In this document: positions 1 to 64,000 of the stretch, one piece after another
Numbering within the stretch: position 1 is the stretch's first letter
Layout of the letters: each line of letters starts with the position of its first letter
Virus record (IMG/VR): IMGVR_UViG_3300020438_000007
Span: 124,001-188,000 of that record
Reading direction: 5' to 3' (one strand)
Source: a virus
Length of the DNA stretch: 64,000 nt
Notes under the pieces: model-generated
What the model was told of the DNA's origin: nothing
The model's input: only the letters and a program-made list of their open reading frames with translations
Databases searched by the model: none
Position numbers and translations under genes: made by a program

Positions 1-3000
1 CCAGACAGTGTAATTGTTGCAGTATCTTCTGGAGTCTGAGCAGAGAAGGATTCTTCTGCCGTTCCGTTGAATATAGAAGTTCCAGCGACAAGTTCTGCAG
101 CAGCTGTTGCTTCTGCAATACCACCAACTGCGAATAGAGAACCAGAACCAACTTCGACGGATGATGTTGCTTCGTCTTGACCAGAACCACTGTAAGTAAA
201 TGTGCCGCCGCCAGATGCTTGAACAGATGTTCTCTCGATTGTGAGAATACCACCTTCCTGACGAATAGTGATACCACCAGATGTGCCTGGATCTTTGTCG
301 TCTCCATAGTATCCAAATACAGAAATTGGTCTTGCTTCTGCACCAGATGTCTGGAAGTCGAATAGGAGAGATCCAGCACCAAATTCTGTTGCAGGGATAA
401 ATCTCTCTTTTGCACCAAACTCAACACCGTTAAGATCGCCAATTCCATCATCACCAATTTGACCATTGGCCTCAGTACCAATACCGAGAATGTAGATCGT
501 ACCATCAGTAAGAATAGGAGCGTTGGTACGACCGATTGCCTTACCGTTAAGACTGATAATACCAGAGGTAGGATATTTGGGTACGAACCTTGTGGTAACA
601 ATGCCAGGATCTCCGTACTCTCCTCCAGTACCGCCAGGCAAGAAGGTAAAACCTGTTTCGATACCAATGTTCCTTTCGATACCATAATGAGGTGTGAAGT
701 CGATTTGTGGGTGATTGAGTTCTCCACTGAGTCGTAGAGTTGCCTTCTGAGATTGAGAAGCAAAGGCTGCACTGAGATCTGTATATCCACCACCAAAGAT
801 GTGTAGGTAAGTTCCTTCTGGAGGATCGAAGCTCGATCTCTCGATAGATGCTCCAGAGAATGTAGTAATACCAGAAGCGGGTGGAACGATAATCCTTCTG
901 TAGGTTGTAAACCCAACAGCTTGAGTTTGTTGAAGGGTGATATTTCCAGATCCAACAAAGTCTTTGGTGACACTCTCGTTTGCAGTATCGTAGATATCGA
1001 ATAGAACAGTTCCTTCTGGAGTCTGAGCAATGTATCTTTCTTCTGCACCACTAACGAAGTCGAATAGAGATGTTGTACTACTTGCAACTGCAACTCTCTC
1101 GACTCCAGTACCAGATACGATAAGTGAACCAGAACCAACCCAACTTGGGATGAACTGAGTAATCGTGTCCGAGATCTGTGGGAATACAAGTTTTCCGTAT
1201 GGGAAACGAGATTCTGTTGGTGCTGGCTCTGTAATGAATCCAGCATCTTCGTAACCCTGATTGATTTCTTGTGAATTGAAACCAGTGTAGTGTGGATATA
1301 AGAATTGATCGTATGCAGGTCCGCCAACAGAACTGATGCCAAGTTCACCGTAGTCTTGAGACACAGTGTTGTCATCAAATCCGATACCATATTGACTAGT
1401 CTTATCGAAGGAAGGTAATATCTCAACACCACCAGATCCTTGGTCGTATGTGAGACCACCGTTACTAAAGAGAACGTCTTGAGAGTATCTGTTGAGTTCG
1501 TCATCAAATGTTTCAGTACCAGAAGCCTGTCCAAGTATGTTGAGTCCGAATCCAAAGCTTGGGTCTCCAAGAATACCACCGTAGTTTTCGTTCTCAGTAC
1601 CAAAGAGTATAGAAGACTCATTGTAAGAATCTGTATTCTTCTCACCAGATGCCGCACCATTGACGAATAATGTTCCGCCAAACTCGTTTTCTTTGTGTTG
1701 TATAACTCTTGCGTATGTCTGATTCTCTTCTCTACCCTGACTGAAGGTTCCTGTACCAACACCAGAGATATGTGGTGCAAATACCTGACCAGCAGTACCA
1801 CCAAGATATGAGTAGTCTCCCTGTAAGTATGCCTTGGTACTGGATTCAACTGCACCACCGATACTGAATAATGTACCAGATCCTTCTGGTATGACTGGTG
1901 TAATAGACTCGTTACCAGTACCATTAATTGTAAATTGACCTTCTTCACCAAATACTGTATGTTGTGGAGCCTGTGATAACCATAGTTCTCCAGATATGAA
2001 TATACCAGCATTGTGTGTAGCAATACCAGATTTTCCAGAACTCTCGTATTGAATTGCAGATGCAACGTCGAGATCTTCTGAAAGTAAGAAGGTTGCTGTT
2101 CCTGTAAATCCAACAGTCTGTCTGGAAAGTGAAGTTTCTCCAAGAGAGAATGTAACTTCTCTGTTGGGGTAGTGTTGACCACCAATCTGAACGTAGTTGA
2201 AGTCTGGAAGTAGGAATCCCCAGTTTTCTGCCGACTTGGGAATAGTCTCGTCGTTTGTATTGATTGGTCCCCAATCTTCGTAAGATTGAGTTGGAGTAGC
2301 AGTAATAAGACCCCAATCGAGCTCTTCTGTTTTTTGATCTCCAAGAGGCGATATCCAAGAAGGAGTGTAAACAGGTGTACCCTGTTGCATCCCTCCAGAG
2401 AAATCAAACAGATTTGTATTCTCGTAGTCCTTGACAAGTACAACATCTGTTGCCGAACCAGAAGTATTGAAGAGGACTGTTCCTTCGTCTCCCTGTTTAA
2501 CAAGTTTGATACCAGAAACAGATCCAGTAAGTCTAACAAGTGCCTTTTTAGTATCGGGAAGTAAGACTCTACTTTCAGCACCAGTTCCAGAGATATCAAA
2601 GAGAACTGTGTTATCAACAGTTGCAGGGACAAATGCCTCATCTGCACTACCAGATATGGCGACTTCACCCTCAAGACCGAAGATTGTACTTTGTGGAGCC
2701 TGACTGAAGAAGTTGGTTCCAGAGAATGTTCCTGTACCAGATCCAGAGTATGCAAAGAGTGATCCTTCTGCAGCAATTCCTTCTTTCTTGAACGTACCAG
2801 AACCGTGGTATCCCCTGACAAATAGATCGTGGCCCCTGACAAAGGTTGACTGATACTCGTCGAAGAAGATCCCACCTTGTAATTTTTGTAATATTACACC
2901 GTAATCTTCAGCAGATGTAGGTGTATCTAATATACCTCCGTAACTCTCGAATGCTACCTGATCTTCGTCAGAGAATGATCTCTCCTTCGCAAGAGAATCT

Positions 3001-3770
3001 GTGATAACCTCGTCAAATGTGACATTGAGATCATCGAAGGATGCTCCTTCTCTAACTGTAATTGTGCCGTTATCTTCTTTCTCGAATACGTCAGACTCTG
3101 ATCTGGCGTAGTTGTATATGACTTTCTCAACATCAAATAGTCGGGTATCTCCACCCTTCGCCCTAAAGGCGTTTTTGATAATTGGTAAGTAGGCTTCGTT
3201 GTATGGAGTCTGTTGTTCTCCAGTTACGGATACAGAGCCACTACCATTATAAGAATAAACTTGGTCTAGGTCGTTTGCAGACAGCCCTGACTTGGCAATC
3301 GCACCAACACCTATGTAATTTCCTCTAGATATAGATTCTTCTGCTGTCCCAGATGGGATGAAGATGACAGCTCCCGCTGCTCCAAGATCTGGTATGACGA
3401 CTCTTTCGAGACCGTTACCAAATTCATGAACAGTACCAGTACCAACCCAAGGCACTGCTGCAGATACTAGTGCAGAATCATTAACATCGAATAGGACTGT
3501 ATTTGCGTTCTCTGGAATCCACTGAGTTCTTGATCTACCAAACTCGTCTCTTCCGTCTACTACATTTATTGGACCAAACGGTAGCACATCTGATGTATCG
3601 TTGATGAGTCCGTGGTCATTTACAAAGAAGAAATTCTCGTCTCTTTCGGGTTCTACATGTTGATTTATGTCGCCATAGTCAATATTCTCCACTGACGCGA
3701 CGGTGATATTACCACCGTCAAATGTAGTGAATAAATCTATCTTCGTATTGTCGTAGACAAATACTGTCAA
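1..3770 (-). CDS. Giant virion structural protein, N-terminal part only (runs off left edge)
   Basis: A minus-strand frame stays open from 3770 to base 1, about 1256 codons with no stop seen in the parts read. It begins MTVFVYDNTKIDL. The start is TTG at 3768-3770, because an in-frame stop lies at 3801-3803 with no ATG between; a GGGGGA purine run sits about 6 bases upstream. The protein is built of degenerate repeats of the form GTxLFDxxGxAxE (for example EGTVLFDI, SLFDFVSGAEE, NTVLFDIS) and of DYG/DWG-L units (SAEDYGVIL, SAENWGFLL). No enzyme motif is visible. It lies downstream of the baseplate block, so a fibre or surface structural role is inferred. It is the last gene of the virion block seen here and its C-terminus is outside the window. 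Confidence 0.8.
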   Translation of the reverse strand, partial: MTVFVYDNTKIDLFTTFDGGNITVASVENIDYGDINQHVEPERDENFFFVNDHGLINDTSDVLPFGPINVVDGRDEFGRSRTQWIPENANTVLFDVNDSALVSAAVPWVGTGTVHEFGNGLERVVIPDLGAAGAVIFIPSGTAEESISRGNYIGVGAIAKSGLSANDLDQVYSYNGSGSVSVTGEQQTPYNEAYLPIIKNAFRAKGGDTRLFDVEKVIYNYARSESDVFEKEDNGTITVREGASFDDLNVTFDEVITDSLAKERSFSDEDQVAFESYGGILDTPTSAEDYGVILQKLQGGIFFDEYQSTFVRGHDLFVRGYHGSGTFKKEGIAAEGSLFAYSGSGTGTFSGTNFFSQAPQSTIFGLEGEVAISGSADEAFVPATVDNTVLFDISGTGAESRVLLPDTKKALVRLTGSVSGIKLVKQGDEGTVLFNTSGSATDVVLVKDYENTNLFDFSGGMQQGTPVYTPSWISPLGDQKTEELDWGLITATPTQSYEDWGPINTNDETIPKSAENWGFLLPDFNYVQIGGQHYPNREVTFSLGETSLSRQTVGFTGTATFLLSEDLDVASAIQYESSGKSGIATHNAGIFISGELWLSQAPQHTVFGEEGQFTINGTGNESITPVIPEGSGTLFSIGGAVESSTKAYLQGDYSYLGGTAGQVFAPHISGVGTGTFSQGREENQTYARVIQHKENEFGGTLFVNGAASGEKNTDSYNESSILFGTENENYGGILGDPSFGFGLNILGQASGTETFDDELNRYSQDVLFSNGGLTYDQGSGGVEILPSFDKTSQYGIGFDDNTVSQDYGELGISSVGGPAYDQFLYPHYTGFNSQEINQGYEDAGFITEPAPTESRFPYGKLVFPQISDTITQFIPSWVGSGSLIVSGTGVERVAVASSTTSLFDFVSGAEERYIAQTPEGTVLFDIYDTANESVTKDFVGSGNITLQQTQAVGFTTYRRIIVPPASGITTFSGASIERSSFDPPEGTYLHIFGGGYTDLSAAFASQSQKATLRLSGELNHPQIDFTPHYGIERNIGIETGFTFLPGGTGGEYGDPGIVTTRFVPKYPTSGIISLNGKAIGRTNAPILTDGTIYILGIGTEANGQIGDDGIGDLNGVEFGAKERFIPATEFGAGSLLFDFQTSGAEARPISVFGYYGDDKDPGTSGGITIRQEGGILTIERTSVQASGGGTFTYSGSGQDEATSSVEVGSGSLFAVGGIAEATAAAELVAGTSIFNGTAEESFSAQTPEDTATITLS

Positions 3771-3782
3771 AGGTTTCCCCCG

Positions 3783-3819
3783 AAATAAAAAGACCCTGCC
3801 TTAATTATAAAGCAGAGTC
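3783..3819 (-). terminator. Rho-independent terminator after the 335-aa structural gene
   Basis: On the minus strand the arms GACTCTGC and GCAGGGTC pair over 8 bp with one G-T pair and a 12-base loop, followed by TTTTTATTT. It lies between the stop at 3845 and the start at 3770, so the giant ORF downstream probably has its own promoter. Confidence 0.8.
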
Positions 3820-3829
3820 CACATATTGA

Positions 3830-3836
3830 TATTTAG
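3830..3836 (-). promoter_or_regulatory. Late-promoter-like motif CTAAATA
   Basis: CTAAATA (minus strand) resembles the T4 late octamer TATAAATA. It lies 60 bases before the TTG start at 3770 but upstream of the terminator at 3783-3819, so its role here is less clear than at other copies. Confidence 0.35.
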
Positions 3837-3844
3837 TGTTTCTA

Positions 3845-4852
3845 TTAGTCGAGTGCGACGTTTAGAGTAATCTTAATCTGGTCTCCGTTGTTTTGGATGT
3901 TGTAAGGACCGTTTGTGAATCTCTCAGCGTACATGATTGAACTATAGAGAGTTGCAGTATTTAATCCCAACACACCGTTAGATGTAGCACTCATAGATGG
4001 AGTTGTTACAAACTCATCTGCGTTTGGTACTTCAAATACAGTGTAAACATTAGACTCAAGAGTTGTGTTACCAGCACCAGCGTTAACGTAGAGGATATCA
4101 CCCGCTCTAAGTCCGTGGTTGGCGAACGTAATCTTACCGAAACTGAATGTGACTGATGGGTCAGTAGCAACCTGAATGTTATCAACCAGAGGTTTGTCTA
4201 GGTAGATCGTTCTGTAAGCTCTATCAATACCGATAATCTTAGTATTAGTTGCGACACCAGAGTTACCAGCAACGAACTGTCCAAGTGTTAAGTCGTCAAT
4301 ACTAACTTGTGGGTCGATTGTAAGGTAAGAGTTACCGACAACACCGATAGTTGGGTCTGTGTTGTTACCCTTAGTAACAGTAGTTCCGATACCAACACCA
4401 GCACCATGAACAACACCCTGTACTGCGACAGGCATGTTATTTGCTCTAGTGACGTAGTAACCGTAGATGTTACCAGCAGGTCCAGTGAAAGTAAATGTTT
4501 GTTCTGGATATGTAGCGGTTGTACCACTACCAACGTTCTTGATAACCCACCTAGATCCATTTAACAGGATACCATACTGCTGGTTATAATCCTGATCTCC
4601 TCTGTTGTTTACACAGACTGGATAACCAGTATTTGCAGTAGTACCATAACCGTTAACGTTTCCGTCAATGTAGGGTTCAAAGTACGAAGTTGCAGAAGGA
4701 ACATCGCCCTCAGCAGGGGTCGTGTTACTTGTAAAAAGTTTTAATACAAGATTTCGGGGTGATGTATCTTCTAAATCTGCGACAAAGTTATTCTGAGCAA
4801 TCAGATAACGCAGCGACTCAATTTCACCAATATTAGGAACGAGTAATGCCAT
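3845..4852 (-). CDS. Virion structural protein, 335 aa
   Basis: Starts MALLVPNIGEIESLRYLIAQ at ATG 4852 with AGAGGTAG as a plausible ribosome site. The N-terminal third contains NNFVADLEDTSPRNLVLKLF and FEPYIDG. From memory this type of sequence occurs in virion proteins of cyanobacterial myoviruses, but I cannot search for it. The rest is rich in G, T, V and N with short beta-type stretches, as in fibre or adhesin proteins. A TATAAATA octamer lies 44 bases upstream and an intrinsic terminator follows, so it can be a separate late transcription unit. No catalytic motif is seen. Confidence 0.85.
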   Translation of the reverse strand: MALLVPNIGEIESLRYLIAQNNFVADLEDTSPRNLVLKLFTSNTTPAEGDVPSATSYFEPYIDGNVNGYGTTANTGYPVCVNNRGDQDYNQQYGILLNGSRWVIKNVGSGTTATYPEQTFTFTGPAGNIYGYYVTRANNMPVAVQGVVHGAGVGIGTTVTKGNNTDPTIGVVGNSYLTIDPQVSIDDLTLGQFVAGNSGVATNTKIIGIDRAYRTIYLDKPLVDNIQVATDPSVTFSFGKITFANHGLRAGDILYVNAGAGNTTLESNVYTVFEVPNADEFVTTPSMSATSNGVLGLNTATLYSSIMYAERFTNGPYNIQNNGDQIKITLNVALD

Positions 4853-4895
4853 TGAAAAACTACCTCTAGGGTCTTAGAACGTTAAGAACTATACT

Positions 4896-4903
4896 TATTT
4901 ATA
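4896..4903 (-). promoter_or_regulatory. Late promoter octamer TATAAATA
   Basis: An exact TATAAATA, the T4 late promoter core, on the minus strand. It overlaps the last codon of the 224-aa gene and lies 44 bases before the ATG at 4852. Confidence 0.6.
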
Positions 4904-5573
4904 ATTTTAATTTTAGAGAGATTAGTAACCTTCTAATATTGTTCACGCTTACCACAGTGAAACGGAGAATATCCCCTGCTCCAATAGTAGTCGTCCAATT
5001 ATTTAGGACATCATCAAAGTATTTATCCGAATTGGATAATTGCACTCTCGAACCACCAGTAATACTGGTGAAATTCGGATAATCTGCGAAAGTACATTTT
5101 TCTAGTTCAATAACAATATCACCAGTCTGATCGGATAAGACTCTGATGTTTTCAATAAGTCCAGTGACATCTATTGTGATTTTGCCTTTGTCACCAGGCT
5201 GCATTGGAAGACTGCCGCTATCAATAACATAGTTTACGGTTCGTGTTAAATCAGCTGCTGCAGCAAGAGCAATAATTACTACATCGTCGTTTGCTGCTGG
5301 TGGAGTTGTAAATACAACTTGGTCACCAGAAATATTATAATCATTTGCTGGATCTAAGAACAAACCATTTTTAGTAACAATAAGTTGTTGATTATTGTTA
5401 GGAGTATATGGTGCTCCTTGATCATTTAAGTTAAATGTGGTTTCAGTACCATCTTGTACTGGTGTTTTACCAATAATGATGTTACCATATTGGATCGACT
5501 TTGAGGGAACCTCATAGTCTACACCGACATTATAACTGCCAGGATCGTTAAGAGTGACTAAGTAATCTGCCAT
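4899..5573 (-). CDS. Phage fibre/adhesin-like structural protein, 224 aa
   Basis: Starts MADYLVTLNDPGSYNVGVDY. The N-terminal half includes QDGTETTFNLND and NQQLIVTKNGLFLDP, a beta-rich pattern seen in phage fibre proteins. Residues from about 113 to the end follow a module I know from many tail-fibre C-termini: a KGKITIDVTG strand, then SDQTGDIVIELEKCTFADYP, a S-x-T-GG segment, LNNWTTTIGAGDILRF and a final RRLLISLKL strand. Its stop overlaps the octamer for the next gene, and its start touches the stop of the 111-aa gene, so both are likely co-expressed. Receptor binding or decoration of the virion is inferred. Confidence 0.85.
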   Translation of the reverse strand: MADYLVTLNDPGSYNVGVDYEVPSKSIQYGNIIIGKTPVQDGTETTFNLNDQGAPYTPNNNQQLIVTKNGLFLDPANDYNISGDQVVFTTPPAANDDVVIIALAAAADLTRTVNYVIDSGSLPMQPGDKGKITIDVTGLIENIRVLSDQTGDIVIELEKCTFADYPNFTSITGGSRVQLSNSDKYFDDVLNNWTTTIGAGDILRFTVVSVNNIRRLLISLKLKL

Positions 5574-5908
5574 TATCGTGTTACGCCTGGGATTACAAGA
5601 AGGTTTCCTTGTATTGGTCTAGTCTTATACGCATTGGGCGATTCTAAAACAAGATCATACACATATCTCCCTCCTTCTATTACAGAAGTAATAGTAGATG
5701 CCATTGCAACTTTGATCTGTCCATTGACCCTATTGGGGAAAGATACCACAAAAGGAGTGGACTTAGATGCCTCAGGGTGCTTTCTTAGTTGAGCAGATCC
5801 ACTATATCCTGTTAGATTTAAAGCGGAAGCATTTTCATTTCTGATAGTAAATGTTGCTTCAAAATCTACACCTTGATCTAAAACTAAGTTGATGTTCCTT
5901 GCTGTCAT
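5573..5908 (-). CDS. Small Ig-like virion protein, 111 aa
   Basis: Starts MTARNINLVLDQGVDFEATF. The pattern (N-L-x-x-x-x-G-x-D-F near the start, LTGYSGSAQLRKHP in the middle, GGRYVYDLVLESP near the end, then PGVTR) is typical of short beta-sandwich proteins encoded beside phage fibre genes. It overlaps the next gene by one base (TAATG) and is preceded by GATAAATA 22 bases upstream. The function is inferred as a small structural or adapter protein; the family has no name I can give with certainty. Confidence 0.8.
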   Translation of the reverse strand: MTARNINLVLDQGVDFEATFTIRNENASALNLTGYSGSAQLRKHPEASKSTPFVVSFPNRVNGQIKVAMASTITSVIEGGRYVYDLVLESPNAYKTRPIQGNLLVIPGVTR

Positions 5909-5928
5909 CTGTCAAAGGGAGGTTTTAG

Positions 5929-6138
5929 TTATTTATCTAATTTACTCAAAATGAGTTTCATCATATCTTTTAGTTCATCAACATCATCCTTTAGTTTATC
6001 CATTTCCTCTGCTTCTACTAACTTTCTCTCTTTTAATTTGAGGTAGTTATTGTATGCAGTATCATTGCAATTAAGAATTGCACCACTATCTTCATCTCGA
6101 TAAAGAGAATTACTATCTTTCACTTTTACTTTATTCAT
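5929..6138 (-). CDS. Small coiled-coil protein, 69 aa
   Basis: Starts MNKVKVKDSNSLYRDEDSGA. The middle contains AILNCNDTAYNNYLKLKERK and the C-terminal 35 residues form an amphipathic heptad pattern (LKDDVDELKDMMKLILSKL), so a coiled coil is likely. It overlaps the stop of the 2505-aa gene by TAATG and so is translationally coupled to it. Short proteins of this kind near baseplate genes are known to me from cyanomyoviruses. Possible roles are chaperone or assembly factor; nothing in the sequence decides this. Confidence 0.8.
   Translation of the reverse strand: MNKVKVKDSNSLYRDEDSGAILNCNDTAYNNYLKLKERKLVEAEEMDKLKDDVDELKDMMKLILSKLDK
5930..5937 (-). promoter_or_regulatory. Late-promoter-like octamer GATAAATA
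   Basis: GATAAATA on the minus strand, 22 bases before the ATG at 5908, overlapping the end of the 69-aa gene. Confidence 0.5.
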
Positions 6139-9100
6139 TAGATAGATGCAATAGTTCTTAGATCACGAATCTTGGGAACAAAAGCGAAGTTAGTTCCTGA
6201 CATGATAATTTTAATTTGGAATCCATTGAACTGTGGAAGATTCTTCACGTTAAATTCATACTCTTTGTAGTCATCTTCTGTCTGAGATGCAAGGATTCTT
6301 CTATCGGGTTTACCGTTATTTTTTGCCTGATCTATCACATTTCCATTGGAATCCAAGTTTTCAAAGCCTGGGAATAGTTCAAACAACTGATACTCAGGTG
6401 GAGCATCGATTCTGAATATCCTGTATAGAACTCTGATGTCATTTGTTGAATGTTTGTACGCATCAAACATAACCTTCAATCCATCAGCTGACTTCTCAAG
6501 ATTCACAACCTTAGATAAGTAAACTGCGGCACTAGGATCATTATTAAGTGAATTGACTCTTCTATCAGTTGCATAATTATCAATCTTAGAGTTGAGTCTA
6601 TCCATGATTGTGATCATGTTAACTCTATCTAAGTCAATCATAGGACTGACTTTAGAATCATCTGTAGATAGATTTGCTTGTAATGTAAATGACTTTCTGC
6701 CTGGGAAGTCAGTAAGTTTTGCAAGTTCGTTATTCTTAGATGCAACAATTCTAGGAGTAGATAATACGTTATTACTCTGTAGTGAAACAGACTCGTAACC
6801 TTGATCCACAAATGATTTCAAGTTGCCATCGGGACTATTTCCAGAGAATGTTCGGATCTTAGCATCGATATCAGTTCCTTCTGGTAAGAGAGTTGCAACA
6901 TTAGGTCTGACAATATTAAATGCAATGTTCTGTGTTGCCATAGGTCCATCAAAGTTACCGACCTGTACATACTGTTGGTCGTAACTACCACCAGACTTAT
7001 TCTCTTTAAAGAATAGTTCTGGGAATCCGTTTGCATTTCCAGTTGCTCTATCCACACCTCTACTTGAGAGACCAACCTTAATCCAGTAATGATCAACGTC
7101 AATAGGATACTTGGTATTGTCAGTAGGAATGAAACTATGAGATGTGTTTACTCTTCTAAGAGAGACACCATTCAATTCATACTTGTAAATCTTATCATTG
7201 ATGTTGTAATCACCAGCCTTACTATCATCAATAGATCTAGTGATGTTATTAAGAGTTGAGGTTGTAGTTGTTACACCAGTGTATTTGATAATCTCATTTC
7301 CGACCTTAACATAGCCTGGGTTAGAACTGTTGACTTCAATGTTCTCAAATGACGTGAAGATTCCAACAGCAGTGACAGTCATATCTTCTGTACTTGAAGA
7401 ATTAACGGTAGATGTCAATTTCTCTGGTTTTACATCTGCTTCAACACCACTCAAGATTACATTGTCTTCTTGTGAGTACATACCATGATTGGAATGTCTA
7501 ACACGGAAGTGTAATCCATCAGTTACATTTTGTAAGTATTGGATAGAACCACCATTTACAACACTGGTTCCACTGCCGCCAACATATACGATAGCAGATG
7601 AGGAGTCAACTTTAGGTATACCTTGAATATTATCAAGAACTAAAGTATTGAACGCACTAATTACACCAACGTTATTTGGAATTGATAATCTCAAGTCTTT
7701 TCCGAATCCACCAGTATTTGTGGCAGACACAGTAAGAACATCACCAGCAGAGTATCCTGTTCCACCAATGGCAACCGTTGCAGCAACAGCAACTCTGTTA
7801 TCGACTGTCAAGTTGACAGTTGCACCAGTTCCTTTACCAAATTGTGAAACGACAGGCACATTAGAGTAAACAACAGGTGTAGCAGAAAATCCACTACCAC
7901 CACTTGTAATTGTTAGATCACTACCAACACCGATTGCACCAAGAACTTTGTTTAGATTTGCACTAAAGTTTGGATTTGCCTGTTGGTAAATTGTAGTTCC
8001 TTCTGTCAATCCAGCCTGTTCTGAAGCAGTTAAACTCTTACCTAAACCAATCACTGCATTGTATGAAAGCATATCAATAGGGTTGTTAGCAAGAGAAACA
8101 ATCTGTCTGTTTCCTACTTCAAGATCTGGATTATAGAAGTTGACTCTACCCGATGTTGAAGTGAAGTTTGCTCTGAATAGATTGAACTTAAGATCTTCTA
8201 ACTGACTTGGATCCCATGTAGCACCGTTCTGTGATTTGAACAATGAACCAAGTAGAGGTTGTTGGGAAACAATAATTTTTTCAGAGTCATCAGCATTGAG
8301 CGTAGTTATGTCTTCCTCACCCATCCTAGAGATGAATACAAAATATTCATTAGATGCAGATAGAAGAACAATTGCAAACTCTCCTCCACCTTCACAATAC
8401 ACAGGTGCAGGGAAGGTAAATGTTGTTGCTTTAGATCCATCCTCAGAGATAACAACTTCATCGGGATCAAGAATAGACTCACCAAATGGTAAAATCTCTT
8501 GAGTGGGCAAACCAGTTTGAAGTGTTCTTACTTGTAAGGTAACAGGTAGTTGATTCGTATCTTTTGCTCGGAAGTAAACTTCACATTTAGTGAGGAATAC
8601 ACCGTTAACATCAGGAACTTCAAACGATTGTGCAAGAGGGTCAACCCATCTAGTCTGAGATGTAGATCTGTTTTTGAAGGTATTCTTAACGACAAGTCTA
8701 CTACTTGTACTACTAAGAGTTCTATCGGATGATTGAGGTATTCTCTGAACATCTGCATTTCTCATTCTGAGAGTAGATGCCTCTACAGTTTGAAGTGTAC
8801 CAGATGATGTGAAGTTTGCTTCACCAGAACTATCTGTGAATCCAGAGATAGTAGAGTTAGTAAGACTTGAAGATAATGTAAATGTCTTTGTACCAGTGTT
8901 AAATGAAGGTGCAGAAGGAACTGTAGGATCAGGTAAGAACAACGATCCAAGTAATGCTCCTGCCTTATCAGTAATCAATCTGATTGAATTTACACTTGCG
9001 ATAGCACCACTAGATTGTCCAATCAACTTCATACCAGTAGTGATGTATCCATAGAAACCAGACGCAGCTTGAAGTTCTAAGGATGCAGTATCAACGTTTA

Positions 9101-12100
9101 ATAATGTTGTGGTAGAAGAGTATGTAGATGAAATACTAGAAGCAGGGTCATATGGATTCTGTTTGTAAACCTGTGAAGGATTGTTGTAAGGACCATATTT
9201 GTGGTTCTGATTTGCAAGTCTAAACCTAATTGCATCGTTGTTAGTATTAGGACGACTTCCCTCAATAACTTCGCCAGCACCAAATGTACCACTTATCATT
9301 GTAATTTCGATAAGTTTAGGTATGACATACTTCTGCATGTCGATACTATCGAAGAATGGATATAATCTTGTGTTTGGTTTAAGTCTTCTACAGATAAACT
9401 CAATGTTTCTTGATCGCATTGTAGCAAGCACTTCTGTGTTTACAACCTTGTCACCAAGACTTGTAGTATCAAATCTTTCACCAACACGGAACTGAATACC
9501 TTGTCTTGTTTGATTTGTAGTAGTTGTGGTTGTCCTTTCTTTAAATTTTGTAATTGTATCTCTAAAGTTTGTAGTTGTAGTGACGGGAATACCACGACCT
9601 CTTCTGAATTTACCTCTTCTTCTTTTTTTGCCAGTTTTCTTAGACTTCTTAGACCTGAAAAGAGTAGGTCCAGTTGATGAACTTTGTCCAGTCCATGTTG
9701 TTTCCCATGAACCCCAATCAACAGGTGATAGTCCAGTATTACTATCCGCACCAGTGATTCCCATTGTAGAATTGAAACTACCTTCAATATCGTAGGTAGC
9801 AGCAGTTCTTCTAGTTTCAATCCATGTATCAGTGCCTGGATTTAATTCAACCTGACCAATCCAGTTAACAACAGCAAATGGGTTTACATTCTCGATACGA
9901 GTTGCAAATTTGTTCTCCAAGAAAACTGTGTCACTGTAATTTAAACATACAACGTCACCGATTCTCTTGACGTTTGAATCTCCAAGATCTTCAACAAACC
10001 TATAGTCAGCAGTAGGATTAGAAGATGTTGCAGCACCAACAATCGCCTCTGATCCAAGTAGTAAGTCAATAGATGTTGTATAGTGTTGAGGTCTTAATCT
10101 TCCCTCTGCCGCATCAACAGATGCCTTGTATGCTGAGTTACCTACATCACCACCAGTTACAGATTTAAAGTTATCAACAAAGAATCCTGATTTGAATCTA
10201 TCAAGATTTGTTTGTGGATCACGAAGAGACATGTTTGTAGTCTCAACTTCTAGGAGTGAAAGTGAAGTATAGTATTCAATATTTTTAATTCTGTTCTCAA
10301 TACTTGCGATATCCTTCATTTGGAATCGCTTGTGTCTAGCAATAGTGATTTCTGCTTCTGCTGGATCGTAAAGATATGGAGGAAGTTCAATAGTTGCAAC
10401 TTCTAAAGCATTATCAATGGTGTTTGGAAGTTTTGGCAACTCAGATGGAACACCTTGAGATAGAGTGAAGAAACCCTCTTTACTTAAGAATAACTTATCA
10501 ATTCTTCCAAGATAATATTCGTAAGATAAATTCAATGATTTATCTTTGGCAAGAACATGAGAAGAAGACGATGTGCCTGGATTAAACTGTCTAGCGTCAA
10601 ACTCCCAAGGAGCCTTACCAGCAACAGTAGATACAACTCTAGGTCTTAAATCAATAATATCAGAAATTGGAGTTGTTCCAATAAAAGGTAGTGCGCCTTT
10701 GTAATACTTTTTCTCGTAAGAGTTTACAGTTACAAAGTCGCCTGGATCTGAAGCATCAATAACAAAGTTGTTATAGACAATAGTAATTCTTCTAGTAGGT
10801 GCTTCCGTACCAGATTTCTTTACAAGTGCAGAGAAGTCAACATAGTCCAATCTTTGGCCTGGATCGAACTCATAGTTATTCTTGATGTCTCTGTCGCCTG
10901 GAATAAAGGTCTGAACTACACCAGAAACTTTAGTTTCTTCAAATACGATCTCTTCACCAATCTCAAAAGCGTTTTCGTTTTGAGATACAAAACTTACTTC
11001 ATTAGATCCATTAGTTGTAACAAATACGGCAGATGCACCAGATGTCTTACCAACAATATTCTCACCAACTACAGCATTGAGAATATTGGAGTTTAGATTA
11101 GTAAGTTGTAAGATTGGGAACTGAGGATCAGAAGCTGATGAAGATTCTAATACAGCAAGAACTTCTGCAACATCACAAACTCCAAGAGAAATTCTTTCAT
11201 CTTGAACTCTATTACCAAATGTTGTGTCATAAGTAAGACCATCATTTAACTTCATTAATCCAGTGCCTGACTGGGTTTTTGAGGAGTTGGTTAAAGTATA
11301 TGTTGTTGCTCTCTTGAATACCTTTGATTTTGGTTTGACATTTACTTTCTTCCAAGTTACGGTCAATACAGCAGGACCAGAAGCATTGTCTAATCCAGAT
11401 AAAGTAGCAGTTCTACCACTAACTGTAAGTTTTTGATCTGTTAATGATTCAACTTTACCCGTTGTTTTAAATGTGAGGTTGTAGTCCTCTTCATCGAATG
11501 GTTCGAGAGTCAAATCAGCATCAGTTTCTAGAGTTCCACTGAAAGCATTACTTGAAACTGTAACGTTATAAGATTTCTTGAATATGATGTCTGCACCATT
11601 CAAGTCAACAGATGCAATATTAGGTTTGCTTAGTTCACTGAATAAAAATGCACTAGAGTTGTTTTGAACTTCTAAAGTGACCTTAAATAGATCATTTGCA
11701 GATACAGCTGACGTAGGTAGTGTACCAGAACATACGTTCTCAACATCTGTAGTCGCTTCAAGACTGATAGCAACAGCAGTTGCAGCAGTAACTCTGCTGA
11801 ATGTAGGAACGGAGTTGCCTGAAATACTATACTGAATAATATCTCCAGTCTTAATACCAGAGTTTACAAAACTGGCACTAGGAGATGTGATTGTAGATGC
11901 AGCACCAGACTTTGCACTAACAGTAAACTGTGTTGCAACTGGAGCAATCAAATGACCTAATCCCAAAACAGGATCAGCTGTGAATGGATAGTTTGTAGGA
12001 TCGTTACTAACAAGTTGTTTGATATCCTCCACACCATAGTCTTCTACTTCAGTAACACTTCTATTTGCAGTAAAACCATTGAAGAATAATTCTTCACCAA

Positions 12101-13655
12101 CTTGGAATTGTCCGTTTACTTGATATAAAGTTAATTGTGTCGAATTACTTGAAGAAGTATATGCGTATCCTATAGCGTTACTATTTTGACCTGTAACATA
12201 GGTTGGGCATTGTACGCTTGTCCCAGTATTTAATTGTAGGTATGTGAATGTCTGAATGTCATATAGAGATGTCTCAAACACGGTAGAAGAGTCTGCATAT
12301 CCAACATTCTTCAACTTCATGTCATAAACTCTAGCAACACCTATCTGTTCACCATTTGATGTACCAACAGTAGAAGTTCTTTCATTGAATAGTTTTACAT
12401 AAGAACTTGTACTGATACCAATTAGAGGAGAACCATAAACGTTGTTTACTTCAATTTGTCTACCAACACTAAACGGTAAAGACTCATTGATAATCCTTGC
12501 AGTATCTCTTGGTTTAGGAACATCAACAGTAGTTGTGTTGAGTGTTTCAATCTCATATCCTTTGACGTATGCCTTGCCAGGTCCGATAGACAAGCACATT
12601 AAATCCTCAGTAGGAACATTACCCTGCTGAGTTAATTGGTTTGGATAAAATGCACCATCATTTCCTACTCTGTCATTAAGACACTCCTTAGCTGCGAGAG
12701 GGAATGGGTTCACATAGTAGTGACCAGATTCATCATATGTTCTTCTTGCAAGTTCGTCACGAAGCAAGTTGTAGTTATCAGCGCCAGGTTTTACGAATTT
12801 TTGTAGAACGCCATCTACAACTCTCATCAATTCTACGAAATTCTCATCATTCAAATCTGTGAGAGACTTCTTGATTAAGGTTGTTGATAGTTTGAATCTA
12901 TCTGCACCAGGCGCTGCAAAGTTTGAGAAACCTCTTGCATTGTCATACAAGTCGTTATCTGATGCAGATGCAGTTACAAGTTCTTCCTTGATTAAAAGAC
13001 CAATTCTATATGATGGTTGATTGCTATATTGGTCTAAGACTACTGTAGCATCACCAACGGTAACAAAGAAACCTCTGAGGAAATAGACACCTTGGGCAAT
13101 CTTTGCTGCAGCACCTGTAGCAACTGCATTTGATATAAGTGTTGTTGCAAAACTAGCTCCCTGTCTGATACTAGACAGAGAATAATTCATATCCTCTTCT
13201 AATATAAGATTTTCACCATCCGCAAAAGTTTTTCTTGAAAAATCAGTATCACTAGAACTGTTATACTTGATATAAAGAGTATATGATCCTTTGACTGACG
13301 TTCTATTTGTAATATATGTTTCTACTTTAGCGGTAACACCACTAGTCTCACCTTTAATTTTTTTACCTACCAAGTTGTCTAGGTAGACAGAAACAGGGAT
13401 ACCTAAGTGACTGTCATCGATCTGAACACAAGTGTATTCGTTATCGTATGCAATCTGGCCTGGTATAACAACAGAACCTTCTTTGAAGAAGTGCTTACCA
13501 AATTTTTCAACCTGATTCTGTAGAATAGATTGAAGTGTTGTGAGTTCCCTAGACTGTACAGGTAAGCCTGGTTTGAATAGTACCCTTTGATAATTTTTTA
13601 AATCATTAAAATCATCGAAGTATGGAGATGAATTTAAGTTGGTATTTTGTGGCAT
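6138..13655 (-). CDS. Giant DUF4815-type baseplate/virion structural protein, 2505 aa
   Basis: Starts MPQNTNLNSSPYFDDFNDLK, followed by NYQRVLFKPGLPVQSRELTT and LQSILQNQVEKFGKHFFKEG, the signature of the DUF4815 domain of phage structural proteins. Later segments include FICRRLKPNTRLYPFFDSID near residue 1412, a WVDPLAQSFEVPDVNGVFLT segment around 1660, and a C-terminal part with YEFNVKNLPQFNGFQIKIIM. Residues about 1330-1355 are a strikingly basic run (KKSKKTGKKRRRGKFRRGRG) flanked by poly-threonine. The gene follows gp8 by 6 bases, the place of genes 9/10 in T4, so a baseplate periphery or fibre-attachment role is inferred. I see no clear gp9 or gp10 sequence match. Confidence 0.9.
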   Translation of the reverse strand: MPQNTNLNSSPYFDDFNDLKNYQRVLFKPGLPVQSRELTTLQSILQNQVEKFGKHFFKEGSVVIPGQIAYDNEYTCVQIDDSHLGIPVSVYLDNLVGKKIKGETSGVTAKVETYITNRTSVKGSYTLYIKYNSSSDTDFSRKTFADGENLILEEDMNYSLSSIRQGASFATTLISNAVATGAAAKIAQGVYFLRGFFVTVGDATVVLDQYSNQPSYRIGLLIKEELVTASASDNDLYDNARGFSNFAAPGADRFKLSTTLIKKSLTDLNDENFVELMRVVDGVLQKFVKPGADNYNLLRDELARRTYDESGHYYVNPFPLAAKECLNDRVGNDGAFYPNQLTQQGNVPTEDLMCLSIGPGKAYVKGYEIETLNTTTVDVPKPRDTARIINESLPFSVGRQIEVNNVYGSPLIGISTSSYVKLFNERTSTVGTSNGEQIGVARVYDMKLKNVGYADSSTVFETSLYDIQTFTYLQLNTGTSVQCPTYVTGQNSNAIGYAYTSSSNSTQLTLYQVNGQFQVGEELFFNGFTANRSVTEVEDYGVEDIKQLVSNDPTNYPFTADPVLGLGHLIAPVATQFTVSAKSGAASTITSPSASFVNSGIKTGDIIQYSISGNSVPTFSRVTAATAVAISLEATTDVENVCSGTLPTSAVSANDLFKVTLEVQNNSSAFLFSELSKPNIASVDLNGADIIFKKSYNVTVSSNAFSGTLETDADLTLEPFDEEDYNLTFKTTGKVESLTDQKLTVSGRTATLSGLDNASGPAVLTVTWKKVNVKPKSKVFKRATTYTLTNSSKTQSGTGLMKLNDGLTYDTTFGNRVQDERISLGVCDVAEVLAVLESSSASDPQFPILQLTNLNSNILNAVVGENIVGKTSGASAVFVTTNGSNEVSFVSQNENAFEIGEEIVFEETKVSGVVQTFIPGDRDIKNNYEFDPGQRLDYVDFSALVKKSGTEAPTRRITIVYNNFVIDASDPGDFVTVNSYEKKYYKGALPFIGTTPISDIIDLRPRVVSTVAGKAPWEFDARQFNPGTSSSSHVLAKDKSLNLSYEYYLGRIDKLFLSKEGFFTLSQGVPSELPKLPNTIDNALEVATIELPPYLYDPAEAEITIARHKRFQMKDIASIENRIKNIEYYTSLSLLEVETTNMSLRDPQTNLDRFKSGFFVDNFKSVTGGDVGNSAYKASVDAAEGRLRPQHYTTSIDLLLGSEAIVGAATSSNPTADYRFVEDLGDSNVKRIGDVVCLNYSDTVFLENKFATRIENVNPFAVVNWIGQVELNPGTDTWIETRRTAATYDIEGSFNSTMGITGADSNTGLSPVDWGSWETTWTGQSSSTGPTLFRSKKSKKTGKKRRRGKFRRGRGIPVTTTTNFRDTITKFKERTTTTTTNQTRQGIQFRVGERFDTTSLGDKVVNTEVLATMRSRNIEFICRRLKPNTRLYPFFDSIDMQKYVIPKLIEITMISGTFGAGEVIEGSRPNTNNDAIRFRLANQNHKYGPYNNPSQVYKQNPYDPASSISSTYSSTTTLLNVDTASLELQAASGFYGYITTGMKLIGQSSGAIASVNSIRLITDKAGALLGSLFLPDPTVPSAPSFNTGTKTFTLSSSLTNSTISGFTDSSGEANFTSSGTLQTVEASTLRMRNADVQRIPQSSDRTLSSTSSRLVVKNTFKNRSTSQTRWVDPLAQSFEVPDVNGVFLTKCEVYFRAKDTNQLPVTLQVRTLQTGLPTQEILPFGESILDPDEVVISEDGSKATTFTFPAPVYCEGGGEFAIVLLSASNEYFVFISRMGEEDITTLNADDSEKIIVSQQPLLGSLFKSQNGATWDPSQLEDLKFNLFRANFTSTSGRVNFYNPDLEVGNRQIVSLANNPIDMLSYNAVIGLGKSLTASEQAGLTEGTTIYQQANPNFSANLNKVLGAIGVGSDLTITSGGSGFSATPVVYSNVPVVSQFGKGTGATVNLTVDNRVAVAATVAIGGTGYSAGDVLTVSATNTGGFGKDLRLSIPNNVGVISAFNTLVLDNIQGIPKVDSSSAIVYVGGSGTSVVNGGSIQYLQNVTDGLHFRVRHSNHGMYSQEDNVILSGVEADVKPEKLTSTVNSSSTEDMTVTAVGIFTSFENIEVNSSNPGYVKVGNEIIKYTGVTTTTSTLNNITRSIDDSKAGDYNINDKIYKYELNGVSLRRVNTSHSFIPTDNTKYPIDVDHYWIKVGLSSRGVDRATGNANGFPELFFKENKSGGSYDQQYVQVGNFDGPMATQNIAFNIVRPNVATLLPEGTDIDAKIRTFSGNSPDGNLKSFVDQGYESVSLQSNNVLSTPRIVASKNNELAKLTDFPGRKSFTLQANLSTDDSKVSPMIDLDRVNMITIMDRLNSKIDNYATDRRVNSLNNDPSAAVYLSKVVNLEKSADGLKVMFDAYKHSTNDIRVLYRIFRIDAPPEYQLFELFPGFENLDSNGNVIDQAKNNGKPDRRILASQTEDDYKEYEFNVKNLPQFNGFQIKIIMSGTNFAFVPKIRDLRTIASI

Positions 13656-13661
13656 TTGTCT

Positions 13662-15257
13662 TTAGAACTCCAGTACTATCTTGATGTCTTCCTTCTGACT
13701 TGCAGATCTAGGAATCGCAGTCCGATTATCAATATAGATAATTTCACCTGATTTGGTATTGAATTCCGCTGATGAAATACCAGAAGTAAAACTCATACCT
13801 AATTGGTAGGTCTTATTATTTATTGAGGTACTGACACCGTTATATGAGGTGTCAACAGACAACAACGAACCGTTTACTGATGATCCATTAATCGTTACAC
13901 CGTACCCTGTATCAGGAATAGAAGTAAATGGAACAATCTTGTATCCAGTTTCACTAGAAGCAAGACCCATTGGTTGATAATACTTCAACACTCCAGTAAC
14001 TTTATCCCAAGAAGCAACATATCCAATCGCAGTAGAACCAACACCAACCGTCTGTGTGATTTCAGAGTCAACAGCATAGGTTGTTGCAGTAGTCATACCA
14101 CCAAGTTTCAAAGCTTTTAATCCACTCACCATTGCAGTGTCTAGCAATTCTGTGCTACTGCCAAATACGGTGGGATTCTTTATTAGTCCAACCCTAGCAA
14201 AATCATTACCCTCAATGATATCGGGGTTAGTTTCTAGAGTTTCAAATCTAGAATAGAGTAGTGCTCTGTACGCACCAAGTTCCCTGTAGATGTCATGTCC
14301 ATGACCACCCTTCGGAGGAATGATGACACTAAAGTCTGCTACCGATGTCGTTCCGATACCTGTATTGGTAAGGTTAGCAAGTACTCCGCCAGACTGACTG
14401 CCTGGAGCGCCTGGGAAAAACTGGATGGATCCATGAGTGTATCCTTCTCCTCCATCAGTAACAAATACTTCAGATACTTTTCCGAAAGAGTCAATCGTAA
14501 TAGTAGCCTTTCCTCCTGCCCCATCTCCCAGAATGGGAACATTTGCAAAGGATGTTGAGATCGGTTGGTAGTTAGAACCTCTATTATCAACCACAACCAC
14601 TTCAATCTTTCCATCTATAGAATTAGCTTTTGTTGCGACAGTCTCGCCTTGTTTGCCCCAGTCTTCGGGCACTGGTATGTATTCAATAGAGTCAAATTTA
14701 ACAATTTCACTAGGTTTAATTGTGTAAAGATATTTCCAAACATAACCATCGCCACTAGTGCCAGCTGCTCTTGGCTCAAGGTCAACAAATGTGGGTTGGT
14801 CATATGAAGGCCTACCCTTCGGGTTCTCTGGGTCTGATCCATTTTGTAGACAGATGTAAACTTTCAGGTCTTCGTTCACTATGTAGTAATTTGCATCGTA
14901 CAGACTACCTTGACTAGTAATAGGTGTCAGATTATAGATGTTATAATCATGTCTATACATTTCATATGTAGTACCCGCCACCCATGAAACTTTTCTGACA
15001 AGTCTGCGAACATCTTTATCAGTCACCTTTTTCATCGCAATGATAGATTCTTTGATGGAATACTCTTCCTCAAATCCATCCAACGGTGCTGGCGTATTTG
15101 TAGCCCATGTGGCAGTACCGCCCGCCTTCGATTCAACGGAATTGGGTAATCCCATGAACGCATAATATTTGTTAACAGTAGATCCTACTCCAACAAAACT
15201 TTTTACAAAAGTCTCGGCGTTCAGAATCCTAAACTGTTCGGATATAATAGCAGGCAT
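13662..15257 (-). CDS. 8: Baseplate wedge protein gp8-like, 531 aa
   Basis: The T4 gp8 pattern is visible in order: an N-terminal segment before a short G-linked strand (SEQFRILNAETFVKSF, NKYYAFMG), ICLQNGSD, then GDGYVWKYLYTIKPSEIVKF with the EYIPVPEDWG partner, and the C-terminal SGEIIYIDNRTAI followed by EDIKIVLEF. T4 gp8 is 334 residues; the excess here lies mainly between residues about 200 and 480 in G-rich repeats. In T4, gp8 forms part of the baseplate wedge with gp6, gp7, gp10, gp25 and gp53. A CTAAATA motif lies 25 bases before the ATG. Confidence 0.93.
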   Translation of the reverse strand: MPAIISEQFRILNAETFVKSFVGVGSTVNKYYAFMGLPNSVESKAGGTATWATNTPAPLDGFEEEYSIKESIIAMKKVTDKDVRRLVRKVSWVAGTTYEMYRHDYNIYNLTPITSQGSLYDANYYIVNEDLKVYICLQNGSDPENPKGRPSYDQPTFVDLEPRAAGTSGDGYVWKYLYTIKPSEIVKFDSIEYIPVPEDWGKQGETVATKANSIDGKIEVVVVDNRGSNYQPISTSFANVPILGDGAGGKATITIDSFGKVSEVFVTDGGEGYTHGSIQFFPGAPGSQSGGVLANLTNTGIGTTSVADFSVIIPPKGGHGHDIYRELGAYRALLYSRFETLETNPDIIEGNDFARVGLIKNPTVFGSSTELLDTAMVSGLKALKLGGMTTATTYAVDSEITQTVGVGSTAIGYVASWDKVTGVLKYYQPMGLASSETGYKIVPFTSIPDTGYGVTINGSSVNGSLLSVDTSYNGVSTSINNKTYQLGMSFTSGISSAEFNTKSGEIIYIDNRTAIPRSASQKEDIKIVLEF

Positions 15258-15281
15258 TTTAAAAAAACTAGTCTTTAGGTC

Positions 15282-15288
15282 TATTTAG
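15282..15288 (-). promoter_or_regulatory. Late-promoter-like motif CTAAATA before gene 8
   Basis: CTAAATA on the minus strand, 25 bases before the gp8 ATG at 15257, in the 34-base gap after the 3000-aa gene. Confidence 0.45.
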
Positions 15289-15291
15289 TGG

Positions 15292-18200
15292 TTAAGTTAG
15301 TGGTTTCTTTCTGGAGACCACCGCAGCAGTGGATAATCCAACATTTCCATTCATAGGATTGACAAGGAAACTTGTAGGATTACCAGCACCACGATTCTGA
15401 TATCCAAGTAATTTACCCCAACTATATTTACCCCAGAAAGTATCAGTAGTTGCCGTTGTGCCAACACCAACTTGAATTGTATTATTTCCGTAAGGGGTAG
15501 GACCTGGTTGGAAAGCACATGTAACTGTGACCAAACCAGAGATCGCATCACCTGTTGTGATCTGTTCAACTCTGAACACACCACCAAGATAATCACCAGA
15601 AGTTACCATACCGACAGGTTGATTTGCACCACTTGAGGTTGTTATACCAGTCAATGCGTGGCCAACAACTAATGAACTATCGTAGATAGTAAAGAAGTCT
15701 CCCTTCTCAAGTCCACTGAAGTTAACTCCAAGAGAGTTGAGTGAGGAATATCCATAACCCAAATTAGTATTATCATTGAACTGAGACTTAAGAGTAAAAG
15801 CCAATCTTGGTAATACACTTGCAGAACCTGGCAACCATGTATTTATTCCTACAATGTCGCCAAAATCACCTTCCGCATCAACAGAGAATAAATCTTCTCT
15901 CTTAGTTGCATCTGACTGTACAATAACTGGAGGACTACTTCCTACTCTGTAACCGAATCCACCATCAGTAATGTTGATAGATGTAATTACACCAGCGGTT
16001 ACGGATGCAGTTGCAGTTGCTCTATTGATAACTGGGTCTGCATAGAAGTTTGTAGTTCCAGAACCAACAACGATAACTCTTGTACTTGCAAAATCACCAT
16101 AAGGTGTTTGAACAAGATCACGAATTTCATTAGGTTGAGTAACAACTCTCTTGTTCCAGTTTGCAAGGTCAAAGGAATAATAAAGATCACCAACTGTGGA
16201 AATACCAACATAGAAGTTATCAAAGAACTTAATCTTAGCAAAGTCAAAGGTAGCAGGGTGAACTGTTCCAGCAGGCAACTGTTGACTCCAAGGTTGCCAG
16301 AAGTTCTTATCGGTTGAAATACCAATAGTACCATTGTCACCTACAACGATGAATTTATTACCATCATAGATGATGTCATTTAAGTCAAAGACAGTATTAC
16401 TTGTCTTATCTCCCCATCCTGTTCCATCATTAGATGCAAGAATTACACCACCATTACCAACGGCAACATATTCTGACTGTCCATAACAAACCGCATTTAG
16501 ATTTTGTAATGTTCCTGAGAATTGACTGAACGCATCTGCGGTTGTAAGACCAACTGCACTAAAGATAGATCCAGCAGCACCAACAGCAACCCATGTGTTT
16601 CTACTTCCTTCCCAGATAACATCATTGAAATGTCCTGTGTAGGTACTGTCTAGTGTTTGAACTTGACCAATAGCAGGTATTTGTCTCTGTTCTAGTAGAT
16701 TGATAGGAGTCCATGAACCGATACTGTTACCGATTGAAACTCCTCTTGCCATAGATGCAAACTCACCCACAGCCATAACATTTACATTACCAGTTGCACT
16801 GTTACCAACAGACACACCATTGAATGTGATAGTTCCACCAAATCCAATTCTACCTCTCTCCCAGAATGTTCCACTCTTAGTGTTCATGTAGTAACTACTT
16901 GCACCAACAGCGACATATGGATCTTCTTTGGTGATCGATTTAAACTCAATAGATGATGTAATACCAGTAATCGAATCAAACTCCCAAGCAAAGATAGGAT
17001 CTTTACGTTCAATCAATGCACTGGAAATTGCAACGGTTGGATTTGAGATTTTATATCCAGTTCCTTCATCAACTATATTTAAAGAAGATATACTAGATGA
17101 TGTAGAAACAATAGATGTAACAACGCCTGGAGAGATCTCACTATCCTCAAAGATTTGAACATCTCTCTCAGATTGAACTAACAAATCAATCGCATTGAAT
17201 ACAGGGAAAGCATTGTTGACATAAATTTTGTCATCCAACTCCCCAACGTTCTTAATAATTCTAGTTGTAGGAAGAACCTTACTCTTCAAGCCTGGTCTTG
17301 CTTTCGAGATTAGAACACCAGAGAGAATTTGATCTTGTCTTTGCTTCTCCCAAGAAAGTGGTCTTTCTGCAGCGGTGTTAGTGTCAATACCGATACTATC
17401 GTAAGAGAATGTTTCAAGAACATCGGAAGCAACGATTCTCTTACCTGTTCTCGCAAACTGATCAATGTCAGCAGGGTTGAGTTTGTTCTCTTTGATTTGA
17501 ACAATATCACCAGCCTTAACAGATGAAACTGGTTCAACAGTTTCAACGTCTCTCGCAGATCCTCTAAAGTAGAATACAGAACATTTAGAATTTGGTTTTG
17601 GTGCTTCAGAGAAGATGACTCTACTACCCTTAAATGTATAAGAAGACTGTGGAGTCTGTAAAATATCATTGATGTAGATAAAGATATTGTTTGTGATATC
17701 CATATCACTACCAGGCAGAGTCTTAAGACTTAAGATTTCAGTAACACCACTGGTTGTAACAGATAATGTGAACTTTGTACGAGAACCATTGAAGAATGAA
17801 GCGATATCATCAAACAGAATAAATTGGCCTGGATAGAATCCTGAGAATGTATCATTCTCAAGTTCTTGGACTGTTAATTGGAATTCAGTTAAAACACCAA
17901 CTCTAGGGTTAGTTGCAATACCAGAAACAGTTAGAACCTCATCAACTTTGTATGCTGTACCTTCTTCACGAAGCTCAAATTCACCAATGTTTCCGTCTAC
18001 ATTAATACGGAAGTTAACAACTGCATTTGTTCCGAGTCCAGAATTACCAGAAATGTATTCTAAGTCTCTATTAAAGTATCCAGCTGGTTCTGTAATATCA
18101 AGGAATACTGGTTTGTCAATTCTACCGCCTCTCTTGAAGAGTGCGATTTCAGTTGTAAGTCCAGCATTCACTCTAAACTTACCAGCGTCAATTTTTTCAA

Positions 18201-21200
18201 TGACATCAAATCCAGAGAATCCAATCTCATTAGAAGCAGCGACTCTCTTACCCTGTTGTGAAATACCACCTCTTGCATAGTTGTGATCTACTGTTGAGAT
18301 ACCAACATTTACAACGTAAGTGTGATCGTCAATAATCTTATCAACAAATGTACCGCCAGCTGCGAAGTCCTCACTACTTGGAGAGTTGTTTCTAAGCCTA
18401 GGTGCAAGAATAACACCTTGAATCTTACCACCACCATTATAGAAACTAGGTGTTGTTGAAGGTCCTACTTGAATCTCAATATTTTGATTATCAATAACTC
18501 TATTAACGATTGAACCATTGTAATAAGGATCACCACCTTTAGGATATACATGCGCTGTTGCATAACCGTCCTTAGAACATGTGAAGTATATCGACTCATT
18601 CTTCAACTTGACATTTCTAGGAGCCCCAGCTGCGGTTGTAATACCATGAGCAGTAGGTAAGAACATAGTCATGATACCTACCACATCATTATAATCTGCA
18701 TGGTTGATGTTGTACTCTACTCTAGTAGAGACTCCAACGTTTACAGTTACGTTGTTTGCAGTTACAGCAGTTGGATATAGAGATGTATTGTGTGCAGGGT
18801 CAGTAACACGAGGATATGCGTGTTCAGTAGAGTTCTGATCCATTGTGCATGTGTACACAAATCCATTTGTCGCCAAACCTACAGAAGTTGTAGTTGACAA
18901 TCCATGAGACGAATCAGTCGTCATAGTTACCAATCCACTATTAGGATCGTAAGTAGCGTTACTTATGTTGAACTTAACTCTTGATGTAATACCAACATTC
19001 ATTGTGAATGTGTCAAGAGTTGAAGAAACAATACCAACCTCTACATCGTGAATAGGATCAGTGGTTCTAGGATATGTGTGATCAGTTGCATAGTTATCCT
19101 GAGCACATCTCCATGTGTAAGAGTTAGTAGAAAGACCAACTGTATCTCTTGCAATCAACAGTGAATCTAAGTCTGCATTTTCAAAAGTATGAATATAATT
19201 ACCGCCACTGATAACTGAACTTGTACCAGCAGAAACAAAGATGTGTTCTGTTTGATTAGATGATTTACCTACATCCAGAGTGATAGTAGTATCTGTTGTA
19301 GAAGTAATCTTAACAGAAGTGTTATAAGCAGGATCTGGACCAGATATACCACTTGCCCTTGGGTAGAAGTGATTTGTCGCATGATTATCTAAGGCACAAG
19401 TGAATTTGAATCCCCTTGTTTTGAGTTTTACACCAGTTCCTTTTTTCAGTGTATGAGACCCAATATCTACAGTCATCAACCCTGTAAATGGATCATAAGA
19501 TCCACTTGTAGGATCGTGATAAACAAGAGGTGATGTTCCTACATTGACACTAAAGTTAGTTTCATCAATACCTGTTACAGATAACCACTTTTGATCTGAT
19601 GGATCTTTTGCTCTTGGGTAACTCTTGACGCTCTGTCTCTGATTCATCAGACATCTGAATCTGATAGAATCTCTCTTAAAGTTGACTCTATTACCAGTAA
19701 TCATTCCATGAGATTGATTAGTGGTGACTGTCATAATACCACTACCAGCATCGTAGGTTGCAAACTGAATTCTCTTATCGTCGTATGCACCATTAAGACC
19801 ATGAACGTTGGAGAACACAGTCATAATACCTGTGTTAGGTGTATATGCAGCAGTAGCAATACCGTAGTTTACGATTGTGGATACACCAACATTAATTGTG
19901 AGTGTGGTTGCTGACGTAGAACCGATACCCACAGAAACGTTACCACCAATAGGATCGTAGGAACGAGGATAAGCATGTTCTGTAGCATGATCGTCTCTGT
20001 CACATGTGAATATAATAGAACCTGTATTGATACCAACAGTGTTTCTAGCTTTCTTAAGACCACCAGTGGTTGCACTCTGGAACCAGTAAGCATTTACAAT
20101 AGTAGATACACCAACATTTACAGAGAATGTATTTACACCAACATGATAAATTGGTAACCACTCATTCAAGAATGGATCAGAGTATCTTGGATATGCCTTA
20201 GTTGCAGTATATCCATCTTGATCACACTTGAATGAAATTGATTCCAAATCAAACTTGACATATTCACCAGCAACAAAACCATGATTAGATATGGTTGGTT
20301 CTAGTACACCAGTACTAGAATTATACGTTGCCGTCGAAATTGTATGAGCCGAATCATTGATATAAGAGTGTCCAGCACCCACTGTCATTGTCAACTCACC
20401 TGTTGCAGGGTTGTAGACTGATGTGGAGATACCACGTTCTCTGATTGTAGATACACCGACTCTTATTTCAAAAGTGTCAGTTGTTACAGAAACGATACCA
20501 ACATTAAGGTTGTTGATAGGGTCTGTAGGACGAGGATATGCGTGAACAGTTGCATAATTATCTTTAGCACACTTGAATGATATTCCACCAGTTACAACAC
20601 TAACTTTTTGAGTAGGTCTTTGAATTGCACCAGTAGTAGAATTTTGATACCAGTATGGAGTGTAGTCACCACCACCAGTGATCATTGCATCTGTACCAAT
20701 GCCAGACAAATTATATGGGTAGGCACCACCAGCAATAACAGCATCTACCGCAACACCCTGATTGGGAACAAAAGCGTACATCTGTGATGAAGTTGTAGGT
20801 CCTACATTCACAGTAAAGAGTGTTCCAGCAGCACCAACTAAGGTTACAGTTTTTTCGTAATATGGGTCACTTGGTCTTGGATAGAAGTGTTTTGTTTGAT
20901 AAAAATCTTGGTCACATTTGAATACGATAGATCCAGGCTTAAATTTGATTGACTCTCCAACTTGGAAGTCATGAAGTCTGTCAAGAGAGACAGTCATGAT
21001 ACCACTCTGAGGAGTGTATGCAGCAAATCTAATATTGTACTTAACCTCTGTGGTGATACCTACTTGAGTTGTAATTGTGGTTCCAGCAACACCCAAAATA
21101 GGAACAGCAGTATCGTAAGTAGGATCTTTGGATCTTGGATAGTATTTTACAAGACTGTTTCCGTCAGCATCACAAGTAAATCCTAGTGATTCTGGTTTGA

Positions 21201-24200
21201 ATTTGAAAGTTTGTCCCGATATTAGATCATGAGATCCAATACTCATGGTCATAATACCTGTAGAGGGTGTGTAGTCCGCCCCAGACACGGTGTAATCTAT
21301 TCTAGTTGTGATACCAGCAAAGACTTCAAAAGTGTCTCCTGTGACGTTACTGATAGGAACCCAAGTATTGCTTAAAGTATCAGTAGTTCGTGGGTAATAT
21401 TTGGTTGTTGTAAATCCATCAAGTGAACATTTCCAACCTATAGAATCATTTGCAATTAAAACTTGATCACCATTTGAGAATCCATGAGTAGGAACAGTGA
21501 TAGTCAAGATACCCACAATCGGGTTGTAGTTAGCAGTTGTAAGTGAATGTTGACTAGGTCCTGATAAACCATGACCAGCCGATGTTACAATTAATGAACC
21601 AGTAGTGGGAGTGTAATCTGCATTAGTAGGAGTTAACGATCCACCACCAAGAATATTGACTGCATCAGTAACAGCACTATCAAAGATGTGTGCATAGTCT
21701 CCACCAGTCTTAATAGTCTTATCATCAGAACTTACATATGTGTGTGCATAATCACCGCCTGCGAAGGTAGATGTTGCAGTTGCACCGATGAAGGAGTGTG
21801 TATAAGGTCCTCCAGTAAGTAATGCGCCATCTACTGCACGAATAAAAGTATGATCATAGTCACCACCGTAAACTAAAGCACCATTGATTGCTTCTGAGAA
21901 TAGGTGAGTATATTGATCTTTAGGAGGTGCAGCACCAACATCTATTGAAAGTGCAGTACCAGCATAACCAGTAATAGGTAGAGATGTATCGTATGCAGTA
22001 GATCTACTTCTTGGATAGTAATGGAATCTAGAACCATTGTCTAATGAACATGTAAATGCAAGACCAGATAATATAACATCCTTAGCCACTTTGTATCCAT
22101 GAGGTGCAGCAGTAGTAACAGTCATAATTCCTGTTACGTTATTGTACTGAGCAGTTGATACACCTAATGAAGGGTCGTAGTCACAAGTAAATCCAATACC
22201 AGAAAGTATTACACAATCATCCTCTGTAAGGTTGTGTCTATCTCTAGTAAAGATAGTTGCAATACCAGATGTTTGGTCGTATTCTGCACCACCAACACGA
22301 ACAGATGGAGCACTTGCAAATGTGATTGCAATACCAGTTACGTTCACAAAATCATCAGTCTCCAATCCATGACCTTCGTAAGGTATGAATGAACCAATAC
22401 CAGCACCTACATTCGCAGTATGGATACCAGTGGTTGTCATTGCAACACCGATATTTACTTGGAAATTAAGTGTACTTGTTACACCTACAACACCAAAGTA
22501 TCTGTTTACATTTGAAGGGAATATAATATCACCAATTCCAGTACTAAATGCAATACCAGCTAACTTAACAACATTAGAAGTTGTCAATCCATGAGCAGAT
22601 GCTGAGGTAATCGTAGCGATACCAGAAGTAACGTCATAATCGACTGCATTTATATTCTTTTCGTCGCCACTCTTGTTACCAAATGCAGTAACAGTTGTAA
22701 TACCATTTACAGGAGTTCCTTCAAGGAATCCAACAGTCTTAGGAGCAAAGAATCCTGTTCCTCCTTCAACAATAGTGAAGTTGGTAACGATACCCGCTTC
22801 GGCTCTGTTTACAACACCACCACCAAAATATTGATGTGGAAATGTAGAGACACCAACAAAAGCTCTGAATGTATTTGTAGTGTGGCCACTGAGAACATCA
22901 AAACCAATAACGTTTCTACCTTCCATGATTGCGGTATCAACGCCTGCTTGCACTAATCCTCCGCTAACATAGGTCAGTGGTTGCGTGCTGACACCACAAT
23001 CTACCAATACATTATTAGCATCAATTACTTCTACAATAGGATATGCGTCTTCTCTGAATAGAGTTGTAGTTATGCCATTTGTAATTTGAACTTGTTTTAC
23101 AACTAAGCTTTTACCACTGTTAGTTGCAGTTCCAATATAGTGACCACCTGATACGCTAACAGTTGCAATACCAGTTACATAATCATATCCAAACGTGTTA
23201 ATATTTCTCAGTGCAGATATAGCAGTAAATGTAAATCCAGCACCTGTAATTCTAACTAAATCATTTTCAACAAATCCATGAGATGTGCCACCAGTAACAA
23301 ATGTACAGATACCTGTAAACTGGTTGTAATCCGCTGTGGAGATGGCAACTGCCGATCCAGCAGATGTACCCATCTGTGCAGTAATACTTGCACCAAAACC
23401 TTGTGAAGCCCTTACAGTGACCACTGGGGACTCTCTATATCCTTGACCCTTTCCTTCTAGTTGAATAAACTGAAGACTACCTGTTGATCCCACACCAACT
23501 CTTGCTGCAGCTTTCAGGGGTAAGTAATATCCTGAACCAGTTTGTAATCCAACTTTATTAATTCTTCCAGCTCTAGGAACTCCACTCAGGAAGTTAATCT
23601 TATTATCTGCATTGTCAACAACTTCAAAATCAAGACCAGGCGTTTGAACAACATTGTTAATCAAGATAAACGGATTGTTGTTAATGTCAACACCTGTGTT
23701 TACACTGTTGTATAAAGAAGTGACCACACCAAGGTTTTCAGACAAGTCAAACTGTGTGCCTGCAATACCTGTAAATTCTAGAGAAATATCATCAAGAATT
23801 ACGTTCTTATCTTTAGGATTGAATGGATCTAATTTTCTAGAGAATAATCTACCAGAAAAAGAAGAACTAGTTTTTAATCCAATAGGTCCTGCTTGACCAT
23901 ATGGTGCATCAGTAAAGAAGATGTTATCATCAACGATGTTATAGTCACCAGTAAAAACAGAATATGCAGTACCAACACCATGAGAGGTAGAAATAGTACC
24001 AAAAGCACCCCTTTCCACAACAACCTGAGATTGTGTAGATGTACTGAACACTGGATAGTATCCTACTCCAGTATTAAAGATAATGACGGAGGATATTGTT
24101 CCAACACCACTAATTACAGGAAAGAACACACCCTCTGTTAAAGGTGTGGTTGTTCCGTCGATTGTAATTTGTGGAGGATCTGTTGCAGCGTACCCTGCAC

Positions 24201-24294
24201 CACCGTCTAAAACTTCAACTTGGACTACTCCATACAATGAGTTAAAAGACGGTCTTAGTAGAGCTCCTGCTCCTGGCGTGACTCTTGTTGACAT
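15292..24294 (-). CDS. Giant repeat-rich virion structural protein, 3000 aa
   Basis: Starts MSTRVTPGAGALLRPSFNSL. From the N-terminus: GGAGYAATDPP-type strands; shorter repeats with YDxxTGIATxxxxxHGL and FTC up to about residue 740; twelve long repeats at about 740-1950, each ending in FxCxxDxxxxxxxYPRxxDP plus a TFxVNVGxST strand; a mixed region; then residues about 2455-2720 with repeated blade-like units (WVAVGAAGSIFSA, EYVAVGNGGVILAS, KFIVVGDNGTIGIS), resembling a beta-propeller. No catalytic motif is seen. It lies between the fibre-type gene and gp8, so it is a virion protein, probably extending from the baseplate. No named family is assigned. Confidence 0.9.
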   Translation of the reverse strand: MSTRVTPGAGALLRPSFNSLYGVVQVEVLDGGAGYAATDPPQITIDGTTTPLTEGVFFPVISGVGTISSVIIFNTGVGYYPVFSTSTQSQVVVERGAFGTISTSHGVGTAYSVFTGDYNIVDDNIFFTDAPYGQAGPIGLKTSSSFSGRLFSRKLDPFNPKDKNVILDDISLEFTGIAGTQFDLSENLGVVTSLYNSVNTGVDINNNPFILINNVVQTPGLDFEVVDNADNKINFLSGVPRAGRINKVGLQTGSGYYLPLKAAARVGVGSTGSLQFIQLEGKGQGYRESPVVTVRASQGFGASITAQMGTSAGSAVAISTADYNQFTGICTFVTGGTSHGFVENDLVRITGAGFTFTAISALRNINTFGYDYVTGIATVSVSGGHYIGTATNSGKSLVVKQVQITNGITTTLFREDAYPIVEVIDANNVLVDCGVSTQPLTYVSGGLVQAGVDTAIMEGRNVIGFDVLSGHTTNTFRAFVGVSTFPHQYFGGGVVNRAEAGIVTNFTIVEGGTGFFAPKTVGFLEGTPVNGITTVTAFGNKSGDEKNINAVDYDVTSGIATITSASAHGLTTSNVVKLAGIAFSTGIGDIIFPSNVNRYFGVVGVTSTLNFQVNIGVAMTTTGIHTANVGAGIGSFIPYEGHGLETDDFVNVTGIAITFASAPSVRVGGAEYDQTSGIATIFTRDRHNLTEDDCVILSGIGFTCDYDPSLGVSTAQYNNVTGIMTVTTAAPHGYKVAKDVILSGLAFTCSLDNGSRFHYYPRSRSTAYDTSLPITGYAGTALSIDVGAAPPKDQYTHLFSEAINGALVYGGDYDHTFIRAVDGALLTGGPYTHSFIGATATSTFAGGDYAHTYVSSDDKTIKTGGDYAHIFDSAVTDAVNILGGGSLTPTNADYTPTTGSLIVTSAGHGLSGPSQHSLTTANYNPIVGILTITVPTHGFSNGDQVLIANDSIGWKCSLDGFTTTKYYPRTTDTLSNTWVPISNVTGDTFEVFAGITTRIDYTVSGADYTPSTGIMTMSIGSHDLISGQTFKFKPESLGFTCDADGNSLVKYYPRSKDPTYDTAVPILGVAGTTITTQVGITTEVKYNIRFAAYTPQSGIMTVSLDRLHDFQVGESIKFKPGSIVFKCDQDFYQTKHFYPRPSDPYYEKTVTLVGAAGTLFTVNVGPTTSSQMYAFVPNQGVAVDAVIAGGAYPYNLSGIGTDAMITGGGDYTPYWYQNSTTGAIQRPTQKVSVVTGGISFKCAKDNYATVHAYPRPTDPINNLNVGIVSVTTDTFEIRVGVSTIRERGISTSVYNPATGELTMTVGAGHSYINDSAHTISTATYNSSTGVLEPTISNHGFVAGEYVKFDLESISFKCDQDGYTATKAYPRYSDPFLNEWLPIYHVGVNTFSVNVGVSTIVNAYWFQSATTGGLKKARNTVGINTGSIIFTCDRDDHATEHAYPRSYDPIGGNVSVGIGSTSATTLTINVGVSTIVNYGIATAAYTPNTGIMTVFSNVHGLNGAYDDKRIQFATYDAGSGIMTVTTNQSHGMITGNRVNFKRDSIRFRCLMNQRQSVKSYPRAKDPSDQKWLSVTGIDETNFSVNVGTSPLVYHDPTSGSYDPFTGLMTVDIGSHTLKKGTGVKLKTRGFKFTCALDNHATNHFYPRASGISGPDPAYNTSVKITSTTDTTITLDVGKSSNQTEHIFVSAGTSSVISGGNYIHTFENADLDSLLIARDTVGLSTNSYTWRCAQDNYATDHTYPRTTDPIHDVEVGIVSSTLDTFTMNVGITSRVKFNISNATYDPNSGLVTMTTDSSHGLSTTTSVGLATNGFVYTCTMDQNSTEHAYPRVTDPAHNTSLYPTAVTANNVTVNVGVSTRVEYNINHADYNDVVGIMTMFLPTAHGITTAAGAPRNVKLKNESIYFTCSKDGYATAHVYPKGGDPYYNGSIVNRVIDNQNIEIQVGPSTTPSFYNGGGKIQGVILAPRLRNNSPSSEDFAAGGTFVDKIIDDHTYVVNVGISTVDHNYARGGISQQGKRVAASNEIGFSGFDVIEKIDAGKFRVNAGLTTEIALFKRGGRIDKPVFLDITEPAGYFNRDLEYISGNSGLGTNAVVNFRINVDGNIGEFELREEGTAYKVDEVLTVSGIATNPRVGVLTEFQLTVQELENDTFSGFYPGQFILFDDIASFFNGSRTKFTLSVTTSGVTEILSLKTLPGSDMDITNNIFIYINDILQTPQSSYTFKGSRVIFSEAPKPNSKCSVFYFRGSARDVETVEPVSSVKAGDIVQIKENKLNPADIDQFARTGKRIVASDVLETFSYDSIGIDTNTAAERPLSWEKQRQDQILSGVLISKARPGLKSKVLPTTRIIKNVGELDDKIYVNNAFPVFNAIDLLVQSERDVQIFEDSEISPGVVTSIVSTSSSISSLNIVDEGTGYKISNPTVAISSALIERKDPIFAWEFDSITGITSSIEFKSITKEDPYVAVGASSYYMNTKSGTFWERGRIGFGGTITFNGVSVGNSATGNVNVMAVGEFASMARGVSIGNSIGSWTPINLLEQRQIPAIGQVQTLDSTYTGHFNDVIWEGSRNTWVAVGAAGSIFSAVGLTTADAFSQFSGTLQNLNAVCYGQSEYVAVGNGGVILASNDGTGWGDKTSNTVFDLNDIIYDGNKFIVVGDNGTIGISTDKNFWQPWSQQLPAGTVHPATFDFAKIKFFDNFYVGISTVGDLYYSFDLANWNKRVVTQPNEIRDLVQTPYGDFASTRVIVVGSGTTNFYADPVINRATATASVTAGVITSINITDGGFGYRVGSSPPVIVQSDATKREDLFSVDAEGDFGDIVGINTWLPGSASVLPRLAFTLKSQFNDNTNLGYGYSSLNSLGVNFSGLEKGDFFTIYDSSLVVGHALTGITTSSGANQPVGMVTSGDYLGGVFRVEQITTGDAISGLVTVTCAFQPGPTPYGNNTIQVGVGTTATTDTFWGKYSWGKLLGYQNRGAGNPTSFLVNPMNGNVGLSTAAVVSRKKPLT
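18480..22060 (-). repeat. Twelve in-frame protein repeats with the YPR motif
   Basis: Within the 3000-aa gene, twelve units of roughly 100 codons recur. Each carries Y-x-P-x-x-G-I-M-T, H-G-L, a K-x-x-S-I-x-F-x-C strand, a D-x-Y/N-x-T segment and then YPR. Examples are HFYPRPSDP, HAYPRPTDP, KAYPRYSDP, HTYPRTTDP and HAYPRVTDP; the last unit has YPK (HVYPKGGDP). Eleven units have YPR. The DNA copies differ in sequence, so the array is old or under selection against recombination. Confidence 0.85.
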
Positions 24295-24307
24295 TTAATC
24301 GTCTTCC

Positions 24308-25330
24308 TCAGATAATGTTAATAGAACTGCTGCAATAGACTCTGGTAACACCAGTACTATCACGCACTATACTAAAGGTTAAAATATCATCATTTGCCGT
24401 AGACGGCGGAGGGTTGCCTCCAACCCATTTAATACCATTGGCGATTGATGCACCGTTTACTTTGCATGAGTCACCATATGTGTATCCAATTCCAGAGTTG
24501 TTGATGAGTGTAACTGTTGATGCTTTACTATTATCAGAGTTGACATTAGTAAAGTTCCAAGAACTAACGGATGTAGTTATACCACCAAGAACAACTGTTC
24601 CTTGTGATAAGTCAAATGTGAAAGTACCGCCTGCACTTACAGTCAACTGATCACTAAAGTTTCCTACAACTTTCTCTGTAATATCAGAGTTAAAGTTGAC
24701 CTGATCCATCAGTGTACTTGCACCACTTACTTGGATATCTCCTCGTACATCCAATCTACATCTGGGAGCAGTAGAACCAATACCAGTATATGCTTCATTA
24801 GTAACTACAAAAGATTTGTTGTCAGATATATCTGCATCGGATACTCGCAATCCATGTCCATTGCCTTTTGCGACTGCCCAGATAGTTGGTCTTTGATTTG
24901 AGAATGATGCAACTTCTAGTTGTGATGTAGGTAATGAAGTTCCAATGCCGACCATACCGTCTGCTTTGATTCGGAACATCGTTGCAGCAAATCCAACTTC
25001 AATAGGACCATCTGTGATCGCACCAGGCTGTTGAATTGTTATCTTACCAATATCTGCATAACTTGACGTTACAACACCAGTTGTGTTGATATCAATATTA
25101 CCAGTAACGCTCGATGCCATACCAGCAAGAACAGATGTCGATGCAATACCAGCATTTGTGGAATACCCAGCGGTACTAGCGAAAGAAACAAAACTTACAA
25201 GGTTTGCACCATCTCCGAAAATATCGTATAGCTCGTTGAAGTTATCATTTATCTTAATAGTCCCTGCCAATAGGGTATCGCCCGTCCCATCATTAGGAGC
25301 CGAACCAGTACTAATCCCTTGTTTAGACAT
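24308..25330 (-). CDS. Fibre-type structural protein, 340 aa
   Basis: Starts MSKQGISTGSAPNDGTGDTL and continues KINDNFNELY, an N-terminal module common in phage tail-fibre and collar-type proteins. The middle has GIGTSLPTSQLEV, typical of trimeric fibre shafts. The C-terminal 90 residues carry WNFTNVNSDNSKASTVTLIN, GIKWVGGNPPP and DDILTFSIVRDSTGVTRVY, a module I recall from cyanophage fibres. There is no S74 chaperone domain. It sits between gene 7 and the 3000-aa gene and has its own TATAAATA octamer. A short fibre or baseplate spike role is inferred. Confidence 0.85.
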   Translation of the reverse strand: MSKQGISTGSAPNDGTGDTLLAGTIKINDNFNELYDIFGDGANLVSFVSFASTAGYSTNAGIASTSVLAGMASSVTGNIDINTTGVVTSSYADIGKITIQQPGAITDGPIEVGFAATMFRIKADGMVGIGTSLPTSQLEVASFSNQRPTIWAVAKGNGHGLRVSDADISDNKSFVVTNEAYTGIGSTAPRCRLDVRGDIQVSGASTLMDQVNFNSDITEKVVGNFSDQLTVSAGGTFTFDLSQGTVVLGGITTSVSSWNFTNVNSDNSKASTVTLINNSGIGYTYGDSCKVNGASIANGIKWVGGNPPPSTANDDILTFSIVRDSTGVTRVYCSSSINII

Positions 25331-25351
25331 TACTTAAAAACGTTTTTTCTT

Positions 25352-25359
25352 TATTTATA
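25352..25359 (-). promoter_or_regulatory. Late promoter octamer TATAAATA
   Basis: An exact TATAAATA on the minus strand, 22 bases before the ATG at 25330 and immediately after the gene 7 stop codon. Confidence 0.65.
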
Positions 25360-25360
25360 G

Positions 25361-28300
25361 TTAATATGGAGGGTTATCATCGTGAGTAGCAAATGTGCTG
25401 CCACATTTAGTCACGGTTGAGTTAACTCTCTTAGTATCATAATAGAAATCAGTATCGACTGTACTGTTTGCCAATGCAGATCTTGACTGCACAAATGTAG
25501 TGTCTCCAATTTGATTAATTTTAATCAATTCATCATCCAGTCTGATGATGTCTCCTTTAGAAAGAGAACCAATACCAACACCGATTGCAATACCCTGATC
25601 AGTTGTTCCAACTGGGACAGAGACCTGTACTCCCAATTTCTTGTTCTTGATAGGAGTTTGAATAATATTATCAATCATAATCAAGGCCTGTTTGTTTGGA
25701 TCAGCAACCTTGAGTAAGTGAGTTCCAGTTCCTAGACCTGTAAATTGGAATGGTAATGATGTAGATAAACCAGAGATTCTGAACTTAACATCATCAACCT
25801 TTTGAACAAACAATTCATTAGGCATTACATCTGTTCCAAGTTCAACTGGACTTAAGAAGATATTATCAGTAGGTGTACTACCACCAACATATGTACCAGC
25901 AATAGAGATAACGTTAGTAGAGGCATACCCAGTACCGCCATTTATAACATCAATATTAGTAACATCCAAGTTACCATCTCTAGTGATACTGAATACGCCA
26001 CCAGAACCAGTTCCATCATTTGTCGATGGAACATTAAGATACGATGTCTGAACACCTGTTCTTGTACCAGTAACTTTTGTAACTGGGAATGTAAGATCAT
26101 TAGCAGGGGTTGCACCACCTAAATGAGTTCCAGCAATACTTACATTGTCTCCAACAAAGTATCCAGCACCACCAATAGTCAAAGTAACTGCTGTAGATAT
26201 GCACAGTCCTGTAGTTTGATTAAAATCAAACTTAACTTGGAATCGTGCATCTTGACCTCTAGTGGAGATGCCAGGCAATCCACCATCAATATTTCCAAAT
26301 CCATAGATCCTAAACAAGTCGCCTGGTGGGTTAGCAGTGACTGCGGTTCCTGTAACAGGACCTGGGATCTGAACATTATATCCATTTTCAAACATTGCAC
26401 TACCACCGATACCAGATGATCTGGCAGCCATGATGATGTCTTTAGTTCCTGTGGTATGAGATGTAGTTGCAATACCAATCTTAGAACCACCTTGAGTATC
26501 AAGAATTACAGTCTGTCCAGTTTGGAAGTTATGATTCTGGATACTAATGATATTTAATGCAAGATCAACATTAGCAGTTGCCGCAGAATTGTATGACTTC
26601 TTGAATACGGGTTCACCCCCAACAGAGAGTGAGAACTGTTTACTACCAACTAGTGTTCCTGATCTATTATGAGTACCATTAAAACCAGCGGAGATATCAT
26701 CTAAGTTCAAGACTTTGTTAGTCTTGTTCATAATGAAACTCTTAATTGGTCTGCCTTCTGGGAAGAAGATTCTCTGTATTGAACCATTATCCAACTGATC
26801 GTCCTCAGTTACCATGGCAAAGTTGGTTCTCTTACCCAAGTAAATCTCATTATCAATGTTCAAGATGAGATCTACCTTTGTATCTACAGCCTTAACCTTC
26901 ATATTGTTGGACTTAGCAATACCAACATTTACAAGATCTAGTGTAGTTGCATCTTTCTTAGAATCACTTTCAATAATCAAGTCCGAGAACTCTAAGAATC
27001 CTGATGGATGAACAATAGATCTTACAGACTCTTTCCATGTGTTATATGGAAGTCTACTCTTGATTGAGTATGAGAACTTTTGGAAGTAGAAGTTATCCGA
27101 TAATCTTTGACTGAAATCGTTGAGGATTCCAATGTTCATGTCATTCTTAGTAACCTTATCTCTAGTAACGCCGAGAGTTGTTCTAACACTAAATCTGTTT
27201 ACATCTCTTACGTTACCTTTTAGACCAGAAACTTCACCAACTAATGTGTCACCAGATCTGAGAGTTCCGATAGTGTCTCTCAATCTAAGTTGACTAATCT
27301 TACCTTGCCAACCACCTTCTGCAACAAATCCCTCAAATCTATTGGATGTAACTTTTTCACCAGATAGGAACTTAGCATCGTCAATGATTGTCATGTTGAA
27401 CTTCGCCATATCATTGAAGTTCACAATAGATCCTAAAGTGAAGTCATCATCATAAGAACCAAGTGTGACCGTAGAAATGCCAGGAGCATTTCCCATGTCA
27501 AATGTAACAGTTGAATTTGTGGTATTAATCCCAGTTACGGTATAGAACGCAAAGTCATAAACATCAGAGTTGAAGTTACCTTCTCCATTTGCAAGTGAAG
27601 CTGGTTTGATTCTACAGTTCTCAACAAATACCTTATCACCAACATTAAATGGTAACTTGACATCTGTAGATCCATAGCCTGTTGTTACGGGAAGATTGAA
27701 CTGTGGATCTAAAAGAAGTTCAACTGTAACACTTGTACCACTATGAGTGATAGCATCAATGTCATAACCATTGGAGTTGTTTGTTGTAATGACACTAAGT
27801 GGTTCAGTGAATTCAAAAGCATTTTCTAAGATGTCAACTTTATCAACTGATCCACCTTTAACAGTCGCAACAATTTTTACTCTGTTATTACCACGAACTG
27901 CAAGTGTGGGAGGTTGGTTGTATCTTGTACCACCGTCAACCACTTGAATCTCATCCATTCTTGCAATACCGCTGATATCAACGATTGCAGGGACGCTTAG
28001 GAAGGGAAGTAGAGTAGGATCAGTAGGATAGTCAAATCCATCTTTGATTCTTTCAATAATGTCAATTTGACCAATCTCAGGAGATGAAACTTTGACAATA
28101 CCATCTTTACCTTGTGTACTAGCAAAACCAATGACTCTAGGAAGAATAGTGTATCCTTTGCCTGGAAAATTAATCTTGGTAGATTTAATAGGTCCTCTAG
28201 CATTACTAGAAGCAGTGCTATATGTGATTGTACTTACACCAACTCTGGATATGAGTCTTTGAGGTGCAGTTGGTTTTTCCTTCAAGTTAAAGGTAAATGC

Positions 28301-31300
28301 CTTATCATCTTTTCTGATAATTTCATGATCAGTCTTAAGAACGACATTTTTAAATGTTATGTTGTTTCTACCTGTAACATCCGTGTCAGAAGATCCATAT
28401 GTCTTTCTAGCATCAGAAGGAACAACAGGAGTCAAGTCATAGAAGGTCTTTTTAGGCCAATCAGTGTTTGTTGTTATCTTAACTGTAGAACCGACGTTTC
28501 CAGAGATACCATCTCTTATGATGTTGAATCCATCATCATTAGTTCCACTAACATCAAGCCTTTGAGTGAAATTAAGATCTCCAAAGAAATCAAGTTTCAT
28601 ATCCAACAAACTTTGATCCGAAACATCAAAAGTGATGATGTTACCAGTTATGAACTCTAATGGAGGATTAACCTTAGCAATAAAACTTGGATTGGTTGAA
28701 GTTGGCGTTGTTATAGTTGTAATCGCTACAGGATTAGATTCAGACACATCAGACTTGTATTTACAGAGTTTGATGTTATCAATATCTTCTCTAAGCACAA
28801 AGTAAGTCTCATTATGTACTAATCCACCAATAGTGTTGCCATTATCGTAATAAACAACTTTATCACCACTTTGGAAGTCATCATCTGCGATATTGAAACT
28901 TCTTAAGTCCGCAGTGAAATCAGACTTGGAGAATCCAACTTTTGCAGTTGTAATCTTAGCAACAACTGGATCATACCTAAGTTCAACAGTTTCAGCAGAT
29001 TGTGGAAGTGCATCCAGTGTAATAATGTCACCAGTCAATAATTCGTGTACAGAACTAACTCCAACTTCTCCAAAGAACCTTTCTACCTTACTTGTAACTT
29101 TAGGGAAGTTGGTGGTAAAGGAATGTGCAAATCCAGCGTTTGAAGCAACACCATAGAACCAAATTGCATTACCTGTGGTGGGAATACCAGTTGTAGATAA
29201 TCCAATGTAGTCTTGTTCAAAGTTAATTACATAAACACTACTATCGTTAACTAGAACCTCGGTTCCGACACCAGATGTAGCACCAGCAGAAACTTTTGCC
29301 CATACAAGAGATGTTCCACCAATACCCATGTTGTAAGTCAACTCTTGACCTGTAAAGAACGTATGTCCCTTAATAAAGATTCGTTGTTGAGGCACAAACC
29401 TGTTTTCGATGGTTTGTGATACAGCTGTGGATAATCCTGTAAGAGGAATACTGTAATGTGTGCCTGTAGAGCCAACACCGACTGTTTCTCGTGGATTAAA
29501 GTATGTGGTGCTGTTCTCAAAGGTAAATCTAGTGACAGTTGAATTACCAACAGGGAAAGAGAACTTAGTTGGTTTTAAAACAATGTTATTAGTGCCAACT
29601 GCGTGGGTCATTGCAGCACCAACGTAGTTTTCTCTGTTTACGAACAATCTAGAGAACCTTGAGTCAATATTGGTAACTGTCATGTTCTCCGTACCAATAC
29701 CAATCCTATCGCCAGGTTCAAACCCTCTTACATCAGTAACAAAGATGGCAGTGCTAACACCAGTGGTATTAACGTTATCTAAGAATTGAGAAAGACCAGA
29801 TGTTCTAGTAATAACGCTAACTTTGCGGATACCATTGAACTCAGTAAAGTCCGCAGTGCTAATACCACTTAAAATTACAGTTTCACCACTTGCAATCTCA
29901 TGAGGTATAGTTGTTACACCAGTAATCGTTTCTTTGGTCTTAACTAACTCAGTTCCACGGAAAGTAGTAACTCCAATCTCCACTTTATCGACAGGTTTAC
30001 CCAGAACTGATCCAATAACAATATTTGCTCCAGTTCCGTTAGTTCCACTATTATCAAGTTCCAATACATCATTAACTTTGTATCCATCACCTCTAGAAAA
30101 GATAGTTACGGAAGAAATACCAGAACTCTTTGTTTTGGTGACTTCAAATTCTTGTTTTAGGGCATCCTTGACATCATCAATCAATTCGTAGTCAGAATTA
30201 CCATAAGAGAGATAATATGGTGCTACGTTTCTTGTAATTTCTCTAGATGCAATATCAATGTCTTGATTGAAGAAAGTTGTGAAGTTTTCTTCGATTGGAC
30301 TGTCCTTAAATGATGAACCAAGTAAATATGGGAATTTTGGTTTAGCAACTCCACTAGAATCAACATCTACACTGTAGAAGTAAGCATATGATCCATCGGG
30401 GTACTGTGGTGTCACACAATAACGCCCACCATGCACGTCAAGGTCTCCAGAGTTGTCAAAGAGGTAATCATTGGTGAAATACCCAAAGGCAAAGCCAGGA
30501 GGTCTCAGACCCGATCTCGGAGTGGTGTCAAGAATGTATCCTGACTGCAATCTTCTAACGGCTCCTCCAGTTGGGGTTTGATATCCATAAGGACCATAAA
30601 TTGGATTACCGTCGTAAGCAAAACCGAGTATAGGGGAGTGAAAAGCATTGGGAGTCTCTAGATTACCAGAATCGATATTGTCTCCAAGCTGGAATCTAAG
30701 TTTTTGTGGTGGATAGATGCCTATTGTCTGTAATTGGAAGGCAGGGTTTGTACTTGGTTTAGTAAGTAGCGAATCTTCATCACTAATAATGGCATCGTTC
30801 TTCTGAACTTGGTTAATCTTCCATTCACGAACATTTGCAATGAACTTTGCAGATTTACCTCTGTTTTGTAGATCAAGTGTAGTATCACCTGATTTATAAC
30901 CGATACCACCGTCGAGAACTCTTACACCAGTAATCTTATCACCAGTGATGACTGGTCTGATGTCTGCAAAGTCGCCTGTAGGACTGTAGATGACGATATC
31001 AGAGTCTTTACGGTATCCTTTACCAGAAGCAAGGATTTGAACGTCTACGATCGATCCTTCAATGATGATTGGTTTGAGAAGTGCTTGATAAACAACAGTG
31101 GAGATACCAACATCGGGTCTTCTGTGGAAATCCATGATGTTAGTACAACCATAACCAGTACCACCCTCTTCTAGGTAAACACTTTCGATTTCACCAAGAA
31201 CCAAAGGTGAAAACTCAGGTCGAATGGCAGTTGTACTACCGATAGCAGATAAACTTTCAACATTAACAATAATGGGAGGATATTTGAAGGTATGCTTACC

Positions 31301-34300
31301 AGAACCAAATCCACGAATGACAGTTGGCTTGTTTTTGTTATAATTGGTAAGATTTCTTTGTGTAGTAACTCCAACATCACATAATCTAAATCTATTATTG
31401 TCAATTACCTTAACTGCATATTGTGTGGTTGTAGAAAGACCACTTGCAATAATTCCATCCGAAGAATACTCAACAATTTCACCATTATTGAAGTTATGAT
31501 TAAATGCAAGAACATAATCGTCTGATGTGCTAATACCTGACTGTGCATCACCGTTAGTTGGTCTACCTTGAACGATGACTTTCTTGTTTGAGTAACCAGA
31601 TCCAGAATTTTTTACATAGATCCTAGTAATTGTGTTTTTCGCTTGCACCGTCGTAAGACTGTGGAAACCAAAACTAATATTTCCAATATTTACGGTATTA
31701 ATGCCTGCCTTTGCATCTTCAGGTGTTTTATGTAACTTAACCGTCTTCTCATCGATAACACCAGCATAATATGTTGAACCATCAACGATATTGACAATAG
31801 GAGTGTTACCTCTTGCATCATAAATGATGCCTTCTCCAGATTCAAAGTTATGTCTCTTTTGGAAGGTGATACTTTCGTCAAATGTATTAACAGATGTACC
31901 ATCAGCCTTGAAGTTAGCTACAATACGACCTCTGACTAGGTTAGACTCAAGAACGGCACCAGTTCCGTTACCACCGATAACAGTAATCTTAGGTTTTTCC
32001 TGATATCCGATGCCAGGAGTAACTAGTTTAACCTCTCTGAATGATCCAGAGACATTAGCATGAGCAAAAGCACCACTTCCCTGTTGATCGTTGATGATGA
32101 GTGGAGGTCCTGTGATAACATCATAATCTTTACCCGAATTAGTGACTTTAACTTCTGTGATGTCACCGTGGAAGATCTGTTCATCAAAAACAGTAGGAGG
32201 GAATAGTTCAACACCGTTTGCTAACAGTCCAACTGCTCTGTTATTAATTTGTCTCTGGTTCTTATCGTCGAATAAAGTCTGTTGTTTGTAATTAGGATAC
32301 TTTCTAAGAATTTTTTGGTTTTTAAGAGTTTTGTTCTCCCATCCCGACTTATAGATGAACTGTCCAGAAGTATCAGTCCTAACAGCAATGTATTTTTTAG
32401 CAAATACATCAGAACCACTATATGACAAGTAGAAGTCAGTTTGGTTGATAGCAGTTACAAAGTAGATACCAGTGCTGATACCACTATTGGTTGAATTGTC
32501 CCAATAAACCTTATCACCAGTTACATAGTTGTGATTTAGGAGTTGATTAGTGTTTGCTCCTAGACTGAATGAGGAGTCGTAAGACTGTAGGGTATAAGTA
32601 AACCCACCACCAAGTAAAGGTGTCCCAAAACCGTCCACAACCTCCACTGAGGAACTTTTTGTAAAGACCTTATTATCAGTTGCAAAGATAGGATAGTTAG
32701 GTAGACCAGAAGAAGTGATATAGAAGAATTCTTCGTTCTTATCTAAGTAACTATTATGAACTCCAACAGGAAATTCATCTACGCCTGGGAAATAGTCTGA
32801 GTTGTGAGATGCTTTAGTAACTGTTTTTGTAATTACATTTGGATTGACTGGAATTGCTGTGGCAGTCTGAACAACAACAGTATTTGCATAGACCTTAGAA
32901 GTATTGCTTGCGTCATACTCAATATCCTTAACTGTAATAAGAGAAGACTCTCCATTTTGATTTTTGATGACTAAAACTTCGTCAACGTAGAAAACAACAG
33001 AATCAAAGATACTAATTCTGTAAGTATTGACGTTTACCTGACTAACTTTAGAAATATTATGACTGGAAGGAATATTATAGATCCAGTTATTGAATTGTGG
33101 CTTTTGCCCTAAGTCTGTACCGAATGAAAGCAACTTAAGACTGTCACCAATTTGCATATTGGTGGATTGACTTGCATCTGCATTATCAATGACGTTTACA
33201 AGTCTAAATTGCATTATAGATGTTTGGCCAAAACCAGCATAAGCGTATGCAAGTTTATTTTCAAGAATATCTGCACCAAATATCAAGTCAGTAGAGATTC
33301 CAGAAACGCCTAGGAACTGATTAATAGTTTTATCGTTATAACTGACGTTTAGGAAGTTAGAACCCTTTGTAGGTCTTACAAGAAGAGTTCCTGACTGTCC
33401 GAATCCAACTGTAGAGTCAACTACAATCGTACTTGACGCAGCATTAATGATCTCAAGTGTTTTTGTCTTACCAGGCACTTGAAAATTGCCATCAAATGAT
33501 GTAGAGTCCAATGACAACTCGAAAAAGTCAGTCTGGTTGATCGGTCTATACTCTACATTGTAGATTGAAGCACTTACAGTACCAATTCCAGCAACATCTT
33601 GGAATAAGAAATTACCAATAGATTCCAATGGTTGTCCACCGAAAAGGTTTTCAACTAAAACATGTTTGGTTTTGAAATATACGTTTGCAGACGGAGTTAG
33701 AGTACTATCAATCGGTTTGAGGAGTTCAATGTCCTCACCGTATAGAAGTTTGAAAAGAATCTGGTAGGAAGCGTCAGTTCCCTTCGACATGTAGAAGTCT
33801 TTTGCCCTAGTAAGGATGTTAGTAACAGATGTACCAGAGATAAAGTTTCTGTTTTCAAATCCAGGCAAAAATTCAGTCTTGAATTTTGAAAAGAATGTTT
33901 GTAGGAATAGATTGCTTAAATTTAAGACTACAGATCCACTTGGATGTGCAACTGACTCTGTTTCGTTGAACTGTAGGAACTCAGCATCATCGTCTTTTGA
34001 TATTTGATCAATACCACTGAATCCTCTAGCACATTCCACAAAGGATGTGGCAGTTTTAGACTTGTAAGTTATAATCTCGTTTTCAATCTTCAACAAACCA
34101 TAAGTATCTGGCCAACCAACTGTTGAAGCAACTTCAATTACGTCGTCACCAGCAAAACAAGATGCGGTAAGAGCGGTATTTGGTATTAAAGTCTCATTAT
34201 TGAAGGCACTAATCTTTCTATACTCGGCAAGGTTGTTTGCCAAGTCAGTCATACCTGATTGATGTTCCTGAGACTGGTAATACAGATCTAGGAAAGACTG

Positions 34301-34384
34301 GAACAGTGCAGACTCTTCGTTAATGAACTCAGGAATCTGAGACTCAACTAAATGAGATATCTTTACTCTTTTAATATCTGTCAT
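25361..34384 (-). CDS. 7: Giant baseplate wedge protein gp7-like with YHYH domain, 3007 aa
   Basis: The gp7 signature is present in two places: residues about 190-216 (RAKDFYMSKGTDASYQILFK, then LLYGEDIEL), matching the T4 gp7 segment with STKGIEASYKFLFKVLYNEE, and residues about 2436-2463 (FSYSIKSRLPYNTWKESVRS, then IVHPSGF), matching the region where T4 has KSNLPSSRWKSDVIRFVHP. T4 gp7 is 1032 residues, so about 2000 residues are inserted between and after these. Residues about 1245-1345 form a YHYH-type domain (GFAYDGNPIYGPYGY, LDVHGGRYCVTPQYPDGSYA). The rest is repeated GGTGY/GSGY beta units. It starts directly after the gene 6 stop. gp7 links the wedge to the periphery of the baseplate. 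Confidence 0.9.
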   Translation of the reverse strand: MTDIKRVKISHLVESQIPEFINEESALFQSFLDLYYQSQEHQSGMTDLANNLAEYRKISAFNNETLIPNTALTASCFAGDDVIEVASTVGWPDTYGLLKIENEIITYKSKTATSFVECARGFSGIDQISKDDDAEFLQFNETESVAHPSGSVVLNLSNLFLQTFFSKFKTEFLPGFENRNFISGTSVTNILTRAKDFYMSKGTDASYQILFKLLYGEDIELLKPIDSTLTPSANVYFKTKHVLVENLFGGQPLESIGNFLFQDVAGIGTVSASIYNVEYRPINQTDFFELSLDSTSFDGNFQVPGKTKTLEIINAASSTIVVDSTVGFGQSGTLLVRPTKGSNFLNVSYNDKTINQFLGVSGISTDLIFGADILENKLAYAYAGFGQTSIMQFRLVNVIDNADASQSTNMQIGDSLKLLSFGTDLGQKPQFNNWIYNIPSSHNISKVSQVNVNTYRISIFDSVVFYVDEVLVIKNQNGESSLITVKDIEYDASNTSKVYANTVVVQTATAIPVNPNVITKTVTKASHNSDYFPGVDEFPVGVHNSYLDKNEEFFYITSSGLPNYPIFATDNKVFTKSSSVEVVDGFGTPLLGGGFTYTLQSYDSSFSLGANTNQLLNHNYVTGDKVYWDNSTNSGISTGIYFVTAINQTDFYLSYSGSDVFAKKYIAVRTDTSGQFIYKSGWENKTLKNQKILRKYPNYKQQTLFDDKNQRQINNRAVGLLANGVELFPPTVFDEQIFHGDITEVKVTNSGKDYDVITGPPLIINDQQGSGAFAHANVSGSFREVKLVTPGIGYQEKPKITVIGGNGTGAVLESNLVRGRIVANFKADGTSVNTFDESITFQKRHNFESGEGIIYDARGNTPIVNIVDGSTYYAGVIDEKTVKLHKTPEDAKAGINTVNIGNISFGFHSLTTVQAKNTITRIYVKNSGSGYSNKKVIVQGRPTNGDAQSGISTSDDYVLAFNHNFNNGEIVEYSSDGIIASGLSTTTQYAVKVIDNNRFRLCDVGVTTQRNLTNYNKNKPTVIRGFGSGKHTFKYPPIIVNVESLSAIGSTTAIRPEFSPLVLGEIESVYLEEGGTGYGCTNIMDFHRRPDVGISTVVYQALLKPIIIEGSIVDVQILASGKGYRKDSDIVIYSPTGDFADIRPVITGDKITGVRVLDGGIGYKSGDTTLDLQNRGKSAKFIANVREWKINQVQKNDAIISDEDSLLTKPSTNPAFQLQTIGIYPPQKLRFQLGDNIDSGNLETPNAFHSPILGFAYDGNPIYGPYGYQTPTGGAVRRLQSGYILDTTPRSGLRPPGFAFGYFTNDYLFDNSGDLDVHGGRYCVTPQYPDGSYAYFYSVDVDSSGVAKPKFPYLLGSSFKDSPIEENFTTFFNQDIDIASREITRNVAPYYLSYGNSDYELIDDVKDALKQEFEVTKTKSSGISSVTIFSRGDGYKVNDVLELDNSGTNGTGANIVIGSVLGKPVDKVEIGVTTFRGTELVKTKETITGVTTIPHEIASGETVILSGISTADFTEFNGIRKVSVITRTSGLSQFLDNVNTTGVSTAIFVTDVRGFEPGDRIGIGTENMTVTNIDSRFSRLFVNRENYVGAAMTHAVGTNNIVLKPTKFSFPVGNSTVTRFTFENSTTYFNPRETVGVGSTGTHYSIPLTGLSTAVSQTIENRFVPQQRIFIKGHTFFTGQELTYNMGIGGTSLVWAKVSAGATSGVGTEVLVNDSSVYVINFEQDYIGLSTTGIPTTGNAIWFYGVASNAGFAHSFTTNFPKVTSKVERFFGEVGVSSVHELLTGDIITLDALPQSAETVELRYDPVVAKITTAKVGFSKSDFTADLRSFNIADDDFQSGDKVVYYDNGNTIGGLVHNETYFVLREDIDNIKLCKYKSDVSESNPVAITTITTPTSTNPSFIAKVNPPLEFITGNIITFDVSDQSLLDMKLDFFGDLNFTQRLDVSGTNDDGFNIIRDGISGNVGSTVKITTNTDWPKKTFYDLTPVVPSDARKTYGSSDTDVTGRNNITFKNVVLKTDHEIIRKDDKAFTFNLKEKPTAPQRLISRVGVSTITYSTASSNARGPIKSTKINFPGKGYTILPRVIGFASTQGKDGIVKVSSPEIGQIDIIERIKDGFDYPTDPTLLPFLSVPAIVDISGIARMDEIQVVDGGTRYNQPPTLAVRGNNRVKIVATVKGGSVDKVDILENAFEFTEPLSVITTNNSNGYDIDAITHSGTSVTVELLLDPQFNLPVTTGYGSTDVKLPFNVGDKVFVENCRIKPASLANGEGNFNSDVYDFAFYTVTGINTTNSTVTFDMGNAPGISTVTLGSYDDDFTLGSIVNFNDMAKFNMTIIDDAKFLSGEKVTSNRFEGFVAEGGWQGKISQLRLRDTIGTLRSGDTLVGEVSGLKGNVRDVNRFSVRTTLGVTRDKVTKNDMNIGILNDFSQRLSDNFYFQKFSYSIKSRLPYNTWKESVRSIVHPSGFLEFSDLIIESDSKKDATTLDLVNVGIAKSNNMKVKAVDTKVDLILNIDNEIYLGKRTNFAMVTEDDQLDNGSIQRIFFPEGRPIKSFIMNKTNKVLNLDDISAGFNGTHNRSGTLVGSKQFSLSVGGEPVFKKSYNSAATANVDLALNIISIQNHNFQTGQTVILDTQGGSKIGIATTSHTTGTKDIIMAARSSGIGGSAMFENGYNVQIPGPVTGTAVTANPPGDLFRIYGFGNIDGGLPGISTRGQDARFQVKFDFNQTTGLCISTAVTLTIGGAGYFVGDNVSIAGTHLGGATPANDLTFPVTKVTGTRTGVQTSYLNVPSTNDGTGSGGVFSITRDGNLDVTNIDVINGGTGYASTNVISIAGTYVGGSTPTDNIFLSPVELGTDVMPNELFVQKVDDVKFRISGLSTSLPFQFTGLGTGTHLLKVADPNKQALIMIDNIIQTPIKNKKLGVQVSVPVGTTDQGIAIGVGIGSLSKGDIIRLDDELIKINQIGDTTFVQSRSALANSTVDTDFYYDTKRVNSTVTKCGSTFATHDDNPPY

Positions 34385-36259
34385 TTATCTTGTGTAGATT
34401 GATTCGCTAGCGTAACTAGATGTTGTGACGTAGGCAGTAGCAGATGTATTCTCACCAGAGGATACAACGTCAGGAAGTGCATTAACAGAACTGTTGGTAA
34501 CGTCTAACTGTAGATAAAGATCTTTAAGAGCGATAACATCATTAGACTGAGGAATTGCCTCAACCTGTATCTGACCATTCGCTAAAGAAGTACCTGTTAT
34601 ATTTACCACATCAAGATTGATCTCTCCGTGAACGTAATCAATTGTACCAGCATCATTTTTGACGACTAAAGGTAGGTTGTTTTCAAGTTTAAAGAAAATG
34701 ATCTTACCTACATCAGTTCCAGCGATAGGAATATCTCCCATGTAAATGGTTCCAGAGATATTACTTACGTTAAATCCTGTGGAACGTATTCCATATCCAT
34801 TACGTTGTTTAAAGAACGCATTTCCATAACAAAGTTCATAAGTTGCAAAAGTATTGATCTCAGGAGTGATGTCCCTTCTCATTTTTACCTTTGTAATGTT
34901 AGAAGTAACACCCCTTGCAGAGTTATCAACCAATCCAACAATTTTAGAGTACTTAAATCTTCCACCAAAAGCATTGATATCAGATGATCGTGAATATGAT
35001 GTCAAAGCCTTTGTTACAGATGTAACTAATTCAGTGGCATCTGAAAGTGCGTTACTATTGTAGTAGACAGAAGTGTCAACTTCAACGTAAAGATATTTGA
35101 GGTCAATAATTTCTGGTTTGATACCAGCAATAGAATATTGTTTAAGTTGTCTGGAGATATCGTCCTTTGTAATCTGTGAAAGGAAAGAACCATTCTTTGG
35201 TTTGATGGAAATGAACACTTTTCCATACTCAGGTGGATCAAGTTCCTCTCCACCGTAGGAGGTCACAGATTCAACGTTAGGATACACGAATGGAATTATA
35301 CCTGTGTAGTCATTTGCCGTCACTGCACGGTATTGTGAGGAGTATATACGAGGTGCTAGGTATTTGATAGAACTAATGTCTTCAATATTGTCTCCATCAG
35401 CTGCTGCCTGTGAAGTTCTGACAACTGAGATGCCTGATGTTACCGATTGCCCTTGATCATCCTCCAAAACTCCGACAAATGAGAATTTTCTAGCTTCGTT
35501 TCCGTTCTTTCCATTTGTGACAATGTAATTTACGGTAACTGTAGCTCCAGCTGGCGGTCTTTTTCCTAAAATACCGTCTCCAAAGAGAAGTTCATACTGT
35601 TCATCTTCAATTTCTTGAATTAGGAAGAGTTTTGACGTAGCATCGACTCTTAAAATGTTATCATAGAGTGTATAAATCTCTTTTGTCGTAGATTCGACAA
35701 TAACACGAATAGAAGTTGAGTCAATATTTGCGTTTGGAAGAATAAAACGTTGATTTGGTTGAGAATAATCAACTTGGAAAGTTTTTTGAAGGTAAATTCC
35801 TTCGTAAATGTTTAAATTATTAAATCTAGCTACATTAGTTTCGTCTGTTGTTGCAACAAAGTCGTCTGGAATCGAAAAAATGTAAGATCCACCTTGTTGA
35901 GCACCTAAGGCAACCTGTCCAGCCTTCAAAGTTACGATTCTAGTTTCATTGTCACCCATGTTTACTGAGAAATTGATGACTGCCCTAGCAGATCTAGTCG
36001 ATCTAGGTACATATCCAATGTTTCTAGCAAGTGAAACAACGTTTTCTCTTAGAGTTGCACTGTCAAGGAAGCACTCATTGACTGCCATGTTAGTATTGTA
36101 GGCAGTAATGTAACTATTGTACGCTAAAAGATCAATTAGAATCGAAAAGTTAGATCCCTCAAAGTCAAAATCTGAGAAATCACTATTAGTTCTAAGGTAA
36201 TCTTTGATTTGAGCTCGAAGATCAGCGAAGTCTAGGTTTGTGAATTGATTGAAGGACAT
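34385..36259 (-). CDS. 6: Baseplate wedge protein gp6-like, 624 aa
   Basis: Starts MSFNQFTNLDFADLRAQIKD. The N-terminal 80 residues (FSDFDFEGSNFSILIDLLAY, NSYITAYNTNMAVNECFLDS, ATLRENVVSLARNIGYVPRS) are the strongest recognisable part of the gp6/J-type baseplate family. The length is close to T4 gp6 (660). The core includes YELLFGDGILGKRPPAGATV. It overlaps gene 25 by TAATG and directly abuts gene 7 (TAA then ATG), so 25-6-7 are coupled. In T4, gp6 dimers form the inner ring of the baseplate. Confidence 0.96.
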   Translation of the reverse strand: MSFNQFTNLDFADLRAQIKDYLRTNSDFSDFDFEGSNFSILIDLLAYNSYITAYNTNMAVNECFLDSATLRENVVSLARNIGYVPRSTRSARAVINFSVNMGDNETRIVTLKAGQVALGAQQGGSYIFSIPDDFVATTDETNVARFNNLNIYEGIYLQKTFQVDYSQPNQRFILPNANIDSTSIRVIVESTTKEIYTLYDNILRVDATSKLFLIQEIEDEQYELLFGDGILGKRPPAGATVTVNYIVTNGKNGNEARKFSFVGVLEDDQGQSVTSGISVVRTSQAAADGDNIEDISSIKYLAPRIYSSQYRAVTANDYTGIIPFVYPNVESVTSYGGEELDPPEYGKVFISIKPKNGSFLSQITKDDISRQLKQYSIAGIKPEIIDLKYLYVEVDTSVYYNSNALSDATELVTSVTKALTSYSRSSDINAFGGRFKYSKIVGLVDNSARGVTSNITKVKMRRDITPEINTFATYELCYGNAFFKQRNGYGIRSTGFNVSNISGTIYMGDIPIAGTDVGKIIFFKLENNLPLVVKNDAGTIDYVHGEINLDVVNITGTSLANGQIQVEAIPQSNDVIALKDLYLQLDVTNSSVNALPDVVSSGENTSATAYVTTSSYASESIYTR

Positions 36260-36675
36260 TATATTCTAGTTGATTGAAGGATAAAGTCTACATTTTGTCT
36301 TGGAATAGTTAATCCAACGATATCGTAAGCAATAGTTATGTTTAAATTATTGGTATCAATAGGAACAGATATCTGACACTTAATATTATTGATTCTAGGT
36401 TCAAAGTTTTCTAGCAGAAGGTACAAATCATCCTCTAAACTGTAGGCCATAGCCTCATCAGCATTCTCAAATAGAGAATTTTCAATCTCACTTCCTAAAC
36501 GTGGAGCATAAAACCTCTCTCCAAGCTTAGTTCTTACCAAATTCTCAACAGATCGCTTGATTGCATCCTCATTTGTCAAAGATCCAATGTCATCTGTGAC
36601 AGGATGCTTTGCAAAACTAAGACTAATATCCCGAAAATACCTTTTCTGGACTAACGCTCTATCGATTTTGGACAT
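36259..36675 (-). CDS. 25: Baseplate wedge protein gp25-like, 138 aa
   Basis: Contains the gp25/GpW-type pattern: KHPVTDDIGSLTNEDAIKRS, VENLVRTKLGERFYAPRLGS, EIENSLFEN, and a final strand set LNITIAYDIVGL with RQNVDFILQ. The length matches T4 gp25 (132). gp25 primes sheath assembly and sits in the wedge core with gp6 and gp53. It overlaps the 45-aa gene upstream and gene 6 downstream by one base each (TAATG). Confidence 0.96.
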   Translation of the reverse strand: MSKIDRALVQKRYFRDISLSFAKHPVTDDIGSLTNEDAIKRSVENLVRTKLGERFYAPRLGSEIENSLFENADEAMAYSLEDDLYLLLENFEPRINNIKCQISVPIDTNNLNITIAYDIVGLTIPRQNVDFILQSTRI

Positions 36676-36812
36676 TATTCACTCAGATTTTGTTTTCTTT
36701 TCTTATCATTAGTGTCATCGCCAACAACTTCACGCAACATATCGTCTGATTCTTCTGGTTTTTCGATAAAACCATCGTCAGGAATGGTGAATTGGGTGTT
36801 TTTTAACTTCAT
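36675..36812 (-). CDS. Small acidic/basic hypothetical protein, 45 aa
   Basis: Starts MKLKNTQFTIPDDGFIEKPE, with a charged C-terminus (DDTNDKKRKQNLSE). The stop overlaps the gp25 start as TAATG, so the two are coupled, and a CTAAATA motif lies 26 bases upstream. It is the first gene of the 25-6-7 operon as seen here. No family is recognised. Confidence 0.7.
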   Translation of the reverse strand: MKLKNTQFTIPDDGFIEKPEESDDMLREVVGDDTNDKKRKQNLSE

Positions 36813-36837
36813 CTTGGACAAAATTATTATCATTATG

Positions 36838-36844
36838 TATTTAG
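36838..36844 (-). promoter_or_regulatory. Late-promoter-like motif CTAAATA before the gene 25 operon
   Basis: CTAAATA on the minus strand, 26 bases before the ATG at 36812 and just downstream of an intrinsic terminator. This is the expected place for the start of the baseplate transcription unit. Confidence 0.5.
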
Positions 36845-36847
36845 ACA

Positions 36848-36874
36848 CAAAAAAAGACCCTTTTTAGGGTCTTT
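36848..36874 (-). terminator. Rho-independent terminator upstream of the baseplate operon
   Basis: Arms AAAGACCC and GGGTCTTT pair over 8 bp around a 6-base loop, followed on the minus strand by TTTTTGTG. It ends the 50-aa gene unit and insulates the 25-6-7 operon. The symmetrical A/T flanks could let it work in both directions. Confidence 0.85.
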
Positions 36875-36894
36875 GAAAGAATTATAAGTTAATA

Positions 36895-37047
36895 TCAACC
36901 AGCAGATAGTGGAGACTGTGATGAATTGGTGTTTGCGGCAGCCTTTTTGCGAGCTTGAGCGCTAACATCGTACTGACCTTTGACACTGCCGTCCTTAAAA
37001 CCAGCGCTTTCTACATTCCTTGGTGACTTTGTAGGATCTGAATCCAT
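36895..37047 (-). CDS. Small hypothetical protein, 50 aa
   Basis: Starts MDSDPTKSPRNVESAGFKDG and continues with SVKGQYDVSAQARKKAAANT. It has a strong ribosome site (AAGGAAAG, 6 bases before ATG) and GATAAATA 23 bases upstream, and ends at an intrinsic terminator. It is basic, with no membrane segment and no family recognised. Confidence 0.7.
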   Translation of the reverse strand: MDSDPTKSPRNVESAGFKDGSVKGQYDVSAQARKKAAANTNSSQSPLSAG

Positions 37048-37068
37048 AACTACTTTCCTTTTTTTCTT

Positions 37069-37233
37069 TTATTTATCAATTTGAGCCCGTAATCGGTCTG
37101 GAGAAATACCTTCTGAGAGGTAAAACTCCAGTCTGGATTGTGCTTCGTCCTTAGTAAGACCTGTATCTTGCTTAGGATTGTTTACACACCATCCAGAAGT
37201 ACCCAATTCGACTACTTTGTACTTAGTATCCAT
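37069..37233 (-). CDS. Small hypothetical protein, 54 aa
   Basis: Starts MDTKYKVVELGTSGWCVNNP. The C-terminal half (LTKDEAQSRLEFYLSEGISP, DRLRAQ) looks helical and resembles a small regulatory or adapter protein. It overlaps the glycosyltransferase-like gene stop as TAATG. No family is assigned. Confidence 0.75.
   Translation of the reverse strand: MDTKYKVVELGTSGWCVNNPKQDTGLTKDEAQSRLEFYLSEGISPDRLRAQIDK
37070..37077 (-). promoter_or_regulatory. Late-promoter-like octamer GATAAATA
   Basis: GATAAATA overlapping the stop codon of the 54-aa gene, 23 bases before the ATG at 37047. Confidence 0.45.
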
Positions 37234-37991
37234 TAGAGAATCCTTGTTTTTTCGTGTCCAACGCGAATCTTAGGATCAATCCAAATCTCCATACCAGCTT
37301 CTTTTGCATCTAAGCAGAAAGAAACGTCCTCTCCACACATATCTTGGACTTCTCCTGAGTCAAAGACTTGCATTTTAGGTGCAAACCAAGGATACTTCAT
37401 CTCTGTATGTTCAAATACACCGTTCTCGATGAGCAACCAACCAAATCCAGTGTAGTCAACTGTGAAAGGCTTGCGACGACGAGAGATAGATTCAATGGTT
37501 TCGTGATTCATAACCCCACCATTCTTGGCAAAGTCCTCTTCTTCCAACCAATGTGCCACTGAAGTGGTCTTTCCATCCTCTGTGCAATACCAACCACCTG
37601 CAATCTGTTTCTGCATCCAAACCAAACGGTAGAACTTCTCTGTATCAAAGACGATATCAGAGTCAATCCAGAGTTGCCAGTCGTACTTGAGTTTACCATC
37701 CCAAGGAACTTGATCAGGTCCACGCAATACGTTTGCACCTAGGCACTTGCAACGTGCAAAGTTGACCATAGATGAGTAGTCTTGACTGATCTGAATAGAA
37801 GAACCATTCTGAACTAGATCAAAACAAAGTTGAACGAAATTCTTGAGGAAGATATATGACACGCCTCTGCCTGGTAGACAGAATACGATCGCTTTTCCTT
37901 TTGCTAATGCCTTCGCTTCCTCAAGATTAAAATCATCCTCGACTTTCTTAGTCTTGGGAGCGTTTGCTTTTACTGTAAATCCTTTAGCCAT
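37233..37991 (-). CDS. GT-A type glycosyltransferase-like protein, 252 aa
   Basis: Starts MAKGFTVKANAPKTKKVEDD. From residue 34 it reads AIVFCLPGRGVSYIFLKNF, then a DxD-type metal/sugar-nucleotide site WIDSDIVFD with DSD at 110-112, WMQKQIAGGWYC, a YTGFGWLLI strand and a C-terminal acidic GEDVSFCLDAKEAGMEIWID, the layout of GT-A glycosyltransferases. Substrate and acceptor are unknown; virion protein, DNA or cell-surface glycosylation are all possible. It overlaps the 54-aa gene and has a candidate promoter upstream. Confidence 0.75.
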   Translation of the reverse strand: MAKGFTVKANAPKTKKVEDDFNLEEAKALAKGKAIVFCLPGRGVSYIFLKNFVQLCFDLVQNGSSIQISQDYSSMVNFARCKCLGANVLRGPDQVPWDGKLKYDWQLWIDSDIVFDTEKFYRLVWMQKQIAGGWYCTEDGKTTSVAHWLEEEDFAKNGGVMNHETIESISRRRKPFTVDYTGFGWLLIENGVFEHTEMKYPWFAPKMQVFDSGEVQDMCGEDVSFCLDAKEAGMEIWIDPKIRVGHEKTRIL

Positions 37992-38013
37992 AACTTATTG
38001 TCAGTACATAGTA

Positions 38014-38042
38014 AGTATACCACGGTCAAATCAATTTGTCCA
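38014..38042 (-). promoter_or_regulatory. Sigma70-type promoter for the glycosyltransferase-like gene
   Basis: TGGACA, 17 bases, TATACT on the minus strand, with the -10 about 23 bases before the ATG at 37991. Confidence 0.5.
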
Positions 38043-38068
38043 TAGTGTTATATTATATAGTCACGAAA

Positions 38069-38719
38069 TCAAAGGAACTCCTGACTATTACAGGGACCTA
38101 GAGGCATATGTTGATCATAGGCTTCTCCGTAAACCATGCTGTTGATTGTGATGTCGCCAGCAACGGATATTCTCTTTTCATCTGTTAACCAATGGGGGTA
38201 AACCGCATGATAACAGTCACTTGGAAAGAGTAATAGATGTCCCTCATTGTATTGTTTTTCTAATTTCCAGTTGACCTTACGAGTCCTACCTACAATATCA
38301 CTATAGGTAAGTATAAAGTCCCCTGCCTCTGGGTGCATAGTATGTGGAACATGTTGTTCCTCTTGTGAATGATAAGGTATATTCAACCATGCCACAAAAG
38401 AAAACACTGAGTCATGATTATGTAATGCTTGATATTGTCCCCTACCAGTTTTATTCACCCAGAACTTCTGAAAGGTAAGTTCATGTATATGAGTTGTTTT
38501 GAGTTTCTCAGGAAACCCCCACTCTTCAATATACTCGTTTACTGCTTCGTTTAAAACTTCTTTCTGAAAGCGATTACCATCATCTATAAGCATCCACTGT
38601 TGATGTGATTGCTTTGGTTCATACTTCTCTATTAAAGAGTAGAGAAAATCTGTATGACTCTTTTCCAGTGTAACATCCAGAAACCCATAGTTGGGCGGAT
38701 TAATCTTTTTGCTCTTCAT
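38069..38719 (-). CDS. 2OG-Fe(II) oxygenase-like protein, 216 aa
   Basis: Contains LHNHDSVFSFVAWLNIPY (first metal histidine region) and LLLFPSDCYHAVYPHW with DEKRISVAGDI (distal histidine and 2-oxoglutarate-binding arginine), the pattern of the phage 2OG-Fe(II) oxygenases. Family members hydroxylate proteins or small molecules using iron and 2-oxoglutarate; the substrate here is unknown. The start overlaps the 56-aa gene by 20 bases. One of eight oxygenase-like genes in the window, and the only one near the baseplate block. Confidence 0.8.
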   Translation of the reverse strand: MKSKKINPPNYGFLDVTLEKSHTDFLYSLIEKYEPKQSHQQWMLIDDGNRFQKEVLNEAVNEYIEEWGFPEKLKTTHIHELTFQKFWVNKTGRGQYQALHNHDSVFSFVAWLNIPYHSQEEQHVPHTMHPEAGDFILTYSDIVGRTRKVNWKLEKQYNEGHLLLFPSDCYHAVYPHWLTDEKRISVAGDITINSMVYGEAYDQHMPLGPCNSQEFL

Positions 38720-38870
38720 TCTTAATCACTCGTATCTCTTCATGACGCAGAGAATCATCAGGATAGTGTTTAAAATATTCTGTTAAGTAATCCAGTTTAT
38801 GTTTAATATCGCCTTCGGGAATATCTCTCATAATTTGAGACTCCCCAATATACACATTATAAGTATTCAT
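38700..38870 (-). CDS. Small hypothetical protein, 56 aa
   Basis: Starts MNTYNVYIGESQIMRDIPEG; ATG 38870 is chosen over an upstream alternative because it gives a 14-base overlap with the preceding gene and a GGGAAG site close before it. It is acidic and mostly helical (HKLDYLTEYFKHYPDDSLRH). No family is recognised. Confidence 0.7.
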   Translation of the reverse strand: MNTYNVYIGESQIMRDIPEGDIKHKLDYLTEYFKHYPDDSLRHEEIRVIKNEEQKD

Positions 38871-39024
38871 CTTCCCATTCAGCAAGCATATCCTCTAAGT
38901 CTTTGCGAATGTCTGGATGATACAATAAATGTGTGTCGTTCTCTAAGCGGAACTGAACCGATTCGTAGATGTACTCTAGTGCCTTGGCATCCAATTCGAC
39001 ATTCATTTCGTAAGTTTGTTTCAT
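38857..39024 (-). CDS. Small hypothetical protein, 55 aa
   Basis: Starts MKQTYEMNVELDAKALEYIY and continues ESVQFRLENDTHLLYHPDIR, ending in an acidic AEWEDEYL. Predicted all-helical. It overlaps the next gene by 14 bases. No family is recognised. Confidence 0.7.
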   Translation of the reverse strand: MKQTYEMNVELDAKALEYIYESVQFRLENDTHLLYHPDIRKDLEDMLAEWEDEYL

Positions 39025-39039
39025 TAAGTTATCTATACA

Positions 39040-39522
39040 TTATAATTTTTCACGATACCTTCTACGACCAGTGACTACTTTCTCCATTTGGTTATCACTA
39101 TAGCGAGTCGTATAATATCCCTTACTATCTAAGAGTTTCGCAGAGTCGTCCAACGCGGTAATTTTTTGAACCATAACGATTGTAAATAACTGATCAATCT
39201 TAGTGACTAACCATAAGTCTTTCCTCTTACAGTTTAAGAAAGTATTCAGAGCATCAACGCCGCCGCCTATAGACTCTGTAGTAATATGATTCGCGTTACT
39301 ATGTGCTGCAACAATTACTACATCATGAGTGCCATCGAACTTATCACATTCATCTGACACTACTTCCCAGAAGTCATATGCAGAGAAATAGTCATATACC
39401 TTTCTAAGTCTGAGATTAGCCTTCTTTGCATATGGACATCTACTCATGCCATTAGAAGTGGGTTCCTGTAGATGAGCAATCCAATCATCGGTAAAGTCCT
39501 CCAAGTTATCAAGAGGGTGCAT
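39040..39522 (-). CDS. Hypothetical protein, 160 aa
   Basis: Starts MHPLDNLEDFTDDWIAHLQE and has a CPYAKKANLRLRKVYDYFSA segment, a strand HDVVIVAAHSN and a C-terminal basic VTGRRRYREKL. The first part recalls a conserved cyanomyovirus protein, but I cannot assign a function. The start overlaps the stop of the 57-aa gene as TAATG, so it belongs to the same operon as the AbrB-like gene. Confidence 0.8.
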   Translation of the reverse strand: MHPLDNLEDFTDDWIAHLQEPTSNGMSRCPYAKKANLRLRKVYDYFSAYDFWEVVSDECDKFDGTHDVVIVAAHSNANHITTESIGGGVDALNTFLNCKRKDLWLVTKIDQLFTIVMVQKITALDDSAKLLDSKGYYTTRYSDNQMEKVVTGRRRYREKL

Positions 39523-39695
39523 TAGAAAGAACTCTCCTCTAAACTAGTATCTCCCATAATGAGAGAGTACGACAAACTATCTGTATGATAAGACTTATAG
39601 ATCCTGCCCCAGATAATATCAAACTCCTCCTCATCTAGATCCTTAAACAAACACTTGTCATCATAGTATATGTGATACGTCTTTAATTGTTTCAA
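39522..39695 (-). CDS. Small conserved-type protein with TTG start, 57 aa
   Basis: Reads (M)KQLKTYHIYYDDKCLFKDLD then EEEFDIIWGRIYKSYHTDSL. I recall this type next to AbrB-like proteins in cyanomyoviruses. No ATG lies upstream in frame. The TTG at 39693-39695 overlaps the AbrB stop as TTGA, which mimics an ATGA coupling and supports the TTG start. Confidence 0.75.
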   Translation of the reverse strand: MKQLKTYHIYYDDKCLFKDLDEEEFDIIWGRIYKSYHTDSLSYSLIMGDTSLEESSF

Positions 39696-39835
39696 TTTCT
39701 TTTTACCAAGGTAAACGATCCATCGTCATTCGGAATCCATTCTAGCGTATCTCCTTCCTTCCAACCAGCCTCTTTGAGAAGTTCATCGGGGAGATTTAGA
39801 ATACCATCCTCATCAACTGTTAGATTATACTTCAT
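39692..39835 (-). CDS. AbrB/MazE-like (SpoVT-AbrB fold) protein, 47 aa
   Basis: Reads MKYNLTVDEDGILNLPDELL, KEAGWKEGDTLEWIPNDDGS, FTLVKRN. The DEDG-I-L-N-L-P-x-x-L-L, GWKEGD-x-L-x-W and final beta strand are the SpoVT/AbrB swapped-hairpin DNA-binding signature. Such proteins act as dimeric transcription regulators or antitoxins. No toxin partner is recognised beside it, so a phage regulator is more likely. It precedes the 57-aa gene with a TTGA overlap and follows the 94-aa gene by two bases. Confidence 0.85.
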   Translation of the reverse strand: MKYNLTVDEDGILNLPDELLKEAGWKEGDTLEWIPNDDGSFTLVKRN

Positions 39836-39837
39836 AT

Positions 39838-40122
39838 TCAATCAAAGGAGATTCCTTCCTCATCAGGGAGATTATGTAGTCTAGTCTCAACCCAGTGCTC
39901 CTTGTTATCAATCCTAGCTGCCTCAACATACCTCATGATATGTACATCCACTTGCTTATAGACATCATGCAAGTCAATATCCATCCGAATGTCATGTGCA
40001 ATCTCTGCTACCTGCTTCTCTGTCAAACAATGATCTGGATGAAGAAGATCACAACAGGGGATACGCTTCTCAATTAACTGATTAATGTTAATGCGAATTT
40101 CGTAATCGTTGTATACGGCCAT
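39838..40122 (-). CDS. Hypothetical protein, 94 aa
   Basis: Starts MAVYNDYEIRININQLIEKR, followed by HPDHCLTEKQVAEIAHDIRM and VDVHIMRYVEAARIDNKEHW, ending NLPDEEGISFD. It leads the AbrB operon and has a clear promoter upstream. It contains a helical segment but no recognised domain. Confidence 0.75.
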   Translation of the reverse strand: MAVYNDYEIRININQLIEKRIPCCDLLHPDHCLTEKQVAEIAHDIRMDIDLHDVYKQVDVHIMRYVEAARIDNKEHWVETRLHNLPDEEGISFD

Positions 40123-40144
40123 AGTATATGTGTTGTACTCCTAT

Positions 40145-40173
40145 AGTATAACATGACCTATGCCAGTAGTCAA
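40145..40173 (-). promoter_or_regulatory. Sigma70-type promoter for the AbrB operon
   Basis: TTGACT, 17 bases, TATACT on the minus strand; the -10 ends 22 bases before the ATG at 40122. Unlike the array promoters it lacks the GTGCCA inverted repeat. Confidence 0.65.
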
Positions 40174-40290
40174 CCTATGAGGGCATTTTTATATACTGGA
40201 ATTTTTTTAAATACGAATAATATATAGCTCTCGATTCTGGCTCGTTGTAGGTTAGGGACTTATCGGTTTTTATAACCCGCTAATAATATA

Positions 40291-40333
40291 AAGAAAACCC
40301 TGGCATATCCGCCAGCAGCAGGGGGTCTCCCCC
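40291..40333 (-). terminator. Double hairpin terminator after the 69-aa gene
   Basis: On the minus strand, directly after the stop at 40334, GGGGG-AGA-CCCCC is followed by CTGGC-GGATAT-GCCAG and GGTTTTCTTT. The second hairpin with its T-run is a typical intrinsic terminator. The gap 40123-40290 further on is AT-rich and holds only the AbrB promoter. Confidence 0.75.
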
Positions 40334-40543
40334 TTAGACTGCCTTTGCTGCTTTGTTACCTGTGCCGATGCTCGCAGCGTGTGTTGCCATTCCAGCGTGC
40401 ATGAAACTGCCTTTGGGTGCTGCATTGCTCCAAGCACGCCTAGCGGCAGTGGCACCAGCGTTAGAGCGCTTGAGCACTGTATAGGTGATTACTCTGCCAG
40501 TGCTGGTCTTTAAGCGTGTCTGCTGTTTGATGTTGTTTGCCAT
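40334..40543 (-). CDS. Small basic hypothetical protein, 69 aa
   Basis: Starts MANNIKQQTRLKTSTGRVIT and continues YTVLKRSNAGATAARRAWSN; strongly basic and alanine-rich, possibly nucleic-acid binding. ATG 40543 is preferred over an upstream start at 40591, because it follows an A/C-rich leader like those of the neighbouring genes. It lies after a terminator and before a double hairpin, so it is a separate small unit. Confidence 0.7.
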   Translation of the reverse strand: MANNIKQQTRLKTSTGRVITYTVLKRSNAGATAARRAWSNAAPKGSFMHAGMATHAASIGTGNKAAKAV

Positions 40544-40577
40544 GTGTGCTTGTTTGTTGTTGGTCCTATTGTACATT

Positions 40578-40601
40578 AAAAAAGGGAGCATATCTGCCCC
40601 C
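40578..40601 (-). terminator. Intrinsic terminator after the 113-aa gene
   Basis: On the minus strand GGGGGCA-GATA-TGCTCCC (one G-T pair) is followed by six T. A weak -10-like TACAAT at 40568-40573 lies just behind it and may drive the 69-aa gene. Confidence 0.75.
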
Positions 40602-40615
40602 TGTGTGCCAGTGTC

Positions 40616-40957
40616 TTAAGCGACTGCCAGTGATACTCCGTTAACGAAATCGGATGTAGCACCAGCACTAGTCACGAACCAGGACCAGTTCTTTTGAAAG
40701 ACGCCATTCTGTCTGCCATCTGTGAACTCATTGATCAGAGCGTTTAAGCGTGATTTGGTTGTATTAGACTGCCAACCGCCATCGAAGAGGACCAGAGCAT
40801 CGTTAGTGATAGTGGCGATATGATTGCCATGTAGTTTAACTACTGCCTCCATTTGATTTGTATCAGAGTTGAAAGCATTCTCTACAGTAGTATTAGAAGA
40901 GCGGAAGTCCTGGCGTGAACGGATTGCGGTGTTCATTTGAGTTTCGATCTTACGCAT
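40616..40957 (-). CDS. Hypothetical protein, 113 aa
   Basis: Starts MRKIETQMNTAIRSRQDFRS. The middle reads SDTNQMEAVVKLHGNHIATI, then TNDALVLFDGGWQSNTTKSR and WSWFVTSAGATSDFVNGV. The LHGNHIATI and DGGW-x-S-x-T-T-K-S-R-L-N segments recall small phage proteins of unknown function. It is the outermost gene of the small-gene array on this side and has the full module upstream. Confidence 0.75.
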   Translation of the reverse strand: MRKIETQMNTAIRSRQDFRSSNTTVENAFNSDTNQMEAVVKLHGNHIATITNDALVLFDGGWQSNTTKSRLNALINEFTDGRQNGVFQKNWSWFVTSAGATSDFVNGVSLAVA

Positions 40958-40984
40958 GATTGTTTGTTTGTTTGTTATGTACTT

Positions 40985-41044
40985 ATTATAATAGCATGGC
41001 GGGTCGCTGTCAGCCAGCTCTGTGCCAGTTCTTCTAGTGGCACA
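40985..41044 (-). promoter_or_regulatory. Array promoter module: inverted repeat plus sigma70 promoter
   Basis: Minus strand: TGTGCCA-N10-TGGCACA (7-bp arms, 41021-41044), CTGACA, 17 bases, TATAAT (40985-40990), then an AAAC-repeat leader to the ATG at 40957. The same inverted repeat also lies upstream of a plus-strand promoter, so it is shared by divergent promoters. Confidence 0.75.
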
Positions 41045-41062
41045 CTGAGCGCTTCTGCTTGG

Positions 41063-41090
41063 TTGACATTCTCTGGCAGTGCCCTATAAT
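41063..41090 (+). promoter_or_regulatory. Consensus sigma70 promoter on the plus strand (P1)
   Basis: TTGACA, 16 bases, TATAAT, preceded by GG as in the array modules and by the shared inverted repeat at 41021-41044. No plus-strand ORF of useful length follows: the nearest ATG is followed after two codons by TAA. An untranslated RNA is therefore the likely product. Confidence 0.7.
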
Positions 41091-41445
41091 GGACCTATAA
41101 GAGATTCGGGGTAGGATCTATAAACTATTCGACACTGGTGCTGCTCCGCATTAATTGTTACAGCGTGTTACGGAATACCTATGGCACACTTGACGGGCCT
41201 TGTCTACCCTTATGTTGAGCAATGTGTCTTATGTGTGGTTATGAGGATTCGGGGCATTCTCGGTTGACTTATGAGCGTTTCCGTGTTATAATGCCCGCTT
41301 AGATGTCTATAAGATTCACCCTTATTTCGCTTTACTTAGTGATCTCTATACAAAACAGAAGTATATTTAATTAACCTTTTTTAATGATTCTCAAATGATA
41401 CTTAAAAGAGACAATTAGACCCACTAAGTGTAGCAAACTCTCTCC
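41091..41445. other. Gene-free region with possible non-coding RNA
   Basis: About 355 bases without a supported gene on either strand. Downstream of P1, GGGTAG at 41111 and CTACCC near 41206 can pair and enclose about 90 bases. The string GATTCGGGG occurs twice (near 41106 and 41236). Downstream of P2 the sequence is AT-rich and has no clear terminator. An RNA product is inference. Confidence 0.4.
41264..41292 (+). promoter_or_regulatory. Sigma70 promoter on the plus strand (P2)
   Basis: TTGACT, 17 bases, TATAAT on the plus strand, preceded by CGG. The first ATG downstream reaches a stop after two further codons. It points towards the 3' ends of minus-strand genes at 41446-41983, so antisense transcription is possible. 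Confidence 0.6.
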
Positions 41446-41640
41446 TTATAGTTCATCATTTAGTTCATATATCTTTCTCTGAATTTGCTTTAGTTTAGCA
41501 TAGATACTTCCCTGTCTATTTGCTACTGGTAGAGCATTGTAATTAGCAAGACTTTCTAATACTAACAACTTGATAAGTGCCATTTCCTCATTATCAAATA
41601 GAGGGGCACTTAGCATGAGGTTCGCTTCTTTAAGGGTCAT
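41446..41640 (-). CDS. Small hypothetical protein, 64 aa
   Basis: Starts MTLKEANLMLSAPLFDNEEM and continues ALIKLLVLESLANYNALPVA; mostly helical with the C-terminus KLKQIQRKIYELNDEL. ATG 41640 is chosen because it overlaps the upstream gene by 11 bases; a longer reading would lie mostly inside that gene. No family is recognised. Confidence 0.7.
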   Translation of the reverse strand: MTLKEANLMLSAPLFDNEEMALIKLLVLESLANYNALPVANRQGSIYAKLKQIQRKIYELNDEL

Positions 41641-41776
41641 ACGATTCAACCTCGATTTCGATAGCATAGTCTGGGTAAGTTGTCTCTTCTACATTATCAT
41701 TACTATCCGCTAATCTCTGTAGAAATGCTTCACTTGATTCCCTTACAGTTTCTTCGATTGTTATTACTTTATCCAT
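41630..41776 (-). CDS. Small acidic hypothetical protein, 48 aa
   Basis: Starts MDKVITIEETVRESSEAFLQ, acidic throughout, ending AIEIEVESYDP. The ATG follows directly after the TAG of the 68-aa gene, so the two are coupled. No family is recognised. Confidence 0.65.
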   Translation of the reverse strand: MDKVITIEETVRESSEAFLQRLADSNDNVEETTYPDYAIEIEVESYDP

Positions 41777-41983
41777 CTAGACTGCCTCCTTAGTGTTATA
41801 CTTACTAATGGCAATTTGTCCCAGATTCTCAACATATAGAGTCTTAACTCTCTCTCCATTCTTATCATTCAACTCTAGTAGTTTGTTCCAGTTCCAGTTA
41901 CTTGGCGAAACACAGTTTGCTTCACTTACTGTAAAGTCTAATGTAACACGATAGCGAGTTACTGATTGTGATTGAGAGTCCAT
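41777..41983 (-). CDS. Small hypothetical protein, 68 aa
   Basis: Starts MDSQSQSVTRYRVTLDFTVS, followed by NWNWNKLLELNDKNGERVKT and LYVENLGQIAISKY. It looks like an alternating strand-helix-strand fold, with an N-terminal strand similar to small host-takeover proteins. It leads a three-gene operon with a TTGACA promoter upstream. Confidence 0.7.
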   Translation of the reverse strand: MDSQSQSVTRYRVTLDFTVSEANCVSPSNWNWNKLLELNDKNGERVKTLYVENLGQIAISKYNTKEAV

Positions 41984-42010
41984 AAGAATGAGAGTGGTGG
42001 ATTACATTTA

Positions 42011-42039
42011 ATTCTACCAGATATTGCACTAATTGTCAA
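42011..42039 (-). promoter_or_regulatory. Sigma70 promoter for the 41446-41983 operon
   Basis: TTGACA, 17 bases, TAGAAT on the minus strand; the -10 lies 27 bases before the ATG at 41983. A complete inverted repeat is missing here. Confidence 0.65.
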
Positions 42040-42123
42040 CCAGTGGACGATATTTCCTCTACTACATTGTTATTTAGTGGGGAAACATTGACGATGATTG
42101 TGATTACTTAAGCACGCTTATAT

Positions 42124-42144
42124 AAAAAAATTCGGGCGTTCGCC
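42124..42144 (-). terminator. Possible short terminator in the gap 42040-42295
   Basis: On the minus strand GGCG-AA-CGCC is followed by CGAA and seven T. The stem is only 4 bp, so support is limited. Nothing else is seen in this gap besides a TATTTAG string (CTAAATA in minus orientation) near 42073 and AT-rich sequence. Confidence 0.4.
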
Positions 42145-42295
42145 TCTAAGGGACTAGGAACTATGTAATACTAATAAAGACGAATTACTCTTATTAGTTT
42201 ACAACTAGTGGTCTTACTAAGTGATTAACAAACAACTCACTTATGCCACTAAGTATAGCGATTAAAGACGATTAATCACTCATTAGAACTGTCAT

Positions 42296-42430
42296 TCACC
42301 TCTTTTTCTTTTTGGACTGTTTAACCATCTTGTTAAACTTCTTTGATTGACTGGGTGACATACCACAAAAATAGTTCAGTAGATTGCCTTCATACTGGTC
42401 AGCAATGTTTGAAAGTTCGTTATCCATCAT
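42296..42430 (-). CDS. Small hypothetical protein, 44 aa
   Basis: Starts MMDNELSNIADQYEGNLLNY and ends with a very basic tail (MVKQSKKKKR). ATG 42430 overlaps the preceding stop as ATGA. Last gene of a four-gene operon. A nucleic-acid-binding tail is possible but not shown. Confidence 0.65.
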   Translation of the reverse strand: MMDNELSNIADQYEGNLLNYFCGMSPSQSKKFNKMVKQSKKKKR

Positions 42431-42591
42431 TGTGCTAAACTCTCAAAACGCTTCATCGCAAGTTTAATTGCTTCCTCATCGATTTGATCAATAGTGACGA
42501 TTTGTCCTTTATAACGATAAAAGTTTTCAATTTCTTCTAGTGACTCCTCATAAAGTGTTTCAAGTAATTCATCATTAACAGCGCAACTCAT
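42427..42591 (-). CDS. Small acidic hypothetical protein, 54 aa
   Basis: Starts MSCAVNDELLETLYEESLEE, then IENFYRYKGQIVTIDQIDEE; acidic and helical. The ATG is directly after the TAA of the 44-aa gene upstream. No family is recognised. Confidence 0.7.
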   Translation of the reverse strand: MSCAVNDELLETLYEESLEEIENFYRYKGQIVTIDQIDEEAIKLAMKRFESLAQ

Positions 42592-42726
42592 TTAATTTTC
42601 CTCATAGATAGGGGCGAACAATTGATAGTAAAGGTCATTCATGAGACCGAATTCAAACGAAGTGGAAGCGTGCTCCTCATCAACACCTTCCCAACACTTC
42701 ATAATTTCAGTGTAAGTATCTTCCAT
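42592..42726 (-). CDS. Small acidic hypothetical protein, 44 aa
   Basis: Starts MEDTYTEIMKCWEGVDEEHA and ends LYYQLFAPIYEEN. It overlaps the 72-aa gene by TAATG. Acidic; no family is recognised. Confidence 0.65.
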   Translation of the reverse strand: MEDTYTEIMKCWEGVDEEHASTSFEFGLMNDLYYQLFAPIYEEN

Positions 42727-42944
42727 TATAGACACTCACTAGGTGCGAAACCGATAGAAGCGATAGCATTATCAAGCGCAACTCTATCAAGATCGGGATC
42801 ATCAAAATCAACGCCTGCAGCGTGATCTACACCCCACTCGAGCACCTCATCACAAAAATCTGAGAAATCTTTGCATACCCAAGCAACATTTTCAAAGTTT
42901 TCTACTTCTTTGATTCTGTTAATTAATCTGTCTGTTTTAGTCAT
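42726..42944 (-). CDS. Small acidic hypothetical protein, 72 aa
   Basis: Starts MTKTDRLINRIKEVENFENV, then FSDFCDEVLEWGVDHAAGVD, with a strongly acidic DFDDPDLDR. ATG 42944 is chosen over a longer reading because it follows the AAAC leader directly. First gene of a four-gene coupled operon; its acidity would suit a DNA mimic or a binding partner of a basic host protein, but this is speculation. Confidence 0.75.
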   Translation of the reverse strand: MTKTDRLINRIKEVENFENVAWVCKDFSDFCDEVLEWGVDHAAGVDFDDPDLDRVALDNAIASIGFAPSECL

Positions 42945-42971
42945 GTTTGTTTGTTTGTTTGTTATACTATT

Positions 42972-43030
42972 ATTATAGGGCATTGAGATTGAATATCAAC
43001 CCCACTTGTGCCAGTTTGATTAGTGGCACA
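42972..43030 (-). promoter_or_regulatory. Array promoter module (hairpin, TTGATA-16-TATAAT, AAAC leader)
   Basis: The inverted repeat TGTGCCA-N10-TGGCACA (43007-43030) begins directly after the stop codon of the 79-aa gene. Then TTGATA, 16 bases, TATAAT (42972-42977), and a leader of four AAAC units before ATG 42944. No Shine-Dalgarno sequence is seen. Confidence 0.8.
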
Positions 43031-43270
43031 CTATCGGTTGACTTTCTCCAAGTCACTTAGATAGCATTCCACTGTATGAAACTCATAGTCATTAATGTAA
43101 GTTTTAATAACAGCGTAGTCTCTACTTCTATCCAATAAAACTACATCACCTTCTAGATCATCATGTACGAGCGATTTAACACTAGTGCCTAGTTTGATGT
43201 TTGCTGTTACATCTTGACCAATTTTAAGAACATCTTTTTTACATAGTTCTTTGTATTCTTGAATTGTCAT
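43031..43270 (-). CDS. Small hypothetical protein, 79 aa
   Basis: Starts MTIQEYKELCKKDVLKIGQD. The second half reads HDDLEGDVVLLDRSRDYAVI, then TYINDYEFHTVECYLSDLEK, consistent with a small beta barrel after an N-terminal helix. ATG 43270 overlaps the preceding stop as TAATG. No family is recognised. Confidence 0.75.
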   Translation of the reverse strand: MTIQEYKELCKKDVLKIGQDVTANIKLGTSVKSLVHDDLEGDVVLLDRSRDYAVIKTYINDYEFHTVECYLSDLEKVNR

Positions 43271-43431
43271 TATAGTTGATTCTCCCATACTGTTGATTTA
43301 AAACGTCTCACTGCTTTGTCTAACAGTTTAATATCACCATCGCAGATATCAGCGGCAGACTCATCCTCTACATGAGAGAATGAATTGTTGATATCACCTA
43401 TGAGAGTGAGTAATGCTTCGTAATTAGTCAT
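43270..43431 (-). CDS. Small acidic hypothetical protein, 53 aa
   Basis: Starts MTNYEALLTLIGDINNSFSH, then VEDESAADICDGDIKLLDKA and RRFKSTVWENQL. Coupled to the 79-aa gene by TAATG. It is led by an AAAC leader and a TATAAT element. No family is recognised. Confidence 0.7.
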   Translation of the reverse strand: MTNYEALLTLIGDINNSFSHVEDESAADICDGDIKLLDKAVRRFKSTVWENQL

Positions 43432-43454
43432 AGTTGTTTGTTTGTTATACTACT

Positions 43455-43460
43455 ATTATA
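43455..43460 (-). promoter_or_regulatory. Array -10 element with AAAC leader (no clear -35)
   Basis: TATAAT is followed by the same TAGTATAACAAACAAAC leader as in other modules, before ATG 43431. The -35 position falls inside the 3' end of the 90-aa gene and is poor (ACTAAA at 16 bases). The GTGGCAC half-site lies upstream. Confidence 0.55.
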
Positions 43461-43470
43461 GTCGATCGAA

Positions 43471-43743
43471 CTAGAATTTAGTCCTTGATTGTGCCACTTT
43501 AGCGATTGTCCTACTATTCATAAACTGAGCAGGTCTCTTTGTATTACATGTAACAGCATAATTCATATCAAGTAAAATATCAATTTCTTCCGCCATGTTA
43601 AACACGTTGATTGCTTCATTTTCGACTGTCTTACCTTTATAGGTAACCACCTTCAATCTAGTAAGGTTACTAACTTTATTTTGTCCATCTTTGACTTCAT
43701 AATAGTCAACAACTGTGTTTAGGTTATCAGATTGAAATTGCAT
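43471..43743 (-). CDS. Small hypothetical protein, 90 aa
   Basis: Starts MQFQSDNLNTVVDYYEVKDG, then NLTRLKVVTYKGKTVENEAI and NVFNMAEEIDILLDMNYAVT, ending in a basic SRTIAKVAQSRTKF. A beta strand pair followed by helices. Single-gene unit of the array with a full module upstream. Confidence 0.75.
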   Translation of the reverse strand: MQFQSDNLNTVVDYYEVKDGQNKVSNLTRLKVVTYKGKTVENEAINVFNMAEEIDILLDMNYAVTCNTKRPAQFMNSRTIAKVAQSRTKF

Positions 43744-43768
43744 GATGTTCTTTGTTTGTTATACTATC

Positions 43769-43828
43769 ATTATAGGGCACTGATATGCAATAACAACACT
43801 TAGTGTGCCACTAATCAAACTGGCACAC
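43769..43828 (-). promoter_or_regulatory. Array promoter module (8-bp hairpin, TTGTTA-16-TATAAT)
   Basis: GTGTGCCA-N10-TGGCACAC (43803-43828), TTGTTA (43791-43796), 16 bases, TATAAT (43769-43774), then a leader with AACAAAC before ATG 43743. The arm and loop sequences are the mirror of the copy at 43007-43030. Confidence 0.8.
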
Positions 43829-43843
43829 TGTTGGTTGATTATA

Positions 43844-44113
43844 TCACCAATCTGGGGTAGGTTGCTTTGCCTGTGCTTTTTCGACCTTATCATAGTATTT
43901 GTCAACTGAACCCTCTAAGATTTCAAAGATAGTATCAACTTCATTTACATAATCATCAAATGGTTCTAATAATTGACCTTTAACTCTGTCCGCTCTGTAA
44001 TGCTCACTCTTTTTAACACTATCCTCAAGTGAGCATAGGATAACACCTATTTGTGCTTCGGTTAGTGTGACTTTGTATAGTGTATTATTCATGGATCCAG
44101 TTTCCTTGCTCAT
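43844..44113 (-). CDS. Small hypothetical protein, about 89 aa
   Basis: Read from ATG 44113 (MSKETGSMNNTLYKVTLTEA) because AAGGAG lies 6 bases before it. A later ATG at 44092 (MNNTLYKV) gives an 8-base overlap with the previous gene and is the alternative. The rest reads IGVILCSLEDSVKKSEHYRA, then FDDYVNEVDTIFEILEGSVD, helical and acidic. No family is recognised. Confidence 0.7.
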   Translation of the reverse strand: MSKETGSMNNTLYKVTLTEAQIGVILCSLEDSVKKSEHYRADRVKGQLLEPFDDYVNEVDTIFEILEGSVDKYYDKVEKAQAKQPTPDW

Positions 44114-44357
44114 CATAATCTCCTTCAGTAATAGATTCTAATCCATATGGATCACTATCAATAACGACTGATTGTAAACCTTTATAATCACGTCCCTGTA
44201 AACGATAGACTTCTTTCTGTTGTCTCATATCTCGATCGAGTCTATAACATAATTCTGCATTTAGTGCCATTAATTGACGTTTATCATCACTATGTTCAGA
44301 ATAATGAAAGTTCATACACTCTAACATGTATTCAAGTTCAATAATAGTAAATTTCAT
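44085..44357 (-). CDS. Small hypothetical protein, 90 aa
   Basis: Starts MKFTIIELEYMLECMNFHYS, then ELCYRLDRDMRQQKEVYRLQ and SDPYGLESITEGDYDEQGNW. Begins one base after the upstream stop region (TAAAATG). Helical first half, acidic end. No family is recognised. Confidence 0.75.
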   Translation of the reverse strand: MKFTIIELEYMLECMNFHYSEHSDDKRQLMALNAELCYRLDRDMRQQKEVYRLQGRDYKGLQSVVIDSDPYGLESITEGDYDEQGNWIHE

Positions 44358-44358
44358 T

Positions 44359-44535
44359 TTAGTAGTCTCCTCCATATATTTCTTCCATCAACTCATCATA
44401 AAGTTTCTTTAGTTTAGTTGCTGTAATACTCTTTGCTTTATCATTAATTTTCTCTTCTGTCTTATCATCAAAATTCTTAGCAAGATCTTTGATCTCTTTG
44501 ATGTAATAACGACAGTCTGATCTTGTTATGGTCAT
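44359..44535 (-). CDS. Small hypothetical protein, 58 aa
   Basis: Starts MTITRSDCRYYIKEIKDLAK, then NFDDKTEEKINDKAKSITAT and LYDELMEEIYGGDY; a lysine/glutamate-rich helical protein. First gene of a three-gene operon; the AAAC leader is directly upstream. No family is recognised. Confidence 0.7.
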   Translation of the reverse strand: MTITRSDCRYYIKEIKDLAKNFDDKTEEKINDKAKSITATKLKKLYDELMEEIYGGDY

Positions 44536-44560
44536 AGATTTGTTTGTTTGTTATACTACT

Positions 44561-44617
44561 ATTATAGTAGCATGAGATTCAATAACAACCACGACTATGC
44601 CAGTAATTAAACTGGCA
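44561..44617 (-). promoter_or_regulatory. Array promoter module (hairpin, TTGTTA-16-TATAAT)
   Basis: TGCCAG-N8-CTGGCA (44598-44617) overlapping the 3' end of the 56-aa gene, TTGTTA (44583-44588), 16 bases, TATAAT (44561-44566), then the AAC-repeat leader before ATG 44535. Confidence 0.75.
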
Positions 44618-44777
44618 CATCATAGGTTGATTTATTTTTAAGAACATGCCAATATTCTTCATAAGATAGAGTTTCTTCTTTATCTGTATCGGTATTGAGT
44701 ACAATATCAAAAGGATAAAAAGCATAATATCTCATATGATCATCAACATACTCTTTGATTTGTTTATACTTAGTCAT
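44607..44777 (-). CDS. Small hypothetical protein, 56 aa
   Basis: Starts MTKYKQIKEYVDDHMRYYAF, then YPFDIVLNTDTDKEETLSYE. ATG 44777 overlaps the preceding gene by 8 bases (ATGACTAA). Last gene of its operon; its end carries one arm of the next module. No family is recognised. Confidence 0.7.
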   Translation of the reverse strand: MTKYKQIKEYVDDHMRYYAFYPFDIVLNTDTDKEETLSYEEYWHVLKNKSTYDVPV

Positions 44778-45003
44778 CAGAACACCCCTTGATAACGCTT
44801 TGTATAGTATCGGTAAAATCCTCATCAAAGAATTCTTCGATCTCTACCATAGCATCATTAAATGAATGGTCATCTATCCATTTTTGCATATCTTGAGCAA
44901 CATATACAACTAAATCCTCGACTGACATTCCATCAACGACTCGATCGATATAACGCTCTTTAAGAGCATTGAATTGTTTGTCTGTTAGTTTTGTTTTGTT
45001 CAT
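44770..45003 (-). CDS. Small acidic hypothetical protein, 77 aa
   Basis: Starts MNKTKLTDKQFNALKERYID and shares the LTDxxFNxLxE pattern with the proteins at 47312-47497 and 49277-49468. Continues RVVDGMSVEDLVVYVAQDMQ and a strongly acidic VEIEEFFDEDFTDT. The common N-terminal motif suggests one paralogous family in the array. Confidence 0.75.
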   Translation of the reverse strand: MNKTKLTDKQFNALKERYIDRVVDGMSVEDLVVYVAQDMQKWIDDHSFNDAMVEIEEFFDEDFTDTIQSVIKGCSDD

Positions 45004-45007
45004 AGTG

Positions 45008-45211
45008 TTAATCATGGATGATAGAATCAAAAATTGTGTCATCATTAGGGAACTCATTTACCTTAGCAATTGCTGCTGCGGCAACCATGTTCCAGACCTT
45101 TTGTCCTGACATTTTCTGATCTTGACAATGGAAAGCAACTGTATCCTCTAAGAGTTCAAGCACTTCCATTGACTCATTAAAGAGTTTTTCGTATTCTACA
45201 GGGTTCATCAT
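45008..45211 (-). CDS. Small hypothetical protein, 67 aa
   Basis: Starts MMNPVEYEKLFNESMEVLEL, then GQKVWNMVAAAAIAKVNEFP; helical with a short alanine-rich segment. Overlaps the 77-aa gene upstream by ATGA. ATG 45208 is an equal alternative start. No family is recognised. Confidence 0.75.
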   Translation of the reverse strand: MMNPVEYEKLFNESMEVLELLEDTVAFHCQDQKMSGQKVWNMVAAAAIAKVNEFPNDDTIFDSIIHD

Positions 45212-45441
45212 ACAGTCCTCACGAATAGTTTTGAAATGCGATCGTCAATTTCATTGACTCTCTCATAAACTGATCTGCCTTCGATCAATTCATCTTCTTG
45301 CATACTGTCATCATCATAACAACGATAATCTTCAAGTGCATTTGAGATAGTGTCCCATTCTCCATCAGTGAAGAATGAGCGAATTGTTTGCAGTTGGTCA
45401 AAAGAGAAGTCTCTAACCAGTGATCCTTGACGATTCATCAT
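45208..45441 (-). CDS. Small acidic hypothetical protein, 77 aa
   Basis: Starts MMNRQGSLVRDFSFDQLQTI, then SNALEDYRCYDDDSMQEDEL and VNEIDDRISKLFVRTV. First gene of a four-gene operon, with the AAAC leader directly before the ATG. No family is recognised. Confidence 0.75.
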   Translation of the reverse strand: MMNRQGSLVRDFSFDQLQTIRSFFTDGEWDTISNALEDYRCYDDDSMQEDELIEGRSVYERVNEIDDRISKLFVRTV

Positions 45442-45467
45442 AAAGTTTGTTTGTTTGTTATGTACTT

Positions 45468-45522
45468 ATTATAGGGCAGTGACTCAAAGAATCAACCACC
45501 CTTGTGCCAGTTTGTCTACTGG
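45468..45522 (-). promoter_or_regulatory. Array promoter module (TTGATT-16-TATAAT)
   Basis: Inverted repeat CCAGT-N6-ACTGG (45507-45522) overlapping the end of the 100-aa gene, GGTGG before TTGATT (45490-45495), 16 bases, TATAAT (45468-45473), then an AAAC-repeat leader before ATG 45441. Confidence 0.75.
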
Positions 45523-45818
45523 TCTAATGCCCATAGACTTCCACCATCAAAATCGGTAGGGTATCCATAGTTTCTAACTAACATATCTCTAACTCTTTCT
45601 CTGTCAAGTGAATCACCATCGCCCCAAGTGAATCTATCATTATCCAAATCAGATATCACTTGTAAGTAATCTTCCGTAGCAAGTGTAATGTCACCTTTAG
45701 TAACATTCATTTGATAAAGTGCATCATCAGCACCATAGAATGAAAAGACATAATCAATAAACTCATCAAGTTGATTGATGTCATATTTTGATTTTCCGAT
45801 AGCAACGATAGAAGTCAT
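45516..45818 (-). CDS. Hypothetical protein, 100 aa
   Basis: Starts MTSIVAIGKSKYDINQLDEF, then FSFYGADDALYQMNVTKGDI and VISDLDNDRFTWGDGDSLDR, ending YGYPTDFDGGSLWALDQ. Acidic; single-gene unit of the array. No family is recognised. Confidence 0.75.
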   Translation of the reverse strand: MTSIVAIGKSKYDINQLDEFIDYVFSFYGADDALYQMNVTKGDITLATEDYLQVISDLDNDRFTWGDGDSLDRERVRDMLVRNYGYPTDFDGGSLWALDQ

Positions 45819-45843
45819 AAACCTGTTTGTTTGTTATACTATC

Positions 45844-45871
45844 ATTATAGGGCAGTGATATTGAATATCAA
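45844..45871 (-). promoter_or_regulatory. Array promoter (TTGATA-16-TATAAT)
   Basis: GGCGG before TTGATA (45866-45871), 16 bases ending CTGCCC, TATAAT (45844-45849), then AACAAACAAAC before ATG 45818. Only the GTGGCAC half of the inverted repeat is present. Confidence 0.75.
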
Positions 45872-45890
45872 CCGCCCTTGTGCCACTTAT

Positions 45891-46085
45891 TCAACTGTCA
45901 CTAGGTACAACCATTTGTGGGATTCCATCTTGAATATCCGCTAAGTGTCCTAGTTTATGACGAATTTTCCTAAAATTAACGTCAAAATCATCGCTCAACT
46001 TGTCAGTAACCCTACAAGGCGTACCTAAGATAAGTTGAAGCAGAGCGTCACACTCTGCTGCGGTTAGATTTGGGTCATTCATCAT
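45891..46085 (-). CDS. Small hypothetical protein, 64 aa
   Basis: Starts MMNDPNLTAAECDALLQLIL, then KLSDDFDVNFRKIRHKLGHL, ending GIPQMVVPSDS. Overlaps the 160-aa gene by ATGA and is coupled to it. The LTxxECDxLLxLI opening again resembles the LTDxxFNxL pattern of neighbours. No family is recognised. Confidence 0.75.
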   Translation of the reverse strand: MMNDPNLTAAECDALLQLILGTPCRVTDKLSDDFDVNFRKIRHKLGHLADIQDGIPQMVVPSDS

Positions 46086-46564
46086 GCTACCTCGTATAAT
46101 TCTTTTGGATAATCAGCAGGGATAGTTTCTTTGATAGGTTTGAATGTATCGTTGAAATCTTTAGTCTCTTTGTTCCAAAAACTGAGACCATAACACTCTA
46201 GAGTTCCGTCAAGTTCCTTGACGTAAGCATACTCTCCACAACACTTGTCAGTATCCTCAAAGAAGTGAGAGATAGTTTTGTGAAGTTTAGGAGCATTATC
46301 ATCCATAGACTCACCTCGCTCTGTATAATAGCAAGGTTTGTACTCTCTACCTTCTAACTCTTCGGGTTCCTTAAGATCCCAACCTGAGTTAGTATAGCAA
46401 CAACTCATGTTACCACCATCAATAAGTTCAGCGAATTGGTCTCTAGTATCATAGTGCTTGTTGAGAGTAACTCCCAACCACTGTGGATAACCATCCCAGT
46501 GATGATATACTGAAAGGATTGAACCATCAGCAAGGCGAAGTCCGATTCTTGAATTTGTTGACAT
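46082..46564 (-). CDS. Phage SRIGI-type protein, 160 aa
   Basis: Starts MSTNSRIGLRLADGSILSVY, then HHWDGYPQWLGVTLNKHYDT. This S-R-I-G-x-x-x-x-x-DGSI-x-SxYxHWDGYP opening is a family found in many phages, of unknown function. Later segments are GWDLKEPEELEGREYKPCYY and DKCCGEYAYVKELDGTLECY, with several cysteines. It is the largest protein of the small-gene array apart from the ligase-like one and leads a two-gene operon. Confidence 0.85.
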   Translation of the reverse strand: MSTNSRIGLRLADGSILSVYHHWDGYPQWLGVTLNKHYDTRDQFAELIDGGNMSCCYTNSGWDLKEPEELEGREYKPCYYTERGESMDDNAPKLHKTISHFFEDTDKCCGEYAYVKELDGTLECYGLSFWNKETKDFNDTFKPIKETIPADYPKELYEVA

Positions 46565-46591
46565 AGTGTGTTGTTTGTTTGTTATGTACTT

Positions 46592-46652
46592 ATTATAGTG
46601 TGGTGGGAATGGAAATCAACCACCTGTGTGCCACTAATCTAAGTGTCACAGG
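46592..46652 (-). promoter_or_regulatory. Array promoter module (TTGATT-16-TATAAT)
   Basis: Inverted repeat CCTGTG...CACAGG with an inner CACT/AGTG pair (46623-46652), AGGTGG before TTGATT (46614-46619), 16 bases, TATAAT (46592-46597), then the AACAAAC leader before ATG 46564. Overlaps the end of the 85-aa gene. Confidence 0.75.
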
Positions 46653-46903
46653 TCTGCTGGGTCTGAAGGCATCACCTGTGGTACGATCATCAGTTGTAAC
46701 CTATCAACGACAGCGGGCACTAGATAACTACCATCAAAAGAGCAAGTTCCGTCATCATTCTTGTTACCTAACTTCTCACAAATTGCATCACTAACTAACT
46801 CATATAAAACGTTATGTTTCCTTGGGTTCTGATAAATGTGTTCAATAACTTCCAATACCAAAGCATCAGCAAGTTTGTTTAATGTCTCTTTAGATAGAGT
46901 CAT
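46646..46903 (-). CDS. Hypothetical protein, 85 aa
   Basis: Starts MTLSKETLNKLADALVLEVI, then YQNPRKHNVLYELVSDAICE and DGTCSFDGSYLVPAVVDRLQ. It has a strong ribosome site (AAGGAGG, 6 bases before ATG), unlike the leader-driven genes, because it is an internal operon gene. No family is recognised. Confidence 0.75.
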   Translation of the reverse strand: MTLSKETLNKLADALVLEVIEHIYQNPRKHNVLYELVSDAICEKLGNKNDDGTCSFDGSYLVPAVVDRLQLMIVPQVMPSDPADL

Positions 46904-46928
46904 TTAGTCCTCCTTTTTGTTTGTGTGG

Positions 46929-47315
46929 TCATTTTCCAATTCCCATAGGGTCATCTGATTCGCTCTCTAATTGAGAGACAATTGCACTATCAATTTTGTC
47001 TAGTTCTTCTTGATGAAACTTTCTTGTCCATCCATCATTGTATGATGAATTTGCATTTACCAAATGGTGTGCTCGGTTTCCAATCAAAACATCATTTTCT
47101 TCTCTATAATATTCATAAACAAGTTGTTGATATATGTCAAACAACTCTTGCAATACTACTCCTTCGAGATCAGTCCATGAACCAACGTAGTCAACTTGTG
47201 TCTCATCATATCCGCCCTTCTTGAAACTAGGAGCACTAAAAAAGTGCATATCTGTGTCTATCATGAAGTGATGACCATACTTCTCACTCTCGTAAGTTTT
47301 TACATATGTCCTCAT
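46929..47315 (-). CDS. Hypothetical protein, 128 aa
   Basis: Starts MRTYVKTYESEKYGHHFMID, then DMHFFSAPSFKKGGYDETQV and VLQELFDIYQQLVYEYYREE, ending DDPMGIGK. Overlaps the 61-aa gene by 4 bases. No family is recognised. Confidence 0.75.
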   Translation of the reverse strand: MRTYVKTYESEKYGHHFMIDTDMHFFSAPSFKKGGYDETQVDYVGSWTDLEGVVLQELFDIYQQLVYEYYREENDVLIGNRAHHLVNANSSYNDGWTRKFHQEELDKIDSAIVSQLESESDDPMGIGK

Positions 47316-47497
47316 TTTGTACCTCCATCAACTGCTATCATTTTGTGGTATATGTCATATGAAATATAATCTCTAATATCATTTGAGAGATCAGGGTCAT
47401 GCTTTGTTTCTACTCTCTCTTTGAGTGAGAAATAAGTCGGTTCAAATATCTCAAAGAGTCTATTGAACTCGGTATCTGTTAGGTTTAATGTTTTCAT
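47312..47497 (-). CDS. Small hypothetical protein with LTDxEFNxL motif, 61 aa
   Basis: Starts MKTLNLTDTEFNRLFEIFEP, then SLKERVETKHDPDLSNDIRD. Shares the LTDxxFNxL opening with the proteins at 44770-45003 and 49277-49468. Overlaps neighbours on both sides by 4 bases. Confidence 0.75.
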   Translation of the reverse strand: MKTLNLTDTEFNRLFEIFEPTYFSLKERVETKHDPDLSNDIRDYISYDIYHKMIAVDGGTK

Positions 47498-47709
47498 AGG
47501 TCAATAGTATGCTCAAGTTTTAGACGTAATAGTGAGTCAACAACCGATTCCATAGTTGTCTTAGAGTAACCAACTGCATAGGGATAATCCTTCTTGTAGT
47601 CAGCGGCACTCTGTTCCGAAGCACCATAACATACCTCAATTGATTCATTGAGTGACATAATTATTGCATCAATAACGTAGGTCGGGATTTCAAGTTTGGG
47701 ATCTGGCAT
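47494..47709 (-). CDS. Small hypothetical protein, 71 aa
   Basis: Starts MPDPKLEIPTYVIDAIIMSL, then NESIEVCYGASEQSAADYKK and TTMESVVDSLLRLKLEHTID; two helical parts. Has AAGG before the ATG, and leads a four-gene operon. No family is recognised. Confidence 0.75.
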   Translation of the reverse strand: MPDPKLEIPTYVIDAIIMSLNESIEVCYGASEQSAADYKKDYPYAVGYSKTTMESVVDSLLRLKLEHTIDL

Positions 47710-47730
47710 TGAATTACCTTATATGTTTAT

Positions 47731-47788
47731 ATTATAGTATAATAAAATAGGATTGCAACCACTCATGTGACATTTATTCAACTGGCAC
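47731..47788 (-). promoter_or_regulatory. Array promoter module (TTGCAA-16-TATAAT), without AAAC leader
   Basis: Imperfect repeat GTGCCA-N10-TGTCAC (47767-47788), GAGTGG before TTGCAA (47753-47758), 16 bases, TATAAT (47731-47736). The leader here is AT-rich and ends with AAGG close to the ATG at 47709. Confidence 0.75.
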
Positions 47789-47802
47789 ACCCGATGAAGT
47801 GA

Positions 47803-48774
47803 TTAAGAGTTGGTAATCACTTCATCTGGTACGCCCCATGTCTTTTTCATGTTAAAGTTTGCATAACTGAAGCGTTGACGTTTGACAAGTTTGTATGTAC
47901 CATATTTGTTAGTCATCACATAACCCTCATGTTCATAGGGTTGACCATCAATAAGACACTCTACATCTTGTGACGTAGTGATGCCTTGCATCAATAGTTC
48001 TTTAACTTCGATAATCATATTGTACAAGTGGAATAGGTTTTTTGAATATCCTGTATCACTTGCAAGTTGATCTGGGTTAAGTTTCTTGCCTTCCCTCACA
48101 TAACTGTTGACGATTACCTTTAGTGTTTTCCCTTCCTTGAGCGTGGGGAACTCGGTGAATCGTACCAACGTGCGAATAAGAATGAGCAAAAATTCGATCT
48201 TTGCATTTAAGCGGTTTGATCGGGCGCCCATACTAGCATGAGTATCAACTTGATAGTGTCTCAAGTTGGTACAGTCGAGATTCCCATAGTTATTAGTCCT
48301 ATAATGGAATACTGCATCTAATTCTTGAATAGTTGCACCAACATATTCAGTATGAGTCGCTACAACCACTGATTGTTTGATTACTTTATCAAATTTGTAG
48401 GTGATTGTGTTAGGTTTGTAAGTATCATTACCACCATAACCAATGAAGTCGCACTGATATACCCCATGCTCTGTGGGCAGGGTCTCAAGACAAGTGTGTA
48501 GAATACTTGCTACGTTTGGGATGTTCCCATGATTAGTTTCAATGTCATCATGAGTATAGTTTATCTTGATCTTTTTCTTATTGAATACTGATTTAGTACC
48601 AACAAAGAATCTACCATTCTCAGGGTTGACTCCATAGACGACAGCGGGGGCACCATCATATTTGACTGATATTTGATTTCTCTTGCTCTTCAGAAACTTG
48701 ATCACATCAACAGCACCCTCCTTACCAAGGGTCAGGATGCTGTCCTCTGGGTGTTCTAGGTGTTTGTTCTTCAT
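47803..48774 (-). CDS. Ligase-like nucleotidyltransferase (DUF6267-type), 323 aa
   Basis: Read from ATG 48774 (MKNKHLEHPEDSILTLGKEG). The nucleotidyltransferase motifs of ATP-dependent ligases and capping enzymes are present in order: motif I VKYDGAPAVVYG with candidate adenylated lysine K38 (K-x-D-G at 38-41), FFVGTKSVFNKKKIK, motif III GVYQCDFIGYGG, motif IV HEGYVMTN and motif V YKLVKRQRF. The combination KYDGAPA with a following FNK segment matches DUF6267, a phage family related to DNA/RNA ligases. Substrate (RNA, DNA or other) is not decided by the sequence. The -10 ends six bases before the ATG, so a leaderless mRNA is likely. Confidence 0.85.
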   Translation of the reverse strand: MKNKHLEHPEDSILTLGKEGAVDVIKFLKSKRNQISVKYDGAPAVVYGVNPENGRFFVGTKSVFNKKKIKINYTHDDIETNHGNIPNVASILHTCLETLPTEHGVYQCDFIGYGGNDTYKPNTITYKFDKVIKQSVVVATHTEYVGATIQELDAVFHYRTNNYGNLDCTNLRHYQVDTHASMGARSNRLNAKIEFLLILIRTLVRFTEFPTLKEGKTLKVIVNSYVREGKKLNPDQLASDTGYSKNLFHLYNMIIEVKELLMQGITTSQDVECLIDGQPYEHEGYVMTNKYGTYKLVKRQRFSYANFNMKKTWGVPDEVITNS

Positions 48775-48780
48775 ACTACC

Positions 48781-48808
48781 ATTATACACCATGCCAACAG
48801 GAAAACAA
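48781..48808 (-). promoter_or_regulatory. Promoter at leaderless distance from the ligase-like gene
   Basis: GGG before TTGTTT (48803-48808), 16 bases, TATAAT (48781-48786), then GGTAGT and ATG 48774. Transcription normally starts 6-8 bases after the -10, which is the ATG itself. Confidence 0.7.
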
Positions 48809-48834
48809 CCCTCTCTGTACCAGTTTGTAGACTG

Positions 48835-49143
48835 TCACACAAAGAATTGTTCTAGTGGGGTCAAGTTAAGTTTCATTGCAGTATAGGGCGAAGTGTCCTC
48901 TATTGAGACTTCTTTACCTATTCTATTTGAATTGATGGGGGCGTAGTAAGCGTGCGTACTGCTTCTCTTTGTTCTCTTATGCTTGACGAATCCCCAGATA
49001 CAACGAGATTCATCACCATCATTATAGAGAAACCTATAGTCAGATACAGTCCAGATAGCATCCACATTAGTTTTAAATTGTATCGACTCATAGCGGTATC
49101 CTTTAGGTGGTTGGTGAATAAAATCGTCTGGAAGTGCGGTCAC
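48835..49143 (-). CDS. Hypothetical protein with GTG start, 102 aa
   Basis: Reads (M)TALPDDFIHQPPKGYRYESI from GTG 49143, then WTVSDYRFLYNDGDESRCIW and GFVKHKRTKRSSTHAYYAPI. No upstream ATG in frame is seen. It follows a long structured leader, so its expression may be regulated. No family is recognised. Confidence 0.7.
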   Translation of the reverse strand: MTALPDDFIHQPPKGYRYESIQFKTNVDAIWTVSDYRFLYNDGDESRCIWGFVKHKRTKRSSTHAYYAPINSNRIGKEVSIEDTSPYTAMKLNLTPLEQFFV

Positions 49144-49163
49144 AATTTATCAGTTAAAAGATT

Positions 49164-49257
49164 GTGGGAGAGATTCGACTTAAAGAGCATTTTCCACTGG
49201 GGTCGCTCACTCTTGCCTCCCACATTTATATAATAATCCATTGGGATAGGATTACAA
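49164..49257 (-). promoter_or_regulatory. Promoter with structured leader before the 102-aa gene
   Basis: TTGTAA (49252-49257), 16 bases, TATTAT (49230-49235); then a leader of about 80 bases in which GTGGGAG (49217-49223 in minus orientation) can pair with CTCCCAC (49164-49170), enclosing smaller AAGAG/CTCTT pairing. An imperfect array-type inverted repeat lies upstream at 49264-49289. Confidence 0.5.
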
Positions 49258-49276
49258 CCAGTAGTGTGCCAGTTTA

Positions 49277-49468
49277 TTATATGTCACATTCGGGGTTGAG
49301 AAATTGTCTATTTCGCTTTACCTTAGTAGTTGAAATATCAATTAGGTCTTCTAACTCTTCAATAGAATTAGATAGGTTATCATCATCTTTCTCTTCAGAA
49401 TAGAAAAATAATGCTTCACTTAACAAGTTGAATTGCTTGTCAGTTAGTGTTACATCGATCTTATACAT
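49277..49468 (-). CDS. Small acidic hypothetical protein with LTDKQFNLL motif, 63 aa
   Basis: Starts MYKIDVTLTDKQFNLLSEAL, then FFYSEEKDDDNLSNSIEELE. LTDKQFN is the same opening as in the 77-aa protein at 44770-45003 (LTDKQFNALKE). It starts one base after the stop of the oxygenase gene. Probably a small array paralogue. Confidence 0.75.
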   Translation of the reverse strand: MYKIDVTLTDKQFNLLSEALFFYSEEKDDDNLSNSIEELEDLIDISTTKVKRNRQFLNPECDI

Positions 49469-49469
49469 C

Positions 49470-50081
49470 TTACCTCATAGGTATGTTAAATGACATGATT
49501 GTCCTCTGTTTATCTGATTTAGATACTGGCGATTCATGTAACAATACAGAGGGGAAAGTTAGAATCTCACCTTCATTTACTGAAGGCGCAACCTTATCTA
49601 TTGTACCATAAAAAGGGTTAGGATTAGGACTATAAAATGTAGTGGGAAAGTGCTCTTCTGCATCAAATTCAACATATAATACACATGATATATTCATTAA
49701 ACCATGATTGTGGGCACCATGATATTGTCCTCTGTCATATCTCTGTGACCATAGTTGCCAATCCTCAATACCTTTGAAAGGGCAATCTCCTCTATATCTA
49801 TCATTCAATATCTGTGTGTATTCATTAACTAACCTATCTAAATCAGTTTCCAATATCTCATAAAACTCCATAAGATATGGTGCTGAAGTCTGATACTTAT
49901 AGTAATCAGTCTGGCACTCATAATCTTGTTTAAAGTAATCAAACTCTTGAAGATCATCACCAGTAAAATCCATTAGATTTAAGAGTTTAGATTTCTTGTC
50001 ACTCCAATCATCTACCACAAACTTAGTGATAGGGAACCCAAATAGATTTAGAGATTGACCGTTCATTTCTTGTGATTTCAT
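49470..50081 (-). CDS. 2OG-Fe(II) oxygenase-like protein, 203 aa
   Basis: Starts MKSQEMNGQSLNLFGFPITK. The first metal site region is DRGQYHGAHNHGLMNISCVL; the distal region is FPSVLLHESPVSKSDKQRTI with the arginine before MSF. This matches the phage type of 2OG-Fe(II) oxygenase seen in several genes here. The metal ligands appear complete. The substrate is unknown. Confidence 0.8.
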   Translation of the reverse strand: MKSQEMNGQSLNLFGFPITKFVVDDWSDKKSKLLNLMDFTGDDLQEFDYFKQDYECQTDYYKYQTSAPYLMEFYEILETDLDRLVNEYTQILNDRYRGDCPFKGIEDWQLWSQRYDRGQYHGAHNHGLMNISCVLYVEFDAEEHFPTTFYSPNPNPFYGTIDKVAPSVNEGEILTFPSVLLHESPVSKSDKQRTIMSFNIPMR

Positions 50082-50124
50082 TTTCTGTCTTGAGAACCCT
50101 TGCCACCACTAGACCAAAGACCTG

Positions 50125-50189
50125 TTTTTTCCATAATTCTGTCCGTCAGGTGTGTTTGGTCATCCATCCCACTCTCGTTATGGAAAAAA
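50125..50189. repeat. 12-bp perfect inverted repeat with T/A-run flanks
   Basis: TTTTTTCCATAA (50125-50136) is an exact reverse complement of TTATGGAAAAAA (50178-50189), around a 41-base loop. It lies in a 130-base gap between the oxygenase start at 50081 and the end of the 56-aa gene at 50212. Either strand ends in a T-run, so it could be a bidirectional terminator or a structured RNA. Confidence 0.6.
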
Positions 50190-50211
50190 GACTAAGTGTC
50201 ATCCTAGAAGT

Positions 50212-50382
50212 TCATTTGTGCTTATAGTTCTTTCTTGATTTGCGCCTTGGTTTTATACCCTTGTCTCTCTTCAACTCTGCTTTAAGTTTCTTTAGAAATT
50301 TCAAGTGATCAGGATACACCAATCTCATCAGATCCTTTTTAGTCTGTCTCGATTCTTTACTAATCTCTGTCCACCTCAACAT
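50212..50382 (-). CDS. Small very basic hypothetical protein, 56 aa
   Basis: Starts MLRWTEISKESRQTKKDLMR, then LVYPDHLKFLKKLKAELKRD, ending KPRRKSRKNYKHK. Its strong positive charge suggests nucleic-acid or membrane binding. Overlaps the 88-aa gene by 23 bases (an ATG three bases earlier, at 50385, is an alternative). No family is recognised. Confidence 0.7.
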   Translation of the reverse strand: MLRWTEISKESRQTKKDLMRLVYPDHLKFLKKLKAELKRDKGIKPRRKSRKNYKHK

Positions 50383-50626
50383 CATTTATGTCCTGAAATG
50401 TAATGTTTGCGATGTCCGAATCAGTCCAATCTGTGATATCATCAAGGAATAAGTCGGTATCATCAAAATCATCTGCCTCGATCATCATTTCCTGTACTAA
50501 TGCCTCAGCGTCCTCAAGTCGAACTTTATCCACCAAACTACTCATCTGTGTGGCGAATTGCTCTTCCATGACTGAAAGGCATTGTGCTCTGATCTTGTCA
50601 ATTTGTGCCATTGGTTTAATTACCAT
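50360..50626 (-). CDS. Small acidic hypothetical protein, 88 aa
   Basis: Starts MVIKPMAQIDKIRAQCLSVM, then EEQFATQMSSLVDKVRLEDA and a very acidic IEADDFDDTDLFLDDITDWT. An ATG at 50611 (MAQIDK) would give a 15-base shorter protein. From ATG 50626 the transcript would have almost no leader. No family is recognised. Confidence 0.7.
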   Translation of the reverse strand: MVIKPMAQIDKIRAQCLSVMEEQFATQMSSLVDKVRLEDAEALVQEMMIEADDFDDTDLFLDDITDWTDSDIANITFQDINDVEVDRD

Positions 50627-50634
50627 GTAGTTTA

Positions 50635-50663
50635 ATTATACTATAATGTTAAGTTATTTGCAA
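50635..50663 (-). promoter_or_regulatory. Sigma70 promoter at near-leaderless distance
   Basis: TTGCAA (50658-50663), 17 bases, TATAAT (50635-50640), 8 bases before ATG 50626. The -35 abuts the stop codon of the helicase gene at 50664. Confidence 0.65.
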
Positions 50664-51881
50664 CTACCTTGTCGCTCTTGATACCTGTGACTCTCCTCTA
50701 GTAAAGATAGTGTCAACAACTGATTGAAGGCGACGTTCTGTACCAATACCCACATTGCTGTAAACTGGTACAAACATCTTGCCAAATGGTTTTACATAAC
50801 CATTTCCATTGATGTTAGGTTTGAGAGCACCTGTACTAATCTTAAGTGCATCTTCCTTATGTAGTCGAATGACTCGACCAATAGTCTGTGCCATGGTGAT
50901 TAGATCAAGATTCCTCAATAGAATACAAGCAGTCAATCCGCTCACATTCATACCCTCTGAGAGAATAGAATGATGAAACATGACAAACTTCTTGTCAGGG
51001 TCAGCACCCCACTTGTTCATCAAATTGAAGAATGTCTTGCGAGTGACCTTCTTACCATTGATGATAGCACCATACTTTGATGTAATCCACATTACATTGT
51101 ATTTCATAGAGTGACATACTGCCATGAAATCAGTTTGAGTAATCAACTTGTGAATGTTCTTACTAGACTTAGCAGTGACCAATACTTTGTCCATGTGATC
51201 TTCATTTTCAAGAGCATCAAGAATCATACACCTGTCAATCTGCTCGACTGATTCATAGAACCCGATAGGATACTTGACTGACTTGACTTGAGGCGGTACA
51301 ATGTAACCCTTTTCAATCAACTCTGGAGCAGCGACTTCTGCAATAACATTACCATACACCTTGACATTGTTCATACCTCTCTCTTGTGATGTATGATGTT
51401 TAGGTGTGGCAGTGAAGTAAAACTTACGTCTGGTAATCTTAGAGCGATTCTTGACACTCTCAAAGAAGTTCCTTTGAACTGAATTGTGTGCCTCATCATA
51501 ATATACTGTGTCTGCTTCAACATCTTCTCTGACTTTGTGAAGTGAGTGATATGTTGTAAAGATCAACTGGTTCCTTGTACTGTTATGATGCCACTCTTGA
51601 ATCTCTTCTGGGTTAGTAGTAGTCTTATAGTTAGTCTCTCCACTATGAACATGAAGCACCTCGACATTATCAATGTGCTCTAAGAACTCCTCACACAACT
51701 GTTGTGCAAGTAAGATTCTAGGAGCAACAACAATAATAGTCTGCGGAATAGGCATACTGAATCGCCACTTAGCGTCCATAATCATACATATTGTTTTACC
51801 GCCACCTGTGGGTACAAGAACCTGCCCCCACTTGTGTTGCATGGTATCAATTATGTCTGTTTGATGGTCACGAAGTTGCAT
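50664..51881 (-). CDS. SF2 DNA/RNA helicase (ResIII/UvsW-like), 405 aa
   Basis: Read from ATG 51881 (MQLRDHQTDIIDTMQHKWGQ). Motifs in order: Q-type opening, Walker A VPTGGGKT (residues 23-30), TIIVVAPRILLAQQL, TTYHSLHKV, DEAH at 129-132 (YYDEAHNSVQRNFF), FTATPKHHT (motif III), and a C-terminal ILSEGMNVSGL with TIGRVIRLHKED (motif VI). It is a complete helicase core. T4 UvsW has an extra N-terminal domain that is absent here, so I do not give the uvsW name. Roles in recombination, replication restart or RNA handling fit. It follows a strong terminator. Confidence 0.85.
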   Translation of the reverse strand: MQLRDHQTDIIDTMQHKWGQVLVPTGGGKTICMIMDAKWRFSMPIPQTIIVVAPRILLAQQLCEEFLEHIDNVEVLHVHSGETNYKTTTNPEEIQEWHHNSTRNQLIFTTYHSLHKVREDVEADTVYYDEAHNSVQRNFFESVKNRSKITRRKFYFTATPKHHTSQERGMNNVKVYGNVIAEVAAPELIEKGYIVPPQVKSVKYPIGFYESVEQIDRCMILDALENEDHMDKVLVTAKSSKNIHKLITQTDFMAVCHSMKYNVMWITSKYGAIINGKKVTRKTFFNLMNKWGADPDKKFVMFHHSILSEGMNVSGLTACILLRNLDLITMAQTIGRVIRLHKEDALKISTGALKPNINGNGYVKPFGKMFVPVYSNVGIGTERRLQSVVDTIFTRGESQVSRATR

Positions 51882-51913
51882 AGTCAGTTGTCTCAATACT
51901 CATATTATAGGAT

Positions 51914-51939
51914 AAAAAAAGACCCCTGCATGGGGTCTT
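51914..51939 (-). terminator. Strong Rho-independent terminator before the helicase gene
   Basis: On the minus strand AAGACCCC-ATGCA-GGGGTCTT, a perfect 8-bp stem, followed by TTTTT. A TATAAT at 51904-51909 immediately follows and may start the helicase transcript. Confidence 0.9.
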
Positions 51940-51948
51940 GTGACAGTT

Positions 51949-52119
51949 TCAGAACTGTGCCAATAGTTTTTGAGTCTCAGGATCGAACTCCTCTTTGACT
52001 CCATTGATGTCCATCAACCAATCATCTGCCTCAAGTCGTTCAAACTCTTCGGTTCCAAGTGTCCATTCGGGATCGCCCGAGAACATTTGGGCATTTTCTT
52101 CAAACTCTTGTGGGGTCAT
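51949..52119 (-). CDS. Small acidic hypothetical protein, 56 aa
   Basis: Read from ATG 52119 (MTPQEFEENAQMFSGDPEWT); a TTG five codons earlier is the alternative. Then LGTEEFERLEADDWLMDING and EFDPETQKLLAQF; very acidic. Lies just before an intrinsic terminator, as second gene of the 77-aa gene unit. No family is recognised. Confidence 0.7.
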   Translation of the reverse strand: MTPQEFEENAQMFSGDPEWTLGTEEFERLEADDWLMDINGVKEEFDPETQKLLAQF

Positions 52120-52164
52120 TGTCTTAATAATCAAAATTTACAAAAAATAATAAACACATCAAAC

Positions 52165-52398
52165 TCAGCAACTTGCAGGCGAGTATTGTTGTGGTTCAGT
52201 CAGGAAATCTGTCACCTGATAACCAAGATCGAGACGTGAATTGATTGTCTCAGTCATTTCTCTCTTGCTCATCAGTCGCATTGACATAGCATTAACTTCG
52301 CCTTGATTGTTCTTCAGTTTGAGAGTATAAACGAATTTCTCAGTCAAAATGTTGTGAGGGCGGAACTCTACTGACATTGAACCTGATGTGAGTTGCAT
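52165..52398 (-). CDS. Small hypothetical protein, 77 aa
   Basis: Starts MQLTSGSMSVEFRPHNILTE, then KFVYTLKLKNNQGEVNAMSM and TETINSRLDLGYQVTDFLTE; beta strands and a C-terminal helix. It has an array-type promoter module upstream, but its leader is not AAAC-rich throughout. No family is recognised. Confidence 0.75.
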   Translation of the reverse strand: MQLTSGSMSVEFRPHNILTEKFVYTLKLKNNQGEVNAMSMRLMSKREMTETINSRLDLGYQVTDFLTEPQQYSPASC

Positions 52399-52422
52399 GG
52401 GGTCTCTTGTGTTTACTCTCTT

Positions 52423-52477
52423 ATTATAATGGGATCAGAGTCCCCTGCAACCACCTGTGTGCCAGTTATCCAACTGG
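52423..52477 (-). promoter_or_regulatory. Array-type promoter module (TTGCAG-16-TATAAT)
   Basis: Inverted repeat CCAGTT-N4-AACTGG (52462-52477) over the end of the 99-aa gene, AGGTGG before TTGCAG (52445-52450), 16 bases, TATAAT (52423-52428), then a 24-base leader to ATG 52398. Confidence 0.7.
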
Positions 52478-52765
52478 TGGTGTGCCTGGTGCCTGAGCAG
52501 GCATTGATTCCATATCAAACTTACTAGATGCCTTCTCTAGTTCTACCTTACCCTTGAGGGCATTGACCTCTGCAATAAGAGTCTTAATATCATCTTGTTG
52601 TTTATACAAGGCAGCATTAACCAATGACTCCAATGTAGTCAATCTCTCATCAAGATTACCAATGGTTCGCATTGATGCTTGTAATTGTTTCTTTAGTCTA
52701 TCTACTTGTTGCAACTTAGTTTTAGTAAGTGCTTCTGTGTCTGATGTTAGTGAATCGTATCCCAT
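52466..52765 (-). CDS. Coiled-coil protein, 99 aa
   Basis: Starts MGYDSLTSDTEALTKTKLQQ. Residues about 15-80 are a long amphipathic helix (VDRLKKQLQASMRTIGNLDE, RLTTLESLVNAALYKQQDDI, KTLIAEVNALKGKVELEKAS), then a flexible PAQAPGTPPVG tail. It resembles a small assembly or scaffold-type protein. A CTAAATA motif lies 21 bases before its ATG, the only late-type motif in this region. Confidence 0.8.
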   Translation of the reverse strand: MGYDSLTSDTEALTKTKLQQVDRLKKQLQASMRTIGNLDERLTTLESLVNAALYKQQDDIKTLIAEVNALKGKVELEKASSKFDMESMPAQAPGTPPVG

Positions 52766-52785
52766 AATTTATGTTACTCTTTGAT

Positions 52786-52792
52786 TATTTAG
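52786..52792 (-). promoter_or_regulatory. Late-promoter-like motif CTAAATA
   Basis: CTAAATA on the minus strand, 21 bases before the ATG at 52765, similar in spacing to the copies before virion genes. Confidence 0.45.
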
Positions 52793-52805
52793 ATAGGTGT
52801 GCGTA

Positions 52806-53231
52806 TTACCTGATGTACAGATAACCACCTGCCCAGTCACAGTTTGATAGCATCCACTGACGTTGATTGATGTCTCTCATATCAAATCTAACGTGTTTAG
52901 CAGGTGCTTTCCATGAAGCAGGTTTGTAAACCTCTCCTGTCATTTTGTCAACAAAAGCATGAACCCCTGCACTATCATATTTGCCTTGGTGGTAGTCATT
53001 CTGAATGATCTTATGATACCTTTTGCCTGATGTTATAGTAAACCTCATGCACTCTTCATCATTCTCAATTTTGTTAATCCTATCCTGTAGGTATGGATTA
53101 TTTTCCTCTGAATTATTCTTGATGCAAGAGCGAACTGCGTAGTTCTTATACTGTTGTTCGAGAGCACGGCAAAGTGTCTCTGTCCATTGAAGTACTTCTA
53201 CTTTTGTGAGTGATTGTTCTAGTGTTGACAT
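52806..53231 (-). CDS. Hypothetical protein, 141 aa
   Basis: Starts MSTLEQSLTKVEVLQWTETL, then RALEQQYKNYAVRSCIKNNS. The C-terminal half reads HAFVDKMTGEVYKPASWKAP, AKHVRFDMRDINQ and NCDWAGGYLYIR, a motif set I associate with a conserved phage protein of unknown function. It follows a structured leader. No enzyme motif is seen. Confidence 0.75.
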   Translation of the reverse strand: MSTLEQSLTKVEVLQWTETLCRALEQQYKNYAVRSCIKNNSEENNPYLQDRINKIENDEECMRFTITSGKRYHKIIQNDYHQGKYDSAGVHAFVDKMTGEVYKPASWKAPAKHVRFDMRDINQRQWMLSNCDWAGGYLYIR

Positions 53232-53257
53232 AATCTTTGTTTGTATTGTTGTTTGTT

Positions 53258-53339
53258 AAAGAGAAAAGGGGGGAAAGGTAACAAACACAAAACCTTTCCC
53301 TCCACATTCATATATTACTGCTTTATGGTGGTAATACAA
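53258..53339 (-). promoter_or_regulatory. Promoter and leader hairpin before the 141-aa gene
   Basis: TTGTAT (53334-53339), 16 bases, TAATAT (53312-53317). In the leader, GGGAAAGGT and ACCTTTCCC pair perfectly over 9 bp around a 12-base loop (53271-53300), followed by CCTTTTCTCTTT. A terminator-like attenuator or a stabilising hairpin are both possible. Confidence 0.6.
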
Positions 53340-53353
53340 CCACCTATGTGCCA

Positions 53354-53530
53354 CTACTTCAACTGTCCACTCTTACCAAGTCTGTGTAGATAGTAACCTA
53401 TGAGAGCACCAATACCCATCTTAAACAAGGCACTGAAAGAATTGTCAATTCGATTCAAATTAATATCTGTGCCTGTACCATACTCACTATTCCTCAAATG
53501 ATAGTGAACAGTTTTGGGTCTGGTTTTCAT
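53354..53530 (-). CDS. Small membrane-type hypothetical protein, 58 aa
   Basis: Read from ATG 53530 (MKTRPKTVHYHLRNSEYGTG). Residues about 33-48 (FSALFKMGIGALIGYYLH) form a possible transmembrane helix before a short basic tail (RLGKSGQLK). Preceded by a 109-base leader from a consensus promoter. No family is recognised. Confidence 0.7.
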   Translation of the reverse strand: MKTRPKTVHYHLRNSEYGTGTDINLNRIDNSFSALFKMGIGALIGYYLHRLGKSGQLK

Positions 53531-53645
53531 GGCAATAATATAGTTGGGTGCGAGAAACAAAAACGTGGACTTAAACTCATTGACTTCTTTTTACGTTTAG
53601 GACTTGCACCTAACCCAATGGATGCCAGTTTTGTTTCCCATTATC

Positions 53646-53674
53646 ATTATAGGTCATCTACCTGTCCTTGTCAA
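53646..53674 (-). promoter_or_regulatory. Perfect consensus sigma70 promoter
   Basis: TTGACA (53669-53674), 17 bases, TATAAT (53646-53651) on the minus strand, in and just behind the end of the 241-aa oxygenase gene. The transcript would begin near 53639 and carry a leader of about 109 bases to ATG 53530, in which TTGGGT/ACCCAA and GGTGC/GCACC can pair. Confidence 0.75.
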
Positions 53675-54383
53675 GTTCTTGGTTCTCATTGTACTGAGGG
53701 TTGCACTCTTCTGTAAATGCTTTCCTTCTCTCTTGTGGTGTTAGTTGTACCACTCGCCAACCGTAGTCTCCATTAGTGACAATGGTGGGCATCATGTTCA
53801 TTGATAATGTGACTCTGTTGTCTCCATTATTATGTTGATAACCATGTATGACTTGAGCAGGGAAAATCATCAGTTCGCCCTCTTTCACCTGTACTTGATT
53901 ATCCTGATTGTGGTCTGTAAACTTCTTCCGCATCAATGTTAGACTAGGCATTACAGGATAGTATAAATTTTCTTCTCTTGTGAAGTGTGTATTTACATGA
54001 TCTTTTGTAACATCAAAGTTCACATAATATATGCAACTTAGGTAAGAATTGCTATGAAAGTGTGGATGTTGGTATCCACCCTTGTCGCTTATGTTATACC
54101 AACTATCTGTAACTGCTACTGTCTCCTGTATATAATGACCTAGAACTTCCTTTGCATAATATTCTCCTTGTTGTTCACACCAATTTTTAAATCTACCATA
54201 CTTCATATCCTCATGGAGCACAGAGTAATGTCCAAGGTGCTTTAACGCCTTTGAGTTTGCATTGTAAGATAACTGATTGCTTTTCTGTTCTTCAATGTCA
54301 TCTAACATATTTTGCTTTACCTTATCATGGAATGGGCACTCCACGATAAGAACTGGCGTTGGCAGAATGTTTACTACTTCCAT
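53658..54383 (-). CDS. 2OG-Fe(II) oxygenase-like protein, 241 aa
   Basis: Starts MEVVNILPTPVLIVECPFHD. The metal-site region is GGYQHPHFHSNSYLSCIYYV; the distal site is FPAQVIHGYQHNNGDNRVTL with SMNMMP. These match the phage oxygenase type with an H-x-H-x-N-x-x-S pattern. First of four adjacent oxygenase genes in transcription-reverse order; the next starts two bases away. Substrates are unknown. Confidence 0.85.
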   Translation of the reverse strand: MEVVNILPTPVLIVECPFHDKVKQNMLDDIEEQKSNQLSYNANSKALKHLGHYSVLHEDMKYGRFKNWCEQQGEYYAKEVLGHYIQETVAVTDSWYNISDKGGYQHPHFHSNSYLSCIYYVNFDVTKDHVNTHFTREENLYYPVMPSLTLMRKKFTDHNQDNQVQVKEGELMIFPAQVIHGYQHNNGDNRVTLSMNMMPTIVTNGDYGWRVVQLTPQERRKAFTEECNPQYNENQELDKDR

Positions 54384-54384
54384 G

Positions 54385-55086
54385 TTATAAATTAGGATAA
54401 TCCCATAGTTCGCCTGACCTTTGGTTAGTCATGGCATTGTGTCTCTCTTGTTTGGTCAGAGGTTCAATTCTCACCTCATTCACATATCTAGGCATCAAAT
54501 TACTTGATACTGTAATTCTATTGTTACTGTAATTAGTTGCATAACCATGGCAAGTATTAGCAGGCCACAGTAACAACGAACCCTCTAATCCTACCACTTC
54601 ATTAACATAATTATACTTTGTTTTCTCGTAATTTGTCAACATATATGCAAAGTAGTCAGGATTTTTCTGACTATTGTTTGGTCTGTAAAAATATGTTGGA
54701 GCGTGGACTTCATCATCAAAGTTGATATAATATAAGGCACATATAACGGCATTTATATGAAAATGCGGACTCTGACGACCACCTTCATCACACACATTTA
54801 ACCAACTATCTGTCAATACAAAATCAGATGTATCATAGTTAAGTATATCTTTTGCGTATATTTCTGCCTGTAGTTCTATCCACTCCCTAAACTCCTTGTA
54901 CTTATCTTGAGATAGAGGCGAGTAGTAATCAAGGTGTTCTAATCTTTTTGCGGGTGCGTCAACCTTTTTATGTTCATAGTCATTACCATGACTATTGATC
55001 TCATCAGTAATTAATGACTTTAGTTTCTCATGCTCAGGGTATAATACTGCTCCTAACTGTAAAGGTAGTATATCAACCACTCTCAT
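54385..55086 (-). CDS. 2OG-Fe(II) oxygenase-like protein, 233 aa
   Basis: Starts MRVVDILPLQLGAVLYPEHE at ATG 55086, overlapping the preceding stop as TGATG. The metal-site region is GGRQSPHFHINAVICALYYI; the distal site is LLLWPANTCHGYATNYSNNR with ITVSSNLMP. It is clearly paralogous to the 241-aa protein (both begin with a VVxILP opening and have SPHFH/HPHFH). Confidence 0.85.
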   Translation of the reverse strand: MRVVDILPLQLGAVLYPEHEKLKSLITDEINSHGNDYEHKKVDAPAKRLEHLDYYSPLSQDKYKEFREWIELQAEIYAKDILNYDTSDFVLTDSWLNVCDEGGRQSPHFHINAVICALYYINFDDEVHAPTYFYRPNNSQKNPDYFAYMLTNYEKTKYNYVNEVVGLEGSLLLWPANTCHGYATNYSNNRITVSSNLMPRYVNEVRIEPLTKQERHNAMTNQRSGELWDYPNL

Positions 55087-55721
55087 CAACTTTCACCTAC
55101 ACTATTTGGGTGGTTTTCTCCCCAAACTTCCTTTAAAAATGATTCAGGCAACATATCTCTAGGAGCAGGCGAAGTGTTGAAACTTACAGTAATTCGTTCC
55201 TGATCTGTATTATTAACTCTGCTTCCATGTTCTAACCAAGAAGGAAATAGGTATAGATGATTTTCTTTAATTGGTATATCCATTTCATATACACCATAAC
55301 GTGTAGGTTGTATGTTATGAATACACATCATATATGGTTTGAGTGGCGATACCACGAAAAACTGTCCAAAATCTCCCTCTGGTAACTCAAGATAGAAAGC
55401 ACCACTTACAACACTAGACTCATGGCGATGTTTATCTGTGTATCCACCTTTGGGCAGCATATTATACCATGCTCCACTAATAATTGCAGGGTAGTTTCCT
55501 ATTTTAGCATTATAATCATTCAAACACTCATGAAAAACATTTAATATATCATAACAACCCTCATCTTGTAACGGATCCCAACCACCATGAGAACTGACAC
55601 CATTCACTGCTAAAGAATGTCCATGTGTTTTACCTTGTTCTTTTATATGTTTTTTAAAATAATCTAAACCAGGCGCCTCTGTTAGATCATATTCTTCCAA
55701 TAGTGTGGGAAATAAATCCAT
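55086..55721 (-). CDS. 2OG-Fe(II) oxygenase-like protein (PF13759-type), 211 aa
   Basis: Starts MDLFPTLLEEYDLTEAPGLD. The metal-site region GGYTDKHRHESSVVSGAFYL and the distal LYLFPSWLEHGSRVNNTDQE with RITVSFN are the standard pattern of the phage 2OG-Fe(II) oxygenase_5 type (H-x-H...SGxYYL, LFPSWLxHxVxPN, RxSxSFN). The strongest family match of the four. Confidence 0.88.
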   Translation of the reverse strand: MDLFPTLLEEYDLTEAPGLDYFKKHIKEQGKTHGHSLAVNGVSSHGGWDPLQDEGCYDILNVFHECLNDYNAKIGNYPAIISGAWYNMLPKGGYTDKHRHESSVVSGAFYLELPEGDFGQFFVVSPLKPYMMCIHNIQPTRYGVYEMDIPIKENHLYLFPSWLEHGSRVNNTDQERITVSFNTSPAPRDMLPESFLKEVWGENHPNSVGES

Positions 55722-55722
55722 A

Positions 55723-56247
55723 TCAATTCCATTTACAATAGTCTATGTTGAGAACAACTCTCAGGTCAGCATCAGTACATGACGTACCTGCGTGAAGCAA
55801 ATCACCTGAGAATATAACTGCCCTATTCTCTTTTGATACCACTTTCTGTCCGTCCTCAAAGTATGTATATCCATCATTGTCATTGAAGTATATCACACAA
55901 ATATGATAGTCTGGTATGTCAGTAAAGTTGCCTTGACTATCTTGGGGACCTGATACATCAACGTGTAATGGTTTCTCTTTTATGTTTGTCGTTCTAGGTG
56001 TGGCATTGAACTTAATCCTATGCAATGCAAATGGATTAATTGTAGCAAATATTGGTTTAATTATACCATAAAGATCTGATATTGGTTCAGAGTCTATGTA
56101 ACAGGCATGAGTAAATTGTGGGCAACCATCGCCTTCCATCACAGAGGTAGGAGAATAGTACCAAGGCATAACCCCACCAAAGATATACTCTTTGATAGGG
56201 TTAAAAACCTCAGTAGGTAGGAAGTTATCGTAAACTTCTATGCTCAT
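55723..56247 (-). CDS. 2OG-Fe(II) oxygenase-like protein, 174 aa
   Basis: Starts MSIEVYDNFLPTEVFNPIKE. The H-x-D motif is in KEKPLHVDVSGPQ and the distal histidine in VIFSGDLLHAGTSCTDADLR with VVLNIDY. It is a different subtype from its three neighbours. Overlaps the HNH gene stop by 4 bases. Confidence 0.8.
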   Translation of the reverse strand: MSIEVYDNFLPTEVFNPIKEYIFGGVMPWYYSPTSVMEGDGCPQFTHACYIDSEPISDLYGIIKPIFATINPFALHRIKFNATPRTTNIKEKPLHVDVSGPQDSQGNFTDIPDYHICVIYFNDNDGYTYFEDGQKVVSKENRAVIFSGDLLHAGTSCTDADLRVVLNIDYCKWN

Positions 56248-57761
56248 ACACTATCGCTTTTTGCAAGGTTCTGATCTTTGAATACTACTTGAATGTTCTC
56301 CATTGTAGTTTTGCCTCCTAGTGAGTGTGGAGTGATATGATCTAGACTTGTGATATCTGGGTCTTTTGCTTCCTCACGACTAATGGGGCGACCAGATAGA
56401 GGACAAACTCTGTTCTGTCCTTCCCATAGAGGGATTCTCCAACGTGGATCTGCAAGTCTTACTTCATCTTTGACTACTGCAATACCTGCTTCAACTAACA
56501 TAGGAATTAAATCCTCACGAATGTGCTCAACTCTGTGCTTTGCCTTGTACCAAGTGTTTGCACCATAGAGATCATAGAACTTAACCCATGTCTCACGATC
56601 TTGACCTGTATTGTACTTAGGTGTTTTGTCCTGACACTTCTCGTCATACCACGCCATGTAGACATCAAATAGTCTCTTGTAGTTACTCTTAGCAACTGAA
56701 CCATTGAGTCTCTCAATCTCAACAAACAACCAATAGAAATCATGTAAGATGTTTCTACCACCAGTTGCAGCAAGGTTCTTCCTCTTTTGAACAGTTTCCC
56801 TCATGAAAGGAAGGAAAATGTTATTAAGGAACTTGACAAAATTATCATAGTTCTTTGTTACCTTTGTGTTATTGGTACTTCCAACAACGTAGTCAGCATC
56901 AAGAGTAGATGTTGCATAAGGGTCAATCTGACCATACCATGTATAGTAGTTAGACCATGCTGCGAGGTAGGCACAGAATTTGTATCTGATAGAATTAGAC
57001 TTTGTGATGAAGTCTGCAGCAAGGAACTCTTCCTTGAGTACGTCATTCAAGTCACGAATAGCACGACAATAGATCGAAGTATTGCAGTTACGGAACTCCT
57101 CAGTAGTCAAGTCCTCATTGTTGTTCAATTTGATGAACAAATCTTTCCTCTCTTCAGAGGTTAGAGAAGGATACTCAAACCAGTTGAACAAAGCAGAATC
57201 AACTGCCTCTACAAGTTTAGCATAGTCTTGACCCAAGTTCAAGAGAACTGACTTTGTGTAGTAGTCATCTTGATCTAAGATAACTGTGGTGTTCTTATAA
57301 TCTCCAATGATGCCGTCCCACTCTCTAACTGTATAGTTACCAGACTCCAGAGGAACTAGATCATTGTCCCAATCTTCAATGGCATCACATCTGTTACCAC
57401 CATCAATGTGTAGATACTTATAACCTTGTTCTTGGAAAAAGATAAGTCTCTCTCTATATTCAACATCTAAAGGATCATTGTACACAGCAATCCTTGCGTT
57501 CATGGCATAAATTGTCTTTGCAATATTTACCATATGAAATGATGAAAGTTCAGCGTATCCTTGAATAACAGCACTAATATAAGATGACTGTTTGCCTGGA
57601 AGATGTCTCCACACTGACTCTCGTTGTACGTCACGATCACGACCTGCTGCTTTCAGAATCTCCTTGAAAGCATGTCCAGTCACCTCATAAAAAGGTTCTT
57701 TCTCAAGGCACTTGTGTGACTTTAGATTCCTGATCGGAATTTTCTTTGATGATTTAGGCAT
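56244..57761 (-). CDS. DUF262/ParB-like and HNH nuclease-like protein, 505 aa
   Basis: Read from ATG 57761 (MPKSSKKIPIRNLKSHKCLE). The region around residue 120 is LHIDGGNRCDAIEDWDND, a DGGNR variant of the DGQQR motif of DUF262 ParB-like domains. The C-terminus (about 453-505) is CPLSGRPISREEAKDP then LDHITPHSLGGKTTMENIQV and KDQNLAKS, an HNH layout with D474-H475, N498 and K501. This domain pair recalls modification-dependent GmrSD-type or other nuclease systems. In a phage it may act against competing DNA, in packaging or as a homing endonuclease; none is shown. It has its own TTGACA promoter. Confidence 0.8.
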   Translation of the reverse strand: MPKSSKKIPIRNLKSHKCLEKEPFYEVTGHAFKEILKAAGRDRDVQRESVWRHLPGKQSSYISAVIQGYAELSSFHMVNIAKTIYAMNARIAVYNDPLDVEYRERLIFFQEQGYKYLHIDGGNRCDAIEDWDNDLVPLESGNYTVREWDGIIGDYKNTTVILDQDDYYTKSVLLNLGQDYAKLVEAVDSALFNWFEYPSLTSEERKDLFIKLNNNEDLTTEEFRNCNTSIYCRAIRDLNDVLKEEFLAADFITKSNSIRYKFCAYLAAWSNYYTWYGQIDPYATSTLDADYVVGSTNNTKVTKNYDNFVKFLNNIFLPFMRETVQKRKNLAATGGRNILHDFYWLFVEIERLNGSVAKSNYKRLFDVYMAWYDEKCQDKTPKYNTGQDRETWVKFYDLYGANTWYKAKHRVEHIREDLIPMLVEAGIAVVKDEVRLADPRWRIPLWEGQNRVCPLSGRPISREEAKDPDITSLDHITPHSLGGKTTMENIQVVFKDQNLAKSDSV

Positions 57762-57816
57762 AATAATGACCAATTGTGACAATCTGGTACTGCGTACCTC
57801 ATGTCTTTACATATTC

Positions 57817-57845
57817 ACTATAACAGGTCCTCTTTGCCTTGTCAA
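57817..57845 (-). promoter_or_regulatory. Sigma70 promoter before the DUF262/HNH gene
   Basis: TTGACA (57840-57845), 17 bases, TATAGT (57817-57822), leading to ATG 57761 with a leader of about 49 bases. The -35 is just downstream of the zinc-ribbon-like gene stop. Confidence 0.7.
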
Positions 57846-57848
57846 CCC

Positions 57849-57977
57849 CTAATCCACAAATATGTGAGAACACTTGGGACAACAGTGAACTTCCTTCTCC
57901 TTGTACATTTGTTTGTACTCTCTGGGGTTGGAACGTTTAAACATTAACTCATCAATCTTTTTTACTTGTTTTCTCAT
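57849..57977 (-). CDS. Small zinc-ribbon-like protein, 42 aa
   Basis: Reads MRKQVKKIDELMFKRSNPRE, YKQMYKEKEVHCCPKCSHIF, VD. The C-terminal CCPKCSH forms half of a zinc ribbon (C-P-x-C), so a dimeric or truncated zinc knuckle is possible. Overlaps the coiled-coil gene by 26 bases. A short protein with a basic, helical N-terminus. Function unknown. Confidence 0.55.
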   Translation of the reverse strand: MRKQVKKIDELMFKRSNPREYKQMYKEKEVHCCPKCSHIFVD

Positions 57978-58116
57978 TTTCGATGATTTGCAACATTTCA
58001 AGAGCGCCTTGCACTTTCAAAAATTCTTCTTTCTTGAGTTCAAAAGTTTTACTCAATTCTTGGATTTCTGCTTGAAGGTCTGTCGCCCTCTTTGTCAAAT
58101 CTTCTTTGTGACTCAT
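57952..58116 (-). CDS. Small coiled-coil protein, 54 aa
   Basis: Starts MSHKEDLTKRATDLQAEIQE, then LSKTFELKKEEFLKVQGALE and MLQIIENEKTSKKD; a continuous amphipathic helix. It has no visible ribosome site but a TTGCCA-16-TATGAT promoter lies upstream, divergent from the plus-strand gene. No family is recognised. Confidence 0.65.
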   Translation of the reverse strand: MSHKEDLTKRATDLQAEIQELSKTFELKKEEFLKVQGALEMLQIIENEKTSKKD

Positions 58117-58141
58117 AATAATCTTGCACTACATGATATAT

Positions 58142-58169
58142 ATCATACCATAATAAATAGATTTGGCAA
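58142..58169 (-). promoter_or_regulatory. Sigma70-type promoter for the coiled-coil gene
   Basis: TTGCCA (58164-58169), 16 bases, TATGAT (58142-58147) on the minus strand. It overlaps the plus-strand late octamer at 58152-58159, so the two divergent promoters could exclude each other. Confidence 0.45.
58152..58159 (+). promoter_or_regulatory. Late-promoter-like octamer AATAAATA on the plus strand
   Basis: AATAAATA, one base from TATAAATA, 26 bases before the ATG at 58185, the same spacing as late motifs before minus-strand virion genes. Confidence 0.5.
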
Positions 58170-58184
58170 GATCTACCTAACAAT

Positions 58185-59777
58185 ATGAACGAGAATTATT
58201 CTTTAGAAGAAGAACAAAAAGAATATGAGATAGAATCTAATCCCGAACTGCAAAGGAATGAGTTAAATCCCTCTGTAGCAACGGTCATGTATTCACATGA
58301 GAAGGTCTATAAGACTCTTGCAACTGTTGGAGACTTTGTATGTCATATTTGGTACTATGATGATAACTATGACCCTCAGAGATCCACTGAGGGGTCTAAG
58401 AGAATCCATATTGTACCTACTGACAATATTCTAAGGCATGATACTGACAGTGAACTGGTAAACTACTGGTTTAACATTGCCAATGACAAGTGGCCTCAAG
58501 GTGTAATCTTTGTCAACCCTATCATAAGGAGAAATGGGGTTAAGTTTGTAAGCAACAGTGACCTTAGAGACTGTGTGAAGTATATGTCAGGTGTTGCTGC
58601 ACACTATGATGCAAACTCTAGTGACATTGTGGCGATTGATGTTGAAGACGGCAATAAAATGTATGAGATGAGTTATGATGTGTCCGCTTCTAAGATATAC
58701 TCTGACGTATCAAACAACACCTATGATGACTTCACTTCAGGACCCCTTAGTGGTGGTAGTTTAAGTCTATCATACGATCAATCGTTTGGAAGTGGTCAGA
58801 TCTCTATGAGTAGTCTTGCTGTTACACTAAGTGGTTCGTCTCCAGAAAATTTCAGTCAGTATTATAGAGGCAACAAAGTTGCAAATATATCTCAAAACAA
58901 TAGTGTTCCCACTAGTGGCACTTTCTCATTCAGTCAGTTGAGAAACGTAACCACTGGTGTGACTGCTAATGCTAATGGAAATTGGATGCACCTACAAGCA
59001 AGATGGGAAGTATTTACTGGTGGAATATGGGAATCCAATTTAAATAAGAGATTGAATGTAACTGGTAGTGTTGGAGGAGCGACTGACAACCCTGCACTGC
59101 GATTTAATGGTTCTGGCGCAGGCAAAATTGATGTATCTATTTCGGGTGATGTGAGGGGAGTCTCTGGCACGCCTGGTTTGCAAGGTGTCGCAGGCCTTGG
59201 TAAACCTGGCGGAACTGCAAATAAGGCAATGCACGTTGCAAGTCCAATCAGGATGTCTAGTGGTGACCTAAACAGCAGAATCCGTGGCGGTGGCGGCGGA
59301 GGCGGCGGTGGCGGTGGTGGAGGTAAAGGTGGTGGCGGAGGTCACGGCGGAGGTAGAAGATGTAGAGGTTGGTTCTGTAATAGTTCCGAAAGAGTATGCC
59401 ACAATAATGGTGGTCAAGGTGGTGCTGGTGGTAATGGAGGAATTGGTGGAGTAGGTGCTGGATATGTTTGGGCTGGATCTTATTTCGCAGCGCACTCTGG
59501 TAGTGCTGGATATGGTGGCCAAGGCGGTTCAGGCGGTAGTTCTAGAGGAGGTGGCCAAGGCGGAAATGGTGGTGGCGGCGGTAGAGGCGGCGGACATGAA
59601 CAAAATGGCACTGCTGGTAACCAAGGTTCAAAAGGCGATCGAGGCGAAAGAAACGAGGAAAGTTGCGGATATGCCGGCGATGGTAGACGTGGTGGACAAG
59701 GCAGTAATGGAGGCGCTGGAGGTGGTAATGCAGGTAAGTGGACAACTAGTGGTAGTGGAGGTATAACTAATATCTAA
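58185..59777 (+). CDS. Fibre-like protein with glycine-rich C-terminus, 530 aa
   Basis: The only plus-strand gene in the window. Starts MNENYSLEEEQKEYEIESNP, then an N-terminal part with WYYDDNYDPQRSTEG and GVIFVNPIIRR, a middle beta region (SGGSLSLSYDQSFGSGQISM, NGNWMHLQARWEVFTGG), a short collagen-like stretch (GTPGLQGVAGLGKPG) and, from about residue 365 to the end, runs such as RGGGGGGGGGGGGGKGGGGG and GGQGGAGGNGGIGGVGAG. Poly-glycine lattices of this kind form the receptor-binding tips of some phage adhesins (gp38 of S16). A receptor-binding role is inferred. Preceded by a late-type octamer. Confidence 0.8.
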   Translation: MNENYSLEEEQKEYEIESNPELQRNELNPSVATVMYSHEKVYKTLATVGDFVCHIWYYDDNYDPQRSTEGSKRIHIVPTDNILRHDTDSELVNYWFNIANDKWPQGVIFVNPIIRRNGVKFVSNSDLRDCVKYMSGVAAHYDANSSDIVAIDVEDGNKMYEMSYDVSASKIYSDVSNNTYDDFTSGPLSGGSLSLSYDQSFGSGQISMSSLAVTLSGSSPENFSQYYRGNKVANISQNNSVPTSGTFSFSQLRNVTTGVTANANGNWMHLQARWEVFTGGIWESNLNKRLNVTGSVGGATDNPALRFNGSGAGKIDVSISGDVRGVSGTPGLQGVAGLGKPGGTANKAMHVASPIRMSSGDLNSRIRGGGGGGGGGGGGGKGGGGGHGGGRRCRGWFCNSSERVCHNNGGQGGAGGNGGIGGVGAGYVWAGSYFAAHSGSAGYGGQGGSGGSSRGGGQGGNGGGGGRGGGHEQNGTAGNQGSKGDRGERNEESCGYAGDGRRGGQGSNGGAGGGNAGKWTTSGSGGITNI

Positions 59778-60718
59778 TCTAAACCATAAACTAATTCTAA
59801 CTTAGTACCATCATGTCCAGCAGTGATAATGGTGGCACCATGTACTGCTTTGGGTTGTTCTTCCCATGAAATTATCTCTTTCTGCCATTCTTCTGACATC
59901 CCATACCAATTGGTTGCACTAGTGGAAATGTTAGATACCGATGTTTTATGAGATTGATGTCTCTCCAAATAGACTCCAAAATTATCTTGGGCTGTTGTTC
60001 CCTCTGGAGCATCATATGAAAATGTTGTAGATAAAGCATATCCTATCTCTTTAACCAATCCAGTTGAATTGAATTCAATAAGAATTTCAACATCACTGTC
60101 ACTGTCTATTACGAGTTGGTCAACCAACTTACTCACACCTTCAATATTCTGATATATCTTAGTGTTTGATCTAGTACCATATAATTTTAATAGATCCTCT
60201 GATATAGAGGTAGATTCTTTCAACAATCCTATTCTAATAGACTTATCTACTACACTAATATTCGCTGTAGATATTTCATAATCAAACTCATCAGGTTCTA
60301 ACATCTTCAACACTTCTCTTAAAGATGATGTGTCAGTATTACCTGTGACCTCAGTTGCAAGCTGACATAAGGCATCAATGGTAGGATCAATTAGAGCAGG
60401 CGATTCAAATGATAGTATCTCATTTGTCATCACATTATTCTTAAAGTATAAGAACTTATATTTGTTCATATATTTGAACAATACATTGTTACCCAAGCGT
60501 CCATCGAAGTACTCATACTGTTCAATACCTGTAGGAATACTGTACTTAAATCCATACTTTGAGACTTCACCCTCAGACTTGATAAGTCCGATAGAATCAT
60601 GAGCACTAGAGATTATCTCAGGATATATCTCTGACAGTTCTCTTATAGCATCAACATCCGCACTGTTAAACAGATTAGGGTATTTGGATATTGAACTTAA
60701 GTGTTCTAAATTAACCAT
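59774..60718 (-). CDS. Hypothetical protein, 314 aa
   Basis: Starts MVNLEHLSSISKYPNLFNSA at ATG 60718, overlapping the preceding gene by 13 bases. Contains VLFKYMNKYKFLYFKNNVMT, DSDSDVEILIEFNSTGLVKE and YGMSEEWQKEIISWEE. Its stop overlaps the stop of the plus-strand fibre-like gene (convergent, no terminator between). No family is recognised; position beside a fibre gene and oxygenases suggests a structural or modification partner. Confidence 0.75.
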   Translation of the reverse strand: MVNLEHLSSISKYPNLFNSADVDAIRELSEIYPEIISSAHDSIGLIKSEGEVSKYGFKYSIPTGIEQYEYFDGRLGNNVLFKYMNKYKFLYFKNNVMTNEILSFESPALIDPTIDALCQLATEVTGNTDTSSLREVLKMLEPDEFDYEISTANISVVDKSIRIGLLKESTSISEDLLKLYGTRSNTKIYQNIEGVSKLVDQLVIDSDSDVEILIEFNSTGLVKEIGYALSTTFSYDAPEGTTAQDNFGVYLERHQSHKTSVSNISTSATNWYGMSEEWQKEIISWEEQPKAVHGATIITAGHDGTKLELVYGLD

Positions 60719-61287
60719 TCTTTTCCTTTTTGGTAACTGAACCAAGTGATAACAGAATATCTTTCACCTTTTGTCACAGGTTTGACCTCGTGTATGAACA
60801 AGTGATTACTTGGATATACATGAACAGAGTTGCTTTCAGATATCATATTATGATTACCCCAAAAACAAATATTGCCGCCCTCATAATCATCATTGATAGT
60901 ATATGATGTGGTTACTGAACCAGCATCAGCATCAACGTCTGTGTGAGGAGATAGATAACCGCCTTCTGGATACTTACATAACCAGTATCCTGAGTATTTA
61001 TCGTATATTGGGTCTGTTGGTAATGTGCCTTTGTAATCATTGTATATTGCAGGCATCAATCTAATGTGTGCCTTGTGAATCAAATCAAATATCTTTCCAT
61101 GCTCAGGTTCTATCAACATTTGTGACCTGTAACCTTTCAAGTTATAGTATGAAGTAGGAGGAGGATTGTCTGGTTCAGGCCAATCTAATCCTTTAACGAG
61201 TTCGAGCAATCGTCTATGATCGACTGTAGAAAGAACATTCCCATGATGAAAGATATAGTGAAGTAGTCCTTTTGTTTCATTCAGCAT
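60706..61287 (-). CDS. Prolyl 4-hydroxylase-type 2OG-Fe(II) oxygenase, 193 aa
   Basis: The clearest oxygenase of the set: H115-x-D117 in GGYLSPHTDVDADAG, distal H166 in NHLFIHEVKPVTKGE and R176 (ERYSVITWF) for 2-oxoglutarate, in the standard order of prolyl 4-hydroxylases. It also has GGNICFWG between. Family members hydroxylate proline or related residues in proteins. Overlaps the next gene by 13 bases and the preceding one by 11. A substrate among fibre proteins is possible but not shown. Confidence 0.9.
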   Translation of the reverse strand: MLNETKGLLHYIFHHGNVLSTVDHRRLLELVKGLDWPEPDNPPPTSYYNLKGYRSQMLIEPEHGKIFDLIHKAHIRLMPAIYNDYKGTLPTDPIYDKYSGYWLCKYPEGGYLSPHTDVDADAGSVTTSYTINDDYEGGNICFWGNHNMISESNSVHVYPSNHLFIHEVKPVTKGERYSVITWFSYQKGKEWLI

Positions 61288-62044
61288 TGATATCTACGTT
61301 TAACGAGTCTGCAAATATAAATCCCGACAACGATGTTCTAGGCGTATCCTTATACCACCCCTTCTTCATTATTGCACTGTGCCACATGTATGAAGGATAT
61401 ATTATCAACCTATTGAATTTCATGGGAACATGATATTCTTCTTCCCATACATCTTCAATGAGCATTGTATCATTATCTATCATATCAGTTGCTTTATCAG
61501 AAAAATCATAGAACCACTCTTTCAAATTCCAATACTCTTCCGTTCTTTTAAATGGTTTATGTATGTTTTCAGTATTAGTTAGACCAGTTGCCTTGTGTTT
61601 AAAAAATGAGGTTCCACCTTGTCCATCATTCAAATATAATACTGTTGCATATACTGCTGGGTCAATGTGTGGTTGCACCGATACCCTAGGCACTTGTCTG
61701 TCACTAAACATTGAATTGACCTGATATGACACTTTCGCATAATTAGTATCAATATTCTCAAATTCTGTACACTTCTCAATCATATGAAAAATAAGTTTAC
61801 TCAACTCTGGCAGTTCAATGAATAACCTAGACTGATAGCCTGGGAATACCTCATCGGGTTCACCCCTGCTGTCTAGATCATTATATTGCATAGGCAATTT
61901 CTCCACCACCTCACTAATGAAGTCATGGGGATTCTCCAGCACGTCATCAATTATGATTACTGGATGTGATTCTACTCTGGATACTTCATACTTTACTTCA
62001 TCATTGACTCTGTGAGTCTCGTCATTAACAATGTTCAAATTCAT
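61277..62044 (-). CDS. DUF6445-type 2OG-Fe(II) oxygenase-like protein, 255 aa
   Basis: Starts MNLNIVNDETHRVNDEVKYE. Contains SVQPHIDPAVYATVLYLNDG with H126-x-D128, TSFFKHKATGL, and MKFNRLIIYPSYMWHSAI with a following PRTSLSGF. This HIDP...YLN-DG-GGTSFF, YPSxMWH pattern is the DUF6445 type. It is a separate subtype from the other oxygenases. Start and end overlap or closely approach neighbours. Confidence 0.85.
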   Translation of the reverse strand: MNLNIVNDETHRVNDEVKYEVSRVESHPVIIIDDVLENPHDFISEVVEKLPMQYNDLDSRGEPDEVFPGYQSRLFIELPELSKLIFHMIEKCTEFENIDTNYAKVSYQVNSMFSDRQVPRVSVQPHIDPAVYATVLYLNDGQGGTSFFKHKATGLTNTENIHKPFKRTEEYWNLKEWFYDFSDKATDMIDNDTMLIEDVWEEEYHVPMKFNRLIIYPSYMWHSAIMKKGWYKDTPRTSLSGFIFADSLNVDINAE

Positions 62045-62047
62045 GGT

Positions 62048-62263
62048 TTATAATTGTAGGTTGTATTCAGCAATCATGGCGAACATCTTACTTTGTATAT
62101 GTTCTAGGTATGATTTGTTGATTGGCGGTATATCCTCAAATGTATTAAGATAATCGGTGACAGTGTGATGAAGTATTCTTACCTCTTCAATTCCCATCAC
62201 CGCCTCACAATGCCAATCACCATCATGAAACTCTTCTGGTAACCACTCTTCAGGACTTTCCAT
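62048..62263 (-). CDS. Small acidic hypothetical protein, 71 aa
   Basis: Read from ATG 62263 (MESPEEWLPEEFHDGDWHCE), overlapping the S74 gene stop by 14 bases; an upstream start would lie inside that gene. Then AVMGIEEVRILHHTVTDYLN and TFEDIPPINKSYLEHI. Helical and acidic, placed right behind the tail fibre, as are some fibre chaperones. This role is inference. Confidence 0.65.
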   Translation of the reverse strand: MESPEEWLPEEFHDGDWHCEAVMGIEEVRILHHTVTDYLNTFEDIPPINKSYLEHIQSKMFAMIAEYNLQL

Positions 62264-64000
62264 ATCCACCAGTCTTAAGACTTTCAATTTCATCTTTGAG
62301 TTCTTTGATTGCCTCAATCAGTACTGGGACTAACTTCTCATATTTAACAGTTAAGTAATTGTCATTTTCTCGTTTAACAACTGCCTCTGGGAAGACCTTT
62401 TCTACCTCTTGTGCAGATACGCCGAGGTGTCTACCTTTTGGTAATCTAAGTTCTCTACCTGTCTCATTAAACTCATATGTAAATCCTCTAAGTTCACATA
62501 CCTTAGCAACAGCACCTTCAATCTGTTCAAGATTCTGTTTCAATCTCATGTCAGATGCGAAGGCAGTGATGTCTCCACCAACTGATAGGTTATTGCTACT
62601 AGCATTGAATGTTAATCCACCATCTGCCTGTAGTGATTGATTACCACTTGAACCACCAAGAATAACATTCTTGCTACCAGATGCACCTCCAATATTAACT
62701 TGTGATGCGGAAGCAGCGTTACCAGTGATATTACCACTGATACTACTAGCACTAAGGGCAGAAACCGATAAGGTAGTTCCATCAAATGTAAAGTTAGAAC
62801 TAGATGTAGTGTTGTTGCTTGAAGTGTTATAAGGAACTCTATTTGCACCAATAGCAATGTTGCTTGCTACTGTTGCAGTATCAGCGTTACCAGCGAATCC
62901 ACCAGCAGCAGTGAATGTTCCAGTAACCGTTAAGTTATTAATACTAGAAGAACCAGTGATAGTCGCATCAGCACCTGTGATTCCATCAGGGAAGGCACCA
63001 GCACCACCTTGGAAGATACCAGTTGCAGTAATGTCCTTGACTTTAGTACTACCATTGGAGTCTCTACCCATGATAGATGCACCACTTGTCCAGTTACTAT
63101 CAATCATTGATAGTCCATCAAGTAAGTCAGCGTTCAAGTTTACACACTTAATAGTTGATGATGTCTTAATAGGTGGTACGTTTGTTGCAATAGATTCAAA
63201 CTGGAATGACTTAATTTGTCCAGCAGGACCTGCATCAATACTCATGTTTGAATTACCACCAGCACTCAGAGCGGTAATAATACCAACGTCAGCGGTGATC
63301 TTAGGAGCAGCAAGTCCGTCACCACCAGGCGACATATTGATTCTCGCCATTGTCATAGCGAAACCAGTGATACAAGTATAAAGACCAGCGTTAGCAAAGA
63401 TAGTTAACTGTTCTGACTCTACGCCAGGATTAGGACCATACTTACTACCAATATATCTGGTAAGCATACCATCAGAGTCAACATCATTCGAGAAGTATGC
63501 GTCAGGTCCGATTAAGTCATCAGTAAATGTGATGTCTGTAGATGTAAGTTGATCAATGTTTGCAATTTCAATGTCAGCAGAACCAGTGTTAGGAACTATT
63601 AAGTTAGTAATTGTGGCGTTAGTGACTGTCTCGTTAGCAATAGTCGCACTGTTTGTTACTTCTAAGTTAGTAGTAATACCTGTGAATACTCTGTTCTCAT
63701 TGACATATTGTGTGCCCACATGAGATAGAGTTGTAATACCAATGTCAGCATACAATCCGTTAGTAACTACACCAACTGTGACGTTCAGATCAGTAATAAT
63801 ACCAGCAGTTGCATACAAATCTTTCTTAACCGAAAGTGTATCAATACCAGCGTTGATAGCATTAACAAATGTACCATTGAATGTACCACCTTCACACTCT
63901 AAGTTACCAACCTCAAGTGTGCCTGTGATTGTACTTACACCTGAGAATGTGGACTTATAAGGTCCCTCAATGTGAATTGCAGATGCAGGCTTGAAGGTTA
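62250..64000 (-). CDS. Tail fibre with S74 chaperone domain (N-terminus outside window)
   Basis: The frame is open through the right edge, so the N-terminus is missing; a TTG at 63816-63818 is not taken as the start because coding-like sequence continues upstream (FKPASAIHIEGPYKSTFSGV). The shaft shows repeats of the form GIITDLNVTVGVVTNGLYAD and IANETVTNATITNLIVPN. The C-terminus is a peptidase S74 intramolecular chaperone: SDMRLKQNLEQIEGAVAKVC, LRGFTYEFNETG, LGVSAQEVEKVFPEAV, NYLTVKYEKLVPVLIEAIKE, with the cleavage site expected before SDMRLK. Such domains trimerise the fibre and are then cut off. Probably a host-range tail fibre. Confidence 0.9.
   Translation of the reverse strand, partial: TFKPASAIHIEGPYKSTFSGVSTITGTLEVGNLECEGGTFNGTFVNAINAGIDTLSVKKDLYATAGIITDLNVTVGVVTNGLYADIGITTLSHVGTQYVNENRVFTGITTNLEVTNSATIANETVTNATITNLIVPNTGSADIEIANIDQLTSTDITFTDDLIGPDAYFSNDVDSDGMLTRYIGSKYGPNPGVESEQLTIFANAGLYTCITGFAMTMARINMSPGGDGLAAPKITADVGIITALSAGGNSNMSIDAGPAGQIKSFQFESIATNVPPIKTSSTIKCVNLNADLLDGLSMIDSNWTSGASIMGRDSNGSTKVKDITATGIFQGGAGAFPDGITGADATITGSSSINNLTVTGTFTAAGGFAGNADTATVASNIAIGANRVPYNTSSNNTTSSSNFTFDGTTLSVSALSASSISGNITGNAASASQVNIGGASGSKNVILGGSSGNQSLQADGGLTFNASSNNLSVGGDITAFASDMRLKQNLEQIEGAVAKVCELRGFTYEFNETGRELRLPKGRHLGVSAQEVEKVFPEAVVKRENDNYLTVKYEKLVPVLIEAIKELKDEIESLKTGGYGKS

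Follow-up and report, generated by a model that had tools for sequence, protein, structure and literature searches.

A candidate non-coding transcription unit in a Kyanoviridae-like cyanophage and an apparently undescribed family of small viral RNAs

The gap at 40958-41445 of the window is probably an orphan non-coding transcription unit, and the RNA from its upstream promoter, P1, is likely to be an early, trans-acting structured small RNA. Comparison of related sequences makes it very probable that this RNA represents a real family of small viral RNAs, apparently not described before and predicted to be expressed early. The window is the whole 64,000-nucleotide stretch analysed here, corresponding to positions 124001-188000 of a 230,739-base viral contig. 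Its source is a 231-kb Kyanoviridae-like cyanophage, and the nearest named relative of the contig is Synechococcus phage S-SSM7 (Kyanoviridae, Lipsvirus). The gap lies between the Kyano_Gp96 gene and three small minus-strand genes (Table 1). An earlier note on this DNA had proposed a non-coding RNA at this place, a claim now strongly supported by conserved promoters and by a covarying hairpin that follows P1 in many viruses.

Table 1. Features in and beside the gap, in window coordinates.
Feature	Position	Strand	Remark
Kyano_Gp96 gene (PF23790)	40616-40957	-	gap-flanking gene
Divergent Kyano_Gp96 promoter	40985-41013	-	CTGACA-17-TATAAT; leader AAGTACATAACAAACAAACAAACAATC-ATG
24-bp palindrome TGTGCCAGTTCTTCTAGTGGCACA	41021-41044		candidate operator, between the divergent Gp96 promoter and P1
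P1 promoter	41063-41090	+	TTGACA-16-TATAAT; 12/12 consensus match
5' domain of predicted P1 RNA (family core)	41097-41165	+	start inferred from -10 box
Hairpin S1, 5' arm GAUUC	41103-41107	+	covariation
Hairpin S1, loop GGGGUA	41108-41113	+	near-invariant (family NRGGUM)
Hairpin S1, 3' arm GGAUC	41114-41118	+	covariation
Unpaired block UUCGACAC	41128-41135	+	conserved (family UCGnCAC)
UGCU of conserved CUGCY block	41142-41145	+	possible pseudoknot with loop GGUA (41110-41113)
P2 promoter	41264-41292	+	TTGACT-17-TATAAT; 11/12 consensus match
Predicted P2 transcript start GCCCGCTTAGATGTCTATAAGATT	41293-41316	+	83% identical in relatives
AT-rich box ending in ACCTTTTTT	41361-41386	+	79% identical in relatives
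Three small genes	41446-41667, 41630-41776, 41777-41983	-	other gap flank

Both promoters lie exactly at the positions given in the earlier note. Under first-order Markov simulation, sites matching at least 11 of the 12 consensus positions are expected 0.007-0.008 times per 401 nt on one strand, compared with the two observed, and none of 3000 simulations placed two such sites in 401 nt. Across 11 distinct relatives, the -35 and -10 boxes are 97% and 100% identical for P1 and 94% and 100% for P2, whereas the spacers are only 54% and 64% identical; the stretch separating the two units stands at 48%. Boxes that stay constant while their spacers drift indicate that both promoters are under selection. 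Both are conserved within a clade of about 20 contigs, the isolate S-SSM7 among them, and the P1 motif occurs in 18 of the 19 contigs carrying the P2 motif, the remaining one (L280) ending inside the P1 element. Promoter loss among close relatives, named in advance as a result that would count against the proposal, was looked for, and the promoters were found to be kept. With their hexamers, 16-18 spacing and spacer drift, P1 and P2 have the features of sigma-70 early promoters, resembling the host-type early promoters predicted, alongside NtcA promoters, in cyanomyoviruses (Sullivan et al. 2010, PMC3037559). Reading the sequence by eye revealed no NtcA site (GTA-N8-TAC) upstream of either. 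The flanking genes at 40616-40957 and 41446-41983 are all on the minus strand, as had been remarked, and the observation that no ORF follows either promoter agrees with the finding of no conserved ORF after P1 or P2.

Conservation is also high after P1, where the 40 nt after the inferred start (41097-41136) are 94% identical in relatives. The family layout consists of a 5-bp stem, S1, with a GGGGUA-type loop, followed by UUCGnCAC and then CUGC. Among 20 homologues, 100% of S1 cells are paired, with changes on both sides at three of the five pairs (17 cells), a result matched by none of 500 shuffles. A larger set of 89 distinct copies from 84 contigs was selected on the 3' motif TCGNCACNNNNCCTGCNATNAAATAWT alone, without regard to pairing, and an NRGGTM loop lies within 40 nt upstream of this motif in 88 of them. 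All five S1 positions are paired in 85 of these 88 loop-bearing copies, a figure slightly biased toward pairing because the best-pairing loop was taken where several matched, and 33 different stems are represented. Over the same 88 copies, 97.7% of S1 cells are paired, against 59.3% with shuffled arms (maximum 65.2%). In alignment A4, 100% of S1 cells are paired and each of the five pairs shows double changes; the 88-copy count is the fairer figure, since the A4 rows were picked for complete stems. Stem variants include GAGCG/CGCUC, GUUCG/CGAAC and GAUCU/AGAUC in marine copies, and GGGGA/UCCCU, GGUGC/GCACU and CCGGC/GCCGG in other contigs.

Other pairings fare differently from S1. The earlier note had reported a GATTCGGGG repeat about 130 bases apart and a possible GGGTAG/CTACCC stem; the repeat is present (41103 and 41246) at a spacing of 143, and both stem halves occur (41109 and 41204), but the stem is unsupported because CTACCC is not kept in relatives, the covarying stem being another one. 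A long stem predicted by RNAalifold, CGGGGUAG/CUGCUCCG, was rejected, as it lacks covariation, is broken in some relatives and competes with S1. Folded as a single sequence, the window RNA is no more stable than shuffled versions (z -0.5). A pseudoknot between the loop GGUA and the tail UGCY is suggestive only: this pairing is possible in 93% of cells in alignment A2 and 85% in A4, and neither alignment contains a compensatory change at the loop-tail pairs. The CUGCY tail is lost in two diverged relatives (L017 and L028).

Homology searches extend the family well beyond this clade. Distant copies were gathered by stepwise loosening of the search pattern, and a covariance model built from the first set of copies, R1, also matched P-SSM2 and several contigs fetched for the palindromic operator alone, providing independent support for the RNA family. 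A second model, R2, built from A4 with the window's clade left out, gives a modest match to the window at 41100-41162 (24.5 bits, E=0.006), the only convincing one in the 231-kb genome. R2 E-values are 9e-7 for S-SSM7, 3e-8 for P-SSM2 and 1e-7 to 3e-2 for relatives, all of these, like those of R1, being rough owing to short calibration. The window element carries the features that define the family, namely S1, NRGGUM, UCGnCAC and CUGC. Four of 18 isolates contain R2 matches, P-SSM2, P-SSM5, S-SSM7 and S-SRM01 (two copies), and these have genomes above 230 kb, while none of the 14 unmatched isolates exceeds about 216 kb. The 84 contigs are viral fragments from both sea and freshwater, and copies can be multiple and dispersed, with four in L141 (6056-8229) and up to five in L149 (120-6549), each over 2-6 kb of one contig. 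Host assignment comes from the isolates because most contigs are metagenomic, and a cyanophage marker (one of three) was found in the stretch examined at only 29 of the 84 loci. Rfam 15 (4227 families) gave no match to the window at the gathering threshold, none on 40950-41460 with E up to 10 and none on four homologue loci with E up to 1; the open-licence full texts searched likewise contained nothing matching a cyanophage pseudoknot RNA.

The palindrome between the two divergent promoters is a candidate early operator that we take, from its distribution, to be phage-specific. It has the consensus TGTGCCAST-N6-ASTGGCACA, and upstream of P1 it reads TGTGCCA-N10-TGGCACA. About ten copies occur in the 231-kb genome, all within the 8.3 kb at 165021-173288 (window 41021-49288), and the reversed-sequence control of the same genome has none. 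At no fewer than eight minus-strand early promoters in the window, the palindrome precedes the -35 box by exactly 7 bp, a fixed placement that, like its sequence, distinguishes it from the GTA-N8-TAC of cyanomyovirus NtcA promoters. The gap to P1 is 17-18 bp, and only 7 bp in L017 and L028, so that the two spacings differ by about one helical turn; in relatives, a separate copy stands 7 bp from P2. The operator-promoter module is found in at least 120 viral stretches, with clusters in P-SSM2, P-RSM1, S-SSM5 and S-SSM7 and chance levels in Syn33 and Ma-LMM01. A host regulon was rejected as its origin, since searching a bacterial genome collection for the operator plus TTG returned just six scattered non-cyanobacterial matches. 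Nothing matching a palindromic early operator of cyanophages was found in the open-licence full texts searched.

Two candidates for the operator's binding protein were also discarded. Kyano_Gp96 is absent from P-SSM2, which has about ten operators, and a MazE/AbrB-like protein encoded at 39692-39841 has no match in the operator-bearing S-SSM7 and P-SSM2. The latter, a 49-aa predicted DNA-binding protein from the minus strand of the early region (PF04014, E 1e-6), has relatives in Syn9, S-SSM5 and others. Separately, most of the eight operator-spaced minus-strand promoters have an unusual leader, TAACAAACAAACAAAC, immediately before the ATG. Examples at early genes (40958-40984, 42942-42971 and 44536-44560) contain no Shine-Dalgarno-like sequence, and this leader is also found before Gp96 in many other cyanophages.

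Operator and RNA are associated across the family. Of the 89 RNA copies, 63 have a palindrome in the 130 nt upstream, compared with 82 of 890 random stretches; the palindrome-to-loop distance is 51-62 nt, and TAnnnT follows at promoter distance after 35 of 41 good palindromes. Conserved neighbours of the RNA copies are on the opposite strand, making the orientation remarked on in the earlier note a general property of the family. The exception is one homing-endonuclease-like family, mostly on the same strand; families listed as same-strand neighbours resemble antisense shadows cast by real genes. An mRNA leader or riboswitch was considered, and inspection of the window and seven homologous loci revealed no co-directional gene downstream. 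In other viruses, the opposite strand some 280 nt downstream of the RNA carries a gene for a conserved acidic protein, DLDE-rich and about 50 aa long (L281, L287, L286, L279 and L299 2228-2383, the last being PSSM2_098), with coding DNA that resembles a TCTCGTCGAGATC repeat array.

The P2 unit is less well defined and lies outside the family core. Its product has no supported structure, and a small protein from its transcript (ATGTCTATA...) was rejected because neither lengths nor sequences are conserved. The ACCTTTTTT box forms a terminator-like hairpin in most relatives and is weak or lost in the window, and no terminator separates P1 from P2 in the window's clade. Family-wide, terminator-like hairpins occur downstream of 17 of 85 RNA copies, versus 2 of 85 shuffled ones. 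Elsewhere in the window, about 113 nt on the minus strand (50085-50198) are 92-96% identical in 75 cyanophage records, among them Syn33, S-RIM12 and ACG-2014a/b/g, and are mostly unannotated. This stretch contains an inverted repeat without mismatches (TTTTTTCCATAA/TTATGGAAAAAA) as well as a possible ORF of 29 aa, and is a candidate non-coding RNA or microprotein.

Several other readings of the gap deserve consideration. Transcripts from P1 and P2 might enter 41446-41983, as the earlier note proposed, and regulate this operon by duplex formation or transcriptional interference. The orientation opposite to all neighbours, the lack of a strong terminator in the window's clade and the downstream acidic protein gene of other viruses are in its favor, but the covarying part lies wholly within the gap and is common to viruses with different neighbours, the operon is not a constant partner, and before reaching the opposite genes the transcripts would meet the ACCTTTTTT box, which forms a hairpin in most relatives. 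Such cis-antisense action is therefore unlikely. Its model is CfrI of S-PM2, which is summarized in a review as an antisense RNA complementary to psbA and the homing endonuclease gene adjacent to it (Millard et al. 2010, cited in PMC2984593). Both are non-coding cyanophage RNAs on the strand opposite to their neighbours, yet the P1 RNA sits in a gene-free gap, carries a covarying hairpin and is found at varying loci. Its core, beside Kyano_Gp96, overlaps no annotated gene, and S-PM2 has no R2 match. The P1 RNA also resembles wcaG, PhotoRC-II, glnA, manA and abiF in being a conserved structured RNA carried by cyanophages (PMC2864571, PMC9964418, PMC12197685); unlike these Rfam-type RNAs, several of which are cis-regulatory leaders, it has neither an Rfam match nor a co-directional gene downstream.

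A transcription-primed replication origin would also suit two co-directional promoters in a gene-free gap. The T7 primary origin and T4 oriF combine one or more promoters with a following AT-rich stretch in such a gap; here, 41301-41400 after P2 is 74% AT, and the same order of elements recurs in P-SSM2 and other lineages. This idea is improbable, however, given that the GC skew of P-SSM2 and S-SSM7 does not turn where the element lies, some contigs have 4-5 dispersed copies, the long AT-rich region is missing from several copies, and stem covariation favors an RNA over a DNA element. A special case of trans action, a decoy or antitoxin-like RNA directed against host defence of the type III toxin-antitoxin or CRISPR type, seems similarly doubtful. 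Type III antitoxins such as ToxI and its relatives are small pseudoknot RNAs with a short stem; some are multi-copy, and they lie as tandem repeats ahead of a toxin gene of the ToxN type. The small size, possible pseudoknot, multiple copies and early-type promoter of the P1 RNA recall them, but its pseudoknot is only hypothetical, it has no Rfam match or tandem copies, and no toxin-like family was seen by eye among its conserved neighbours. Least probable is a DNA-level element, either a protein-binding site or a late promoter, despite the high primary-sequence conservation and a TATAAAC similar to the late box TATAAATA. Each of the five stem pairs shows compensatory changes, the 6-nt loop is preserved and the direction relative to the promoter is fixed, all of which argue against it, and a late promoter in the P1 block was rejected because S-SSM7 loses the TATAAA box (GGTAAAC) and keeps the stem.

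Under the preferred reading of a trans-acting RNA, one palindromic operator would serve both P1, as an early promoter of the sigma-70 type, and the divergent promoter of Gp96. The first ~65 nt of the P1 RNA would form the conserved domain, with the 5-bp hairpin and its GGGGUA-type loop followed by the fixed unpaired blocks UCGnCAC and CCUGCnAUnAAAUA, possibly closed by the loop-tail pseudoknot. P2, about 200 bp downstream, would start a second or shorter transcript. From sea to freshwater, the stem letters vary freely with pairing kept, while the loop and tail letters are near-constant, suggesting a scaffold that presents fixed residues to a conserved partner. Since the neighbours differ, the RNA would be neither a single-gene guide nor a cis-antisense regulator. 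We infer that it acts early, most likely through contact of its invariant loop and tail with a conserved protein or RNA of the host or phage; trans action itself is evenly balanced on present evidence.

The hosts of such cyanophages are Synechococcus and Prochlorococcus. How these are taken over early in infection is poorly understood, and in 2010 a review still called the mechanism of early and middle transcription unclear (PMC2984593). The family occurs in the laboratory isolates P-SSM2, P-SSM5, S-SSM7 and S-SRM01, where annotation missed it, and can be checked in existing infection RNA-seq data. Moreover, a candidate operator common to early genes points to a putative DNA-binding regulator. 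More tentatively, these may be widespread, possibly pseudoknotted and often multi-copy early cyanophage small RNAs under a phage-specific operator, aiding host takeover through a conserved host protein or RNA. If so, operator and RNA together would constitute an unrecognised layer of cyanophage early regulation.
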